This document shows positions 1-64,000 of a DNA stretch of 64,000 nucleotides, one piece after another (positions within the stretch are counted from its first letter, which is position 1; every line of letters begins with the position of its first letter). Position numbers and translations under genes: made by a program. The notes beneath the pieces are model-generated. The model saw nothing but the letters and a program-made list of their open reading frames with translations. It ran no database searches and was not told the origin of the DNA. Location: positions 1 through 64,000 of the forward strand of contig CAJFKR010000004.1 of assembly GCA_904386005.1 (NCBI GenBank), in the 5' to 3' direction. This stretch comes from Candidatus Flemingiibacterium merdigallinarum (GTDB taxonomy: Bacteria > Bacillota > Clostridia > Oscillospirales > CAG-272).

Positions 1-131
1 TGATAACTTAATTATACCGCAAAATCGGAGAAAAATCAGTTGTATTTCTGTTAATAAAGCACCGTGCCGATTGACTTTTTCGACTTTTTCAATCGGCTAA
101 ATAGCGATTCATATCAAGGAGGTAATGCCCA

Positions 132-1613
132 ATGCAAAGTCACAGAAATATTCTCTGCCACACGCTGATATTCACGTTGTTGTCCGGAATTCTAACCGCC
201 TGCGGTAATGCTGCAAATACCGACATTACCCAGACTGAATCAGCTGCCGCCGAACCGGATGAAACGACTGCCGGCGTCATTAATTGGGAATCGTCCGGAC
301 TCGAACGGGTCGATTACGGCGGTATTGACTTTACAATCTTCGCAAACAAGGATTCGTATGACAACACCTGGCATAAGCTCGACGTCGCCGAATTGAACGG
401 CGATTCGCTGAATGACGCGATATTCAACCGCAACCGCAAAATCGAGGAGCTGTATAATATCAATATATCGGTCATTGAATCGTCGACATTTGCCAACGAC
501 GCTAAAAATTCGATTGCCGCCGGAGACAACGCGTATTCGCTTTTCTTCGCGCAGCTGACACAGCTGGTTCCGCTCTCGCAGGAAGGTATGCTTACAAATT
601 TTTATGACGTCAATAACCTTTCGCTTGACAACGAATGGTGGGATCAGAACCTTATCGAGGGGTTGACTTACAGAGATTCGCTGTACGTGCTGAACGGCGA
701 CGTTTCGCCATCGGCTGACACGCGCATATTCGTGATTCTGTTCAACAAGGATATGTGCGATGAGCTGAATCTCGAATATCCGTATCAGTATGTGCTCGAC
801 GGAAGCTGGACGGTTGACCGGCTTAACGAGTATATAACCAATGTCAACCATGACGTCAACGGCGACGCTGTTATGGACTATGACGACCGCTGGGGCTTCT
901 TTACCGAATACGGCGTGTCATATATGATGTTCTTTGCCGGCGGCGGTAAAATCACCGAAAAAACGGAGGACGGCGGACTTCGGCTTGCCTTTAATCACGA
1001 AAAGGGAATAAACATGGCGCAGAAAGCGATAGACATTGCGCTGGACGCGTCTAAAACCTGTATGGCAAATCCATATGTCGTCGAAAACGGCAACTCCTGG
1101 CCGGCAGCGACCGCGTGGTTCGCAAACGGCGGCGCGCTCTTCCGTTCGACCGCGCTCGAACCTGTGCCGCGCGACATACGTACTCTCGAAGTCAACTTCG
1201 GAATACTTCCGTTCCCTAAGATGAGCGACGATCAGGAGCGTTATTATTCGCTGCCGGCAGTGCTTTGCAATGTTATAAGCATCCCTGTGACTGCCGATTC
1301 GGATATGGCGGGACTGATACTCGAGGCGCTCTGCGTCGAATCGGTCGGCAGCGTCAAGCCGGCGTTTTATGACACTCTGCTCAACGGCAAAATCGTACGC
1401 GACGACGATTCAAAGGAAATGCTCGACATAATATTCGACAGCAAGGTATATGATATCGGTCTTTATGCGAACATCATGAATTTCAAAGTCACGTTTGAAA
1501 ATATGGTAAAGGATAAAAAGAGCGATGTCGCGTCACTGTTTGCGTCAAATTATGAATCCGCACAGGCGCAGCTCGAAAAATTGTGCGAGCAGTATGACGA
1601 GCTGCTTGAATAA
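132..1613 (+). CDS. Extracellular solute-binding lipoprotein (ABC sugar-binding type)
   Basis: N-terminal signal peptide with lipobox-like LTAC; shares the 'DGDxLNDAxxxRNRxIEExxNI' pattern with three other solute-binding proteins in the window. Confidence 0.85.
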   Translation: MQSHRNILCHTLIFTLLSGILTACGNAANTDITQTESAAAEPDETTAGVINWESSGLERVDYGGIDFTIFANKDSYDNTWHKLDVAELNGDSLNDAIFNRNRKIEELYNINISVIESSTFANDAKNSIAAGDNAYSLFFAQLTQLVPLSQEGMLTNFYDVNNLSLDNEWWDQNLIEGLTYRDSLYVLNGDVSPSADTRIFVILFNKDMCDELNLEYPYQYVLDGSWTVDRLNEYITNVNHDVNGDAVMDYDDRWGFFTEYGVSYMMFFAGGGKITEKTEDGGLRLAFNHEKGINMAQKAIDIALDASKTCMANPYVVENGNSWPAATAWFANGGALFRSTALEPVPRDIRTLEVNFGILPFPKMSDDQERYYSLPAVLCNVISIPVTADSDMAGLILEALCVESVGSVKPAFYDTLLNGKIVRDDDSKEMLDIIFDSKVYDIGLYANIMNFKVTFENMVKDKKSDVASLFASNYESAQAQLEKLCEQYDELLE

Positions 1614-1675
1614 TTATATAATTATATAATTATATACAGTTATAAAATTACACAACCGACAAGGAGTGAAACAAA

Positions 1676-2743
1676 ATGCAACAAATGCGCATAGCAATAA
1701 TCGGACAGGGGCGCAGCGGACACGATATTCACAGCAAGTTCCTGTCAGGCGACGACTCGGGACGCTATAAGGTCATCGCCGTCGTCGATAAAATCGCCGA
1801 CCGGCGCGAGCGCGCGGCGGGCGAGTTCGGCTGCGACACTTATGAGGATTATCACGAGCTGTTTTCACGTGACGACATTGATATTGTCGTAAACTCGACA
1901 TTCTCGTTTGAACATTATCCGTTAACGCTCGACCTTTTGTCACATGGCTTTAACGTACTGGTTGAAAAGCCGTTCGCCATGAGATATGCGGACTGTAAGG
2001 ATATGATCGAAACCGCCGAGAAGCACAGCTGTAAGCTGTTCGTGTTCCAGCAGTCGCGCTTCGCGCCCTACTATACGAAGATACGCGAGGTCGTCGACTC
2101 GGGAGTCCTCGGACGAATTGTGCAGATATCGATTCGCTTCGGCGGCTTCTCGCGCCGCTGGGACTGGCAGACCTCACAGCGTTTCGGCGGCGGCAGCCTC
2201 TACAACACCGGACCTCACCCGCTCGATCAAGCGCTCGACCTGCTGGGCTTCGACGAAAATGTGCGGCTAATCTACTCAAAGTTCGACAAGCTTAATGTCT
2301 CGGGAGACGCCGAGGACTATGTAAAGCTGCTCGTGACCGCTCCGAACAAGCCGCTCATCGATATCGAAATTTCGAGCTGCGACGCGTATGTGCCGTTTGT
2401 CTACCACATCCAAGCCGAGCACGGCTCACTCAAGGCTTCGATGACGAATATCGACTACAAGTACTACATTCCGGCAGACGAGCCTGCGCGCCCGCTGATA
2501 CTCGAACCGCTCCGCGGAGACAAGGGACAGCCGATATACTGCTCCGAGAAGCTCACTTGGCACGAGGAGAACATCAAAATCGAGGGCAGCGCGTTCGACG
2601 TCGGCACGTCGCGTTACTACGACATGGTATATCGCTGCCTGTTTGAGGGACGCAAGCCGGAGATCGAGCCGTGGCAGTCAATGCTCCAGATTAAGCTGTC
2701 CGAGCAGGCTCACATCGACAATCCGCTGCCGATACTCTTTTGA
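1676..2743 (+). CDS. Gfo/Idh/MocA family oxidoreductase
   Basis: N-terminal Rossmann segment IAIIGQGRSGHDIHSKF, VEKPFAM motif, GGGSLYNTGPHPLDQAL. Confidence 0.9.
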   Translation: MQQMRIAIIGQGRSGHDIHSKFLSGDDSGRYKVIAVVDKIADRRERAAGEFGCDTYEDYHELFSRDDIDIVVNSTFSFEHYPLTLDLLSHGFNVLVEKPFAMRYADCKDMIETAEKHSCKLFVFQQSRFAPYYTKIREVVDSGVLGRIVQISIRFGGFSRRWDWQTSQRFGGGSLYNTGPHPLDQALDLLGFDENVRLIYSKFDKLNVSGDAEDYVKLLVTAPNKPLIDIEISSCDAYVPFVYHIQAEHGSLKASMTNIDYKYYIPADEPARPLILEPLRGDKGQPIYCSEKLTWHEENIKIEGSAFDVGTSRYYDMVYRCLFEGRKPEIEPWQSMLQIKLSEQAHIDNPLPILF

Positions 2744-2782
2744 CTCGGTCGACGAGTGACAGCGGTAATACAGATATAGCAT

Positions 2783-3940
2783 ATGATAACAAAAATCATC
2801 AACGCGCGTGTGGTTGACGGCGGTAGGATATCCGACGACCCGATTTGCTTTGACGACAGGATACTGCCACAGGGCAGCTTCGCCGAGCGGATAATCGACG
2901 CGGGCGGTCAGTTCGTCAGCGCGGGCTTCATCGACCTGCACCTGCACGGCGGCGATGGATATGACTTCATGGACGGCAGCGACGAGGCGTTTCGGCGTAT
3001 AGCGGCGTTCCACGCGCGTCACGGCACGACCGCGATGTGTCCGACGACGCTGTCGGGCGACCTCGACGAGACGCTCGAGGTGATCGAAGCGTACAAGCGG
3101 GTCAAAACCGAAGCGCAGACCAAGGTCACCGGCTCTGATTTCATCGGTCTGCACCTCGAGGGACCCTATTTCGCCTACTCGCAGCGGGGCGCGCAGGACC
3201 CGAAGTACATACACCCGCCGCGGCCTGACGAATATATACGCCTGCTCGACGCCTGCCCGGACATCGTGCGTTGGAGCGCCGCGCCCGAGCTCGACTCAGG
3301 CTGGGAGTTCGTCGGTGAGCTGAAGCGGCGGGGAATTCTGGCGAGCGCGGGTCACACCGACGCCGACTGCCGTCAGATGCTCGAAGCCGCAAGGCAGGGC
3401 TACACGCACATGACGCACCTCTACTCCGGAATGAAGGGCGTCGAGCGGATAGCCGGTATACGCGTAGCCGGAGCGGTCGAGGGGGCGTTCCTCTGCGACG
3501 ACATCACGGTCGAGGTGATAGCCGACGGTATGCACCTGCCGCACGAGATCTTGGCTCTGGTATACAAAATCAAAGGCGCAGATCGGACCGCGCTGATCAC
3601 CGACGCTATGCGCGGAGCGGGACTGCCCGACGGCTCGGAGACTCTGCTCGGCAGCAAGCAAAACGGACAGCCGGCGATAATCGAGCAGGGAGTGGCGTGG
3701 CTGCCGACGCGCGACGCGTTCGCGGGCAGCGTCGCTACGACCGACCGATTGGTGCGGAACATACTCGCCTCCGGTATAACGCTCACCGACGCGGTAAAAA
3801 TGGCGTCCGAGACTCCGGCGAAGCTGATCGGCTGTCGGAACAAGGGCAGACTCGAGGTCGGCTATGACGCGGACATTGTGATGTTCGACGAAGAAGTCAA
3901 GGTAAGTCGGGTATTTATACGCGGCGAGGAGCTCTTATAA
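2783..3940 (+). CDS. nagA: N-acetylglucosamine-6-phosphate deacetylase
   Basis: Amidohydrolase fold motifs: GFIDLHLHGGDGYDFMDG, HLEGPYF, SAGHTDA, THLYSGM, LITDAM. Confidence 0.9.
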   Translation: MITKIINARVVDGGRISDDPICFDDRILPQGSFAERIIDAGGQFVSAGFIDLHLHGGDGYDFMDGSDEAFRRIAAFHARHGTTAMCPTTLSGDLDETLEVIEAYKRVKTEAQTKVTGSDFIGLHLEGPYFAYSQRGAQDPKYIHPPRPDEYIRLLDACPDIVRWSAAPELDSGWEFVGELKRRGILASAGHTDADCRQMLEAARQGYTHMTHLYSGMKGVERIAGIRVAGAVEGAFLCDDITVEVIADGMHLPHEILALVYKIKGADRTALITDAMRGAGLPDGSETLLGSKQNGQPAIIEQGVAWLPTRDAFAGSVATTDRLVRNILASGITLTDAVKMASETPAKLIGCRNKGRLEVGYDADIVMFDEEVKVSRVFIRGEELL

Positions 3941-3950
3941 CAGAGTTATT

Positions 3951-3980
3951 ACGCGGCGGAGAATTGTTTTCCGCCGCGGT
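3951..3980 (+). terminator. Rho-independent terminator-like hairpin after nagA
   Basis: CGCGGCGGA ... TCCGCCGCG inverted repeat directly downstream of the nagA stop. Confidence 0.5.
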
Positions 3981-4115
3981 TTCTGTTTTTGCCGTGTGGT
4001 ATTGCGGTTATTCAACACATCTGAATTGACTGCGGAATCTCGGGAGTCATGCAGTCTGTATCATCTTAGTTGCATGGACTATACGAGCAAAATTATTAAA
4101 AATTGTGTGTATGGG

Positions 4116-4144
4116 TTGAAATCTGGTTTAGTTTAGTGTATAAT
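4116..4144 (+). promoter_or_regulatory. Sigma-A-type promoter
   Basis: TTGAAA - 17 nt - TATAAT upstream of the FAD oxidoreductase. Confidence 0.75.
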
Positions 4145-4203
4145 GTTATTGTAAAATTCATAAAACCTGATGTGGTTTTACAATTTTGAAAGGACACATT
4201 GCC

Positions 4204-5553
4204 ATGGAGCTGAATTACACAAAATCGATAGAGATAAAATATGACGTCGACGTATTCATCGCCGGCGGCGGACCTGCCGGAGTCGCGGCGGCGGTCAGCT
4301 GCGCGCGCGAGGGGCGGTCGGTATTCGTAGCCGAGAGCTTCTCGGCGTTCGGCGGCGCGGCGGTGACGATGCTGATACCGGCGTATATGTGCTTCGGCGA
4401 CGGAATCAACTTCTGCGCCGACGGAATCGGCAAGGAGATATTCGACCGGCTCAAGGTCGAGTCGCCCGAGCGCTACAAGCGCTTCTGCCCCAGCTCGATT
4501 CCGGTCGAGACGCTCAAGCTGATATACGACGATATGGTCGAAAAATCGGGCGCGAAGTACATATTCCACACGAATATAATCGACGCCGTGGTCGAGGACG
4601 GGCAGATAAAGTATGTTATCTGCGCCGCGAAAGGCTCGATATTCGCGGTCAAGGCGAAGATATACATAGACTGCACCGGCGATGGAGACCTCGCGGCTTA
4701 TGCCGGAGCCGACATCGAATACGGCGACGAGAACGGCAAGGTCATGGCGACGACTCTGTGCGGAATCTGGAGCGGAATCGACTGGACGCGCGTCCAGCGC
4801 CCGGACAGCCGAAATCTCGACGCGGCGTTCGCCGACAATGTATTCACGAATGAGGACAGACATCTTCCGGGTATGTGGTCGCTCGCCGACCAGACTAAGG
4901 ACGCGGACGGCAAGCCGGTGCCGAACGGTATCGGCGGCTCGAACGCCGGACACATCTACGACATCAACGGCTGCGACGCGGCGTCGCTGACCGAGGGCAT
5001 CGTCAAGGCGAGACGTCAGCTGCTCGAATACCGCAAATACTACCGCGAGTATCTCACCGGCTACGAGGACATGGAGCTTGTATATTCGGCCTCCTATCTC
5101 GGAATCCGCGAGAGCCGCCGCGTGGTCTGCGACTTGCGACTCGAGGTCGACACCTTCCAGAACAAGTCGTCGTTTGACGACGAAATCGGTCGCTACTGCT
5201 ACCCGATCGACATCCACTCTCCGACCAACGACAAGGCGGGCTACGAGAAATTCCACTCGGAGCACTCATCTATGCGCTTAAAGCAGGGCGAGAACTACGG
5301 AATCCCCTACCGCTCGCTCGCGGTCAAGGGTATACGCAATCTGCTGTGCGCCGGACGCTGCATCAGTACCGATCGCTATATGCAGTCGTCGGTCAGAGTC
5401 ATGCCGGGCTGCTACATCACCGGTCAGGCTGCCGGAATCGCGGCGGCGGTACAGTGCGACGCGCACAGCGACGATATACACAATGTCGACATTCACGAGG
5501 TGCAGAAGCGGCTGCACAAGCTCGGCGCGTATCTGCCGAACTACAAGGCGTGA
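4204..5553 (+). CDS. FAD-dependent oxidoreductase
   Basis: Dinucleotide-binding motif DVFIAGGGPAGVAAA; ATG at 4204 follows AAAGGA; the listed ORF begins slightly upstream. Confidence 0.85.
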   Translation: MELNYTKSIEIKYDVDVFIAGGGPAGVAAAVSCAREGRSVFVAESFSAFGGAAVTMLIPAYMCFGDGINFCADGIGKEIFDRLKVESPERYKRFCPSSIPVETLKLIYDDMVEKSGAKYIFHTNIIDAVVEDGQIKYVICAAKGSIFAVKAKIYIDCTGDGDLAAYAGADIEYGDENGKVMATTLCGIWSGIDWTRVQRPDSRNLDAAFADNVFTNEDRHLPGMWSLADQTKDADGKPVPNGIGGSNAGHIYDINGCDAASLTEGIVKARRQLLEYRKYYREYLTGYEDMELVYSASYLGIRESRRVVCDLRLEVDTFQNKSSFDDEIGRYCYPIDIHSPTNDKAGYEKFHSEHSSMRLKQGENYGIPYRSLAVKGIRNLLCAGRCISTDRYMQSSVRVMPGCYITGQAAGIAAAVQCDAHSDDIHNVDIHEVQKRLHKLGAYLPNYKA

Positions 5554-5620
5554 CTTTTGAAGCAGATATCATTATAATTTAATAATCATCTGCCGCAAAT
5601 TTACAGCATAATATTTATTT

Positions 5621-5650
5621 GGAGCTCCTTTTTAAGGAGCTCCATTTTTA
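5621..5650 (+). terminator. Rho-independent terminator
   Basis: GGAGCTCCTT-TTT-AAGGAGCTCC followed by a T-rich stretch. Confidence 0.85.
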
Positions 5651-5821
5651 TGTTAGCTGAATATTGCGGTTTTGCGTCAGTTGTTAGGAGCTTAAATATA
5701 TGCTGCGAACAGCCGCACTGTTCACAAATAGTTAACCAATTGACAGAGGAGGTGTGATATAATGTTATATACAAGATGTTAACACATTGATAACATTATC
5801 TTGGAAAGAGGGGATCCGAAA

Positions 5822-7312
5822 ATGAAAAAGCACCGATACACATCACTGCTGCCCGCGATATTGTTGCTCGCAATCGCAAGTTCTTCCTGTGCGCAGGAGT
5901 CGGATGACAGCGGCTCGACCGATACGACCGCGACCGCGTCCGAAGTCAGTGACACCGAGGAGCTGTCCGAGCTTGAAGCCCGCGCGCTGATAGCCGACGA
6001 CCTGCCCGAAAAGGACTACGACGGTATGCAGTTCCGCATATCGACAAAGAAAGGCACGCTGTACGAAATCGACACCGAGGAGACCGACGGCGATATCCTC
6101 AACGACGCGCTGTATGAGCGCAATCAGCGGATTGAGGAGCGTTTCAATATCGAAATTGTCCCTGTCATAACCGACAGCGCGGACGGATACGAACACGTGA
6201 ACTCGGTCAGACAGAGCATTATGGCTGCCGACGACGCGTTCGACCTTGCCGCGACATATGTGTTTACGACCGGTCCGCTCGTCACCGAGGGCTGTTTTCT
6301 GAACTGGCTGAATATGCCGCATACCGATCTGTCGAAGCCCTGGTGGATCAACGGTATCAACGAGAAATTCCAGGTCGGCGACGCTATCTACACCGCGGTC
6401 GGCGACACTTGCCTGTCGACCCTGAAGCTGACCTACGGCGTGTTCTTTAACCGCACGATAGGCGAGGACTACGGCTACACCGAGACGATCTACGACACGA
6501 TTCGAAACGGTGAATGGATCATCGACAAATTCATCGAGATGACCCGCGACGTCTACTCGGACGTGAACGGAGACACGGTGCGCGACTCGGGCGACTTCTA
6601 TGGCTTCACCGCCGAGAAGTACACGAACCTTGACGTCTACCCGTTCGCGTTCGACATCTCGATAATCTCGGCTGACAAGAACGGCGTGCCGCAGCTGACG
6701 CTGAACACGCCCAAGACCATCGAGGCGGTCGAAAAGATAAACCAGCTCTACTGGGGCGGCGAGGGCTCGTATATCCCCGAGGACGCCGGCTCTCCTATAA
6801 CAATGTTCAAGGACGGCAACGCGCTGTTCACGACGACATATCTTGAAAACGCGTTCTCGACCTTCCGCGTCATGAACGACGACTACAGCATTCTGCCCTA
6901 TCCGAAGTGGGACGAGAGTCAGGAAAAATACATGACCGGAGCCATGGACAATTACTCGGTGCTCGGCATACCGGTGACTGTGTCCGACCCGGAGATGGTG
7001 TCGATCATAACCGAGGCTATGAATATCGAGTCCTACAAGACGCTCTACCCGACCTACTACAAGCAGGCACTGCAGGACAAATTCTCGCGCGACGAGGAGT
7101 CGATCGAAATGATCGACCTGCTCATCTCGGGCAGGAACTTCGACTTCTGCACACTGTTCTCGTCGAACATACCCGGAATGCCGTGGATGTTCCGGACGCT
7201 CGTCGCGGCAAATTCGAACGATTTCGCCAGCACCTACGCGTCAAGCGAGGCGGCGGCGCAGTTGGAGCTTGACAAGATACTCGAAGCCTATGAAAAGAAC
7301 GCGGACAATTGA
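5822..7312 (+). CDS. Extracellular solute-binding lipoprotein
   Basis: Signal peptide with lipobox-like SSSC; 'DGDILNDALYERNQRIEERFNI' motif; start at ATG 5822. Confidence 0.85.
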   Translation: MKKHRYTSLLPAILLLAIASSSCAQESDDSGSTDTTATASEVSDTEELSELEARALIADDLPEKDYDGMQFRISTKKGTLYEIDTEETDGDILNDALYERNQRIEERFNIEIVPVITDSADGYEHVNSVRQSIMAADDAFDLAATYVFTTGPLVTEGCFLNWLNMPHTDLSKPWWINGINEKFQVGDAIYTAVGDTCLSTLKLTYGVFFNRTIGEDYGYTETIYDTIRNGEWIIDKFIEMTRDVYSDVNGDTVRDSGDFYGFTAEKYTNLDVYPFAFDISIISADKNGVPQLTLNTPKTIEAVEKINQLYWGGEGSYIPEDAGSPITMFKDGNALFTTTYLENAFSTFRVMNDDYSILPYPKWDESQEKYMTGAMDNYSVLGIPVTVSDPEMVSIITEAMNIESYKTLYPTYYKQALQDKFSRDEESIEMIDLLISGRNFDFCTLFSSNIPGMPWMFRTLVAANSNDFASTYASSEAAAQLELDKILEAYEKNADN

Positions 7313-8975
7313 TTATTTTATGCGCGGTATAAAATATATGCTGCGCGGCATATTGACCGCCGCGCTCGCGTGTATATTTCTGTCGATGTCGGGCTGCGGC
7401 GGGGAGGCTGAAAATGATACCGTCACTGATGCCGATAGCGGCGGGAACGAGACGAATCAGATTTATGAGGAGGATGAGAAAATGAACAGTGTAAAAGGTT
7501 GGCTGTATAACGGCTATGACAAGCTGTCCGAGTCGGGCGAGCTGCCGCGGGACAGCGCTGATGTCTACAATCTGTATATGGCAAAGAACGAGGCGGAGGG
7601 CTGCCAGCTCGCGCTGTGTGCTGATAAGCGGTACGGCAGTCTTTCGCTCGAAGCGGCGTCGGACGACGGCGCACCCGAGCTGACAATATACAAGGAGTCG
7701 TTCGTCTCGGTCAAAGACGACTACCTGCCCGACGCGCTCGCGCCGTTCAGCGGTAAGCTGACGCTGCTCGCCGACCGCAACGCGGTTCTGTATCTGCGCT
7801 TTACGTCTGACAATGAGACTACTGCCGGAGACTACAGCTATAGCTTTACGCTGAAGGACAAGGACGAGGTGCTGTACAGCTGCACGGTCAACGTCCATGT
7901 CATGGACTTCGCGCTGCCCGATACGCTCTCCTGCGCGACCGCGGTCGGACTGTACAAGGATTCAATTGCGGCGAAGCACAATGTCAGCGACCCGGACGAG
8001 ATCGACCGGCTGTACAAGGCTTACTACGACCTGATGCTCGAATACAAGGTCACGGCCTACGACCTGCCTTACGACATACTCGACGAGCGCGCCGACGAAT
8101 ATATGAGCAATCCGCGTGTGACCTCGTTCCGCGTGCCGACCTGCGACGGCGACGACGCGCGGCTCGAGGCGATATACGATAAGCTCAAATCGAACCCCGA
8201 GTGGCTCGACAAGGCGTATTTCTACCCGCTCGACGAGCCGACGAGCCGCGAGATGCTCGACACGCTCGCGTCATTGTGCGAGCGGCTCAATAAAATCGCA
8301 CCCGAGGTCAAGGTCTGCACGCCCTTCTTCCGCAACATCGACTACGACAACAACACCGACCAGATCGGATTCATGACCGGCAAGACGACGTTATGGTGTC
8401 CGAAGAGCTATATGTATGTGACGTCGAATGTCTACTCGGAGGCGCAGCTCGAGAAGTACCCGTCGTACGGCGAGCGCATGGCAGAGCGCAAGGCGGCGGG
8501 CGACAAGGTCTGGTGGTATGTCTGCTGGGAGCCGGGCGACCCGTACAACAATCTGTTTGTCGACCAGCTCGGGGTTCAGCACCGGATCCTGTTCTGGCAG
8601 CAATACGCGCACGACGTCGACGGCTTTCTTTACTGGGGCGCGAACTACTGGAACGGGACAAGCGACCCGTGGGGCGATATGGCTACGGTCAAGCAGCTCT
8701 CGCCCGACGTATACGGCGACGGTTCGCTGTTATACAACGGCAATATCGTCGGTGCGGACGGCGGATGTCCGTCGCTGCGGCTCGCGGCGATACGCGACGG
8801 AGTCGAAGACTTCGAGCTGCTCGCAATGGCGGCCAGACTGTACGGCGATGATTGGGTAGCCGAAAAGATCGCCGAAATCACGCCGTCGCTGACGCAATAC
8901 ACGACCGACAGCGCGCGCTTTGACGAGGTGCGCCGCTCGATATACGAAGCGGTCGAGACTGCTATGAAAAAGTAG
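7290..8975 (+). CDS. DUF4091-type glycoside hydrolase-like lipoprotein
   Basis: Lipobox-like MSGC; C-terminal 'FLYWGANYWNGTSDPWGDM ... RLAAIRDGVEDFELL' typical of DUF4091/GH123-like proteins; exact start uncertain. Confidence 0.75.
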   Translation: MKRTRTIDYFMRGIKYMLRGILTAALACIFLSMSGCGGEAENDTVTDADSGGNETNQIYEEDEKMNSVKGWLYNGYDKLSESGELPRDSADVYNLYMAKNEAEGCQLALCADKRYGSLSLEAASDDGAPELTIYKESFVSVKDDYLPDALAPFSGKLTLLADRNAVLYLRFTSDNETTAGDYSYSFTLKDKDEVLYSCTVNVHVMDFALPDTLSCATAVGLYKDSIAAKHNVSDPDEIDRLYKAYYDLMLEYKVTAYDLPYDILDERADEYMSNPRVTSFRVPTCDGDDARLEAIYDKLKSNPEWLDKAYFYPLDEPTSREMLDTLASLCERLNKIAPEVKVCTPFFRNIDYDNNTDQIGFMTGKTTLWCPKSYMYVTSNVYSEAQLEKYPSYGERMAERKAAGDKVWWYVCWEPGDPYNNLFVDQLGVQHRILFWQQYAHDVDGFLYWGANYWNGTSDPWGDMATVKQLSPDVYGDGSLLYNGNIVGADGGCPSLRLAAIRDGVEDFELLAMAARLYGDDWVAEKIAEITPSLTQYTTDSARFDEVRRSIYEAVETAMKK

Positions 8976-8983
8976 AGCTTTCG

Positions 8984-9018
8984 GGAGTGCGCAAAATACC
9001 GCGCACTCCTAATTTTTT
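8984..9018 (+). terminator. Rho-independent terminator
   Basis: GGAGTGCGC ... GCGCACTCC followed by TAATTTTTT. Confidence 0.85.
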
Positions 9019-9112
9019 ATTGTATTAATTTTAATAAATCGGGAACAAAAGGGCGAGGTGACACGTCTTATATGTAAAAAGCTCCGATTCACACTGGCGT
9101 ATCGGAGCTGGT

Positions 9113-9616
9113 ATGGCAGACAGTCGAAAGTCTCAAATCGATTTTGCTAATGACGGAGGGATTGACGTGTCGGAAAAATCCATGAACAAGCACCGGCTTT
9201 GCGGAATAATCAGTCTTGCGGCGGCGGTCGCGCTCGAGCTTCTGCCTGTGGGGGCGGTATGCTGCTTTGCGGTAGCTCCCGAAGCCGGCGGCGGTTATAT
9301 CCGCGAGACCTATTCGTATTTTGACCCGCTCGTATTCGGCTACGCTAATTTCGGACCGCTTATAACGGCGATTTTGTCCTGCGTTTTACTGACGCTCTGG
9401 ATTTACGGCGCGGTTTTCGAGTCGGAGGGGAAGTATTTCGGCGTGATGACCGTGCTTTCGGTAATCGCGCTGGCGGCGTCGCTGTTTCCGGTACTGCTGG
9501 GGATAAAGTTTTATTCTATAATCGGCTGCGGGATAACGCTGCTGATGCTCGTGTCAGGGCTGACCGCGGGCAGGTGCGCACGCGTATACACGCGCGGGGA
9601 CAAGCGGACGGTATGA
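9113..9616 (+). CDS. Small integral membrane protein, unknown function
   Basis: Several hydrophobic segments; start could be an internal codon (e.g. MNKHRLCG). Confidence 0.6.
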   Translation: MADSRKSQIDFANDGGIDVSEKSMNKHRLCGIISLAAAVALELLPVGAVCCFAVAPEAGGGYIRETYSYFDPLVFGYANFGPLITAILSCVLLTLWIYGAVFESEGKYFGVMTVLSVIALAASLFPVLLGIKFYSIIGCGITLLMLVSGLTAGRCARVYTRGDKRTV

Positions 9617-9626
9617 GAGGTGCGAT

Positions 9627-10188
9627 ATGCCAAGTGTGAAACGGCTTTCGAAAAAAAGCAATAGCCGCGGTCATTGCCGCGCTTGCGGTGATAGTCGCGG
9701 CGGTTTCGGCGTATTTCTACACACGCTCCGAAACCTTTGAGATTTCGCTTATGCTTGCCAAGGGGATATGGTCGGACGACGGCTTCAGTCATGACGAGCG
9801 GCAGATACCGGCTGAATATGAAATTACACTGAAACGGAATCTCTTTGGAAAAATCAACGTTTCGGGTACGGTCAGCTTTGACGGAACTACATATGTTATA
9901 ATAGAGGATTCATATTACAGCACTGACGAGAATGGCGAGAAATTTACGATTCGATTTGATTTTACTGACACTGACCGAAGTTCCTATATGGAGGGCAGTG
10001 TCGACCTAAATGATTACCGGAACGACCGTTACAGCGAGATAACCTCGGATTCGTTCTGTTTATATCATTTACAGAGCGACGGCGAGGGAGATTTTCCGAA
10101 TTACTTCCCCGCTATCGACTACTACATCTACCATCCGGACGAATACTACCGTATACTCAGGTTTATCGCAGATGTATTCGATTATTGA
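9627..10188 (+). CDS. Signal-anchored hypothetical protein, apparently frameshifted at an A7 tract
   Basis: ATG 9627 preceded by AGAGGTG; reading MPSVKRLSK then a +1 shift at 9651-9657 gives KAIAAVIAALAVIVAAVSAYFYTRSE continuous with ORF 9688..10188. Confidence 0.6.
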
Positions 10189-10215
10189 CAAAATCCACTT
10201 TTTTCGCATAATCCC

Positions 10216-10244
10216 TTGACAAACGGGGAAAATGGTAGTATAAT
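10216..10244 (+). promoter_or_regulatory. Consensus sigma-A promoter for the T-box/aspS operon
   Basis: TTGACA - 17 nt - TATAAT. Confidence 0.9.
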
Positions 10245-10250
10245 TATACC

Positions 10251-10640
10251 ATACCAAAGGCGATGACGGGAAGAGTAGCCTGCGATGCCGCGCAAAGCGA
10301 GCCGGTGACGGTGAGAGTCCGGCGGCGGCGCGTCGTGTGAAGAACATCCCCGAGCCGCCGACCGAACCGCGTGGCAATTTCCTGCGACCGCGAATTTACC
10401 GCCTCGCAGCTCAGATTTTGCCGTCACGCCAAGTAGACTCGGACGCAGCCGGAGCGTTACAGCCGGAGCATATCCTGAATGACGGGTTTGTGCCGCAATT
10501 GCCGGTATTTCGCGCAAGGCAGCTTCTATCCGCGTGTTCAGTGTATGAGCGAGCGCCGCGTATGCGGCATATGGGTGGTACCGCGGACAAATATTCAGTC
10601 GTTCGTCCCAGAAATTATTCTGGACGGGCGACTTTTTAGT
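10251..10640 (+). promoter_or_regulatory. T-box leader upstream of aspS-gatC
   Basis: GATGA/CGAG kink-turn-like elements of stem I, AGAGTA, T-box core GGGTGGTACCGCGG (10573-10586), terminator GTCGTTCGTCCCAGAA...TTCTGGACGGGCGAC-TTTTT. Confidence 0.92.
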
Positions 10641-10706
10641 TGTTAGTTTTTTAGTTGTTAGTTGTTAGTTATTAGTTATTAGTTTTAGGGAAAGGATTTT
10701 GCAAAC

Positions 10707-12797
<2,091 letters not shown>

Positions 12798-12813
12798 TGA
12801 AAGGACAATCGAA

Positions 12814-14277
12814 ATGAATGAAATTCTGAAGCTGACAGTCTCCGAGCTGTCCGAAAAGCTGGCGTCGCGCGAGCTGTCGAGCGTCGAGCTGACACAGGCT
12901 TACCTCGACCGCATCGATAAGACCGAGGAGACAATCGGCGCATATATAACCGTCTGCGGCGAGACTGCGCTGAAATCCGCCGCGGAGATAGACACAAGAC
13001 GAGTCGCCGGCGAAAAGCTCTCAGCTCTCGCCGGAATCCCGGTCGGAATAAAGGACAATATGTGTACCCGCGGACTCAAAACGACCTGCGCGTCAAGAAT
13101 GCTCGAAAACTTCGTTCCGCCATATGACGCGACTGTTGTCGAAAAGCTGAACGCTGTCGGCGCGGTCACACTCGGCAAATTGAATATGGACGAGTTCGCG
13201 ATGGGCTCGACTACCGAGAATTCCTATTTCAAAAAGACGCACAATCCGCGCGGAGTTGACCGCGTGCCCGGCGGCAGCTCGGGCGGCTCGGCGGCGGCGG
13301 TTGCGGCAGATGAAGCGCCGTATACGCTCGGTTCGGACACCGGCGGTTCGATAAGACAGCCGGCGGCGTTCTGCGGCGTCGTCGGTATGAAGCCGACCTA
13401 CGGCAGTGTATCGCGCTGGGGACTCATTGCGTTCGCGTCGTCGCTCGACCAGATAGGACCGCTGACGAAGAATGTGCGCGACAACGCGATAATCCTTAAC
13501 GCAATCATGGGTCACGACAGCCGCGACGCGACGTCGGTCGACCGCGAATACACCGACTGCACGTTCGGACTCGACCTCGGCGTCGCGAAAATGCGCATCG
13601 GCATACCCGAGGAGTTCTTCGGCGAGGGTATCAACGAGGAAGTCAAAGCGGCGGTGCTTAATGCCGCAAAGCTATTCGAGAAGCTCGGTGCCGCTACAGT
13701 TCCGGTTTCGATGAAAACGATATCGCACGCCCTGCCGGCCTACTATGTAATCTCGAGCGCAGAGGCGTCGTCTAACCTCGCGCGTTTCGACGGTGTGCGC
13801 TACGGCTACCGCAGTGAGAAGTACGACGACATCGTCGACCTCTACAAGAATTCGCGCAGCGAGGGCTTCGGCGCGGAGGTCAAGCGCAGAATCATGCTCG
13901 GCACGTTCGCGCTGTCTTCGGGCTACTACGACGCGTATTACAAGAAAGCCCTGCAGGTCAGAACGCTTGTGATGAACGATTTTTCGAAGATATTCGAGAC
14001 CTGCGACTTCATTCTATCTCCGGTCGCGCCGACGGTGGCGTACAAGCTCGGCGAAAAGAGCTCGAATCCGCTCGAGATGTATATGGGCGACATCTACACC
14101 GTGCCGGTGAATATCGCGGGAATCCCATCGCTGTCGCTGCCCTGCGGCACCGATTCAAACGGTATGCCGATAGGTATGCAGCTTATCGGCAAGGCGTTCG
14201 ACGAGGCGACGCTCTACCGCGCGGCAAACGCGTATGAGACTGAAACCGGCTGCTATCATCTGTCACGTGAAAAGTAA
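12814..14277 (+). CDS. gatA: Asp-tRNA(Asn)/Glu-tRNA(Gln) amidotransferase subunit A
   Basis: Amidase signature [47 protein letters not shown]. Confidence 0.96.
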
Positions 14278-14352
14278 TTTGGTCCTGACAAGACGTAATC
14301 GCAGCCTGCATAATGGCTGCAACCCAGACCTAAAAAGGGAGATATAAATCAA

Positions 14353-15785
<1,433 letters not shown>

Positions 15786-15789
<4 letters not shown>

Positions 15790-16178
15790 ATATAGAAAAC
15801 CCGCGGCGCGAGGTTTGTAAAGCGAATAAAGAGCGGCCGCGCGGCGCGCTGACTTGCGCGAGGTTATGGGCGTCCGGCAAAATCAAGATGCCCGAAGCCC
15901 GCCCCGCGATATTGGCTTGTCATGCCGCTGCGCGCGATATGCCGAACGAAACCGCTGCGCTGTTATGCCACGCGGTCGGTCAGGCTTGCTCGGTCGTTCA
16001 CACGGTCGGACACGCGCTCGGATATCCGAGCTACGAGCTGACCGCAATCGCGCGCAGTGTCGGAGTATATGACTGTCGTGTACAGATAGAAGCGAGGGTG
16101 CGCGAGTACATCGAGCGGCTTTATTACTGGCGCTCGCACACGTGCGACTACTCTGACTGGGCGAGGTTCCTGCGGTGA
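15786..16178 (+). CDS. Imm-5-like (putative immunity protein family) protein
   Basis: ARLWASGKIKMPEARPAILACHAAARDMPNETAALLCHAVGQACSVVHTVGHALGYPSYEL resembles Imm-5-like domains; start overlaps the gatB stop (GTGA). Confidence 0.55.
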
Positions 16179-16190
16179 CATAAGAATATA

Positions 16191-16228
16191 AAAACGGATA
16201 CCTGTCGATATGTGCGGGTATCCGTTTT
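16191..16228 (+). terminator. Rho-independent terminator of the aspS-gatAB operon
   Basis: AAAACGGATACC ... GGTATCCGTTTT. Confidence 0.85.
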
Positions 16229-16316
16229 AATTATGATTTGAGGCGTGATGTTATATTAATGTATGAAAATTATAATTTGCTTCTGCGAAAAATCAATTTT
16301 TCACGCTGACGTCTGG

Positions 16317-16715
16317 TTAGAACTTGATAACTACCGGCGCGCTTGTGAATGAGCTGATTGTCGCGACCGCGTTTTTCATATAGAATACCTGCGTGTTGCC
16401 GTCGTTTTCATCATACATTTTGCGCAGATTCGGATAAGCGTCAAGCATTGACTTTCTTGCCTCTACGCGATCGTCCTCGCAGAGCTCGCACGCGATGCGA
16501 ATCCATTCGCCGTCGCGGAACGCGCAGATCTCGACCTTCGGGTTCGCGGCGATTTGGCGGCTGACCGGCTTTATCTTGCCGGTCTGTATGTAGAGCTTGC
16601 CCTCGAATTCGTTCACCGTTCCGAACGGGCGCACCCTCGGCTGGTCGCCGTCTACTGTAGCGAGATAATAAGTCTCGGCTTTTTTGAGAAAATCGTATAC
16701 TCGTTTCACATTCAT
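16317..16715 (-). CDS. Pyridoxamine 5'-phosphate oxidase family protein
   Basis: MNVKRVYDFLKKAETYYLATVDGDQPRVRPFGTVNEFEGKLYIQTGKIKPVSRQIAANPKVEI; internal ATG at 16715 with AAGGGGAA upstream is the better start. Confidence 0.8.
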   Translation of the reverse strand: MNVKRVYDFLKKAETYYLATVDGDQPRVRPFGTVNEFEGKLYIQTGKIKPVSRQIAANPKVEICAFRDGEWIRIACELCEDDRVEARKSMLDAYPNLRKMYDENDGNTQVFYMKNAVATISSFTSAPVVIKF

Positions 16716-16922
16716 TCCCCTTTCTGATTCCGACACAGATATAATTGATACGACTATATTATATAATAAAAACCGGTGAATTGCAAGATGATACCTGAAT
16801 ATTAACAGCGAGTTTTTGATTTGCGAAATGTTTCGCCTGGTCACGCCGCGCCGCGTCTGACAATACTGCGCCTGCGACATCCGGAGAAGCGCGTATTGCC
16901 CGATTCGTCAGACAGCAGGCTG

Positions 16923-19310
16923 TCATGACTGCCGGACTCCGAATGTGACCGATTTCATCAGCTTCGCGTCCGGCAGCCAGATCCGCGCTGACCGCTCGTC
17001 CGGCATACCCGCATAGCTTCCCTCGCGCATAAACGAAAGTCTGCGGAGCTTGTTGTCCCAGCGAATCGTCGTCAGCGAGTATTCGCCGTTCTCGTAGCCG
17101 TAGCCGTCGCCCGCGTCGTCGTACAGCCTGTACTCGGCGTCGCGCCCCGGATATATTCGCAGCGTCAGCTCGGGATTTTCCTGCTGCTCGGGGTACTCGA
17201 GCGCGGGCGCGAGCGGGATTATCGAGCCCTCGCGCGCAAACAGCGGCAGCTTGTCGAGCGGCGCGTCGACCTCGATCTCGCGGCCGCCCTGATAGTATTC
17301 GCCGGTCTCGAAGTCGTACCAGCCGCAGCCGGCGGGCAGGTAGACAGTCCATTTCTTCGCGGCGTCAATCGGGCGCGAGTCGGAATCATAATACATCGGT
17401 TTCGTGACCGGACATACGAGCAGCGAGTCGCCGAACATGAACTCGTCTCTGATATCATAACACACAGTGTCAAACGGGAACGCGAGTCCGAGCGGCGTCA
17501 TGAACGCGCCGCCGTCGAAGCAGACGTCGGCAGCCGTAGAGTAGATGTAGGGCATGAGCTCGCTGCGCAGACGAATATATTTCGCGATAGCGTCGTAGAA
17601 CGGCTCGCCCGCCTCGCCGAAGCGCCAGATTTCGCGCGGCGTGTCGGTGCCGTGCGAGCGCATCATCGGCAGAAACGCGCCGAGCTCGAGCCAACGGACA
17701 TACAGCTCGCGGTAGCCGAGGTCGTCGCAGCCGTCCTTGTATTCACCGGTCCGGAACCAGCCGCCGCCCGGAGCGACAAAGAAGCCGCCGATGTCAAACG
17801 ACCAGTAGGGTTCACCCGACGCGCAGAAGTTCAGTCCCTCGGGTATCTGCCGCGCGAGCACGTCCCAGCTCGACGCGATGTCGCCCGACCACGTGATCGT
17901 AGCGTAGCGGTGTTGTCCGGCGTAGGACGAACGGGTCAGGTTGACGACGCGCTTATCGGAGACTGCGCGCTGTCCTTCGTAGATTCCGCGCGAATGGTTC
18001 AGCGAATATGCCGAAATCTCGGCGTCGTCGAGATATTTCTTGCCCTCGCCGACATTTATCGCGATGCGCTCGTGCGGCTCGGGCTTGACGTCTCCCGACC
18101 AGTCGGCTTCGAACGGCTCGGAGCAGTCGCACCACCATGCGTCGACGCCGTGGCTGAACAGCCCGTCATATGCCTGCCGCCAGTAGATGTCGCGCGCCTG
18201 CTTCATAAACGCGTTGTAGGTCGAGCGGTTGCCGAGCATACAGCCCGCGTCGATGAGCTCCTTTTGATTTGCGCCCATGCCGTTCATGTTCGGCCAGATT
18301 GAGATCATCATGCGCGCTCCCAGCTCGTGCAGCTTCGCGGTCAGCTTGTCCGGGTCGGGGAAGCGCGCGGGATCGAAGGTCTTTTGCCCCCACTTTCCGT
18401 CCTCCCAGGTCAGCCAGTCTTGAATTATGAACCAGAGCGGGATATTCCGGCGGCGGTATTCCTCGACTATCGCGATAAGCTCGTCGGCGCATTTGTATCT
18501 TTCCTTTGACTGACCATAGCCATAAGCCCACTTCGGCAACAGCGGCGAGCTTCCGGTCAGCATCCGATATCCGCGGTGTATATCGCGGACATCTCTGCCG
18601 GCGATGAAATAGTAATCAAGCTCGTCGACCGTGTCGCACCAGACATGTGAGCCGACCTCGGTGTCGTCGAAGGTCATAAACGACCGGCAGTCGAACAGGA
18701 AGCCGTAGCCCTTGGTCGATACGAACGACGGCACGCAGGCTTTCATGTTGTGCTGATAGAGGTCGCGGTGATGACCGCGCAGGTTGCCGACTCCCTCCTC
18801 ATGCGAGCCGAAGCCGTAGAGTGCTTCGTCGCCGAATTCGAATTTCACCTTCGCCTGATATGCCTTGCGGTCGAATACAGATGTGCTGCTTCCGGCGACG
18901 ACCTTGACGCCGTCGGCAGTGTAGCGGTGCGAGACGTTGCCGTCGGCTGAGAACTCGTTTCGGTACACGTCGACCTCACGCAGAATCCTGCCGCCGCGGT
19001 CGGGCTCCTTTGTATACAGCCGTCCGAACTTGTCAAAGTAGCTGATAGCTCCGGTCGACTTTGACACTTTGACCGTGCATTCGTTCATGCACAGACTGAC
19101 GCGCTCGTCGTCCTCGGTGACAGTGAAGTCGCGGCAGGGCGGGCGGTGCGTAACTATCGGCGTGTAGTCGTCGTCAGAGCACTCGGGCAGAAACTCGCCG
19201 CGCGCGGTGAAGCTGATACGGACGATGTTATCGCCAATCGGCACAAGGCGCAGCAGATTCGCCTGTGATTTCAGAATTATCTCCGGATTTTTCGAAATGA
19301 GTGTATACAT
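16923..19310 (-). CDS. Glycoside hydrolase family 31 (alpha-xylosidase/alpha-glucosidase-like)
   Basis: GH31 motifs WAYGYGQSKERY, IIQDWLTWEDGKWGQKTFDPARFPDP, GVDAWWCDCSEPFEADW; start MYTLISKNPE at 19310 after GAGGTGA. Confidence 0.92.
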   Translation of the reverse strand: MYTLISKNPEIILKSQANLLRLVPIGDNIVRISFTARGEFLPECSDDDYTPIVTHRPPCRDFTVTEDDERVSLCMNECTVKVSKSTGAISYFDKFGRLYTKEPDRGGRILREVDVYRNEFSADGNVSHRYTADGVKVVAGSSTSVFDRKAYQAKVKFEFGDEALYGFGSHEEGVGNLRGHHRDLYQHNMKACVPSFVSTKGYGFLFDCRSFMTFDDTEVGSHVWCDTVDELDYYFIAGRDVRDIHRGYRMLTGSSPLLPKWAYGYGQSKERYKCADELIAIVEEYRRRNIPLWFIIQDWLTWEDGKWGQKTFDPARFPDPDKLTAKLHELGARMMISIWPNMNGMGANQKELIDAGCMLGNRSTYNAFMKQARDIYWRQAYDGLFSHGVDAWWCDCSEPFEADWSGDVKPEPHERIAINVGEGKKYLDDAEISAYSLNHSRGIYEGQRAVSDKRVVNLTRSSYAGQHRYATITWSGDIASSWDVLARQIPEGLNFCASGEPYWSFDIGGFFVAPGGGWFRTGEYKDGCDDLGYRELYVRWLELGAFLPMMRSHGTDTPREIWRFGEAGEPFYDAIAKYIRLRSELMPYIYSTAADVCFDGGAFMTPLGLAFPFDTVCYDIRDEFMFGDSLLVCPVTKPMYYDSDSRPIDAAKKWTVYLPAGCGWYDFETGEYYQGGREIEVDAPLDKLPLFAREGSIIPLAPALEYPEQQENPELTLRIYPGRDAEYRLYDDAGDGYGYENGEYSLTTIRWDNKLRRLSFMREGSYAGMPDERSARIWLPDAKLMKSVTFGVRQS

Positions 19311-19352
19311 AAATTCACCTCGCTGTGTTATTCTTTCATTTTTATCATTATT

Positions 19353-19455
19353 CCTTTTTGTGTCGATGTTTTGTGATGGTTTTGCGCAGCAAAATCGCAA
19401 TCGAAGATTGCGAAGTCACAAAACTCGTGAGTCTTAAAAATTTATTTTTAAGACT
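19353..19455 (-). repeat. Dispersed structured intergenic element, copy 3 (minus orientation, upstream of GH31)
   Basis: On minus: hairpin AGTCTTAAAAA/TTTTTAAGACT, P1 GTTTTGTGA/TCACAAAAC, P2 CGCAATC-TTC-GATTGCG, P3 TTTTGC-TGC-GCAAAA, tail ACATCGACACAAAAAGG. Confidence 0.85.
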
Positions 19456-20846
19456 TCGGGCATATCGGAATATGGCAGTATTGTCGGCAGCGTTTCGCCC
19501 GCTTTTTCCATATGTTTTAGCAGCAGCTGTTTCAGATTTTCGCGTATGCCGCCATATTTTTCGTCGGCGACCAGATTGTTCCGCTCGTGCGGGTCGGAGT
19601 TGAGGTCATAGAGAAAGTCCTCGTAGTATATATCCGCCGAGCTGTCCTGCCAGCCCTTCGCGTCGGCTCTGACCGAATACTTCCAGTCGCGCGTCCTGAC
19701 CGCTCGCCCGACCTGACTCTCGCTTATCTGCATGAACACCGAGTCGTCCCAGTCTTTGGCGCGCCCCTCGGCGAGCGGCAGGAGCGAGCGACCGTCCCAG
19801 CTCTCGGGTATGTCGATTCCGGCGCAGTCGAGCAGTGTCGCCGGCAGGTCTATAAGACTGACCATCGCGTCCTCGACCTTGCCGTTTCTGATATCGCGGG
19901 AAATCGCTTCAGAAACGCCGTCGGCAGTATTGTCAGTATTGCCGCTGAACGCGCCGCCGTGGATTATCAGCGGTATGTGCGTGCAGCCGTCGTGACAGGA
20001 GCGCTTGTATTCACGGTTGCGTGTGCAGAAGTGCGAGCCGTGGTCGGAGGTGTAGATGAATATCGTGTTGTCCCAGTCGCCCGTCTCGCGCAGCGTGTCG
20101 ACCAAGCGACCGACGTTGTAGTCGAGACTCGCGCACTGACCAAGGTAGTCGGGATAATTCTCGCGCCAGTCGCCGCCGGTGCCGACAAGGTCGCCGGGAA
20201 CATCGAAGTCGGCAAAGCGCGCCTTGCTGCCGTCCGGACCCTCAAAAATGCCGTGGTCGTTCTGGTGGTGCGGCTCGATCTGCGATATAAACAGGAAGAA
20301 CGGCTTTGAGCGGTCTCGGCTGTGCAGGTAGTCTATCGCGAAATTGTTTATGCAGTCGGCGCGGTAGCCGATGAATTCACGCCGCCGCATATCGCCGTCA
20401 TATACATAGCCGTTGTAGCCGTGCGACGTGAACTCGAGCACATCGGCAGCCATCCAGTAGTTATAACCGCCGCGGTATTCGGGTGGAATCGGCTCGGTGC
20501 GGTGGTTGATGCCCTTTGCGCTGTTTGACGCTAAGTGCCACTTGCCGACATACGCGGTGTCGTAGCCGGCGGCGTTGAACAGGTCGGCGAGTCGGTTCTC
20601 GCAGCCTGTCGGCAGCTCGATGTCGTTTCTAAAGCAGCCGGTACGGGTCGCGTATTTGCCGCTTTGCAGGCAGGCGCGCGCCGGACCGCAGACCGGCTGA
20701 CAGGTGAACGCGTTCGCGTATCTTGTCCCCTCGGCGGCGATAGAGTCGAGGTTCGGCGTGACCGGCAGACGCTGACCGTAGCAGCCAAGAGTGTCCCAAC
20801 GCTGCTGGTCGGAGAAGTAAAAGACGATATTCGGACGGGTGGTCAT
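19434..20846 (-). CDS. Sulfatase (type I, Cys-type)
   Basis: N-term PNIVFYFSDQQRWDTLGCYG, sulfatase motif CGPARACLQSGKY, YTSDHGSHF. Confidence 0.93.
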   Translation of the reverse strand: MTTRPNIVFYFSDQQRWDTLGCYGQRLPVTPNLDSIAAEGTRYANAFTCQPVCGPARACLQSGKYATRTGCFRNDIELPTGCENRLADLFNAAGYDTAYVGKWHLASNSAKGINHRTEPIPPEYRGGYNYWMAADVLEFTSHGYNGYVYDGDMRRREFIGYRADCINNFAIDYLHSRDRSKPFFLFISQIEPHHQNDHGIFEGPDGSKARFADFDVPGDLVGTGGDWRENYPDYLGQCASLDYNVGRLVDTLRETGDWDNTIFIYTSDHGSHFCTRNREYKRSCHDGCTHIPLIIHGGAFSGNTDNTADGVSEAISRDIRNGKVEDAMVSLIDLPATLLDCAGIDIPESWDGRSLLPLAEGRAKDWDDSVFMQISESQVGRAVRTRDWKYSVRADAKGWQDSSADIYYEDFLYDLNSDPHERNNLVADEKYGGIRENLKQLLLKHMEKAGETLPTILPYSDMPEVLKINF

Positions 20847-20890
20847 AGGTTCATTCCTTTCCTTGATAGTTCAATATGTATACAAACTAT

Positions 20891-20920
20891 ATTATACCGC
20901 GGATTGCATGACTGAGTCAA
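20891..20920 (-). promoter_or_regulatory. Promoter of the sulfatase gene
   Basis: On minus: TTGACT - 18 nt - TATAAT. Confidence 0.65.
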
Positions 20921-21004
20921 TAATTTGACGAATATTTGTAATTTTGAATGATATTTGCGTTAAAAATATTAGTTTAAACTTTGTAGAAATATTCGTGATT
21001 TCTA

Positions 21005-21033
21005 TTGACAAACATAGCGGAATGTGGTATTAT
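21005..21033 (+). promoter_or_regulatory. Sigma-A-type promoter
   Basis: TTGACA - 17 nt - TATTAT. Confidence 0.75.
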
Positions 21034-21067
21034 TAATATAGAACAACCGACAAAGGAGGGCGGAACT

Positions 21068-22009
21068 ATGCACGAAAGCGAACGTGCCGAATTCGGCAAA
21101 ATGCTGCTTGACGTATTTCGGGGATTGGTTATCGGGATCGTGGTATTCGCGCTGATGGTGACCGCGATATTTTTGTCAAGCGAATACGAGTGGAATCAAC
21201 AAGTCAAGCGGCTTGAACTCGAAAAGAAACGGATCCAGCTTGAGCAGATCGCGAAAGCCGATGTCGTCGGCGTATACGCGTGGGTCAACGAGTGGGGAAC
21301 CGGATTTGGAGCGATCGGCGAGGAGCGCCATGTTGAGAAGCTTGTGCCGGGGGTCGAATACATAGTCGGTCAGCTTCGCAAATATGATGTGAATGAGTTC
21401 ACCGGCTTCAACAATATCAAGATGGACCCCGACGATGATATGCGCTATATGTATCCGGTCGTTACCTTCAACTATTCGGGCTGGGTCAACTTCAGACATT
21501 CAATCAACAACGGCTCGGGCTGGCTCTATTACGGTTCGACCTCGAAAGGACTGAAAACCGGAAACTGGCAGTACCTGCCGAGCGAGGAAAACTACGAAGC
21601 CGACGCGAGCGGCTGGGGGAATGGCGCGACCAGCCTGTCCTGCGCGGTCAACGGGCGCGACAATTTGTATGTGAACCTGCATGACAAGTCGATAAGCGAC
21701 GATATGCGCCGATATAACTATTGTACGACATTAACACTCGGCGAGCTTTATGAAAATGTACCGGCCGAATACGCCGGACGCGAGCGCGAGGTCTGGACGT
21801 CGCACATTGTTGTCGATGCTTACAATGTAGACCCGCGTGAAGCCGGAAATGGCGACGTGAAGCCGGAGGTCAGCTTTCTGCTGCGGATTCGCCATTATGG
21901 AAACTGGGATATCACACAGGAGGAGTACGACGAGCTGATTTTTATAATACCTGATATCTCGGGCAGAAACGCGAGCGAGTATACGACAATTGAACTTGTG
22001 ATCGAATGA
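21068..22009 (+). CDS. Membrane-anchored hypothetical protein
   Basis: ATG 21068 after AAAGGAGGGC; one N-terminal TM helix then a soluble domain; no family recognised. Confidence 0.7.
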   Translation: MHESERAEFGKMLLDVFRGLVIGIVVFALMVTAIFLSSEYEWNQQVKRLELEKKRIQLEQIAKADVVGVYAWVNEWGTGFGAIGEERHVEKLVPGVEYIVGQLRKYDVNEFTGFNNIKMDPDDDMRYMYPVVTFNYSGWVNFRHSINNGSGWLYYGSTSKGLKTGNWQYLPSEENYEADASGWGNGATSLSCAVNGRDNLYVNLHDKSISDDMRRYNYCTTLTLGELYENVPAEYAGREREVWTSHIVVDAYNVDPREAGNGDVKPEVSFLLRIRHYGNWDITQEEYDELIFIIPDISGRNASEYTTIELVIE

Positions 22010-22016
22010 TACAATA

Positions 22017-22090
22017 ATTGCGCCTGTGATTTAATAATACCACGATTGCGCCTGTGATTTAATAATACCACGATTGCGCTTGTAATTCAG
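22017..22090 (+). repeat. 28-bp tandem direct repeat, about 2.6 copies
   Basis: ATTGCGCCTGTGATTTAATAATACCACG at 22017-22044 and 22045-22072, then a diverged partial copy. Confidence 0.95.
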
Positions 22091-22117
22091 TAAAGCGAAT
22101 CGCGGTCGGTAAGGTGA

Positions 22118-22150
22118 GAGGGAAGCCGATTTTATACGGTTTCCCTCGAT
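22118..22150 (+). terminator. Terminator-like hairpin
   Basis: GAGGGAAGCCG ... CGGTTTCCCTC. Confidence 0.65.
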
Positions 22151-22156
22151 TTATGC

Positions 22157-22185
22157 TTGACAGCGGGCGGCATTTATTATATAAT
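22157..22185 (+). promoter_or_regulatory. Consensus sigma-A promoter
   Basis: TTGACA - 17 nt - TATAAT. Confidence 0.85.
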
Positions 22186-22237
22186 GAAGTTGAACTTGAT
22201 GAATCCGGGCTTGTATCCCGCAAGGAGATGATATTAA

Positions 22238-24355
22238 TTGAACAGCAAATACAGCGAATTGCAGCGGCAGCTGCGCGATACGCCGTTTTTCTGGTCGAGA
22301 CTCGGCTTCTGCTACGACCCGCCGCGCGCCGGAGCAGACGGAAAGCAAATTATTTTTTCGCGTGAATTCGATGAGTACCGCCGCGTTTGCCGTGACTTCG
22401 CCGACGCCGGAGTCAGGTGGCAGACGACGATACTGCACAGCGGGTGGGTCGCGGACGGCAAATACGACTACACGTTGTGCGACGAGACGCTCGACGCGCT
22501 GCTCGACGGCAATCCCGACATCATGTATATGCCGCGTGTCAAGCTGAATGTGCCGCCCGACTGGTGCAAAAATCATCCCGAGGACACGTTCGTCTACTAT
22601 TTCGGTCCGCGCGAAGCCGACGAGATCGCGGCTCTCGCCACTACCAACCGGCACGACTATTTCGGCGCGGACACAGACGGCTACTCGGTCAACGGCGGCA
22701 AGGGCGTCTGGCGCGACGACCGCGTCAACCGCGGCGGACTGATTGGGCTGCAAAGCTTTTCGTCCCGAAAGTGGGTCGAGGACGCGTCCGAGACGCTGCG
22801 CCGGCTGCTTTCGCACCTGTCGGAGTCGAAGTATCGAAAGCAGATTATCGGCGTTCACATCGCCTACGGTATGAGCGGCGAGACGAATGTCTGGGGCGTG
22901 TGGTCGCCGCTCGGCGACGGTCATCGCGGCGACTTCGGAATCAATGCCCGCCGGAACTTTGCCGAATACGGAATAGCCAAATACGGCAGTCGCGAAGCCG
23001 CGCTCGCCGCTTGGGGCGGCAGCCTCGAGCCGCCGACTCCGCTCGAGCGTGAAGCTCCGCGCGAGCGGCTTTGCGAGCTGTTCCTCTCGGGAAATCAGAA
23101 GGTGCGCGATTATTTTGAGTTCACGTCCGCGACCAACGCCGACGCGATTGAAGCTTACTGCAAAATTGTCAAGGACGCGTCGGGGCTGTTCGGACGGGAG
23201 CTCGCGGCAGGCGTGTTCTACGGCTATATGTACCTGCCGCAGTCGCCGAACGCCGGTCATCTCGCGATCGAGCGGCTGCTCGACTCGCCATATGTCGATT
23301 TCATGTCATCGCCAAAGGGCTACTTCCGCTGCCTTGCCGGAGACCCGGGCGGCGAGCAGGGACCGAGTGAGTCGATAGCCCTATCAAAGGTCTGGCTCGA
23401 CGAGATAGACAATCACACGCATCTCGACCGCCGACCCGAGGGACGCGCGCGCGACATGGCTGAATCAAAGACTCTGCTCTGGCGCGAAGCTACCAAGAAT
23501 CTGACGCACGGTCAGGGCTTCTGGTGGATGGACCTCGGCGAGGGCTGGTACGACGACCCCGAGCTGATGCATGAGATACGTAAGCTAACCGAGCTCGGCG
23601 AGCGCCTGAAGTCGAAGCCGCGCGAAAGTGCCGCCGAGATTCTGCTTGTCGTTGACGAAAAATCGCTCGGCTCAATGTCGATTTCCTACGGTCTCAATTA
23701 CATACTGATGTATCAGCTTCACAGCGAGCTCAAGCTCTGCGGCGCGCCGGTGGACACGCTGCGGTTTACTGACCTTTTCACACAGCCGCTCGACAACTAC
23801 AAGCTGATCGTGTTCGCGAACTGCTTCTGCGTCACGCCCGACGAGCGCGAGCGGCTGCTCGAATTGACCGCTGACAAGCTGGTCGTCTGGCACTATGCCG
23901 CCGGTATACTGTCGCCCGAATTCGACATTGACAATTACCGAAAGCTCACCGGCTTCAGACTGCGCGAGCTTGACCGCGGCGGCTCGGATTTCATCGGCTA
24001 TCCGCGAGAATATTACAACAACTCGCACCGCCGCGAGCCGAACGATTTCCCGCTGATCACATTTGACGCGGACGGCGCGGAGCTGCTTCACCGCTATCCG
24101 ACCGGAGAGCCGCTCGCGGCGATACGCGGCAGGGTCTGCGTGGCGGCGGCGCCGTGTCTTAATGCCGCCGATTTCCGTTCGCTCGCGCGCCGCGCGGGTG
24201 TCGACATCCTGTGCGACGCTGACTGCACGGTCTATGCCGACAACCGTATCGTCGGATTCTTTCCGAGGGAGGATTTCCACGGTCAGGTCAGGCTTGGCGG
24301 CAGGAAAATCGCCGCGGATATCCCCGCGCATGGCATGAAGGTTTTCGAGCTGTGA
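22238..24355 (+). CDS. GH42-like / clan GH-A glycoside hydrolase (beta-galactosidase-like)
   Basis: TTG start after AAGGAG; GVHIAYGMSGETNVWG and later glutamine-amidotransferase-like domain resemble GH42 architecture. Confidence 0.6.
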   Translation: MNSKYSELQRQLRDTPFFWSRLGFCYDPPRAGADGKQIIFSREFDEYRRVCRDFADAGVRWQTTILHSGWVADGKYDYTLCDETLDALLDGNPDIMYMPRVKLNVPPDWCKNHPEDTFVYYFGPREADEIAALATTNRHDYFGADTDGYSVNGGKGVWRDDRVNRGGLIGLQSFSSRKWVEDASETLRRLLSHLSESKYRKQIIGVHIAYGMSGETNVWGVWSPLGDGHRGDFGINARRNFAEYGIAKYGSREAALAAWGGSLEPPTPLEREAPRERLCELFLSGNQKVRDYFEFTSATNADAIEAYCKIVKDASGLFGRELAAGVFYGYMYLPQSPNAGHLAIERLLDSPYVDFMSSPKGYFRCLAGDPGGEQGPSESIALSKVWLDEIDNHTHLDRRPEGRARDMAESKTLLWREATKNLTHGQGFWWMDLGEGWYDDPELMHEIRKLTELGERLKSKPRESAAEILLVVDEKSLGSMSISYGLNYILMYQLHSELKLCGAPVDTLRFTDLFTQPLDNYKLIVFANCFCVTPDERERLLELTADKLVVWHYAAGILSPEFDIDNYRKLTGFRLRELDRGGSDFIGYPREYYNNSHRREPNDFPLITFDADGAELLHRYPTGEPLAAIRGRVCVAAAPCLNAADFRSLARRAGVDILCDADCTVYADNRIVGFFPREDFHGQVRLGGRKIAADIPAHGMKVFEL

Positions 24356-24507
24356 GCGGTCAGCCACGTCGATGAATGTCGAATTCTGCCGTAAAGCTAT
24401 GCGGCGCGGCAAAAATCGCGGAAATTATCCGAAAATCAACGAAATTGTCATAAAATCACGCGAAAATCCGTAATATTGCCGGATTTTTCTAAATTTCGCG
24501 CGGGTTA

Positions 24508-24536
24508 TTGACAAAACGCGGATTTTGTGATATACT
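24508..24536 (+). promoter_or_regulatory. Near-consensus sigma-A promoter for the candidate ncRNA
   Basis: TTGACA - 17 nt - TATACT. Confidence 0.85.
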
Positions 24537-24542
24537 ATCTCC

Positions 24543-24908
24543 CGATGGGAAAATATGAGTCATTCATAGCTACCTCACTTTTTGAACCACCCGCTTCGCG
24601 GGGCAGGCTAACGGTGTGCCGGGTTCACTGCCGGACGGATGAGCTCCGTCGTTATTGATTGAGTTGAAAGCTCAAATTTTATAAGTTGGTTACTTTATAA
24701 CCGGTGCGGAGCGCGTGACGCGAAAAGCGTGCAACAAGCGCACAAAACTTGTGAAACGGTCAATAAGAGTAGTAAAAGTAGTATTGCTATATAGACTCTG
24801 AACCCAGAATATATAATCGGAGACTGAAATCTCCGGTTTCTGTCGGTCGATTGAACGATTAGAGCAGGCTTTGTACCAAACCGCGGTTATGGTATGAGCC
24901 TGCTTTTT
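24543..24908 (+). ncRNA. Candidate structured non-coding RNA or long leader, family not recognised
   Basis: No supported ORF; many stem-loops (TGAACC/GGTTCA enclosing CCCGC-TTC-GCGGG and GGCA...TGCC; GACGGA/TCCGTC; TTGAG/CTCAA; TTATAA/TTATAA; CGGAGA/TCTCCG inside CAGAA/TTCTG); intrinsic terminator at 3' end. Confidence 0.65.
24863..24908 (+). terminator. Intrinsic terminator
   Basis: AGCAGGCT...[TACCA...TGGTA]...AGCCTGCT followed by TTTT. Confidence 0.85.
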
Positions 24909-24963
24909 GATTTGTCACGATATTGTAACGGGGACTTAAAGCTATTGATAATTTTGCGGTCTC

Positions 24964-25036
24964 ACGAGATTTATAACTCCGCTATCACAATAATAATTTG
25001 CTTTGCAAAATCATCACATACATCAACAAGGAAAGG
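24964..25036 (+). repeat. Decayed copy (copy 4) of the dispersed structured element
   Basis: CACGAGATTTATAACTCCGC..., intact P3 TTTGC-TTT-GCAAA, tail ATCATCACATACATCAACAAGGAAAGG. Confidence 0.6.
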
Positions 25037-25070
25037 CAGACCTTGCTAACGCAATGTCAGGGTCATATTT

Positions 25071-25367
25071 ATGATATCGAAAAAGCAGTATATAATAATA
25101 TTGATTTCAGTGCTTGTCGTTGTCTGGCTCTCCATGTTCGTGACTGATTTTATCTCGGCGTCGACGCTTCGCATGCCGAAGTTCGTTTTGCCAATTGATA
25201 CCGCTGACGACGGCGGGTCGGGAACTTATCTCGGTCTCGGCTACACAGTCGAGCTTGAGGTGCACCTTGACGTCGACTTAGGTGTAGTAATTGAAAAGAC
25301 TGAAATGAAAGTATTCGGCAGGGTCATTGCCTCGTCCGAGCGAGAAAGGGAGAGTATAGGATATTGA
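25071..25367 (+). CDS. Small membrane-anchored hypothetical protein
   Basis: N-terminal TM helix (YIIILISVLVVVWLSMFV); stop overlaps the TTG start of the decarboxylase. Confidence 0.6.
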   Translation: MISKKQYIIILISVLVVVWLSMFVTDFISASTLRMPKFVLPIDTADDGGSGTYLGLGYTVELEVHLDVDLGVVIEKTEMKVFGRVIASSERERESIGY

Positions 25368-26821
25368 ATAGATTTATTTTGAATCAGAATCGCGCGCCGG
25401 TTTACGAGGCGCTTGAAGAATTCCGGAACGCACGCGTCGTGCCGTTCGACGTGCCGGGACACAAACACGGTCGCGGTAATCCCGAGCTCACCGCCTTTCT
25501 CGGCAAGCAGTGCGTCGAGGTCGACGTCAACTCGATGAAACCGCTCGACAACCTCTGTCACCCGATTTCGGTCATCAAGGAGGCCGAGGAGCTGGCAGCC
25601 GACGCGTTCGGAGCGGCTAACGCCTTTTTCATGGTCGGCGGCACAACGAGCGCCGTGCAGAGCATGGTTTTGTCTGTCACAAAGGCGGGCGATGAGATAA
25701 TCCTGCCGCGCAACGTACACCGCAGCGTGATTAACGCGCTGGTACTCAACGGCGCGATTCCGGTCTATGTCAACCCCGACGTCGAGCCGAACCTCGGCAT
25801 CTCGCTCGGTATGCGCCGTGAGGACGTCGAGCGCGCGGTGCGTGAGCACCCGAAGGCTCGGGCGATACTCGTCAACAACCCGACCTACTACGGAATATGC
25901 AGCGACCTCAAGGCGATAGTCGAGCTCGCGCACCAAAACGGTATGTACTGCCTTGCCGACGAGGCGCACGGCACGCATTTCTATTTTGGAGAGGATATGC
26001 CGATTTCGGCTATGGCCGCCGGAGCGGACATGGCGGCGGTCAGTATGCACAAGAGCGGCGGCTCGCTGACCCAGTCGAGTCTGCTGCTGCTCGGTGAGGG
26101 CATCGACCCGGGCTATGTGCGGCAGATTATAAACCTGACACAGACGACGTCGGGCAGCTATCTTCTGATGAGCAGTCTCGATATCAGCCGTCGCAACCTC
26201 GCGCTGCGCGGCCGGCAGGTGTTCGCGCACGTCGCCGACCTCGCGCGCTACGCGCGCGAGGAGATAAACTTCGTCGGCGGCTTCTACGCGTTCGGCGACG
26301 AGCTTATCAACGGCAACTCGGTGTACGCATTCGACACGACCAAGCTGTCGGTCCATACGCTCGACGTCGGACTCGCCGGAATCGAGGTCTACGACCTGCT
26401 GCGTGACGAGTACGACATACAGATTGAATTCGGCGACATCGGCAACATCCTCGCGTATATCTCAATGGGCGACCGTATGCCCGAGCTCGAGCGTCTGATA
26501 AGCGCGCTTGCCGAAATCCGCCGCCGCTTCGAGCGGGACAAGGTCGGACTTCTGTCGCAGGAATACATCGAGCCGCAGGTCGTGATGAGCCCGCAGCAGG
26601 CCTTCTACGCCGAAAAGGAGAGCCTGCCGCTCGAGGAGACGCGCGGACGGGTTTCGAGCGAGTTCGTGATGTGCTACCCGCCCGGAATCCCGGTGCTCGC
26701 GCCGGGCGAGGTAATAACCGACAAGGTCATCGAATACATCAACTACGCAAAGGAAAAGGGATGCAGCATGACCGGTCCGCAGGACGAGACGATATCGCGG
26801 CTCAATGTATTGGTACATTGA
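25364..26821 (+). CDS. speA: Arginine/lysine/ornithine decarboxylase (AAT-fold)
   Basis: FDVPGHKHGRGNPEL, GTTSAVQSM, ADEAHGTHFYF, SMHKSGGSLTQSS; followed by speE/speB-like genes. Confidence 0.85.
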   Translation: MNRFILNQNRAPVYEALEEFRNARVVPFDVPGHKHGRGNPELTAFLGKQCVEVDVNSMKPLDNLCHPISVIKEAEELAADAFGAANAFFMVGGTTSAVQSMVLSVTKAGDEIILPRNVHRSVINALVLNGAIPVYVNPDVEPNLGISLGMRREDVERAVREHPKARAILVNNPTYYGICSDLKAIVELAHQNGMYCLADEAHGTHFYFGEDMPISAMAAGADMAAVSMHKSGGSLTQSSLLLLGEGIDPGYVRQIINLTQTTSGSYLLMSSLDISRRNLALRGRQVFAHVADLARYAREEINFVGGFYAFGDELINGNSVYAFDTTKLSVHTLDVGLAGIEVYDLLRDEYDIQIEFGDIGNILAYISMGDRMPELERLISALAEIRRRFERDKVGLLSQEYIEPQVVMSPQQAFYAEKESLPLEETRGRVSSEFVMCYPPGIPVLAPGEVITDKVIEYINYAKEKGCSMTGPQDETISRLNVLVH

Positions 26822-26863
26822 ACTCAATGTCATGACACATTGATATGAAAGGAAATTATCGGA

Positions 26864-27715
26864 ATGGATTTATGGTTCAGTGAAAATCATACGGAAAATG
26901 TAAAATTCAGTCTCAGAGTCGAGCAGCAGCTGTTTTCGGCGGAGAGTGAATATCAGCGTATAGATGTGTTTGACAGCATGGAGTTCGGGCGTGTGCTCGT
27001 GCTCGACGGAGACATAATGCTGACCGAGCGCGACGAGTTCGTATACGACGAGATGATAACTCACGTGCCGATGGCGGTTCACCCGAACCCGAAGAATATA
27101 CTTGTCATCGGCGTCGGCGACGGCGGAGTCGTCAAGGAGCTGACGAGATACGATTCGGTCGAGTCGATAGACCTTGTCGAGATGGACCCGATGGTAGTCG
27201 AGGTCTGCAAGAAGTATCTGCCGAACAACGCCTGTCAGCTCGACAATCCGCGCGTGCATATCCACTACGAGAACGGACTCAAGTTCCTGCGCCGGCATGA
27301 GAGCGAGTACGATATAATCATAATCGACAGCCCCGACCCGTTCGGACCGTCCGAGGGACTGTTCACCAAGGAGTTCTACGGCAGCTGCTACAAGGCACTG
27401 AAGGACGACGGAATCATGGTCAACCAGCAGGGAAGTCCGTTCTACCGCGAGGACGCGGTCGCGATGCAGCGCAGTCACCGCCGCATCGCCAGCACCTTCC
27501 CGATAGCGCGCACCTATCAGGCGCATATTCCGAGCTACGCCGCCGGTTACTGGCTGTTCGGCTTCGCGAGCAAGAAATATCATCCGATAAACAGCTTTGA
27601 CGGCGCGAAGTGGCGCTCGCTCGGACTCAAGACGAAATACTACACGACAAAGCTGCACATAGGCTGCTTCTATCTGCCGGCCTTCCTTGAGGAAATGCTG
27701 CTGAGTGTTGAGTGA
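26864..27715 (+). CDS. speE: Polyamine aminopropyltransferase (spermidine synthase)
   Basis: VLVLDGDIMLTERDEFVYDEMITHVP, VIGVGDGGVVKELTRY, DSPDPFGPSEGLFTKEFY. Confidence 0.92.
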   Translation: MDLWFSENHTENVKFSLRVEQQLFSAESEYQRIDVFDSMEFGRVLVLDGDIMLTERDEFVYDEMITHVPMAVHPNPKNILVIGVGDGGVVKELTRYDSVESIDLVEMDPMVVEVCKKYLPNNACQLDNPRVHIHYENGLKFLRRHESEYDIIIIDSPDPFGPSEGLFTKEFYGSCYKALKDDGIMVNQQGSPFYREDAVAMQRSHRRIASTFPIARTYQAHIPSYAAGYWLFGFASKKYHPINSFDGAKWRSLGLKTKYYTTKLHIGCFYLPAFLEEMLLSVE

Positions 27716-27812
27716 AGTTTGAAATTGATTTCAGACTGCGAGTTTTGTGACTACGCGGTCAAAGACCGCGATATGCTTTGCCAACCGTCATAAAACATCG
27801 ACAAAGGAAAGG
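27716..27812 (+). repeat. Dispersed structured intergenic element, copy 1 (upstream of speB)
   Basis: Hairpin AGTTTGAAAT/ATTTCAGACT, P1 GTTTTGTGAC/GTCATAAAAC (G-U), P2 CGCGGTC-AAA-GACCGCG, tail ACATCGACAAAGGAAAGG. Confidence 0.85.
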
Positions 27813-27850
27813 ATACTTTGCGGTCGCCAAGGATACTTTGCTGTCGCAAA
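27811..27850 (+). repeat. 20-nt tandem duplication in the speB 5' UTR
   Basis: GGATACTTTGCGGTCGCCAA / GGATACTTTGCTGTCGCAAA. Confidence 0.9.
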
Positions 27851-27853
27851 GTC

Positions 27854-28741
27854 ATGGTCAATATAATGCTTAATAAAAATATCGAAACCTTTATCGGCTG
27901 CGACGCCGAATTCGACGAGGCGAAAATTGTGCTGTACGGCGCGCCGTTCGACTCGACCACGAGCTACCGCCCGGGCGCGCGCTTCGGTCCGTCGGCGATA
28001 CGCCATGAAAGTTATGGAATTGAGACCTATTCGCCCTACCAAAAGCGCGACCTCACCGATATAAACGTGTTCGACAGCGGCGACCTCGAGCTCTGCTTCG
28101 GCGATACCGCCGCCGCTCTGGCTGTGATCGGCGAGAGGGCGGACGAGATAGTGTCGACCGGAAAAATTCCGTTGCTGCTCGGCGGAGAGCATCTGGTCAC
28201 GCTGCCGCCGGTCGAACGGCTGTACAAGCAGTATCCCGACCTGCACGTGATACACTTCGACGCACACGCCGACCTGCGCGACGATTACCTCGGCGCGCGT
28301 CTGTCGCACGCCTGCGTGCTGCGGAGAATACACGACCTTGTCGGTGACGGCAGAATACACCAGTTCGGCATACGCAGCGGCGAGAGGGGCGAATTTGAGT
28401 TCGCGGCGGCTCACACCGATATGCACCCACTGACGCTCGGCGGCTTCGGCGAGGTTCGCGCCGCGCTCGACGAGATGACAACGCTGCTCGCCGGACGGAA
28501 AGTCCCGGTCTATGTCACGGTCGACCTTGATGTGCTTGACCCGTCCGAGTTCCCGGGAACGGGCACGCCCGAAGCCGGCGGAATCAGCTTTCTCGAGCTG
28601 CTCGACTCGCTCATTATGATTGCGTCTCGGCTGAATGTCGTCGGTGCGGATTTGGTCGAGCTCGCGCCGAGTCTCGACAGCTCGGGTAGGTCGACCGCGC
28701 TCGCCTGCAAGCTGCTGCGCGAGGTGCTGCTCGCGCTGTGA
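27854..28741 (+). CDS. speB: Agmatinase / ureohydrolase family
   Basis: LYGAPFDSTTSYRPGARFGPSAIR, LLGGEHLVT, HFDAHADLR, VDLDVLDPSEFPGTGTPE. Confidence 0.92.
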   Translation: MVNIMLNKNIETFIGCDAEFDEAKIVLYGAPFDSTTSYRPGARFGPSAIRHESYGIETYSPYQKRDLTDINVFDSGDLELCFGDTAAALAVIGERADEIVSTGKIPLLLGGEHLVTLPPVERLYKQYPDLHVIHFDAHADLRDDYLGARLSHACVLRRIHDLVGDGRIHQFGIRSGERGEFEFAAAHTDMHPLTLGGFGEVRAALDEMTTLLAGRKVPVYVTVDLDVLDPSEFPGTGTPEAGGISFLELLDSLIMIASRLNVVGADLVELAPSLDSSGRSTALACKLLREVLLAL

Positions 28742-28866
28742 TCGGTGCTCTGTCACTGTCTGTACTACTGCGTGAGAGGGGATATTGATTGCCGGTACAT
28801 CGTTTAAGTTATATATCATAATTTCAAATTAAAATAATCCAGAAATTTCTACAGGAGGATAATATA

Positions 28867-30121
28867 ATGTCAAGAGTACTCATCATTGGCTGCGGCGCGG
28901 TCGCGAGCGTGGCTATACACAAGTGCTGCGCTTTGCCCGAGGTGTTTTCGGAAATCTGCATCGCGAGCCGTCACCGCGAAAACTGCGAGGCGCTCGCAGA
29001 GAAGCTGCGTCCGAACACGAAAACAATAATCACGACCGCGAAGGTCGACGCGTCGATAACATCGGACGTCGTGCGTCTCATCAAGGATTACAAGCCCGAG
29101 CTGGTCATGAACATCGCGCTGCCCTATCAGGACCTCACCATCATGGACGCCTGCCTCGAGTGCGGAGTCAACTACATGGACACCGCGAACTACGAGCCGG
29201 AGGACACCAACGACCCTGCGTGGAGAACAGTATATGAAAAGCGCTGCCAAGGGCTTCTCGGCATATTTCGATTATTCGTGGCAGTGGGCATACCGCGAGC
29301 GCTTCGAAAAAGCCGGACTCTGTGCTCTGCTCGGCAGCGGCTTCGACCCCGGCGTCACACAGGCATACTGCGCGTACGCGAAGAAGCATCAGTTCGACAC
29401 CATCGACACTATCGACATCCTCGACTGCAACGGCGGCGACCACGGCTATCCGTTCGCGACCAACTTCAATCCCGAGATAAACCTGCGCGAGGTCAGCGCG
29501 CCCGGAAGCTATATTGAGAACGGCAAGTGGATAGAGGTTCCGGCGATGAGCATCAAGCGTGAGTATTTATTCGACGGAGTCGGCAAAAAGGATATGTACC
29601 TCTTGCACCACGAGGAGCTCGAGTCGCTCGCGGTCAACATCCCGGGTGTTAAGCGCCTGCGTTTCTTCATGACGTTCGGTCAGAGCTATCTCGAACATAT
29701 GCGTTGTCTCGAGGATGTGGGAATGCTGTCGACGACGCCAATAAACTACAACGGAGTTGAGATAGTGCCGATACAGTTCTTAAAGGCATTGCTGCCCGAC
29801 CCGTCGACGCTCGGTCCGCGCACTCACGGCAAGACAAATATCGGCTGCATATTCAGCGGCACCAAGGATGGCAAGCCGAAGCACTACTATATTTATAACA
29901 TCTGCGACCATCAGGAGTGCTATCGCGAGGTCGGCTCGCAGGCGGTCGCCTACACTACCGGCGTACCGGCAATGTGCGGCGCGCTGATGATGCTCAACGG
30001 AAAATGGAACAAGCCGGGCGTATACACGGTCGAACAGTTCGATCCCGATCCCTTCCTCGAAGCGCTGTCGACGTACGGTCTGCCGTATAAGGAGAGCTTC
30101 GAGCCGCTCATGGTAGACTGA
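28867..30121 (+). pseudogene. Carboxynorspermidine/carboxyspermidine dehydrogenase (saccharopine-dehydrogenase-like), interrupted by a frameshift
   Basis: N-terminal half (28867 ORF: SRVLIIGCGAVASVAIHKC...NYEPEDTNDPAWRTVYEKRC) and C-terminal half (29234 ORF: KGFSAYFDYSWQWAYRERFEKAGL...) are in different frames; junction about 29240-29250. Confidence 0.85.
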
Positions 30122-31260
30122 TGAGACGCGACGAGCTGCGAACCCCCTGCTTTGTCATAGAGGAAGCCAAGCTCCGCCGCAACGGGCGGATTTTAGCCGA
30201 GCTGCGGCGGAATACCGGCTGCAGGATACTGCTCGCGCAGAAGTGCTTCTCGAATTGGGAGCTCTACCCGCTGCTCGCCGAGTATCTCGACGGCAGCGAG
30301 GCGAGCGGATTATATGAGGCGAGACTCGGACACGAGAAATTCCCGGGCGAGTGCCATGTCTTTTCGGCGGCGTTCCGCGACGACGAGTTCGACGAGCTGC
30401 TCGGTTATGCCGACCACATCGTGTTTAACAGTCTGCGCCAATTGCAGAAATTCGGAGAGCGTGCTAAAACTGCCGGTCTGAGCGTCGGACTGAGGGTGAA
30501 TCCCGAACATTCGACGCAGGTCGGACATGAGATATACGACCCCTGCGCGCCGGGCAGCCGGCTCGGCGTCACCGCGGACGAGCTGTCGGAGGGCGGGGAA
30601 CTGCTCAGACTGCTCGATGGCATACACTTTCACACGCTCTGCGAGCAGGACAGCGATTCGCTCGAGGAGACGCTCGACGCGGTCGAGGAGAAGTTCGGAT
30701 ATCTTTTCGGTTCGCTCAAATGGATAAACTTCGGCGGCGGGCACCACATCACGCGCGAGGGCTACGACCTCATGCGCTTGGAGAGCTGCATACTGCGCAT
30801 ACGCGACAAATACGGGCTTGACGTATACCTTGAGCCGGGAGAGGCGGTCGCGCTGAACGCGGGAGTGCTGATTACGAGCGTACTTGATGTGTCGCCGTCC
30901 GACCGCAAGCCGCTGCCGTACGCGATACTCGACACTTCGGCGGCCTGCCATATGCCGGATGTGCTCGAGATGCCCTATCGACCGCCGCTCTTTAATTCGG
31001 GCGAGCCGGACGAATACAGCTACACCTACCGGCTCGGCTCGCAGACCTGTCTCGCCGGCGACATCATCGGCGACTACAGCTTCGAGCACGAGCTGCACGA
31101 GGGCGACCGTCTGACCTTCGGCGACATGGCGATATACACGATGGTCAAGACGAACACGTTCAACGGTATGCCGCTGCCCGACATTTATGTCGAGCACGAG
31201 GACGGCGAATGCGAGCTGCTGCGCAGGTTTGGGTACGACGATTTCTTCGGCAGACTCTGA
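30121..31260 (+). CDS. nspC: Carboxynorspermidine/carboxyspermidine decarboxylase
   Basis: RTPCFVIEEAKLRRNGRIL, LAQKCFSNWELYP, GIHFHTLCEQ, INFGGGHHITREGYD, EPGEAVALNAG. Confidence 0.93.
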   Translation: MRRDELRTPCFVIEEAKLRRNGRILAELRRNTGCRILLAQKCFSNWELYPLLAEYLDGSEASGLYEARLGHEKFPGECHVFSAAFRDDEFDELLGYADHIVFNSLRQLQKFGERAKTAGLSVGLRVNPEHSTQVGHEIYDPCAPGSRLGVTADELSEGGELLRLLDGIHFHTLCEQDSDSLEETLDAVEEKFGYLFGSLKWINFGGGHHITREGYDLMRLESCILRIRDKYGLDVYLEPGEAVALNAGVLITSVLDVSPSDRKPLPYAILDTSAACHMPDVLEMPYRPPLFNSGEPDEYSYTYRLGSQTCLAGDIIGDYSFEHELHEGDRLTFGDMAIYTMVKTNTFNGMPLPDIYVEHEDGECELLRRFGYDDFFGRL

Positions 31261-31424
31261 CGTATACGTTAAACTGACCATAGATATTTGCCTGCCGCGG
31301 ACGCTGGCTTTCTACACCTTTTCGCGATCTATTTATTGAAACTGCGTTAATATTTATAATACTTCCGCAATATTCTGTCAATGCTGATATCAATTCGTAT
31401 ATAACGCATATGCCGAATTGATAA

Positions 31425-31453
31425 TTGACAATCAGTCCGATTTGTGTTATAAT
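31425..31453 (+). promoter_or_regulatory. Consensus sigma-A promoter
   Basis: TTGACA - 17 nt - TATAAT. Confidence 0.9.
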
Positions 31454-31560
31454 TTTAACAGAAGTTAAGAAGTCGATAAAATAACACCGACTGACACAAA
31501 TATATGGATTGAATATTGCGGAATTTGTATTTATTCCGCGGTTGAAAGGATGGCAAAAAT

Positions 31561-32784
31561 ATGGCAAGATTTACACTCCCGAGAGATATTTATCACGGCA
31601 AGGACGCGCTCGAAGCACTCAAGAGCTTTACCGGTAAGCGTGCTATGGTTTGCACCGGCGGCGGAAGCATGAAGCGTTTTGGCTTCCTCGATAAGGTAGT
31701 CTCCTACCTCAAGGAGGCAGGCATGGAGGTCGAGCTTTTCGAGGGCATCGAGCCCGACCCCTCTGTCGAAACGGTTATGCGCGGCGCTGAAGCCATGATG
31801 AAGTTCCAGCCCGACTGGATTGTCGCAATCGGCGGCGGTTCGCCTATCGACGCGGCTAAGGCTATGTGGATCAAGTATGAGTATCCGGAAGTTACCTTCG
31901 AGGATATGTGCAAGGTATTCGGCATCCCGACCCTGCGCCGCAAGGCTCATTTCTGCGCGATTTCGTCGACGTCCGGCACCGCTACCGAGGTCACCGCGTT
32001 CTCGATTATCACCGACTACTCAAAGGGCATCAAGTACCCGATCGCCGACTTTGAAATCACTCCCGACGTCGCTATCGTCGACCCCGAGCTCGCTCACACG
32101 ATGCCGAAGAAGCTGGTCGCTCACACCGGTATGGACGCTATGACCCACGCAATCGAAGCGTACGTTTCGACCGCGAATTGCGACTACACCGACCCGCTCG
32201 CGCTGCACGCGATCGAGATGATCGAGCATGACCTTGTCAAGTCCTACAACGACGACATGGACGCGCGCGACAGAATGCACAACGCACAGTGCCTTGCCGG
32301 AATGGCGTTCTCGAACGCTCTGCTCGGTATCGTTCACTCGATGGCACACAAGACCGGTGCTGCGTTCGCCGACTACGGCGCACACATCATTCACGGCGCG
32401 GCAAACGCTATGTACCTGCCGAAGGTAATCGCGTTCAACGCCAAGGACGAGACCGCGAAGAAGCGTTACGCGTACATAGTCGACCGCATGGAGATCTGCG
32501 ACAAGACCGCGTCCGACGACGACAAGGTAAAGGCGCTGATCGCCTACCTGCGCAAAATGAACGACGAGCTCAACATCCCGCACTGCATCAAGAACTACGG
32601 CGCGGACAGCTATCCCTGCGAGAACGGCTTCGTTCCCGAGAGCGTATTCCTCGAGCGTCTGCCTGAGATCGCGAAGAACGCTATCGGCGATGCCTGCACC
32701 GGCTCGAACCCGCGTCAGCCGAGCCAGGAAGAGATGGAGAAGCTCTTGAAGTGCTGCTACTACGACACTGAAGTCGATTTCTGA
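31561..32784 (+). CDS. Iron-containing alcohol dehydrogenase
   Basis: VAIGGGSPIDAAKAMW, GTATEVTAFSIITD, AMTHAIEAYVS, GIVHSMAHKTGAAFADYGAHIIHGAANAMYLP. Confidence 0.95.
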   Translation: MARFTLPRDIYHGKDALEALKSFTGKRAMVCTGGGSMKRFGFLDKVVSYLKEAGMEVELFEGIEPDPSVETVMRGAEAMMKFQPDWIVAIGGGSPIDAAKAMWIKYEYPEVTFEDMCKVFGIPTLRRKAHFCAISSTSGTATEVTAFSIITDYSKGIKYPIADFEITPDVAIVDPELAHTMPKKLVAHTGMDAMTHAIEAYVSTANCDYTDPLALHAIEMIEHDLVKSYNDDMDARDRMHNAQCLAGMAFSNALLGIVHSMAHKTGAAFADYGAHIIHGAANAMYLPKVIAFNAKDETAKKRYAYIVDRMEICDKTASDDDKVKALIAYLRKMNDELNIPHCIKNYGADSYPCENGFVPESVFLERLPEIAKNAIGDACTGSNPRQPSQEEMEKLLKCCYYDTEVDF

Positions 32785-32814
32785 TAAACCGCTTTCTTCT
32801 TGTATAGATAAAAT

Positions 32815-32848
32815 AAACGCACGACAGATTTTCTGCCGTGCGTTTTAC
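32815..32848 (+). terminator. Rho-independent terminator
   Basis: AAACGCACGACAGA...TCTGCCGTGCGTTTT. Confidence 0.85.
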
Positions 32849-32885
32849 TATTGAAGTAAAAAGTGCGGCAAATTATTAAAAACTA

Positions 32886-32914
32886 TTGACATATTGGCTG
32901 AATAATGGTATAAT
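32886..32914 (+). promoter_or_regulatory. Consensus sigma-A promoter
   Basis: TTGACA - 17 nt - TATAAT. Confidence 0.85.
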
Positions 32915-32992
32915 TTGATTACAATCATTGACTTGCTTATTGTTTATGAAAAGAATGATTGCGGAAATTCAATCGATTCTGGAGGTTGTATT

Positions 32993-33559
32993 ATGAAGAC
33001 AAAGACCATAATCAAGCGCCTCCTTGTTCTCGGCTGCATTGTTGCCGCACTGGCTTTGGCGGCGTTTGCCGGATATCTTACCTATGACCACGTTGGTTAT
33101 AAGCCGTTTGGCTCGATAGACGACGATGAGATTGAAACTCTGTTATTTACATATGACAGCGGTTCTCCTACAGAAAACTGGTTTGAAATAATCGATTATG
33201 AAATTCCGGAACTGTACTATGACTCTATTCTTGACGCTCTGAGAAATGTACGCGTATTTTTCCCGTATGAGGATCAGAATTTGGGCTATTACGGAAACGC
33301 GTACATTCTGTATACAATAGTCCTGAAAGACGGAACAAAGCACACGGCTGAAATCGTCGGTTGGTCAAAAAATGATATTGACACCGGATATTACCTGCGC
33401 GGCGAATCGGGAACCTTTCGGATAATGAAGGACGGCGTGCGAACCTATTTTGTGCGTGTGGACGGCGTGCTTTACGATATCCGCGACGAGCTGATCTATA
33501 CCGACCTGCGCGACTATTCGAGAGGGATAATCAACGAGTATGACCGTGAATATAATTGA
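32993..33559 (+). CDS. Membrane-anchored hypothetical protein
   Basis: ATG 32993 after GGAGGTTG; MKTKTIIKRLLVLGCIVAALALAAFAGYLTY anchor. Confidence 0.7.
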   Translation: MKTKTIIKRLLVLGCIVAALALAAFAGYLTYDHVGYKPFGSIDDDEIETLLFTYDSGSPTENWFEIIDYEIPELYYDSILDALRNVRVFFPYEDQNLGYYGNAYILYTIVLKDGTKHTAEIVGWSKNDIDTGYYLRGESGTFRIMKDGVRTYFVRVDGVLYDIRDELIYTDLRDYSRGIINEYDREYN

Positions 33560-33564
33560 ATGTT

Positions 33565-33605
33565 ACGCCCTGTTCAATGCCTTGGCTTGAACAGGGCGTT
33601 CCTTT
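33565..33605 (+). terminator. Terminator hairpin
   Basis: 13-bp perfect stem ACGCCCTGTTCAA / TTGAACAGGGCGT. Confidence 0.8.
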
Positions 33606-33637
33606 ATAAAAATTTTCACATTGTTCAGCACTCTTTA

Positions 33638-33666
33638 TTGACTTTCGGCGGCGCGTATGGTATCAT
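33638..33666 (+). promoter_or_regulatory. Sigma-A-type promoter
   Basis: TTGACT - 17 nt - TATCAT. Confidence 0.7.
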
Positions 33667-33721
33667 TTATTGTAGGATATCATAACAATAATGATAAATC
33701 CAACGTAAAACGACCCTTTGA

Positions 33722-33762
33722 CTTTGCTGTGCAAAGACGTCCGAATTTCGACAAGTGAAAGG
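33722..33762 (+). repeat. Decayed/partial copy (copy 5) of the dispersed element
   Basis: CTTTGC-TGT-GCAAAG hairpin then TTTCGACAAGTGAAAGG tail. Confidence 0.5.
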
Positions 33763-33783
33763 TAGCTTTGCGTATGCAAAGTC

Positions 33784-35847
33784 ATGGATATAATAACTAT
33801 GTATACTGAATTTCTGCCGCTCTCTCGCGCCGAAGCTGACGCGCGTGGGTGGGACCGCCCCGATTTCGTCTATGTCACCGGCGACGCGTATGTCGACCAC
33901 CCGAGCTTCGGCGTCGCGATTATCTCGCGTGTCCTTGAAGCCGAGGGCTTCCGCGTCGCGATATTGTCGCAGCCCGACTACAAGTCCTGCGACGCCTTCC
34001 GCGAATACGGACGCCCGCGTCTCGGCTTTCTCGTCACCGCCGGAAATATCGACTCGATGGTCGCGCACTATACCGTATCGAAAAAACGCCGCTCGTACGA
34101 TTACTACTCGCCCGGAGGCAGGATGGGACTGCGCCCCGACCGCGCGACTATCGTCTACTGCAACCGCATACGCGAAGCCTTCGGCGACGTGCCGATAATA
34201 CTCGGCGGACTCGAAGCCTCGCTGCGCCGGCTCGCGCACTACGACTACTGGGACGACAAGGTGCGCCGCAGTATATTGGTAGACTCGCGCGCCGACTTAC
34301 TCACCTACGGCATGGGCGAGAATATCCTGCGCCGCGTCGCCGAGCTGCTCGACCGCGGCGTGCCGATAAAGAAGATACACGATGTGCGCGGCACGGTATA
34401 TCTGACGAGCCGCGACGACAAGCCGCATTTCGACGTCGGCGGCGAATGGAATTATGACGACCTGAAAGCCGACTGTAAGCTCTACGCCGAGGCGTTCGGC
34501 GTGCAGTACAAGAACACCGACGCTGTAACCGGCAAGGCGCTCGTCGAATACTATGACAATAAAATGCTCGTGCAGAACCCGCCGATGCCGCCGCTCGAGC
34601 GCGACGAGCTCGACGCGGTCTACGCGCTCCCATATACCCGCCGTCCTCACCCGAGCTATGACAGCGTCGGCGGAGTTCCGGCTATAGCCGAGGTCGAGAT
34701 GTCGATAACGCACAACCGCGGCTGTTTCGGCGGCTGCAATTTCTGCGCACTGGCCTTTCATCAGGGCAGAACCGTGCGCTCGCGCTCGATCGAGTCGGTT
34801 GTCAATGAGGCGAAGCTCATCACCGAGTCGCCTAATTTCAAAGGCTACATCAACGACATCGGAGGTCCGACCGCGAATTTCCGCTATCCCGCCTGCGAGA
34901 AGCAGAAGACTCAGGGCGTCTGCGCAAACCGGAAGTGTCTCGCGCCGAAGCCCTGCCCGAATCTTATCGCCGACCATTCGGAATATATCGAGCTGCTCCG
35001 CCGCGTCGAGAGCCTGCCTAAAGTGAAAAAGGTGTTCATTCGTTCGGGCATACGCTTTGACTATATGCTCGCCGACAAGGATGAGAGCTTCTTCAAGAAG
35101 CTGGTGCGCGATCATGTCAGCGGTCAATTAAAGGTCGCGCCCGAGCACTGCTCGAACGCGGTGTTATGCGAGATGGGCAAGCCGCCGATCGAGGTTTTCG
35201 AGCGGTTCAAGCGCCGTTTCTTTGAGCTTACTAAGAGCATCGGCAAGGAGCAGTACCTCGTCCCCTACCTGATGTCGAGCCACCCGGGCAGCCGGCTTTC
35301 CGACGCGGTCGAGCTGGCGGTATATCTCAAAAAATGGGGCTACTCTCCCGAACAGGTGCAGGACTTCTACCCGACTCCCGGCACGGCGTCGACGGTAATG
35401 TATTACACCGGAATCGACCCTCTGACGATGAAGCCGGTTTACTGTGCGCACGATTATGAGGAAAAACGTATGCAGCGCGCGCTGTTACAGTACAGCCGTC
35501 CGGACAATGCCGAGCTTGTGCGCCGCGCGCTCGAGAAGTGTCACCGCACCGACCTCATCGGATATGGTCCCGACTGTCTTGCGAGGCCGCGCTCGGGTAA
35601 CGGCGGCAGCAGATCGCAGAGAGACGCGAAGTCGAACAAGGATGTAAAATCGCGCTCCGGTCAAAATCAGCCGTCATTGCGCGTGAGCAGAGAAGCGTCT
35701 GACCGCTCACGGAATCGCGGTCACCAAAAAGACAGCGGCAGACCTATTACAAAGGGCGGACGCGCCGACAATAAATCTCAAGCGTTTTCCGGCAAGAAGG
35801 CTCAAGCATCCAATGATAAGAACCGCGGCGGGTATCCTCACCGATAA
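33784..35847 (+). CDS. YgiQ family radical SAM protein
   Basis: CFGGCNFCALAFHQGRTVRSRS (CxxxCxxC), EMSITHNRGCFGGC, PEHCSNAVLCEMGKP, lysine/arginine/serine-rich C-terminal tail. Confidence 0.93.
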   Translation: MDIITMYTEFLPLSRAEADARGWDRPDFVYVTGDAYVDHPSFGVAIISRVLEAEGFRVAILSQPDYKSCDAFREYGRPRLGFLVTAGNIDSMVAHYTVSKKRRSYDYYSPGGRMGLRPDRATIVYCNRIREAFGDVPIILGGLEASLRRLAHYDYWDDKVRRSILVDSRADLLTYGMGENILRRVAELLDRGVPIKKIHDVRGTVYLTSRDDKPHFDVGGEWNYDDLKADCKLYAEAFGVQYKNTDAVTGKALVEYYDNKMLVQNPPMPPLERDELDAVYALPYTRRPHPSYDSVGGVPAIAEVEMSITHNRGCFGGCNFCALAFHQGRTVRSRSIESVVNEAKLITESPNFKGYINDIGGPTANFRYPACEKQKTQGVCANRKCLAPKPCPNLIADHSEYIELLRRVESLPKVKKVFIRSGIRFDYMLADKDESFFKKLVRDHVSGQLKVAPEHCSNAVLCEMGKPPIEVFERFKRRFFELTKSIGKEQYLVPYLMSSHPGSRLSDAVELAVYLKKWGYSPEQVQDFYPTPGTASTVMYYTGIDPLTMKPVYCAHDYEEKRMQRALLQYSRPDNAELVRRALEKCHRTDLIGYGPDCLARPRSGNGGSRSQRDAKSNKDVKSRSGQNQPSLRVSREASDRSRNRGHQKDSGRPITKGGRADNKSQAFSGKKAQASNDKNRGGYPHR

Positions 35848-36001
35848 ACGTTTTCCGGCGGAATATTACATTATCATTACATTTACAAATATCCTCTTGC
35901 AAAATTCCGCAGGATGGTGTATCATATATTCATGACAGTGAGCCGCCGCTCGATTGTGAAAACGGCTCGGGGCAACAGTATTTACGAAAGGACTGAATAA
36001 G

Positions 36002-36286
36002 ATGCCGATGCAGACGCAAGACAAGGAAGAACAGGGCTTCGACAAATCGAAGACCATAACCTTTACCGTCCACGACGAAAAGGAAAATGAAATGAAGCGC
36101 ATACTCTCCGCAATTTACGAAGCTTTGCGTGAAAAGGGATACAACCCGATAAATCAGATCGTGGGATATATCCTCTCCGAAGACCCGACCTATATTACAA
36201 ACTACAAGAACGCACGCAGCCTTATCCGCCGCATCGACCGTGACGAGCTTCTCAACGCGCTTGTGAGAAATTATCTCGGACTCTGA
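36002..36286 (+). CDS. IreB family regulatory phosphoprotein (DUF965/UPF0297)
   Basis: [79 protein letters not shown]. Confidence 0.95.
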
Positions 36287-36310
36287 TCGGGCGGCAGAAT
36301 ATCCCGATAA

Positions 36311-37264
36311 ATGGAAATATATAATCTTTCGACAATGAAAAGGGAGGAGAGGGCGGTCTCTCCTCTTTCACCCGAGAGCGACCGCGGCTTCGCGGTCGCG
36401 CTCGGCAGCTTTGACGGAATTCACGCTGGTCACGTCGCGCTGATCACACGCGCCGTCAGTGCCGCGCGTCAGCGCGGACTATATTCGGCCGTCTGGACCT
36501 TCCGCGACGACGCGTCGCAATTGCCCGGAAAGAAGGGCACGCGCGTGATAACAACTCTCAAAGAAAAGCTCGGACTCATAGCCTCGCTCGGCGTAGATTA
36601 TGCGCTGCTCGAGGATTTTTCGCGTGTCAGAGACTATTCGCCCGATTATTTTGTGAATCAGCTGCTGCGGGTCGACTGTAACACCAAGCTCGCGGTCTGC
36701 GGCTTTAATTTCCGCTTCGGCAAGGGCGGACTCGGAGACTGCGACACGCTGTGCGAGCTGATGGGCAGTGAGAATTGTATCGTGGTGCCTCCGGTCTACC
36801 GCGCCGGTCATTTGGTCAGCTCGAGCGCGATCAGACTGCTCATATCCGCAGGCGAAATGGAGCAGGCGGCGGAGCTTTTGACCCGCCCTTTCTTCATCGA
36901 CTTTCCGGTCGTACACGGAAAACAGCTCGGACGAACTATCGGCATACCGACGATAAATCAGGAATTTCCCGAGGGGCACGTGATCCCGAAAAACGGCATC
37001 TACGCCTGCACGGTCGAGATTGCCGACGACATATTCCTCGGAGTCGCGAACGTCGGCGTGCGTCCGACCGTCGACCACGATCCTGCGCATATCAACTGCG
37101 AGACTCACATCATCAACTACAACGGCTGGCTGTACGGCAAGAACATCAAGGTTTCGTTCTACAAGCGAATACGCGACGAGATCAAATTCCCGTCGGTCGA
37201 CGAGCTGAGGGCGCAGATAAAGCGCGATATCGCGTCGGCTATCGATTATTTTTCGAAGAAGTGA
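36311..37264 (+). CDS. ribF: Bifunctional riboflavin kinase/FAD synthetase
   Basis: ALGSFDGIHAGHVALI, VCGFNFRFGKGGLGD, VVHGKQLGRTIGIPTINQ, GVANVGVRPTV. Confidence 0.95.
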   Translation: MEIYNLSTMKREERAVSPLSPESDRGFAVALGSFDGIHAGHVALITRAVSAARQRGLYSAVWTFRDDASQLPGKKGTRVITTLKEKLGLIASLGVDYALLEDFSRVRDYSPDYFVNQLLRVDCNTKLAVCGFNFRFGKGGLGDCDTLCELMGSENCIVVPPVYRAGHLVSSSAIRLLISAGEMEQAAELLTRPFFIDFPVVHGKQLGRTIGIPTINQEFPEGHVIPKNGIYACTVEIADDIFLGVANVGVRPTVDHDPAHINCETHIINYNGWLYGKNIKVSFYKRIRDEIKFPSVDELRAQIKRDIASAIDYFSKK

Positions 37265-37288
37265 TCCCAGAAAAGGTGATCCCATAAG

Positions 37289-38881
37289 ATGAAATATAGA
37301 ATTACCCTATTCGAGCGTATGCTCTCGCTTATACTCGCGCTTACAATGACGGCGGTTATGCTGGCGTCGGGCGTATATGTACGCGCTGCCGATGTCGATA
37401 CCGGCGCGGTAAGTACCGCTGGAACTGACAGTACCGCCGCAACTGACAGTACCGCTGGAACTGACAGTACCGCCGCAACTGACAGTACCGCTGGAACTGA
37501 CAGTACCGCCGCTGCTGACAGTACTGCCGCAACTGACAGTACTGCCGCAACTGACAGTACCGCTGCCGGCGACAATGGCGCGTCAGGCTCGGTCGACATA
37601 TCCGACGCGACCGAACCCGCTGACACCTCGGATGAGTCGGACGAGGACTCCAACCCCATGCCAACCGTCGACCACGCGAACGCCGCTTGTGTCTACAACA
37701 TCGAGAACGACCGCTACATCTTTGACAAAAACAAGGACGAGCAGATCTATCCGGCGTCGACGGTCAAGCTGATGACCGCGATACTCGCCGTCGAGGCGTT
37801 CGGCGAAGACCTCGACCGCGAAATCACCGCGACGTCCGAGGCGCTCGGCGCGACGTCAGGCAACAACATCGCGATAAAGCGCGACGAGGTATTGACCGCC
37901 GAGCAGCTGCTATACGCGCTGATCTGCGGCTGCGCGAACGACGCGGCGAATGTGCTGGCAGTCGAGATCGCCGGAAGCATCGAGGGCTTCGTCGTGATGA
38001 TGAACCAAAAGGCGAGGGAGCTCGGCGCGGTCAACACAAACTACATGAACCCGACGGGTATGCACCACCCCGCGATGGTGACGACCGCGGCGGATACCGC
38101 GCTGATCGCGGCTGAAGCCGCGAAAAACGAGCTGATAGTCGAGATGTCGACCGTCGAAAAATACACGATTGAAGCCACGAACAAGCAGCCGCAGCGGATT
38201 ATCTTCAACAAGAACTACTACTATTCGTCGAATATGGAGTATATCTACCGCTGGAGTGTGCCGCGCGGACTGAATGCCGGCTACACCGCGGAGGGCGGCT
38301 ACTGCATCGCGACGTCGGCGGCGCGCGACGGACTGACTTATATAATCATCGTAATGGGCGCGCGGGCGGACGACAAATATATCTACTCCTACACCGAGGC
38401 GGCCGACCTCATCAATTGGGCGCTGTACGCTTATGGCTACGTGAAAGTGCTGACCACGTCGAGTATGATCTGTGAGGTGCCGGTCAAGCTCGCGAGCAAG
38501 GTCGACTATGTGACCCTGTTCCCGTCGTCCGACATCGAGCTTTACCTGCCGGTCGACGTCGACCTGTCGAACGACGTGCAGATAAGCTGGCAGCTGACGG
38601 TCGACTCATTCACCGCGCCGGTCGATGAGGGAGAGGTCGGCGGAACACTGACCGCGACCTACAAGGGCGAGAGTCTCGGCAGCTACGAGCTGATTACGAA
38701 AAGCAGTGTGAACCGAAGCAACATATTGTATATAGTTGACCTTGCGAGACAGCTGGTCGAGACGCAGCAGTTCAAGACGGTGGTTGTCATTGTCGTCATA
38801 CTGTTTGTCGGATATATCGGTGTCTCGTTCCTGCTCGCGTACAATTCGCGTCAGCGCAGAAGCCGCGGTCGGAGACGATAG
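37289..38881 (+). CDS. D-alanyl-D-alanine carboxypeptidase-like (PBP5/DacF family) membrane protein
   Basis: Signal peptide, Ser/Thr/Ala/Asp repeat linker, ASTVKLMTAILAVEAF (SxxK), C-terminal TM; motifs 2 and 3 atypical (see findings). Confidence 0.85.
   Translation: MKYRITLFERMLSLILALTMTAVMLASGVYVRAADVDTGAVSTAGTDSTAATDSTAGTDSTAATDSTAGTDSTAAADSTAATDSTAATDSTAAGDNGASGSVDISDATEPADTSDESDEDSNPMPTVDHANAACVYNIENDRYIFDKNKDEQIYPASTVKLMTAILAVEAFGEDLDREITATSEALGATSGNNIAIKRDEVLTAEQLLYALICGCANDAANVLAVEIAGSIEGFVVMMNQKARELGAVNTNYMNPTGMHHPAMVTTAADTALIAAEAAKNELIVEMSTVEKYTIEATNKQPQRIIFNKNYYYSSNMEYIYRWSVPRGLNAGYTAEGGYCIATSAARDGLTYIIIVMGARADDKYIYSYTEAADLINWALYAYGYVKVLTTSSMICEVPVKLASKVDYVTLFPSSDIELYLPVDVDLSNDVQISWQLTVDSFTAPVDEGEVGGTLTATYKGESLGSYELITKSSVNRSNILYIVDLARQLVETQQFKTVVVIVVILFVGYIGVSFLLAYNSRQRRSRGRRR
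37411..37566 (+). repeat. 18-bp in-frame tandem repeat (TDSTAA/TDSTAG), about 8.5 units
   Basis: Repeating ACTGACAGTACCGCCGCA / ACTGACAGTACCGCTGGA. Confidence 0.95.
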
Positions 38882-39047
38882 CCGTTCAGAAAAAGTTTAC
38901 AAATGACCGGTTGCAGTGTCGAGCTTTATATGATATAATATTTTTGTATAGGCAGTGGGATCAGCGAGTGAATGGCTTAGCGATGACATTGAGAAGATTC
39001 GCTAAAACAAATTAACTTTAATTTTCACTCATATCCGGAGCTCGCGC

Positions 39048-39077
39048 TTGACAACACTGAACACAAAATAGGATACA
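39048..39077 (+). promoter_or_regulatory. Promoter for the T-box/pheS leader
   Basis: TTGACA followed by a GATACA-like -10 at about 18 nt. Confidence 0.5.
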
Positions 39078-39082
39078 ACTTG

Positions 39083-39440
39083 ATTAAATGCTATGATGAG
39101 GTCTGCGCCCGCGGCACTGACAGACAGAGAGAACCGTCACCGGCTGAAAGCGGTTTTGTTATGTGCGTGGGATTGCGTTTCGCCTCGGAGCAGAGTCGGT
39201 CAACATGATGCGTGGCGGGATGGCAGGGTCGCCTGTCCGTTGATATTTGTGACAAGCGCAAAATATTTGCGGAAAACACAAATATACGTAAGTAGCCGAC
39301 TACGTTTACCGGCGTTATTCGGTCAGAGTGCATCGTCCGTACACGGACTGTGAACACAGGTGGTACCGCGGGGTACGCATTTTCCGTTATCGGAATTATG
39401 CCGCTTCGTCCTTGTTTATACGAGGACGGGCGGCTTTTTT
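39083..39440 (+). promoter_or_regulatory. T-box leader upstream of pheS
   Basis: GATGAGG ... CAGAGAG ... CCTCGGAG of stem I, T-box core ACAGGTGGTACCGCGG (39356-39371), terminator CGTCCTTG...CGAGGACGGGCGGC-TTTTTT; predicted specifier TTC (Phe). Confidence 0.93.
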
Positions 39441-39476
39441 AGTTAGGAATGAGGAGTTAGGAGTGAGGAGTTGAGG

Positions 39477-39505
39477 TTGAAAAATTCCCTGCGAGAATTT
39501 TTCAA
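39477..39505 (+). repeat. Inverted repeat flanked by AGTTAGGA/GAGGAGT iterations
   Basis: TTGAAAAATTC-CCTGCGA-GAATTTTTCAA preceded by GAGGAGTTAGGAGTGAGGAGTTGAGG. Confidence 0.8.
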
Positions 39506-39696
39506 CATTATATTTTCCATATTATATAGCGAGTGATTTATTAGAAGGATGTTTGGTGTCAAGTGAGAAGTGAGGCTGAAACCCGCTATGGCAGGCACGA
39601 ATTGATATTCAGTGCTTGATTTCACATTATTCCATACTTGATTTTACATCATAATTATATTTTTCATTACCGCATTGACAGTGATAATAGCAATTT

Positions 39697-40728
39697 TTGG
39701 AAAGGATTTTTGCCATGAAAGAAAAACTTGAACAGATACGCGCCGCGGCGGCTGAACAGCTGAACGCCGTGGGAGCCGACCTCGAGGCGATACGCATTCG
39801 CTTCCTCGGCAAAAAGGGCGAGCTGACCGCGGTGCTGCGCGGAATGGGACAGCTCTCCTCCGAGGAGCGTCCGGTCATAGGTCAGCTCGCGAACGAGGTG
39901 CGCGAGTATATCGAGCGATTGATTGCCGAAAAGACCGAGTCGCAGAAGCGCGAAGCGCTTGAAAACAAGCTGAAAAGCGAGCGGCTCGACGTCACTATGC
40001 CCGGCAGGGCTCCCGAGCTCGGCTGCCGCCATCCGCTCGAGCAGGTGCGCCGCGAGCTCGAGGACCTGTTCGTCGGCATGGGCTTCAGCATCGTCGACGG
40101 TCCCGAGGTCGAATACGACTACTACAACTTCCAAGCGCTGAACATCCCCGAAAATCATCCGGCGCGCGACACGCAGGACACCTTCTACATCACCGACAAC
40201 ATTCTGCTGCGCTCGCAGACCTCGTCGGTTCAGGTGCGCGTAATGGAGCAGCAGAAGCCGCCGATCCGCGTGATCTCGCCCGGCAGAGTCTACCGTTCGG
40301 ACGCGGTCGACGCGTCGCACTCGCCGATGTTCCACCAATTAGAGGGCTTGGTCGTCGAGCGCGGGATAACGATGGGCGACCTCAAGGGCACGCTCGAGAC
40401 CTTCGCTAAGGCCATGTTCGGCGAGTCGACGCAGATTCGCTTCCGTCCGCACCACTTCCCGTTCACTGAGCCGTCTGCCGAGGTCGACGTCTCCTGCTTC
40501 GCCTGCGGCGGCAAGGGCTGCAAGCTCTGCAAGGGCGAGGGCTGGCTCGAGATTCTCGGTGCGGGCATGGTACACCCGAACGTGCTGCGCGGCTGCGACA
40601 TCGACCCGGACGAATACAGCGGCTTCGCGTTCGGCATGGGTATTGAGCGCGTGACAATGATAAAATACGGCATTGATGATATGCGCTATCTGTACGAGAA
40701 CGACATCCGCTTCTTGTCGCAGTTCTAA
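39697..40728 (+). CDS. pheS: Phenylalanyl-tRNA synthetase alpha subunit
   Basis: [86 protein letters not shown]; start may be the ATG at 39715. Confidence 0.97.
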
Positions 40729-40810
40729 AAAATAATAACAGCGGATTGACCATATACGACAATGGAGCCGCGATTTGCGCGGCAAATAAACGACCACGCA
40801 TACGATATGA

Positions 40811-40911
40811 GCTAAGTCTGAAAATAAATTTTCAGACACGAGTTTTGTGACTTCGCGGTCTTCAACCGCGATTTGCTTCGCAAACCGTCACAAAACATCG
40901 ACATAGAAAGG
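40811..40911 (+). repeat. Dispersed structured intergenic element, copy 2 (upstream of the kinase-like gene)
   Basis: Hairpin GTCTGAAAAT/ATTTTCAGAC, P1 GTTTTGTGAC/GTCACAAAAC, P2 CGCGGT-CTTCA-ACCGCG, P3 TTTGC-TTC-GCAAA, tail ACATCGACATAGAAAGG. Confidence 0.88.
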
Positions 40912-40980
40912 TCCATATACGCAATAGTGTTTCGGCTGTATACGATACAAAACCACGATATACGCGATTGGAGACGGACA

Positions 40981-41541
40981 ATGTATACAATAGGAGTCGC
41001 GGGCGGCTCCTGCTCGGGCAAGACTACACTGACCGGCGCGCTCGAGCGCCGCTTCAAGGACGGCGGGCTGAATACAAGTGTCATACACATGGACTCCTTT
41101 TTCAAGAATCCGCCGCCGAGGACTGTCGCCCCATTTACGGGCGTCGAATACAAAGACTGCAACCACCCGAATTCGTTCAGGCTCGACGATTTCTACGCCG
41201 CGATAGACAACGCGAGGGCTTCGGCGACCGATATCGTCATAGTCGAGGGGCTGTTGGTGCTGTGGCTCGACGAGGCGCGGCAGAGGCTTGATTTGCGGAT
41301 ATTTGTCGACCTCGCGAGCGACGAGCGGCTCTACCGGCGCATCAAGCGCTTCATGCGCGACACAAACGAGACTATCGACGAAATCGCGTCGCGCTATCTC
41401 GATACGGTGCGCTTCAGGTACGACGAATTCATCGAGCCGTCGCGCTGGTACGCCGACCTTGTCATAAACGGCTCTGCCGACACGAATAGAAGCTCGGAGA
41501 TAGTATATCGCTATGTAAACGGTGAAATCCACGGCAAATAA
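40981..41541 (+). CDS. Uridine kinase-like P-loop nucleoside kinase
   Basis: IGVAGGSCSGKTTLTGALERRF (Walker A), HMDSFFKNPPPR, NHPNSFRLDDFYAAI, IVIVEGLLVLW; start ATG 40981 after GGAGACGG. Confidence 0.85.
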   Translation: MYTIGVAGGSCSGKTTLTGALERRFKDGGLNTSVIHMDSFFKNPPPRTVAPFTGVEYKDCNHPNSFRLDDFYAAIDNARASATDIVIVEGLLVLWLDEARQRLDLRIFVDLASDERLYRRIKRFMRDTNETIDEIASRYLDTVRFRYDEFIEPSRWYADLVINGSADTNRSSEIVYRYVNGEIHGK

Positions 41542-41585
41542 AATACGATGTATAGTTTTCAGCAATCTGAAAGGAATGAATATAT

Positions 41586-43997
41586 ATGAATTTATCGCTT
41601 GAATGGGCAAACGATTTCGTAGACCTTAATGGAATCGCACCCAAGGAATACTGCGACCGGCTGACCGCGACCGGCTCGAAGGTCGAGGGCTGGGAGACTC
41701 TCGGCGACGATATCGAGAACGTGGTCGTCGCGCGCGTTATATCGCTCGAACGCCACCCAGACTCCGACCACCTCTGGGTCTGCCAGGTCGACGTCGGCGA
41801 GGCGGAGCCGGTGCAGATTGTCACCGGCGCACAGAACCTGTACGCCGGAGCTGTCGTGCCAGCGGCAAAGGCACCGTCGCGTCTGCCGGGCGGCGTTAAT
41901 ATCAAGGCGGGCAAGCTGCGCGGAGTCGAGTCGAACGGAATGCTCTGCTCGATTGCCGAGCTGGGACTGACAACGCACGATATGCCCGGCGCGGCTGAGG
42001 ACGGAATCTTCATTCTGAGCGACTCGGCTATCGATACCGACAAGCTGACCTGCGGCATGGACATCCGCGACGCTCTACGTATGCGCGACACGGTCGTCGA
42101 GTTCGAGATAACATCGAACCGCCCCGACTGCCTGTCGGTCATCGGACTCGCGCGCGAGAGCGCGGTATCGTTCGACCGCGAGTTCAATCTGCCGACTCCG
42201 GTCGTCACATACACCAAAGACGGCGACGACATCTCGAACTACCTGTCGGTCGAGGTCACAGACTCGAAGCTCTGTCCGCGCTACACGGCGCGCGTCGTCA
42301 AGAACGTGAAGATCGCGCCGAGCCCATTGTGGCTGCGTATGCGGCTGCGCGCGTCGGGCGTGCGGCCGATAAACAACATCGTCGACATCACTAACTATGT
42401 AATGCTCGAATACGGACAGCCGATGCACGCGTTCGACTACTCCTGCCTTGACGGCAAGAAGATAATCGTCCGCACCGCCGCCGATGGCGAGAGCTTCAAG
42501 TCGCTGGACGACACCGACCATGTGCTCACATCGAAGAATCTCGTCATAGCCGATGAGAAAAAGGCGGTCGCGCTCGCCGGAGTCATGGGTGGAGCGAACA
42601 GCGAGATCAAGGACGACACCGCTACGGTCGTATTCGAGAGCGCGAACTTCCTCGGCAGCTCGGTTCGTGTGACCGCGAAGAGTCAGGGTATGCGCACCGA
42701 ATCGTCGAGCCGCTTTGAGAAAGGACTTGACCCCGAGAACACGCTGCCGGCGGTCGACCGTGCCTGCGAGCTGGTGACGCTGCTCGGCGCGGGCGAGGTC
42801 GTCGATGGTACCATCGATGTATACGGCGGACGCGAGGAGCCGTACAAGATGAAGCTCGAAGTAGATCGCATCAACTCGTTCCTCGGGCTTAATGTCAGTG
42901 CCGACTACATGAAGCGGGTGCTCGAACGACTCGAATTCAAGGTCGATGGCGACACGCTGACCGTTCCGTCCTTCCGCGCCGACTGCCGCTGCATGAACGA
43001 CATCGCCGAGGAGATACTGCGCATCTACGGCTACAACACGATTGAAGCCACGAATTTCGTCACGCCTATCGTCGCCGGCGGCCGCACGCCCGAGCAGAAG
43101 TTCGAGTTGAAGTGCGCCGACACGCTCTGCGCGATGGGGCTTTACGAGTGCGAGACCTTCTCGTTCATCAGCCCGCGTTACTATGACAAGATAAATATGC
43201 CTGCCGACGACCCCCGCCGCAATTCGATTGTGATATCGAATCCGCTCGGCGAGGACACGAGCGTAATGCGCACGACCGCGATACCGTCGATGCTCGAGGT
43301 GCTTGCGCGCAACAACAACTACCACGCCGACAAGACCGCGCTGTATGAAATGGCGCGCGTGTATATTCCGAGGGAGGACAAGACGCTGCTGCCCGACGAG
43401 CGTCGTCGCATTGTAATCGGCTTCTTCCGTGACGGCGACTTCTACACGCTGAAGGGTATGTGCGACGCGCTGCTCAAAGCCGCCGGAATCGACGACGCCG
43501 CGTATGTCGCCGAGTCGAACGACGCCGCGTTCCATCCCGGACGCTGCGCGAAGATCGTATTCGCTGACGGCGAGGTGCTGGGTGTGTTTGGCGAGATTCA
43601 CCCGTCGGTGCAGGAGAACTACGCGATCGACGCGCCGGTATACATCGCCGACCTCGACTTCGCGACTCTGTTCGCGCATTCGAAGCGAGACCGTATGTTC
43701 AGCCCGCTGCCGAAATTCCCGGCGGTCACTCGCGACTTCGCGTTCGTCTGCGACGACGAGCTCGAGGTCGGCAAGATCGAAGCGGTGATGAAGCTGGCAG
43801 GCGGCAAGACAGTCGAGTCGGTGAAGCTGTTCGACGTATATCGCGGCAAGCAGCTTGGCGAGGGCAAGAAGAGCGTGGCATACAGTGTCAGCCTGCGCGC
43901 CGCCGACCACACGCTGACCGACGAGGAGGCAGACAAGACCGCGAAGAAGATACTGACTCTGCTCGAGCGCGAGCTGGGCATTACTCTGCGCGCGTGA
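41586..43997 (+). CDS. pheT: Phenylalanyl-tRNA synthetase beta subunit
   Basis: EMAP/tRNA-binding domain, B3/B4 domain SNRPDCLSVIGLARE, FDX-ACB C-terminal domain KFPAVTRDFAFVCDDELEVG. Confidence 0.97.
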   Translation: MNLSLEWANDFVDLNGIAPKEYCDRLTATGSKVEGWETLGDDIENVVVARVISLERHPDSDHLWVCQVDVGEAEPVQIVTGAQNLYAGAVVPAAKAPSRLPGGVNIKAGKLRGVESNGMLCSIAELGLTTHDMPGAAEDGIFILSDSAIDTDKLTCGMDIRDALRMRDTVVEFEITSNRPDCLSVIGLARESAVSFDREFNLPTPVVTYTKDGDDISNYLSVEVTDSKLCPRYTARVVKNVKIAPSPLWLRMRLRASGVRPINNIVDITNYVMLEYGQPMHAFDYSCLDGKKIIVRTAADGESFKSLDDTDHVLTSKNLVIADEKKAVALAGVMGGANSEIKDDTATVVFESANFLGSSVRVTAKSQGMRTESSSRFEKGLDPENTLPAVDRACELVTLLGAGEVVDGTIDVYGGREEPYKMKLEVDRINSFLGLNVSADYMKRVLERLEFKVDGDTLTVPSFRADCRCMNDIAEEILRIYGYNTIEATNFVTPIVAGGRTPEQKFELKCADTLCAMGLYECETFSFISPRYYDKINMPADDPRRNSIVISNPLGEDTSVMRTTAIPSMLEVLARNNNYHADKTALYEMARVYIPREDKTLLPDERRRIVIGFFRDGDFYTLKGMCDALLKAAGIDDAAYVAESNDAAFHPGRCAKIVFADGEVLGVFGEIHPSVQENYAIDAPVYIADLDFATLFAHSKRDRMFSPLPKFPAVTRDFAFVCDDELEVGKIEAVMKLAGGKTVESVKLFDVYRGKQLGEGKKSVAYSVSLRAADHTLTDEEADKTAKKILTLLERELGITLRA

Positions 43998-44014
43998 CTA
44001 TCTGACTTTGTCAA

Positions 44015-44044
44015 AATAATATTTTTCAGAAATATTATTTTTTC
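44015..44044 (+). terminator. Terminator after pheT
   Basis: AATAATATTT-TTCAG-AAATATTATTTTTT. Confidence 0.75.
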
Positions 44045-44128
44045 ACTTGACATACCTGCGTTTTTATAGTATAATATTCTGGAGATAAAAAATCTCTTTT
44101 CCACTTGCGGAGGGAGGGATTGTAGTTA

Positions 44129-44305
44129 ATGGCAGAGGTCAGAGTAAAGGAGAACGAATCGCTCGACAGCGCTCTTCGCAGATTTAAGAGACAGTGCGCA
44201 AGATCCGGTGTGCTTTCGGAACTCCGTAAAAGAGAGCATTACGAAAAGCCGAGTGTAAAACGCAAGAAGAAATCTGAAGCGGCTAGAAAGCGCAAGTCTA
44301 AATAA
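44129..44305 (+). CDS. rpsU: 30S ribosomal protein S21
   Basis: Not in the ORF track (58 aa): [58 protein letters not shown]; preceded by GGAGGGAGGG. Confidence 0.96.
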
Positions 44306-44334
44306 TATTCCGCAAGATGTTTTATACTTCTGGA

Positions 44335-44372
44335 TTTAAGGGGGTGGCAGCAATGCCATCCCCTTAAATTTG
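44335..44372 (+). terminator. Terminator after rpsU
   Basis: TTTAAGGGGGTGGC-AGCAAT-GCCATCCCCTTAAATTT. Confidence 0.85.
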
Positions 44373-44395
44373 CGTATTTAAAATTGTTATTGTTC

Positions 44396-44424
44396 TTGAC
44401 ATTTTATAATAACAATGATATAAT
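44396..44424 (+). promoter_or_regulatory. Consensus sigma-A promoter
   Basis: TTGACA - 17 nt - TATAAT. Confidence 0.9.
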
Positions 44425-44458
44425 ATTTCTGTAAATTTAATTTCATGGAGATGTGAAT

Positions 44459-45910
44459 ATGAAAAGGTTATTTTCGATATTATTGCTTTTTCTGCTCATC
44501 ACACAAACGGCGTGCGGTGATAAATCGGATGATGTGCCGTCAGACGATACTGAAAAAGTGAGTGAAACAGTAACTGACGAGACTGAACCCGAGTATGTAT
44601 TCCCAAATTTAGACTGGGATGGAGATACGTTCACTGTGCTGAACGCCAACACGACGTGGGGCTTCTACCACTATATGGATTTTGAGGAGCAGACCGGCGA
44701 GAAGCTCGACGACGCGATATATGAACGCAACCGTTCGGTCGAGGAAATGTACAATCTGACGCTTGAAATTGTCGAGGACGATATAGACACGAACTACGAA
44801 AAATATCGCACCTCGATACTCGCGCAGGACGATGTGTACGACGTCGCTTACATACGCTGCGACCGGATATCGTCGTTCATGGAGGAGGGCTATTTATACA
44901 ATCTGCTCGACTACCCAGAGTTTCAGCTCGACGAGCCGTGGTGGGATCAGGTCATACGTGAAAAATCACTGATCGGCGACAAGACAAAGCTCTATTTTGC
45001 CGGCAACGATTTCTCGCTGATCGGCTTTGAGGGCACGCTCTGCTGCTATTTCAACGAGAATATGCTCTATGACCTCGGACTCGAGACGCCGTATGATCTG
45101 GTTCGCGACGGCGCATGGACAATTGACAAGCTCCACGAATACGCGACCGCGGGCGCGAATCTTAATGGCGACAGCAGCTTCGCATGGGACGAAAACGGCA
45201 GCGCGATATACGGTCTCGCGTCATACGAGGACTCGTTGAACGCGTTTATAACCGGCGGCGGCGAGAGCTATGTTTCGATTGACGAAAATGGTCAGCCGGT
45301 GCTGCTGAATAACGCCGAGAAGTTCTACGATATTATAGACAAGGCATACAGCATATACAACACCGAGGGTGAATTTATATTTATGAACGGCAGCGGCAAC
45401 AGCCACTACGAGATGATATTCAAGAACGGTCGCTCGCTGTTCACTATAGCCGAAATCAAGGCAAGCTCGAAGTACCGCGATATGGAGGACACATTCGGTA
45501 TAGTTCCGATTCCGAAATACGACGAGGAGCAGGAGCAGTATTACAGCCATCGCACACACATATGTTTAGTGATGAGCGTACCGGTCACAAATCAGCGACC
45601 GGAGGACACCGGAAAGATCATGGATACATTCTCGTATCTGTCCTATACCGACATCTTGCCGATATTCTACAATGAAAAGGTCGCTCAGAAAGGACTCCGC
45701 AACGAGGAATCGATTGAAATGCTCGGCATCATTGCCGAGACTCGCAGCTTTGACATCGGCGAGGCTTACGCGTGGACCGAGGAGCTGTCCGGCGCGGTCA
45801 ATACATCGGTCGTAAATCAGAAGAACAACAACGTCGCGTCGCTGGTCGAGTCCTATCGTTCGGCGATTGAGGAGAGCTTCAAAAAGACGCTCGAATTTAT
45901 GGAGGGTTGA
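44459..45910 (+). CDS. Extracellular solute-binding lipoprotein
   Basis: Lipobox-like TQTAC; GEKLDDAIYERNRSVEEMYNL motif. Confidence 0.85.
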   Translation: MKRLFSILLLFLLITQTACGDKSDDVPSDDTEKVSETVTDETEPEYVFPNLDWDGDTFTVLNANTTWGFYHYMDFEEQTGEKLDDAIYERNRSVEEMYNLTLEIVEDDIDTNYEKYRTSILAQDDVYDVAYIRCDRISSFMEEGYLYNLLDYPEFQLDEPWWDQVIREKSLIGDKTKLYFAGNDFSLIGFEGTLCCYFNENMLYDLGLETPYDLVRDGAWTIDKLHEYATAGANLNGDSSFAWDENGSAIYGLASYEDSLNAFITGGGESYVSIDENGQPVLLNNAEKFYDIIDKAYSIYNTEGEFIFMNGSGNSHYEMIFKNGRSLFTIAEIKASSKYRDMEDTFGIVPIPKYDEEQEQYYSHRTHICLVMSVPVTNQRPEDTGKIMDTFSYLSYTDILPIFYNEKVAQKGLRNEESIEMLGIIAETRSFDIGEAYAWTEELSGAVNTSVVNQKNNNVASLVESYRSAIEESFKKTLEFMEG

Positions 45911-46055
45911 TCGGACAAGACCGGTTAGTGAGATCAGCGGAAACCGCCGCTTCGGTCAAAGCTGTCACTACATCCAAACCCGCTTCGGTCAAAGCCGCCG
46001 CTTCTGATATAACGGCTACAGTCAAGCAATCGTTGATTTTATCAATAATCTGCGA

Positions 46056-46084
46056 TTGACTTGACTATTTTTTTATTGTATAAT
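46056..46084 (+). promoter_or_regulatory. Sigma-A-type promoter
   Basis: TTGACT - 17 nt - TATAAT. Confidence 0.8.
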
Positions 46085-46101
46085 AAAAGCGGGGCGGGGA
46101 T

Positions 46102-46995
46102 GTGATGATTAAATTACGAGGTGAATATCAAGTCGAGCGAAATGGCGAAACGCTTCATGTTACAAAAAGCGGCGAGGATTTCACGATCGGCAGCTATGTA
46201 AAAACGCCGTCGAAATTCAAGCGCCGGCTGCATTATCATGACTTCTATGAGCTTGAATTTGTTGTGGACGGCTGCGGCGCCAACATCATCAACGGTCTAC
46301 GGTTTGAATTGCGGCGTGGGTCCATGTTTCTCTGCCGTCCGACCGATATGCACAAATACGAAATTGGCGAGGGCGAGCGGCTCGAGGTTTACAGCGTCAG
46401 ATTCAGCGGCGCGATGCTGTCGGGTGAAATTGACCAAGCTCTCAATGAAAGCTCTGCTCTCTGCGGTAATTTCAATGCCGAATACCGTGAGCTGAAGCGA
46501 ATATTTGACAACGCGGTCAATGAATATCGGCATCCGGACCGCTATTCAAATTATATCTATAAAACAGCCGTGACACAGCTGGTGGTCAGACTGCTGCGCG
46601 TGAGACGCGATAATTCCGACGGTAAGTTTGTTTCGCGGCTCGCTGCCGAAGCGCAGCGATATATCAACACTCGGTTTGCGTCTCACATCACGCTGCGAGA
46701 TGTGGCCGCGAGTCTGGGTGTGTCGCCGAATCATCTCGGCAAGATATTCAGTGAGAGCATGAATATCAGCTTTTGTCAATACCTTAAACGTGTGCGGCTG
46801 CTGTACGCGATGAATCGTATCGTCAATACCGATGATACTATACAATGTATCGCGCTTGAATGTGGGTTTTCATCGGCGAGTGTGTTCGCGCGTGAATTCA
46901 AAAGCTATTATGGCAATCCGCCCACGTTCTACCGGGATGGCAGTCATAATGATATGGACAAGCGAAAATCAATACAAATAGATAATCAAAATTAA
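46102..46995 (+). CDS. AraC family transcriptional regulator
   Basis: N-terminal cupin-like segment, C-terminal HTH: ITLRDVAASLGVSPNHLGKIFSESMNISFCQYLKRVRLLYAMNRI...IALECGFSSASVFAREFKSYYGNPPTFYR. Confidence 0.93.
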   Translation: MMIKLRGEYQVERNGETLHVTKSGEDFTIGSYVKTPSKFKRRLHYHDFYELEFVVDGCGANIINGLRFELRRGSMFLCRPTDMHKYEIGEGERLEVYSVRFSGAMLSGEIDQALNESSALCGNFNAEYRELKRIFDNAVNEYRHPDRYSNYIYKTAVTQLVVRLLRVRRDNSDGKFVSRLAAEAQRYINTRFASHITLRDVAASLGVSPNHLGKIFSESMNISFCQYLKRVRLLYAMNRIVNTDDTIQCIALECGFSSASVFAREFKSYYGNPPTFYRDGSHNDMDKRKSIQIDNQN

Positions 46996-47006
46996 GGGGT
47001 GGTTTT

Positions 47007-48116
47007 ATGAACGGTCAGTGGACTAAGGAACAGGCATGGAGCTGGTATAACTCGAAGCCATGGATTCGCGGCTGCAACTTTATGTCGAGCGACTGCGCGA
47101 ACCGTATCGACGAATGGCAGGAGTTCGGCTTCGAGGATAAGTTTGCGACTACGGCTCGCGAGATTGAGCTTGCCGAGGCTATCGGCTACAACTCGGTGCG
47201 GGTTATACTCGAGTTTGAGGTTTGGGATAAGCAGCACGACGGATTCATGCAGCGGCTGGACCGCTACCTTACATTGTTTTGGCAGCATGGGATCAGCGCG
47301 ATGCTTGTGCTCGCGAACGACTGCTCCGTGCCGAAATCGCTCTGGCAGCCGGCAAAATTCGGCGAGCAGAAATATGATATCGGATATCACGGCGGTAAGA
47401 AGAACTCACCGCATAAGAAACACGGCGAATTGAGCTGGCACCTGCTGGATGATCCTGACATCGCGGCGAGATATTATGAATTTGTAAAAGAGATAATATC
47501 TGTTTATGCGCACGACGAACGTGTGATTGTATGGAACCTGTTCAACGAGCCGGGCAACAATCGCGGAAATCTGAGCCTTGGTCACATGGAGAAGTTTTTT
47601 GAGATAGCTTGGACGATAGCACCCGACCAGCCGCTCTGCGCTGATATATGGTCAGGATTGCGCGGTTCGAGAGCGACGACAGAGACCGAACAGCGCGCGC
47701 TTGAGCTGTCTGACGTGATCAGCTATCACAATTACGGCAGTTATGACTCGAATGTTATGCTGGTTGAACAGCTTAAAGCAATCGGTCGACCGGCGCTGAA
47801 TACCGAGTGGCTGAATCGGATACTGCACAACAATGTAAATGAGCTGTATCCGTTGTTCTACCTTGAAAAAATCGGTTGCTACAACTGGGGCTTTGTCGCG
47901 GGGAAGTATCAGACCTTTGAGCCGTGGGAGGGCTTGTGGCAGCAGGTCGAGTCGGGCGGCGGCAAGAATCTCGACCTTACGAAATGGCAGCACGACCTGT
48001 TCCGTCCGAGTCTGCGGCCATATGATCCGGCGGAAATTGATATAATCAAAACCTACAACCGGCGTGCCGATGAGAGGTTCAAGTCTGGGCTTGATAAGCG
48101 TCTGTTTGGCAAGTAG
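47007..48116 (+). CDS. Cellulase-family (GH5-like, clan GH-A) glycosyl hydrolase
   Basis: NSVRVILEFEVWDKQHDGFMQRLDRYL, VIVWNLFNEPGNN, ALNTEWLNRI (acid/base and nucleophile Glu contexts). Confidence 0.8.
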   Translation: MNGQWTKEQAWSWYNSKPWIRGCNFMSSDCANRIDEWQEFGFEDKFATTAREIELAEAIGYNSVRVILEFEVWDKQHDGFMQRLDRYLTLFWQHGISAMLVLANDCSVPKSLWQPAKFGEQKYDIGYHGGKKNSPHKKHGELSWHLLDDPDIAARYYEFVKEIISVYAHDERVIVWNLFNEPGNNRGNLSLGHMEKFFEIAWTIAPDQPLCADIWSGLRGSRATTETEQRALELSDVISYHNYGSYDSNVMLVEQLKAIGRPALNTEWLNRILHNNVNELYPLFYLEKIGCYNWGFVAGKYQTFEPWEGLWQQVESGGGKNLDLTKWQHDLFRPSLRPYDPAEIDIIKTYNRRADERFKSGLDKRLFGK

Positions 48117-48147
48117 CGGCAGTTTACATTAAATAATGGTTCATAAT

Positions 48148-48185
48148 GAAGAGATGATGTTTTTTAACCATCTCTTCATTTTTAT
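48148..48185 (+). terminator. Rho-independent terminator
   Basis: GAAGAGATG...CATCTCTTC-ATTTTT. Confidence 0.85.
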
Positions 48186-48295
48186 ATAAATTTTCGATTC
48201 AAAATCAAGCTAAAGGTTTACTTTTATATCGCGTGGTAGTATAATAAACTTGCCGTAGGCGTTAAAATAAAAAGATAAATTCTGTCAACTTTGCC

Positions 48296-48324
48296 TTGAC
48301 ACACCGACCGGTATTCGTTACAAT
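48296..48324 (+). promoter_or_regulatory. Sigma-A-type promoter
   Basis: TTGACA - 17 nt - TACAAT. Confidence 0.75.
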
Positions 48325-48394
48325 TATTGTGTATGCGGCATATCATGCCCGAATATCGAGCCTGCGCCAACGCGGGCTGAAAGGTTGTGTTAAA

Positions 48395-50518
48395 ATGAAA
48401 ATAAGCTACGATGAAACACGGAAATTGTTCCGCATGGTCTCGAGTGAGATGGAATACGCGTTTGCGGTGAATCAATATGGACGGCTGATTAACCTGTACT
48501 GGGGCGCACCCAACCGCTCGGAGAGCGACTATGATATATTGCTGTCGTATAATCCGGTAATAAAGCCCGGACCGCGCGGAGTTCAGCGCGCCGAATATCC
48601 GTCGCGCGACAGCTTCGACTTTGGCGAGCCTTGCCTGCGCGCCGCGTTCGACGATGGCGCGGAGACGCTGCGGCTGGTCTATTCGAGCCATGTAATCAGC
48701 GGTGGCGAGCTGCGCGTGACACTGCGCGACGAATACTACCCGCTCGAGGTCGAGTTGGTCTATACGACCTGGGGCGACCTGCCGCTTGTGGGCAGGCGCG
48801 CGGTCATAAAAAATACCGGCAGCGAGCCGGTGCGCCTCGATTCGGCTAAGAGCGCGGCATTCTGGCTGCCGTATGGCAGAAGGTGGCGGCTCACGCACTA
48901 CGCGGGCGACTGGGCGTCCGAATATCAAAAGCAGCAGCAGCTTTTGACGCAGTCGAGTCTGCGGCTCGAAACCTCGCAGCTGACCGACGCGGCGGCACAC
49001 CACACGCCCTTCTTCGCGCTCGACGCGGACGGCGGCTCGACCGAGGAGCTGGGCGAGGTCTATTTCGGTATGCTTCACTGGAGCGGAGATTTTCAAATGA
49101 CCTTCGAGACGCAGCACACGCAGCAGCTCGACTGCCTTGGTGTGACCGGCGGCGTCAGCGACTATATGTCGCGACCGGTGCTTTGCGGCGGTGAGAGCTT
49201 TGTGACGCCGTTGTTCACCTGCGGATTTTCGTCGCGCGGTTTCGGACATATGAGCGAAATTTTGTACGACTGGCAGTTCGACTATATTCTGCCGCGCGGG
49301 GACAAGACTGACAAGGGGCACGGCGAGCGCCCGATAATCTGCAACACGTGGTACCCGTATGAGTTCGACATCGACGAAAAGAAGCTGCTCGATTACATAC
49401 CCAAGGTAAAGCGGATCGGCGGCGAGCTGTTTGTCATCGACGACGGCTGGATGAGCGGCAGGACAAATGACCGCGCCGGTCTCGGCGACTGGGTCGCCGA
49501 CCCGAAACGCTTCCCGGGCGGGCTCGGCAAGATCGCCGACGCGGTGCATGACGCCGGACTCCTGTTCGGAATCTGGGTCGAGCCGGAGATGGTCAACCCC
49601 GACAGCGACCTGTACCGCGCGCACCCCGACTGGATTCTGTCCGAGCCGAACCGAAATCCGCTGACCATGCGCAGTCAGTACATACTGGATATGTCGCGCG
49701 AGGATATACGCGACTGGGCGATTGACTGGCTCGACGAGCTTATCGAGTCGGCGAAGCTCGACTATCTGAAATGGGACATGAACCGTCAGGCGAATGAGCT
49801 GGGACTGTACGCGCTCGAGCGCGCGGTCTCGGTCAAATATATGCGGTCGATCGAATATATCTGGCGGCACATAAACGAGAAATACCCCGACCTGCTGCTC
49901 GAAAACTGCGCGGGCGGCGGCGGGCGCGCCGACTTCGGTATGCTCGGCTTCGCCGACCGGATGAACCGCTCAGACAACGCCGACCCTATCGACGTCATGA
50001 CGATACACGAGAATTACTCGACCTTCTTCGTGCCGAAGCTCGCCGGCGGCGCGGGCAACGTCTCGCCGTCGCCGAACGGAATTAACGGTCGGGCAGTGCC
50101 GCTCGAGTTCCGTATCGCGAGCGGAATGACCGGCTCGATGAGCATCGGTATCGATCTGCTGACGGCTGACGACGCGACGCTCGAACGGCTGAAATCGGCG
50201 ATTGCCGAGTTCAAGCTGCACCGGCGCGCATTGCAGAACTCGTATGTATATCGAATCGCGTCGGTATACGACCATTCGTATCAGGTGCTCGAATATCTTG
50301 AGCGGGATAAAAATGAGTTCACGGTATTCGCGTTCGGGCACAACCTGCACCAATGGGACAAGCAGCTGCCGCGCTTCCGTATGCGCGGGCTCGACCCCGA
50401 CGCGGTATACGAATCGGACGGAGTGCGGATGTCGGGCGCGGCGCTTATGAATATCGGCATACAGCTTCGCTTGATGGGCGACTATACGAGCTCGGTCAGC
50501 TTCTGGCACAGGGTCTGA
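48395..50518 (+). CDS. Alpha-galactosidase, GH36
   Basis: NTWYPYEFDIDEKKLLDYI, FVIDDGWMSGRTND, LDYLKWDMNRQANELG, LLENCAGGGGRADFGML. Confidence 0.95.
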   Translation: MKISYDETRKLFRMVSSEMEYAFAVNQYGRLINLYWGAPNRSESDYDILLSYNPVIKPGPRGVQRAEYPSRDSFDFGEPCLRAAFDDGAETLRLVYSSHVISGGELRVTLRDEYYPLEVELVYTTWGDLPLVGRRAVIKNTGSEPVRLDSAKSAAFWLPYGRRWRLTHYAGDWASEYQKQQQLLTQSSLRLETSQLTDAAAHHTPFFALDADGGSTEELGEVYFGMLHWSGDFQMTFETQHTQQLDCLGVTGGVSDYMSRPVLCGGESFVTPLFTCGFSSRGFGHMSEILYDWQFDYILPRGDKTDKGHGERPIICNTWYPYEFDIDEKKLLDYIPKVKRIGGELFVIDDGWMSGRTNDRAGLGDWVADPKRFPGGLGKIADAVHDAGLLFGIWVEPEMVNPDSDLYRAHPDWILSEPNRNPLTMRSQYILDMSREDIRDWAIDWLDELIESAKLDYLKWDMNRQANELGLYALERAVSVKYMRSIEYIWRHINEKYPDLLLENCAGGGGRADFGMLGFADRMNRSDNADPIDVMTIHENYSTFFVPKLAGGAGNVSPSPNGINGRAVPLEFRIASGMTGSMSIGIDLLTADDATLERLKSAIAEFKLHRRALQNSYVYRIASVYDHSYQVLEYLERDKNEFTVFAFGHNLHQWDKQLPRFRMRGLDPDAVYESDGVRMSGAALMNIGIQLRLMGDYTSSVSFWHRV

Positions 50519-50627
50519 AAATGACAGTATGCCGCATAGTCGTGCCGCGGCGACCGATTTGTCCGATTCAGCGCGGTCAATCAATTAAAAACGAAGCACA
50601 GGCTTCAATAAATATATCTGACACAAG

Positions 50628-51683
50628 GTGGTTATAAAAATGAAAAACGGAAAAATCGGTTATGCCGTGGTAGGTCTCGGCATAGGCAAAGCACACGTCG
50701 ACGCGGCGGCGGCATCGAAAAAATGCGAGCTTGTCGCGGTCTGCGACCTGATACAGGCGAAGCTCGACAAGGTTGTAGAGCGCTATCCGGGCACGCTTAC
50801 CTATCTCGACTTTGACGAGATGCTTAAAAATCCCGAGATCGACGTCGTCAGCATCTGTCTGCCGAGCGCGATGCACGCTGAATTCGCGGTCAGAGCTATG
50901 GAAGCCGGCAAGAACGTGCTCGTCGAAAAGCCGATAGACATCACGGTCGACGCGGCGATGAAGATTGAGGAGGCGCGCGTCCGCACCGGCAAGATCGCCG
51001 GCGTGATTCACCAGAACCGCAACAACGCGGTCATGAAGCCTATCAAGGAGGCGCTCGACTCGGGATGTCTCGGCAAGCTGATCCTCGGCACGTTCGCGGT
51101 CAAGTGGTACCGCGACCAGCACTACTACGAGGGCTGGCACGGCACGTGGGACATGGACGGCGGCGGCTCGCTGATGAATCAGGCCGTACACACGGTCGAC
51201 CTCATGCAGTGGCTGATGGGCGACGTCGAGAGCGTACATTCGACTATGGGAATATACGACCACGACATCGAAACCGAGGATTTGACCGCGTCGATTGTAA
51301 AGTTCAAGAGCGGCGCGACCGCGACCTTTGTCAGCACGACCTGCGCCTACCCGGGTATCAGCACCGACATCCAGCTTTACGGCACGGGCGGCACAATCGA
51401 GGCTGACGCGGACATATTGAAGCGCTGGATTCTGCGCGACTCTGACGACGCGGAGGAAGAGGAGGCAGAGATGCTCGAAAAGTACGGCGGAGGCAATCGC
51501 GCCGCCGAGAAGAACGACCCGATGCTTGTCACCGGACACGCGTCCATGGTCGAGAATATGCTCGACGCCGTCATCAATCACACCGACCCGCAGATTCTGC
51601 CGCTCGAGGCTATCAAGAGCGTGCGCATAGTCAACGCGGTATACGAGTCGGCGCGCACCGGCAAGACGATATATTTTGACTGA
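50628..51683 (+). CDS. Gfo/Idh/MocA family oxidoreductase
   Basis: IGYAVVGLGIGKAHVDAA, VLVEKPIDITVDAA, GGGSLMNQAVHTVDLMQWLMG. Confidence 0.93.
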   Translation: MVIKMKNGKIGYAVVGLGIGKAHVDAAAASKKCELVAVCDLIQAKLDKVVERYPGTLTYLDFDEMLKNPEIDVVSICLPSAMHAEFAVRAMEAGKNVLVEKPIDITVDAAMKIEEARVRTGKIAGVIHQNRNNAVMKPIKEALDSGCLGKLILGTFAVKWYRDQHYYEGWHGTWDMDGGGSLMNQAVHTVDLMQWLMGDVESVHSTMGIYDHDIETEDLTASIVKFKSGATATFVSTTCAYPGISTDIQLYGTGGTIEADADILKRWILRDSDDAEEEEAEMLEKYGGGNRAAEKNDPMLVTGHASMVENMLDAVINHTDPQILPLEAIKSVRIVNAVYESARTGKTIYFD

Positions 51684-51808
51684 TATCCGCCCGCGCGACA
51701 GACGAATTCAATTGCATGGCGCGATTCGGGCTGATATACAGTCGAAGCAAATGCGAAGCTAATCGTACAGCCATTTTGGCTGTGATAACAGAAAAGAGGT
51801 AATTTGAA

Positions 51809-52567
51809 ATGATAAAAACACTTGGTGTACAGCTGTTCACAATCCGCTCGGCTATGACCGACGAGGACAGCATCAGAAGCAGCTTTTTAAAGCTAAAGGA
51901 GCTCGGCTACGAGGAGGGACAGACGGCGGGATTCTTTGTCGGCGCGCCCAAATTCGCCGAGATCGCGAAGGAGACCGGACTGAAGATCTGCGGCACGCAC
52001 TGCGGCTTCGGCGAGCTCATCGCCGACCCCGACCGCGCTATGGAGGAGCACGACCTGCTGGGTACTAAAAACATCGGTATCGGCGGTATGCCGGGCGAGG
52101 CGCGCGAGAGTCTGGACGCGCTCTATCGCTTCGTCGAACAGTTCAACGAGTTCGCGGCGAAGGTCAACAAGTACGGCTTCAAGTTCACCTACCACAACCA
52201 CAGCTTTGAGTTCGCGCGTCTCGGCGGCAAGCGGATAATCGACGTGCTGGTCGACGGTCTTGACCCGAAGACCACGTCGTTCGTGCTCGACACCTACTGG
52301 GTACAGCACGGCGGCGGAGATGTAATCTGGTGGATGAACAAGCTCGCCGGACGCATTGACATTCTGCACCTCAAGGACATGGCTATGGCTGACAAGCAGT
52401 ACATAACCGAAATCGGTCAGGGAAATATCAACTTTGACGGAATCATTGCGACGGCAGAGAAGATCGGCGTAAAGCACTATGTCGTCGAGCAGGACACCTG
52501 CCCGGGCGATCCGTTTGACAGTCTCAAGATAAGCTACGAATACATCAAGTCGAAATACATGGCGTAA
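51809..52567 (+). CDS. Sugar phosphate isomerase/epimerase (TIM barrel)
   Basis: LGVQLFTIRSAM, FTYHNHSFEF, FVLDTYWVQHGGGDV, LHLKDM. Confidence 0.9.
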   Translation: MIKTLGVQLFTIRSAMTDEDSIRSSFLKLKELGYEEGQTAGFFVGAPKFAEIAKETGLKICGTHCGFGELIADPDRAMEEHDLLGTKNIGIGGMPGEARESLDALYRFVEQFNEFAAKVNKYGFKFTYHNHSFEFARLGGKRIIDVLVDGLDPKTTSFVLDTYWVQHGGGDVIWWMNKLAGRIDILHLKDMAMADKQYITEIGQGNINFDGIIATAEKIGVKHYVVEQDTCPGDPFDSLKISYEYIKSKYMA

Positions 52568-52594
52568 GGTCCGCGCCGAGACGAGGTGAACAGC

Positions 52595-53695
52595 ATGAGC
52601 GCAATTGTCAGATATACCGAGACGATGTCGCCGAAGGAGCGTGTGCGCCGGACATTCGAGTTCGATAAGACCGACCGTGTGACGATCGGTTATGAGGCAA
52701 ATGGAGCGGTACATATGCGGCTTTCACAGGCGCTCGGCATTCCCGACGGCAACCTCGAGCTGGTATACCGCGCGCTCGGTGTCGATTACCGCGGAGTGAA
52801 TCCGGCGTATACCGGACCACAGCTGTTCACCGCCCCCAAGGGACGGCAGGTCGACCCGCTCGAGGGTTTCATCATGCGCTGGGTGCCGAACGAGAACGGC
52901 GGCTACTGGGATTTCTGCGACTTCCCGCTAAAGGACGCTGACGACGAAGATTTCGACAATTTCCCGATACCGAATCCCGACGACTTTGACTATGCCGGCG
53001 CGGCCGAATACGCCGCGTCGGTCGGTCGCGAATACGCGCTGTACGTCGGAAATCCGGGCGTGCCGGATATAATCAACTCAAACGGTCGAATTATGGGTAT
53101 GGAGGATGTGCTCTGCCACCTGATGCTCGGCGACGAAGCCGCGCTGTCGCTGATTCAGCGCCGCAGCGATTTCTTCCTCGCGCGCATGGAGCGGACGATC
53201 GAAGCCTGCCGAGACTACATCGATTTTGTATGGCTCGGCGAGGATCTCGGCACGCAGATTGCGCCGATGATCAGCCTGGAGCTGTACCGCAAAGAGATAA
53301 AGCCGCTGCACAAGCTGTTTGTCGACCTCGCTAAGAGTTATGATCTGCCGGTGCTCTTTCACACCTGCGGCAGCTCGAGCTGGGTATACGAGGACTTCAT
53401 TGAGCTGGGCGTGCGCGGCGTCGACACGCTCCAGCCCGAAGCGCACAACATGAGCCCCGAATATCTCGTCTCGCGTTTCGGCGGCAGGCTGAACTTTCGC
53501 GGCTGCATATCGACCGCCGGACCGCTCGCTTACGGCACGCCTGAGGACACCGAGAGGGTCTGCCGCGAGACGCTCGAGACGATGATGCCTACCCGCGGCT
53601 ATCACTTCGCGCCGACTCACGCGATACAGGACAACACTCCGGTCGAGAACATCATCGCGATGTACAACGCCGCGCACAAATACGGAAGATATTGA
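52595..53695 (+). CDS. Uroporphyrinogen decarboxylase (URO-D) family protein
   Basis: MSPKERVRRTFEFDKTDRV, LFHTCGSSSWVYEDFIELGVRGVDTLQPEAHNMSPEYL; sugar-gene context suggests not haem biosynthesis. Confidence 0.85.
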   Translation: MSAIVRYTETMSPKERVRRTFEFDKTDRVTIGYEANGAVHMRLSQALGIPDGNLELVYRALGVDYRGVNPAYTGPQLFTAPKGRQVDPLEGFIMRWVPNENGGYWDFCDFPLKDADDEDFDNFPIPNPDDFDYAGAAEYAASVGREYALYVGNPGVPDIINSNGRIMGMEDVLCHLMLGDEAALSLIQRRSDFFLARMERTIEACRDYIDFVWLGEDLGTQIAPMISLELYRKEIKPLHKLFVDLAKSYDLPVLFHTCGSSSWVYEDFIELGVRGVDTLQPEAHNMSPEYLVSRFGGRLNFRGCISTAGPLAYGTPEDTERVCRETLETMMPTRGYHFAPTHAIQDNTPVENIIAMYNAAHKYGRY

Positions 53696-53765
53696 GGCTT
53701 GCGGTGGCTTTGAGCTTGCTGGCGTTGGTGCGGTTTATGCGGGCTTTGAGTTAGGAGTTGCGGAA

Positions 53766-53794
53766 CACATAAATTGCCGCAGGCAATTTTTGTG
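53766..53794 (+). repeat. Inverted repeat next to a GAGTTAGGAGTTG segment
   Basis: CACA-T-AAATTGCC-GCA-GGCAATTT-T-TGTG. Confidence 0.75.
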
Positions 53795-53830
53795 ATTCAA
53801 TATATTTGATTTACGGATTGATATTATATA

Positions 53831-55042
53831 GTGAAAGCAGGTGAGAATGTGATTTATCTGAATGGGCAGGGGATTGACAAATACAGGATATATACGACCG
53901 AAGAAATTCCGGTCGACATATTGAATTCGCTCGAATATCTGCGCGGCAGAATTGAGGATTTGACCGGACACAGGCTGACGATTTCGTCGGAACGCGGTGA
54001 GCTGAATATTGAGGCGCGGATTGCTGACCTCGCGCCCGAATACGCCGAGTGCGGATTCGATGGCGGCGACCTGATATTTGCCGGCGGGCATTATCTGTCA
54101 GCCGCTGAGCTTGTGCGCTCGTTTGCCGACTCGCTGCGCGACGGCGACTACGACGCCGCGTTTACGCTGTCATACAGCTACGACAAGCAGCCGCTGTATT
54201 CGACGCGCTATCCCGAGATGAAGCTGGTCTGGGACGACGAATTCGACTATACCGGAGACCTGTACGACCGCAGAAAGTGGGTGCAGCGTCCGCAGATGCG
54301 CGCGAAGGATGTCGTCAACGGCACAGGCGAGCGCAATGTCGTCGTGCGCGACGGCAAGCTCGTGCTGCGCTCCTGGAGCGAGGACGGCGACAAGCCTTAT
54401 TCGACGAATATGTCAATGACGACCTACGACTCGCTCAATTACAGCTACGGCTATCTTGAAATGCGTGCGAAGGTGCCGTTCGGAAAAGGCTGCTGGCCAT
54501 CGTTCTGGATGATCTCGAAGCCCGAGTATTCGGACCAGGTATACAACACCGAGATCGACATTTTCGAGGTGTTCGCGTCGCCCGACTCACTCTGGCCGAA
54601 CATACACAAGTGGTTCCACGACGGCAGCGGCTACCACTCGCAGCTGGGCGGCGACCGCAAGTGTCCGTATGTGTTCGGTCACACCGCGGGGCTGTCGGAC
54701 GAATGGCACACCTACGGCTTTTTCTGGGACGAGACGCGGATGATATTTTCGGTCGACGGTCAGGATTACTGCACGTTCGACATTACCGAGACCGGCGATT
54801 TCGGCGACAGGCCGGGCATGGGCGGATTTCATGTGCCCTGCTATGTGATACTGAACAATTTCATCTTCACTCCGCTCGCGCACTGGAAGCCGAACGGCGA
54901 CGCGTCGCTCGTCGACGAGCGGACGGTCTATCCGGTCACCTACACAATCGACTACATCCGGCTCTATCAGGGCGAGAACGGAATACTGCACAAGCCGAGC
55001 GAGCGGGCGGGATATGTGCCGCCGGTCGTCGTCGGCGAGTGA
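53831..55042 (+). CDS. Glycoside hydrolase family 16 (beta-glucanase-like)
   Basis: LVWDDEFDYTG, YGYLEMRAKVPFGKGCWPSFWM, NTEIDIFEVF (ExDxxE), GFFWDETRMIFSVDGQ. Confidence 0.93.
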   Translation: MKAGENVIYLNGQGIDKYRIYTTEEIPVDILNSLEYLRGRIEDLTGHRLTISSERGELNIEARIADLAPEYAECGFDGGDLIFAGGHYLSAAELVRSFADSLRDGDYDAAFTLSYSYDKQPLYSTRYPEMKLVWDDEFDYTGDLYDRRKWVQRPQMRAKDVVNGTGERNVVVRDGKLVLRSWSEDGDKPYSTNMSMTTYDSLNYSYGYLEMRAKVPFGKGCWPSFWMISKPEYSDQVYNTEIDIFEVFASPDSLWPNIHKWFHDGSGYHSQLGGDRKCPYVFGHTAGLSDEWHTYGFFWDETRMIFSVDGQDYCTFDITETGDFGDRPGMGGFHVPCYVILNNFIFTPLAHWKPNGDASLVDERTVYPVTYTIDYIRLYQGENGILHKPSERAGYVPPVVVGE

Positions 55043-55124
55043 CGGCAGCTTGTGGTCGACAAATAACTCGATTTCGGGTTTGTGAATGGATGACGTATAC
55101 AACCACACGATATTACGCATAACA

Positions 55125-55156
55125 ACAAGCCGGAGCGAACGCTCCGGCTTGTATTT
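55125..55156 (+). terminator. Terminator after the GH16 gene (possibly bidirectional)
   Basis: ACAAGCCGGAGCG-AA-CGCTCCGGCTTGT. Confidence 0.85.
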
Positions 55157-55206
55157 GTATTCGCGATGTGTGCCGCGACCGCCGCGCAAATATACGGCAG
55201 GCGCGA

Positions 55207-55295
55207 CTTTAGTGTCTGATATGACAGATGTAGCTTTAACGTCCGATATGACAGATGTAGCTTTAGTGTCCGATATTACAGCCGTGGCTATAATA
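55207..55295. repeat. 27-bp tandem direct repeat, three full units plus a degenerate one
   Basis: CTTTAGTGTCTGATATGACAGATGTAG / CTTTAACGTCCGATATGACAGATGTAG / CTTTAGTGTCCGATATTACAGCCGTGG. Confidence 0.92.
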
Positions 55296-56351
55296 TCAGA
55301 TGCGGCAGGCGAGACCGTGTCCCTCTTCCTCGGACTTGAACAGCAGGTCGATGACCTTCATAACGCGCAGTGCCTGCGCCGGTTTTACAATCAGCTCAGC
55401 TTCACCGTCCAGCACGCCGAGGATGTTCTTGTAATAGTCGCTCCAGTCGGACGAAACGTCGGGCAGCGGCAGCTCTGTAAGCGAGGTCTTGGGTCTCGGC
55501 ACCATAGTGCGTGTCGGTCCGGCTTCGGTGTAGACAATCTCGTCGTCCCACGCCATCTCGGCGTTGGTGTTCAGCTTGACCATCTTGCCCTTGCAGCTCC
55601 AGTCCTCGATTATAGCCGTGCCGTCGGTGCAGGACATATGCCAGCGCGGCAGATTTATAAAGCAGTTGGTCGACATTTCGAGCAGCGCGGACACGCCGTT
55701 CTCGAAGCGGAGCATCAGCTTGATGTTGTCGTCGACGTCGCTGCCGAACAGCTTTAAAAGGTGCGCGTTGACCGATACGACCGGCGAGTCGATCAGGTTC
55801 ATCATCTGGTCGATGAGGTGTACGCCCCAGTCGAGCAGCATTCCGCCGCCGTTGACCTTATGGTTGCGCCAGCCGTGCATCGAGCCGCGCGAGCCCTGAA
55901 CCCGGCTTTCGATGAAATAGGGCTTGCCGATGACGCCGCTCGCGACTATCTCCTTGATTATACAATAGTCGCGGTCCCAGCGGCGGTTCTGGTGGATCGA
56001 GAAGAGCTTGCCATTCATCTCGGACGCGGCGATGATCTCCTCGAGCTCGGCTGAATTCAGTGTGACCGGCTTCTCGCAGATCACGTTCTTGCCGGCGTTG
56101 AGGCAGGCTATAGCCAGATCCTTGTGGAAGTTGTTCGGTGTGGCGATTGTGACAAGGTCGACCTCCTTATCCGCGAGTAGCTCGTCGAGCGACGAATATG
56201 GATACAGCCCTTTCTCCTCGGCCGATTTGAGTGCCTCCGGACGTATGTCGTAGGCTCCTTTTGTATTGAGCTCGGGCAGGCGCGACTTGATATTGCTGTA
56301 GTGCCAGCCGCCCATTCCGCCGAATCCGATAAGTGCCCATGTATGCTGCAT
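55296..56351 (-). CDS. Gfo/Idh/MocA family oxidoreductase
   Basis: MQHTWALIGFGGMGGWHYSNI, VICEKPVTLNSAELEEI, GGGMLLDWGVHLIDQMMNLI; start 56351 after AAAGGAG. Confidence 0.93.
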   Translation of the reverse strand: MQHTWALIGFGGMGGWHYSNIKSRLPELNTKGAYDIRPEALKSAEEKGLYPYSSLDELLADKEVDLVTIATPNNFHKDLAIACLNAGKNVICEKPVTLNSAELEEIIAASEMNGKLFSIHQNRRWDRDYCIIKEIVASGVIGKPYFIESRVQGSRGSMHGWRNHKVNGGGMLLDWGVHLIDQMMNLIDSPVVSVNAHLLKLFGSDVDDNIKLMLRFENGVSALLEMSTNCFINLPRWHMSCTDGTAIIEDWSCKGKMVKLNTNAEMAWDDEIVYTEAGPTRTMVPRPKTSLTELPLPDVSSDWSDYYKNILGVLDGEAELIVKPAQALRVMKVIDLLFKSEEEGHGLACRI

Positions 56352-56654
56352 ATTGACAACTCCTTTCATATATCCTGCCGCCGGACACATCCGGCGGGAA
56401 TTCGATTATCCGCTGCTGTCTATGCGGCGCGGTAATATGTCAAACAGTAATGAACCACACGGCAATACATTACATAGTAATACATTACACAGTAATGTTC
56501 ACACAGTCATTATAGCACCAAATCCCGATGATTTCCAGTCAATATTTCGGTTTGAATGGACAGATTTTGTGTTCTTGCGAATTTTGATATCTCCGAGGAC
56601 GTTTTGTTTTTGACTATTCAGTATATTATATGATACATCATTTCATGCGGTCGG

Positions 56655-58130
56655 TCATTCGAGCTCGCGGAAAAAGCTGTTGACCTTTTCCAGCTCGGCT
56701 TCGATTGCGGCGCGTTTTGATTCCATTGTAGACACGAGCGTGCGGTCGTTTTTCTTGAACATCTGCGCAAAGATGCCGTCGCGTATCTGCTCGCACCAGA
56801 AGGTGTCGCCAAGGTCGTAGGTGCGGTTTTTTAGTATCAGGTCGAACATCTCAGCCGAGTCGTCGTCGCGCGAATATTTCGCCTTGATCGTCATCTCGTA
56901 ATAAGCCGGAATCACATTCTGGTACGAATACGAGCACATCGCCTCGATGACCGCTCCGGCGACTTCGGTGTCGGCGTTCGTGATCGGTACGATGCAGACC
57001 TGCGCTCCGCCCTCGACGCGCGAGTAGTAGTCGGTCTGGCTCTCGTCCCACTTCGGATAGGGAAGCACGCCGAAGTCGTCGACCATGTCACGCAGCTGCC
57101 CGACCGAGTAAAGCGTATGCGCGGCGAAGAGTGAGTGACCCTCCTGAAATTGGCGCAGCGTCTCATAATATGTGTTGCTGTCGTTGGTGTTGACATACCA
57201 GATATTGGTATCCCAAATCAGCTCGTAGATTCGGTCAAAAACATCGGCGAAGTGCGTGTCGGCGGGAATCGAAAAATACGGATAGCCGTCGTCGTCCTTT
57301 TTGATCGACTGCTCGCCGGCGGCAATCCAGAAGCAGGGAAGTATCTGCTTCGGCGCAGAGACAAAGCCGTACATATCGTCCTCGTCCTGAATCGAGTTGC
57401 CGTTCAGGTCGGATGTGACCGCTTTCGCCAGATCGGCGAACTTGTCGTAGGTCCATTCGCCGCTTCGAACGAGGTCATACGGATTCTCGAGCGAGTAGTC
57501 GGAAATCAGCCGCGAGTTGAACGCGATGAGGTGCGTGTAGTCGAGCGCGGTCATCGATATGTCGCCGAACAGGAAGTAGAGCCGTCCGCCTACCCGCATC
57601 GCGTCGTTGATCTGCCGCGTCCAGTAAGGCTTTTCGGTGTCGATATACGGAATTTCGTTCATATCGTATATGGTGTTTTGCAGAGCGAGTTGCAACGCGT
57701 AGCGGTCGGTCATCATACAGAAGTCGTAGGTGCAATCGCCGGCGGCAACCTCCTTGATGATGTTGTCGCGAAGGACGCCCGACGTGCCGTTTGGGAATAT
57801 CTCCTCGTCAATGCTTACGTTAAAGCGTTCCTCTATCGTCTGCTCGCGCGACCAGAGCGCGTCGTTGTAGACCTCGCCGTTCTGCTCGTCGGTTGTGAGG
57901 TCACCGTTGTAGTGTGTGTTGTCGGGCGTGCCGATGAGGATTTCGGTCCCGTCGAAGTTCAGAGCGGGGACGCTGTCGCTGCCGTCGTCGACTGTCGTTT
58001 CAGCCGCGGTCGACGTCGTCACGTCGTCAGTGACGACGTCCGCATCGGACATATCGCCGCAGGCTGAAATCGAGAACGATAATGACAATATGAGCAGGGC
58101 TGTGAGCTGTCGGTGGCTTTTTTGTGACAT
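56655..58130 (-). CDS. Extracellular solute-binding lipoprotein
   Basis: Lipobox-like SISAC; NGEVYNDALWSREQTIEERFNVSI. Confidence 0.85.
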   Translation of the reverse strand: MSQKSHRQLTALLILSLSFSISACGDMSDADVVTDDVTTSTAAETTVDDGSDSVPALNFDGTEILIGTPDNTHYNGDLTTDEQNGEVYNDALWSREQTIEERFNVSIDEEIFPNGTSGVLRDNIIKEVAAGDCTYDFCMMTDRYALQLALQNTIYDMNEIPYIDTEKPYWTRQINDAMRVGGRLYFLFGDISMTALDYTHLIAFNSRLISDYSLENPYDLVRSGEWTYDKFADLAKAVTSDLNGNSIQDEDDMYGFVSAPKQILPCFWIAAGEQSIKKDDDGYPYFSIPADTHFADVFDRIYELIWDTNIWYVNTNDSNTYYETLRQFQEGHSLFAAHTLYSVGQLRDMVDDFGVLPYPKWDESQTDYYSRVEGGAQVCIVPITNADTEVAGAVIEAMCSYSYQNVIPAYYEMTIKAKYSRDDDSAEMFDLILKNRTYDLGDTFWCEQIRDGIFAQMFKKNDRTLVSTMESKRAAIEAELEKVNSFFRELE

Positions 58131-58182
58131 GATTTTACATTCCTTTCAGACACGACTGCGTAAGGTCGCTTATTATAAATAG

Positions 58183-58211
58183 ATTATACCAAACTGCAAC
58201 TGATATGTCAA
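58183..58211 (-). promoter_or_regulatory. Consensus sigma-A promoter (minus)
   Basis: On minus: TTGACA - 17 nt - TATAAT. Confidence 0.88.
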
Positions 58212-58232
58212 TACAATTATAAAAAATATTAA

Positions 58233-58269
58233 AAAATGCACCACATGGATATACCATGTGGTGCATTTT
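58233..58269 (-). terminator. Perfect 16-bp terminator hairpin
   Basis: AAAATGCACCACATGG-ATATA-CCATGTGGTGCATTTT. Confidence 0.9.
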
Positions 58270-58271
58270 GT

Positions 58272-58466
58272 CTACAGCTTGAAATCGGGCGGCTTATCGA
58301 TTTCATCCGAGACATATTTTCCGCTCTTCTTGTGCTGTTTTACACATTCGGTCAGGATATACTCGATCTGACCGTTGACCGAGCGGAAATCCTCCTCCGC
58401 CCACGCCGCGAGCTCATTGTACAGCTTCTCGGACAGGCGCAGTGGTATCTGCTTCTTCTCCGGCAT
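58272..58466 (-). CDS. Small ribbon-helix-helix/Arc-like DNA-binding protein
   Basis: KKQIPLRLSEKLYNELAAWAEEDFRSVNGQIEYILTECVKQHKK. Confidence 0.7.
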   Translation of the reverse strand: MPEKKQIPLRLSEKLYNELAAWAEEDFRSVNGQIEYILTECVKQHKKSGKYVSDEIDKPPDFKL

Positions 58467-58467
58467 A

Positions 58468-59496
58468 TCAGTAAAGCGAACCGGAGTTGACTACCGGCTG
58501 TGCGTCGTGATTGCCGCAGAGGACTACGAGCAGATTCGAAACCATTGCCGCCTTGCGCTCCTCGTCGAGCTCGACCGTGCCCTTTTCGGCGAGACGTTCG
58601 AGCGCCATTTCGACCATGCCGACCGCTCCGTCGACTATCATCTTGCGCGCGTCGATTATTGCCGACGCCTGCTGACGTTGAAGCATGACCGCGGCGATTT
58701 CGGGCGCGTAAGCGAGGTAGGTGATCCGCGCTTCGATTATTTCGAGCCCGGCGTCGGCGACGCGGCTTTGCAGTTCGTCGCGTATGCGCGAGACCACGAC
58801 CTCGCTCGAGCCGCGAAGGCTCCCGTCGTCGGCGAAGCCGTCGCCGGTAGTGTCGACATTCGGCGCGACGTCGTAGGGATATATTCTGACGATGTTTCTA
58901 ACCGCGCTGTCGCATTGAAGCGACAGATATTCTTTGTAATTGTCGACGTTGAAGACAGCCTTTGCCGTGTCGACGACCCGCCACATTACGGCGATGCCGA
59001 TTTCGACCGGATTGCCGAGACAGTCGTTTATCTTCTGCCGGCTATTGTTTAGTGTCATAATCTTGAGCGACAGCTTGTTGTTCGGCATCTCGAGCGAATT
59101 GTTAATCGAGTTCAGCCCGATGTTGATGTGACTCTGCTGATTCGACACGTCGCCGCTCTGTCCGAGCCGAGTCTTTGCGGCAGGGTTGACTGCGATGCAG
59201 AAAGGATTGACAAAGTAGAACCCTTCGTTTTTGAGCGTGCCGATGTATTTGCCGAACAGCGTGAGCACAAGAGCTTCCTGCGGCTTTAGGATTTTAAGCC
59301 CCATAAACGGTATCCAGCCGACGGCGAGCCATACCACGCCGACGACAATCATAATTATCGCCAGCGGGGGATATTTCTCGTTTTCTGTCATGATCGCGCC
59401 GACTATGACCAGCGCGATTGCCGCAATGTAGGCTATAATGATCCAGACCAATGCAGCCATGCCGTTTTTGTGTTTTTCGATGATTTTTTCATTCAT
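58468..59496 (-). CDS. SPFH (stomatin/prohibitin/flotillin) domain protein
   Basis: Two N-terminal TM segments, [71 protein letters not shown]. Confidence 0.9.
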
Positions 59497-59543
59497 AATT
59501 AATACAACCCTTCATGTGCGATTGATGTAATCTTGATATCAAT

Positions 59544-59572
59544 ATGATATCACAAAATTCCGCGATTGTCAA
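59544..59572 (-). promoter_or_regulatory. Sigma-A-type promoter (minus)
   Basis: On minus: TTGACA - 17 nt - TATCAT. Confidence 0.75.
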
Positions 59573-59583
59573 TAGGCAAAATA

Positions 59584-59610
59584 AAAAATCCGGAAAAAAA
59601 CTTCCGGATT
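59584..59610 (-). terminator. Rho-independent terminator
   Basis: AATCCGGAA...TTCCGGATT; on minus followed by TTTTTTATTTT. Confidence 0.85.
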
Positions 59611-59615
59611 CGATT

Positions 59616-61295
59616 TTAACTGCCGGTCAATTCGGAAATCAGCCCGAGGAGCCCTTTTTCATGAAAAACCTGCTTGTAATAGCCGAGTTCGTCGGAGATA
59701 AGCCCGTCAATCACGCCCATTCCGAGCAGCTCGACCGGCGCGCGGTCGTCGGTGAAGATATTGTCTCCGCCCGAATAGGGAGTCAGCCCCTCGGCAACCG
59801 AGAGCATACGGGACTCAAAGTCAATGTCGCCGAAGCCCTCGGGCGCTCCGTCAAAGTCGAGCAGCGATATACTGCCGTCAGCCGCGCCGCCATCGGACGC
59901 GCGCGCGAACAGCTCGCGGTTGGTAGTGCCGGGCACGTCCACTGTGACGACATCGTCGAACACCGAAGCTATTGTGTCGCACAGCCATTCGTTAATGCTG
60001 CCCTCGCCGTCGCTGACCATGTTGAGGTTGACTACCATCACACCGCCCGGCTTTAAGTGGTCGCGCACAAGCGTGAAGAATTCGGCGCTCGACATCTGGA
60101 ACGGTATCGTTATGTCCTGATACGCGTCGACCATGATGACGTCGTATTTGTTCGGGTCGACCTCGAGATAGGCGCGTCCGTCGTAGGTTATTGACTCGAC
60201 CGTCTCGGGCAGACCGAAGTATTCGTGCGCGAGGTCGGTTATATTCTCGTCTATCTCGACGCCGGTGACGGTCGACCCCGGGTAATATTTCTGGCAGAGG
60301 GTCGCGTAGGTGCCGCTGCCCATGCCGAGGACGAGTATATCGAGCTTGTCCGAGCTGCTGCCGGTTGTGTCCATGCTCATCAGCGGCGCGGCGAGCGCGG
60401 TGTCGTAGTACATACCGGTGAGTCCGCCGTCCTTCATCGCGACCGACTGCACGCCGAACAGGACATTCGTAGACAACAGTATGCTGCGGTCGGTCTCCTT
60501 GACCTGTAGGTAGTTGTAGATCGACTCGCCCTCATACAATAGATCCTTTTCCCAGAACGCGAAGCTGTCCGAATGACCGAATATTGAGCAGACGACAAAT
60601 ATAACTACCGACACCGCGGACGCTATGAGCTTTGTCTTTGTCGATATAAAATAGATAAGTCCGAGTATCAGCAGCACCGACGAGAATATCAGGAAGGTTA
60701 TCGATGTGCCGACCGCGGGTATCGTCACAAAGGTCGGGAGAAATGTTCCGAGTATGCTGCCGACCGTGTTGAACGCTTCGAGCCGACCGACAGTGCGTCC
60801 GCTGTCGTCCATTGACTCCATCGCGAATTTGACGAGCGACGGCGTCGCGGTTCCGAGCAGGAACAGCGGGTAGGCGAATATCACCATACAGGATACGAAA
60901 GCCGCGACGACGAGGTAGCCGGTGTCGACCGCGAGGACGAGCAGTCCGGATATGCCGATTATAATATACTTGCCGACGAGCGGTATGCAGGCGATCCAGA
61001 CAGCCGCGACGACGAGCCGCATATACAGCCGTCCCGGGTCGGGGTCGCGGTCGGCGATACGCCCGCCCCAGATATTGCCGAGGGCGAGCGCGATCATAAT
61101 TGTGCCGATGATTATCGTCCAGACGATCTGCGACGAGCTGAAATAAGGAGCGAGCAGGCGGCTCGCGCCGAGCTCGACCGCCATTACGGCGATTCCCGAG
61201 AAGAATTCGGTCAGGTAGAGATAGAGCTTGTTTTTGAGCAGTTTGTTCTGCGCGATTTTGGCTTTTAAGTCTGACAATTCTGATTTTTCAGTCAT
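59616..61295 (-). CDS. Fused MFS-like membrane / spermidine-synthase-like protein
   Basis: N-terminal multi-TM region (FFSGIAVMAVELGASRLLAPYF) and C-terminal SpeE-like fold (ILVLGMGSGTYATLCQKYYPGSTVTGVEIDENI, YDVIMVDAYQDITIPFQMSSAEFF). Confidence 0.88.
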   Translation of the reverse strand: MTEKSELSDLKAKIAQNKLLKNKLYLYLTEFFSGIAVMAVELGASRLLAPYFSSSQIVWTIIIGTIMIALALGNIWGGRIADRDPDPGRLYMRLVVAAVWIACIPLVGKYIIIGISGLLVLAVDTGYLVVAAFVSCMVIFAYPLFLLGTATPSLVKFAMESMDDSGRTVGRLEAFNTVGSILGTFLPTFVTIPAVGTSITFLIFSSVLLILGLIYFISTKTKLIASAVSVVIFVVCSIFGHSDSFAFWEKDLLYEGESIYNYLQVKETDRSILLSTNVLFGVQSVAMKDGGLTGMYYDTALAAPLMSMDTTGSSSDKLDILVLGMGSGTYATLCQKYYPGSTVTGVEIDENITDLAHEYFGLPETVESITYDGRAYLEVDPNKYDVIMVDAYQDITIPFQMSSAEFFTLVRDHLKPGGVMVVNLNMVSDGEGSINEWLCDTIASVFDDVVTVDVPGTTNRELFARASDGGAADGSISLLDFDGAPEGFGDIDFESRMLSVAEGLTPYSGGDNIFTDDRAPVELLGMGVIDGLISDELGYYKQVFHEKGLLGLISELTGS

Positions 61296-61343
61296 ATGTG
61301 ATACTTCCGGCTTTGATAATTAACTGTTTAGCAACGAATAAAT

Positions 61344-62243
61344 TCATTTTTTACGTCTGCCCTGATAGCCGCGGTATTCATTAGGACCGTCGAAGAATTC
61401 GACTCCGCCGCGGCAGCGTTTCAGATAATCGAGTGAGGTCAGCTGCGCCGACCATTCGAGGTCGTCGAAGAACACCGGATCATGGTAGCCCTCGATGTCG
61501 CAGCTGCCGACAAAGCCGTGCTGCATCAATATCGTGAAGATATCGACCCAGTCGGTGTCGCCGAATCCGGGCGTACGGTTCCAGCAGAACGGCGACGTGC
61601 CGGTTATGCCCTCGTCGCGGATGATGTCCCACGCGATGTGCCCGTCCTTGCCGTGGACGTGGACTACCTTGCCCGCCCAATGGTGCAGCTGGATTATCGG
61701 GTCGGCGAGCGTCTCTATCGCGTGAGTCGGCTCCCATTCAAGCCCGAGCGCGCCGCTCGGAACGGCGTCGAACATCAGCTCCCACGATTTGGGACAGAAC
61801 GCGATATTCGTCGAACCGCGATGCCAGCCGCCGCCGCAGCCCTCGAACGCGATGCGGACGCCATTCGCTTCGGCGCGGCGGGCGAGCTCGTCGAATACGC
61901 GCTTGAACTCGGGGATTGTATCGGGCACGCTCTTTTCGGGATTGCCGCCGGCGAATACTGAAACGATATTCGTGCCGTAAAGCCGCGCGCTGTCAATCAG
62001 CTTTTCGACCGCGCGGCGCACCTTTTCGTCGAGCAGAGTATTGCCGTAGCGACCGAGCGCGCCGACCGTTCTGCCGTCGAGCGAATCGCGTATACGCGCG
62101 GCGTGTTCTGTGAGGTCGACCTCGTCGATATCCCAGCTGTTGAAATCGAGCTCGTAGCTCTCGAAGCCCTTTGGGTTGAGCTGCGGGATCATCGCCGCGG
62201 CCTTTTCGGCGGGGATAAGCGTACCGATTTTGATGTCAAACAT
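61344..62243 (-). CDS. Sugar phosphate isomerase/epimerase (TIM barrel)
   Basis: VRIAFEGCGGGWHRGSTNIAFCP, VVHVHGKDGHIAW, FGDTDWVDIF; start 62243 after AGAGGTGA. Confidence 0.85.
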   Translation of the reverse strand: MFDIKIGTLIPAEKAAAMIPQLNPKGFESYELDFNSWDIDEVDLTEHAARIRDSLDGRTVGALGRYGNTLLDEKVRRAVEKLIDSARLYGTNIVSVFAGGNPEKSVPDTIPEFKRVFDELARRAEANGVRIAFEGCGGGWHRGSTNIAFCPKSWELMFDAVPSGALGLEWEPTHAIETLADPIIQLHHWAGKVVHVHGKDGHIAWDIIRDEGITGTSPFCWNRTPGFGDTDWVDIFTILMQHGFVGSCDIEGYHDPVFFDDLEWSAQLTSLDYLKRCRGGVEFFDGPNEYRGYQGRRKK

Positions 62244-62248
62244 TGAAA

Positions 62249-62674
62249 TCACCTCTGTGTGCGTCTATATTTATAGTTTCGGTAGTCGTCAAAAAAAGTC
62301 CTATGCAGCCGCCGTAGCAAAATAGATATTCCTATCCCGACCGCCAGCGGCACAAAGCTGACAGCGATAATCATGACGGTCATATCGGCTGTCTCGGGCA
62401 GGAACCCGCGTATAAGTCCGGCAAGCATGAACACAAGCAGGTTCACGATGAGATAGCCGTTGTCGCGGAACGCGAGCGGCAGCGCGAGAAGTCCGTAGGC
62501 AAGCGCGAAGATAAAGCAGTATAGGGTTGTAGCCATTCCTTTTGTGTCAACCTGCATTGTTATCATACCCTCGTCCGGCGTCCAGCCGCAGTATATGATG
62601 AAGAACCATACCGCGACCGCACCGAGCAGAAGGGAAGATATCAGCTTTGCTTTGAGCCTGGCACATCGAAACAT
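62249..62674 (-). CDS. Integral membrane hypothetical protein
   Basis: Four hydrophobic segments; close to the downstream isomerase gene. Confidence 0.6.
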   Translation of the reverse strand: MFRCARLKAKLISSLLLGAVAVWFFIIYCGWTPDEGMITMQVDTKGMATTLYCFIFALAYGLLALPLAFRDNGYLIVNLLVFMLAGLIRGFLPETADMTVMIIAVSFVPLAVGIGISILLRRLHRTFFDDYRNYKYRRTQR

Positions 62675-62740
62675 TGTCTTTACCTCATTGATTTTGGCGT
62701 CGCTGTTTTCGATTATTTATTCAGCTGTTATTCTTGTGTT

Positions 62741-62783
62741 TATTCAACATTGAATATTCAGCATGAATATTCAATGTTGAATA
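62741..62783. repeat. 20-bp perfect inverted repeat with a 3-nt loop at the ftsH 3' end
   Basis: TATTCAACATTGAATATTCA-GCA-TGAATATTCAATGTTGAATA. Confidence 0.95.
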
Positions 62784-62784
62784 T

Positions 62785-63999
62785 TCAGCCGTTCAGAATC
62801 TTCATGAACTCGTCGCCGGTGATAGTCTCGCGTTCGAGCAGATACGCCGCGAGCTCATCGAGCTTCTGACGGTTGTCGGACAGAATCGATATCGCCTTTT
62901 CGTGTGCCGCGCGGATGGTCTCGACGACCTTTTCGTCGATCTTCGCCGCCGTCTCGTCTGAGCAGGCGAGCGATGTGTCCTGTGTCAGGTACTTGCCGCT
63001 GACCGTCTCGAGCGCGACCATGCCGAACTCGTCGCTCATGCCGTAGCGCGTGATCATCGCACGGGCGAGCTTGGTCGCCTGCTCGATGTCGTTCGACGCT
63101 CCGGTCGTGGCGCGACCGAACACGATCTCCTCGGCGGCGCGTCCGCCGGTGAGGGTAGCGAGCTTGTTCTTTATCTCCTCGCTGTTCATCAGACTGCGCT
63201 GTCCGTCGTCTACCTGCATAGTGTAGCCGAGCGCGCCGGATGTGCGCGGTACGATCGTAATCTTCGTGACCGGAGCCGAATCCGACTGGCGCGCGGCGAC
63301 GAGTGCGTGGCCGATTTCGTGGTATGCGACTATGCGCTTCTCGCTGTCCGAGATAACCGCGTTCTTGCGCTGATAGCCGGCGATGACCGTCTCGACACTC
63401 TCCTCGAGGTCGGAGTCTATGACCTCGCTTCGTCCGAGCCGAACCGCGCGCAGCGCAGCTTCGTTGATGATATTCGCGAGCTCCGCGCCGGACGCTCCGG
63501 CGGTCATGCGGGCAATTTTCGCGAAATCTGCGTTAGGCGCGATTTTGACGCCTTTGGCGTGGACGCGGAGTATGGCTTCACGTCCGGCGAGGTCGGGCAG
63601 CTCAACCGGAACACGTCGGTCGAAACGTCCGGGGCGCAGCAGCGCCGGGTCGAGCGTTTCGGGACGGTTGGTTGCGGCGAGTATCACGACGCCGCTCGCC
63701 GGGTCGAAGCCGTCCATCTCGGCCAGCAGCTGGTTTAAGGTCTGTTCGCGCTCGTCGTTGCCTCCGATGCCCGACGTGTCGCGCTTTTTGCCGATCGCGT
63801 CGATTTCGTCTATAAATACGATACAGGGAGCTTTCTCGTTCGCCTGCTTAAAAAGGTCGCGGACCTTTGCCGCGCCCATGCCGACGAACATCTCTACAAA
63901 TTCCGATCCGGAGATCGAGAAGAACGGAACCTTCGCCTCACCGGCGACCGCCTTTGCGAGCAGGGTCTTACCTGTGCCGGGAGGTCCGACGAGCAGCAC
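62785..63999 (-). CDS. ftsH: ATP-dependent zinc metalloprotease FtsH (C-terminal part; N-terminus outside the window)
   Basis: [74 protein letters not shown] (HExxH). Confidence 0.97.
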
Positions 64000-64000
64000 G

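Follow-up and report, generated by a model that had tools for sequence, protein, structure and literature searches.

An intergenic element at position 40812 of the window (the 64,000-nt stretch of DNA analysed here) raises the question of whether a folded sequence repeated before unrelated genes is a structured regulatory leader or a piece of mobile DNA, two readings between which the initial annotation had not chosen. Here we describe its complete architecture, its copies in the window's own genome and in related genomes, and the position at which these copies lie. The evidence makes it probable that this is a non-autonomous mobile element, with translation-initiation regions as its target and a Shine–Dalgarno (SD) motif of its own, so that the host gene stays expressed.

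The copy at 40812–40929 (plus strand; covariance model E 6.9e-19) begins with a 5′ hairpin, P1 (40816–40837, plus strand), which reads GTCTGAAAA-TAAA-TTTTCAGAC and has arms at 40816–40824 and 40829–40837. The hairpin is followed by a three-way junction (40839–40900, plus strand), in which P2 (40839–40851/40887–40900) encloses P3a (40853–40871) and P3b (40872–40884), and by an internal SD-like GAAAGG (40906–40911, plus strand). P2 is extended by CGA (40839–40841) paired with TCG (40898–40900), with a bulged A between, and the inner stems are TCGCGGT/ACCGCGA and TTTGC/GCAAA. All stems of the hairpin and three-way junction, as well as the AAAGG tail, were found where the initial annotation had placed them, and the three good window copies have folding z-scores of −5.4, −3.4 and −5.9 against shuffles. 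The copy precedes a uridine kinase-type gene (ATG at 40981), the SD of which is located between the copy and this ATG. It had been regarded as the best copy; its 5′ part is complete, but the 3′ hairpin is missing, and divergence from the other copies starts directly after GAAAGGT.

A full copy lies at 27713–27865 (plus strand; E 2.7e-15), directly adjoined by the start codon at 27866 of speB, a gene of the arginase/agmatinase family; it carries the 3′ hairpin and ATGGTCAATATA, with a local duplication in the 3′ hairpin region. The copy at 19337–19458 (minus strand; E 7.7e-16) has no 3′ hairpin and is located upstream of a GH31-type gene (a name taken from the initial annotation), whose own SD and ATG follow. 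The covariance model also recovered the two decayed copies among the five previously proposed for the window. One, at 24936–25073 (plus strand; E 9.1e-6), has its 3′ end at an ATG, and the other, at 33665–33798 (plus strand), is a weak match (E 0.084) just before an ATG, in which the 3′ hairpin and ATGGATATAA are readable. Elsewhere in the window, nine 18-bp tandem repeats (37376–37591), with a spacing that is a multiple of three, are probably a coding repeat, and a 33-nt inverted pair (24506–24538 and 59542–59574; 76% complementary) has a TATTGACA...TATACTAT-like promoter sequence in both members.

Alignment of copies together with their flanks revealed that the element spans about 120–140 nt, or about 130–140 nt when complete, and the previously proposed length of about 100 nt, ending at a conserved tail, is too short. 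From 5′ to 3′, the hairpin and three-way junction are followed by the internal SD GAAAGGA, by a 3′ hairpin that is optional, and by ATGGTCATAA, the conserved right end. In typical copies, the AAAGG is followed by the 3′ hairpin GACTTCGC-loop-GCGAAGTC, then by ATGGTCATAA, two variable bases and the ATG of the gene; some relatives without the 3′ hairpin read GAAAGGAATGGTCATAAAAATG, and the distance from the elemental ATGG to the ATG is still 12 nt. The element contains no open reading frame (ORF).

The helices are preserved by compensatory changes, as the initial annotation had reported from the window copies. RNAalifold detected double changes at 9 pairs among 13 copies from the window's own genome, and in a 76-copy alignment from many species (75 distinct), 93.7% of the cells are paired and double changes occur at 40 of 43 pairs. 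The covariation score of 0.418 compares with 0.124 for the shuffled control and no more than 0.063 when the partners are slid, a large gap, although this alignment was fitted to the model and is biased in favour of covariation. G–U pairs account for only 1.8% of the pairs (75–76 aligned copies). A functional RNA would be expected to have more of them, and the low share may indicate that the helices are important as DNA, or that arm-to-arm copying keeps them perfect. In the same alignment, conserved unpaired positions are few and a dense aptamer-like core is absent. Of the 76 copies, 69 retain the internal SD-like motif, a frequency that fits a putative replacement ribosome-binding site. In three copies of the window's genome, L031 (G000 C43:5069–5247), L033 (C86:14717–14894) and L134 (C48:7095–7307), the P3a arm carries additional hairpins or tandem units that enlarge it, so this inner arm tolerates expansion.

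Comparison with Rfam 15 agreed with the initial annotation, which had recognized no named family: no family scored above its gathering threshold anywhere in the window, and at the element loci permissive filters (E ≤ 1 or 5) yielded no match, including none to a ribozyme or intron family. A T-box leader on contig C52 of the window's genome (L025:2490–2739; Rfam RF00230, 114.7 bits) is unrelated to the element.

The element is a dispersed repeat in the window's own genome (3.49 Mb in 153 contigs), and the further copies that its description as such implied are numerous. A blastn search with the 96-nt element sequence returned 41 matches, some of them 100% identical, and the covariance model returned 116 at E ≤ 0.1, of which over 50 have E-values under 1e-7. 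Because the model was built from 13 own-genome copies, the E-values of such members are circular; the blastn search does not depend on the model. Several copies are 98–100% identical over 96–134 nt at unrelated sites, and the 60-nt flanks of three near-identical copies share only 25–40% identity. Many contigs terminate within a copy, as expected because a repeat breaks assembly. An autonomous version, with an ORF between two half-elements, was not seen, partial matches being almost all at contig ends, and no transposase gene was seen inside an element copy. A second subfamily, GCGTGAAAA...TTTTCACGC, AGCTTTCGC...GCGAAAGC, occurs in the window's genome (G000) at C78:2512–2650, C109:8212–8348 and C86:12676–12814, and resembles the subfamily of the congener G003.

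Site statistics were compiled over 131 distinct copies, 121 of which had enough sequence at the right junction. In 96 of these 121 copies (about 79%), an ORF of 45 codons or more begins at the right junction, compared with 0–21% at shifted control positions, and the right end mostly lies at a constant offset, 2 nt before the downstream ATG. At the other end, 53 of 128 copies have an SD match of 5 nt or longer within 17 nt on the left, whereas in each control window 6–9 of 126–128 do. The left flank ends in an apparent SD of the downstream gene, as in ...CAGGAGGAAA/element/TCATG and ...GGAGGCT/element/AATATG, and is otherwise variable except for an A beside the stem. When the flanks are joined across the element, the SD–ATG spacing falls into the canonical range of 4–8 nt in 43 of 59 copies. 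Conserved proteins such as SerA, TruB, ProC and LigA back the native starts. About 20% of the copies lie outside the SD–ATG spacer, either upstream of an SD that is still intact or at a distance from genes; two of the three good copies in the window are among them. The element ends were inferred from aligned copies rather than from isogenic empty sites and are approximate; within these limits, the aligned junctions revealed no inverted repeat linking both ends and no constant duplication, whereas a DDE-type MITE would have terminal inverted repeats and a target-site duplication.

The orientation with the downstream gene, already evident among the window copies, is overwhelmingly maintained and not random, and the SD/ATG insertion rule explains it without a regulatory role. 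Neither this rule nor the 3′ part of the element had been recognized in the initial annotation. The distance from the elemental ATGG to the ATG of the gene is 12 nt in 54 of the 73 copies with a recognizable elemental ATG. We considered the element's own ATG as a start codon because most copies have it in frame; however, it is missing in about a quarter of the start-abutting copies and, in the hairpin-less forms, abuts the SD. The constant distance is therefore more likely to be a property of the insertion site than a sign of start-codon use.

Orthologous sites in congeners are empty. For eight element-bearing genes, all 24 congener orthologues found have no element in the 60 nt preceding the start. 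All five congeners are empty at serA, where the ATG follows the SD at its usual spacing, and at truB the congener stop and start codons overlap or abut, the element sitting in that junction in the window's species. A gain in the window's species is a simpler reading than loss in all congeners. The element itself occurs in four of the five congeners, largely as divergent subfamilies of each congener's own, and one congener has none. Its many near-identical copies at unrelated positions, the absence of an ORF and the empty orthologous sites make it a non-autonomous dispersed repeat, broadly of the MITE/SINE-like kind.

More widely, a pattern scan of GTDB genomes detected the same architecture, flanked by an SD upstream and an ATG downstream, in numerous uncultured Oscillospirales-type Clostridia. 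A broad model matched 15 of 295 genomes of the order (12 of 149 genera) in a patchy distribution and, in a sample of the class, two further genomes besides the window's own, both counts being lower bounds owing to strict filters. No element was found in the viral contigs, plasmids and phages searched. Three pattern matches in Bacteroidota (L173, L191 and L207) were judged to be due to chance. In other Clostridia, tandem arrays with a period of 122–123 nt precede a single start codon, with four copies at L210:1440–2010, the last of which lacks the 3′ hairpin, and three at L198:2740–3180. Distant single matches at L176:7592–7725 (UBA1779) and L197:137–260 (GWF2_38_85) have the junction and SD directly before the ATG, with no SD upstream of the element and no ATGGTCATAA tail, and possibly represent an ancestral fixed leader. 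In Lapin-004, variants without the SD and 3′ hairpin (L178 and L185) are preceded by terminator-like G/C runs instead of an SD.

Copy number, sequence identity and empty sites together point to mobility, and with the unrelated flanks, tandem arrays and patchy distribution they favour the small non-autonomous mobile element over the other possibility initially raised. We propose that the element inserts in the sense orientation into the translation-initiation region, after the native SD and usually 2 nt before the start codon. The native SD would be displaced by about 130 nt and the element's SD would take over its position; the gene would thereby remain expressed, probably by translation from the internal SD, and the insertion would be tolerated. 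Mobilization would depend on a trans-acting enzyme, which may recognize a folded single-stranded DNA or RNA form.

We searched for such an enzyme among known families. No match to the Y1 (HUH) transposase (PF01797) exceeded the cut-off in the six genomes of the genus: it is absent from the window's own genome (94% complete), four of the five congeners have no match and the fifth has only a sub-threshold one. An IS200/IS605 non-autonomous derivative was rejected on this ground and because there is no fixed short target at the 5′ junction. A group II-type retro-element was likewise rejected, the reverse transcriptase RVT_1 (PF00078) not being found in nine of ten element-bearing genomes. Association with IS110 (PF01548) or TnpB (PF07282) was also discarded, as the presence of neither the transposase nor the nuclease tracks consistently with the element.

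The principal alternative is a cis-regulatory leader, binding a protein or ligand, that belongs to one regulon and reached further leaders through recombination or gene conversion, with regulation as the selected trait. Such a leader would account for the sense orientation, the position at the translation start, the conserved structure and the internal SD. However, the genes 3′ of the copies are functionally unrelated, including those for proline, serine and polyamine metabolism, TruB, a deformylase, MATE, ThuA and NUDIX proteins; because they share no function and the congener orthologues lack the element, we regard a regulatory RNA as unlikely. The scarcity of conserved unpaired positions further argues against it, and a riboswitch was rejected on this and the diversity of the genes. 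Moreover, the tandem arrays and near-identical recent copies look selfish.

Two other explanations concern the position rather than the nature of the element. A mobile element without site preference, whose surviving insertions are only those that left genes expressed, agrees with the one-fifth of copies located elsewhere, including those upstream of an intact SD; yet it predicts that most copies occupy neutral intergenic or downstream positions, where insertions far from starts would escape purifying selection, and the predominance of start-abutting copies with a 2-nt offset renders it quite improbable. Still harder to credit is an insert that is processed out of the mRNA or bridged, in an intron-like or bypass-like manner, bringing the native SD back beside the ATG. 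The native SD is indeed often kept upstream, the joined flanks have canonical spacing, and the folds are stable and compact, but simple insertion predicts the same spacing, no ribozyme or intron family matches, and the element's conserved SD-like motif would be pointless after excision.

Beyond insertion into translation-initiation regions, the element may, more tentatively, represent a new class of mobile element, which finds these regions by an integration specified by start codon and SD, carries a portable ribosome-binding leader and is moved by a so far unrecognized enzyme acting on a folded single strand. As a rule, mobile DNA either keeps away from translation signals or disrupts them, and making a home of the SD–ATG spacer while providing a replacement SD would be a new answer to the problem of parasite survival in a compact genome. 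The leaders of dozens of genes would have been rewired, including those of the usually essential or important ligA and truB, and the implied enzyme would have a specificity of practical use, insertion just before start codons.

The element behaves like other small dispersed structured repeats and falls into none of the families tested; we found no description of it in the open-access literature, so an earlier account elsewhere is possible. REP/BIME, BOX, RUP and Correia elements and MITEs are likewise short, ORF-less, intergenic, imperfectly palindromic, present in dozens of copies and presumably mobilized in trans, but they differ from the present element in its three-way junction, internal SD and fixed start-codon distance, and none of them is known to be confined to the SD–ATG spacer in the sense orientation. 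IS200/IS605-type palindrome-associated elements, which undergo single-strand transposition by a Y1 transposase, share subterminal hairpins, nearly exclusive Watson–Crick pairing and orientation-specific insertion, whereas at its left end the present element has no fixed 5′ target of four or five nucleotides. Rickettsia palindromic elements are mobile and also insert in a gene-compatible manner, albeit in frame inside coding sequences rather than before start codons. Among structured intergenic sequences, the mobile or repeat candidates of the GC-IGR surveys, such as MRSC-65-2, are likewise multi-copy, covariation-supported and judged selfish; MRSC-65-2 is a single long stem with UYCCGG repeats, and the text consulted does not mention start-codon targeting (PMC11109978). 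The nearest published parallel in position is provided by the TAACTGA heptamers of marine Beggiatoaceae, which are concentrated in the forward orientation immediately 5′ of the start codons of functionally unrelated genes; unlike the present element, these are unstructured 7-nt tandem units that overlap the place of the SD, with no internal SD, hairpins or three-way junction (PMC4679880).
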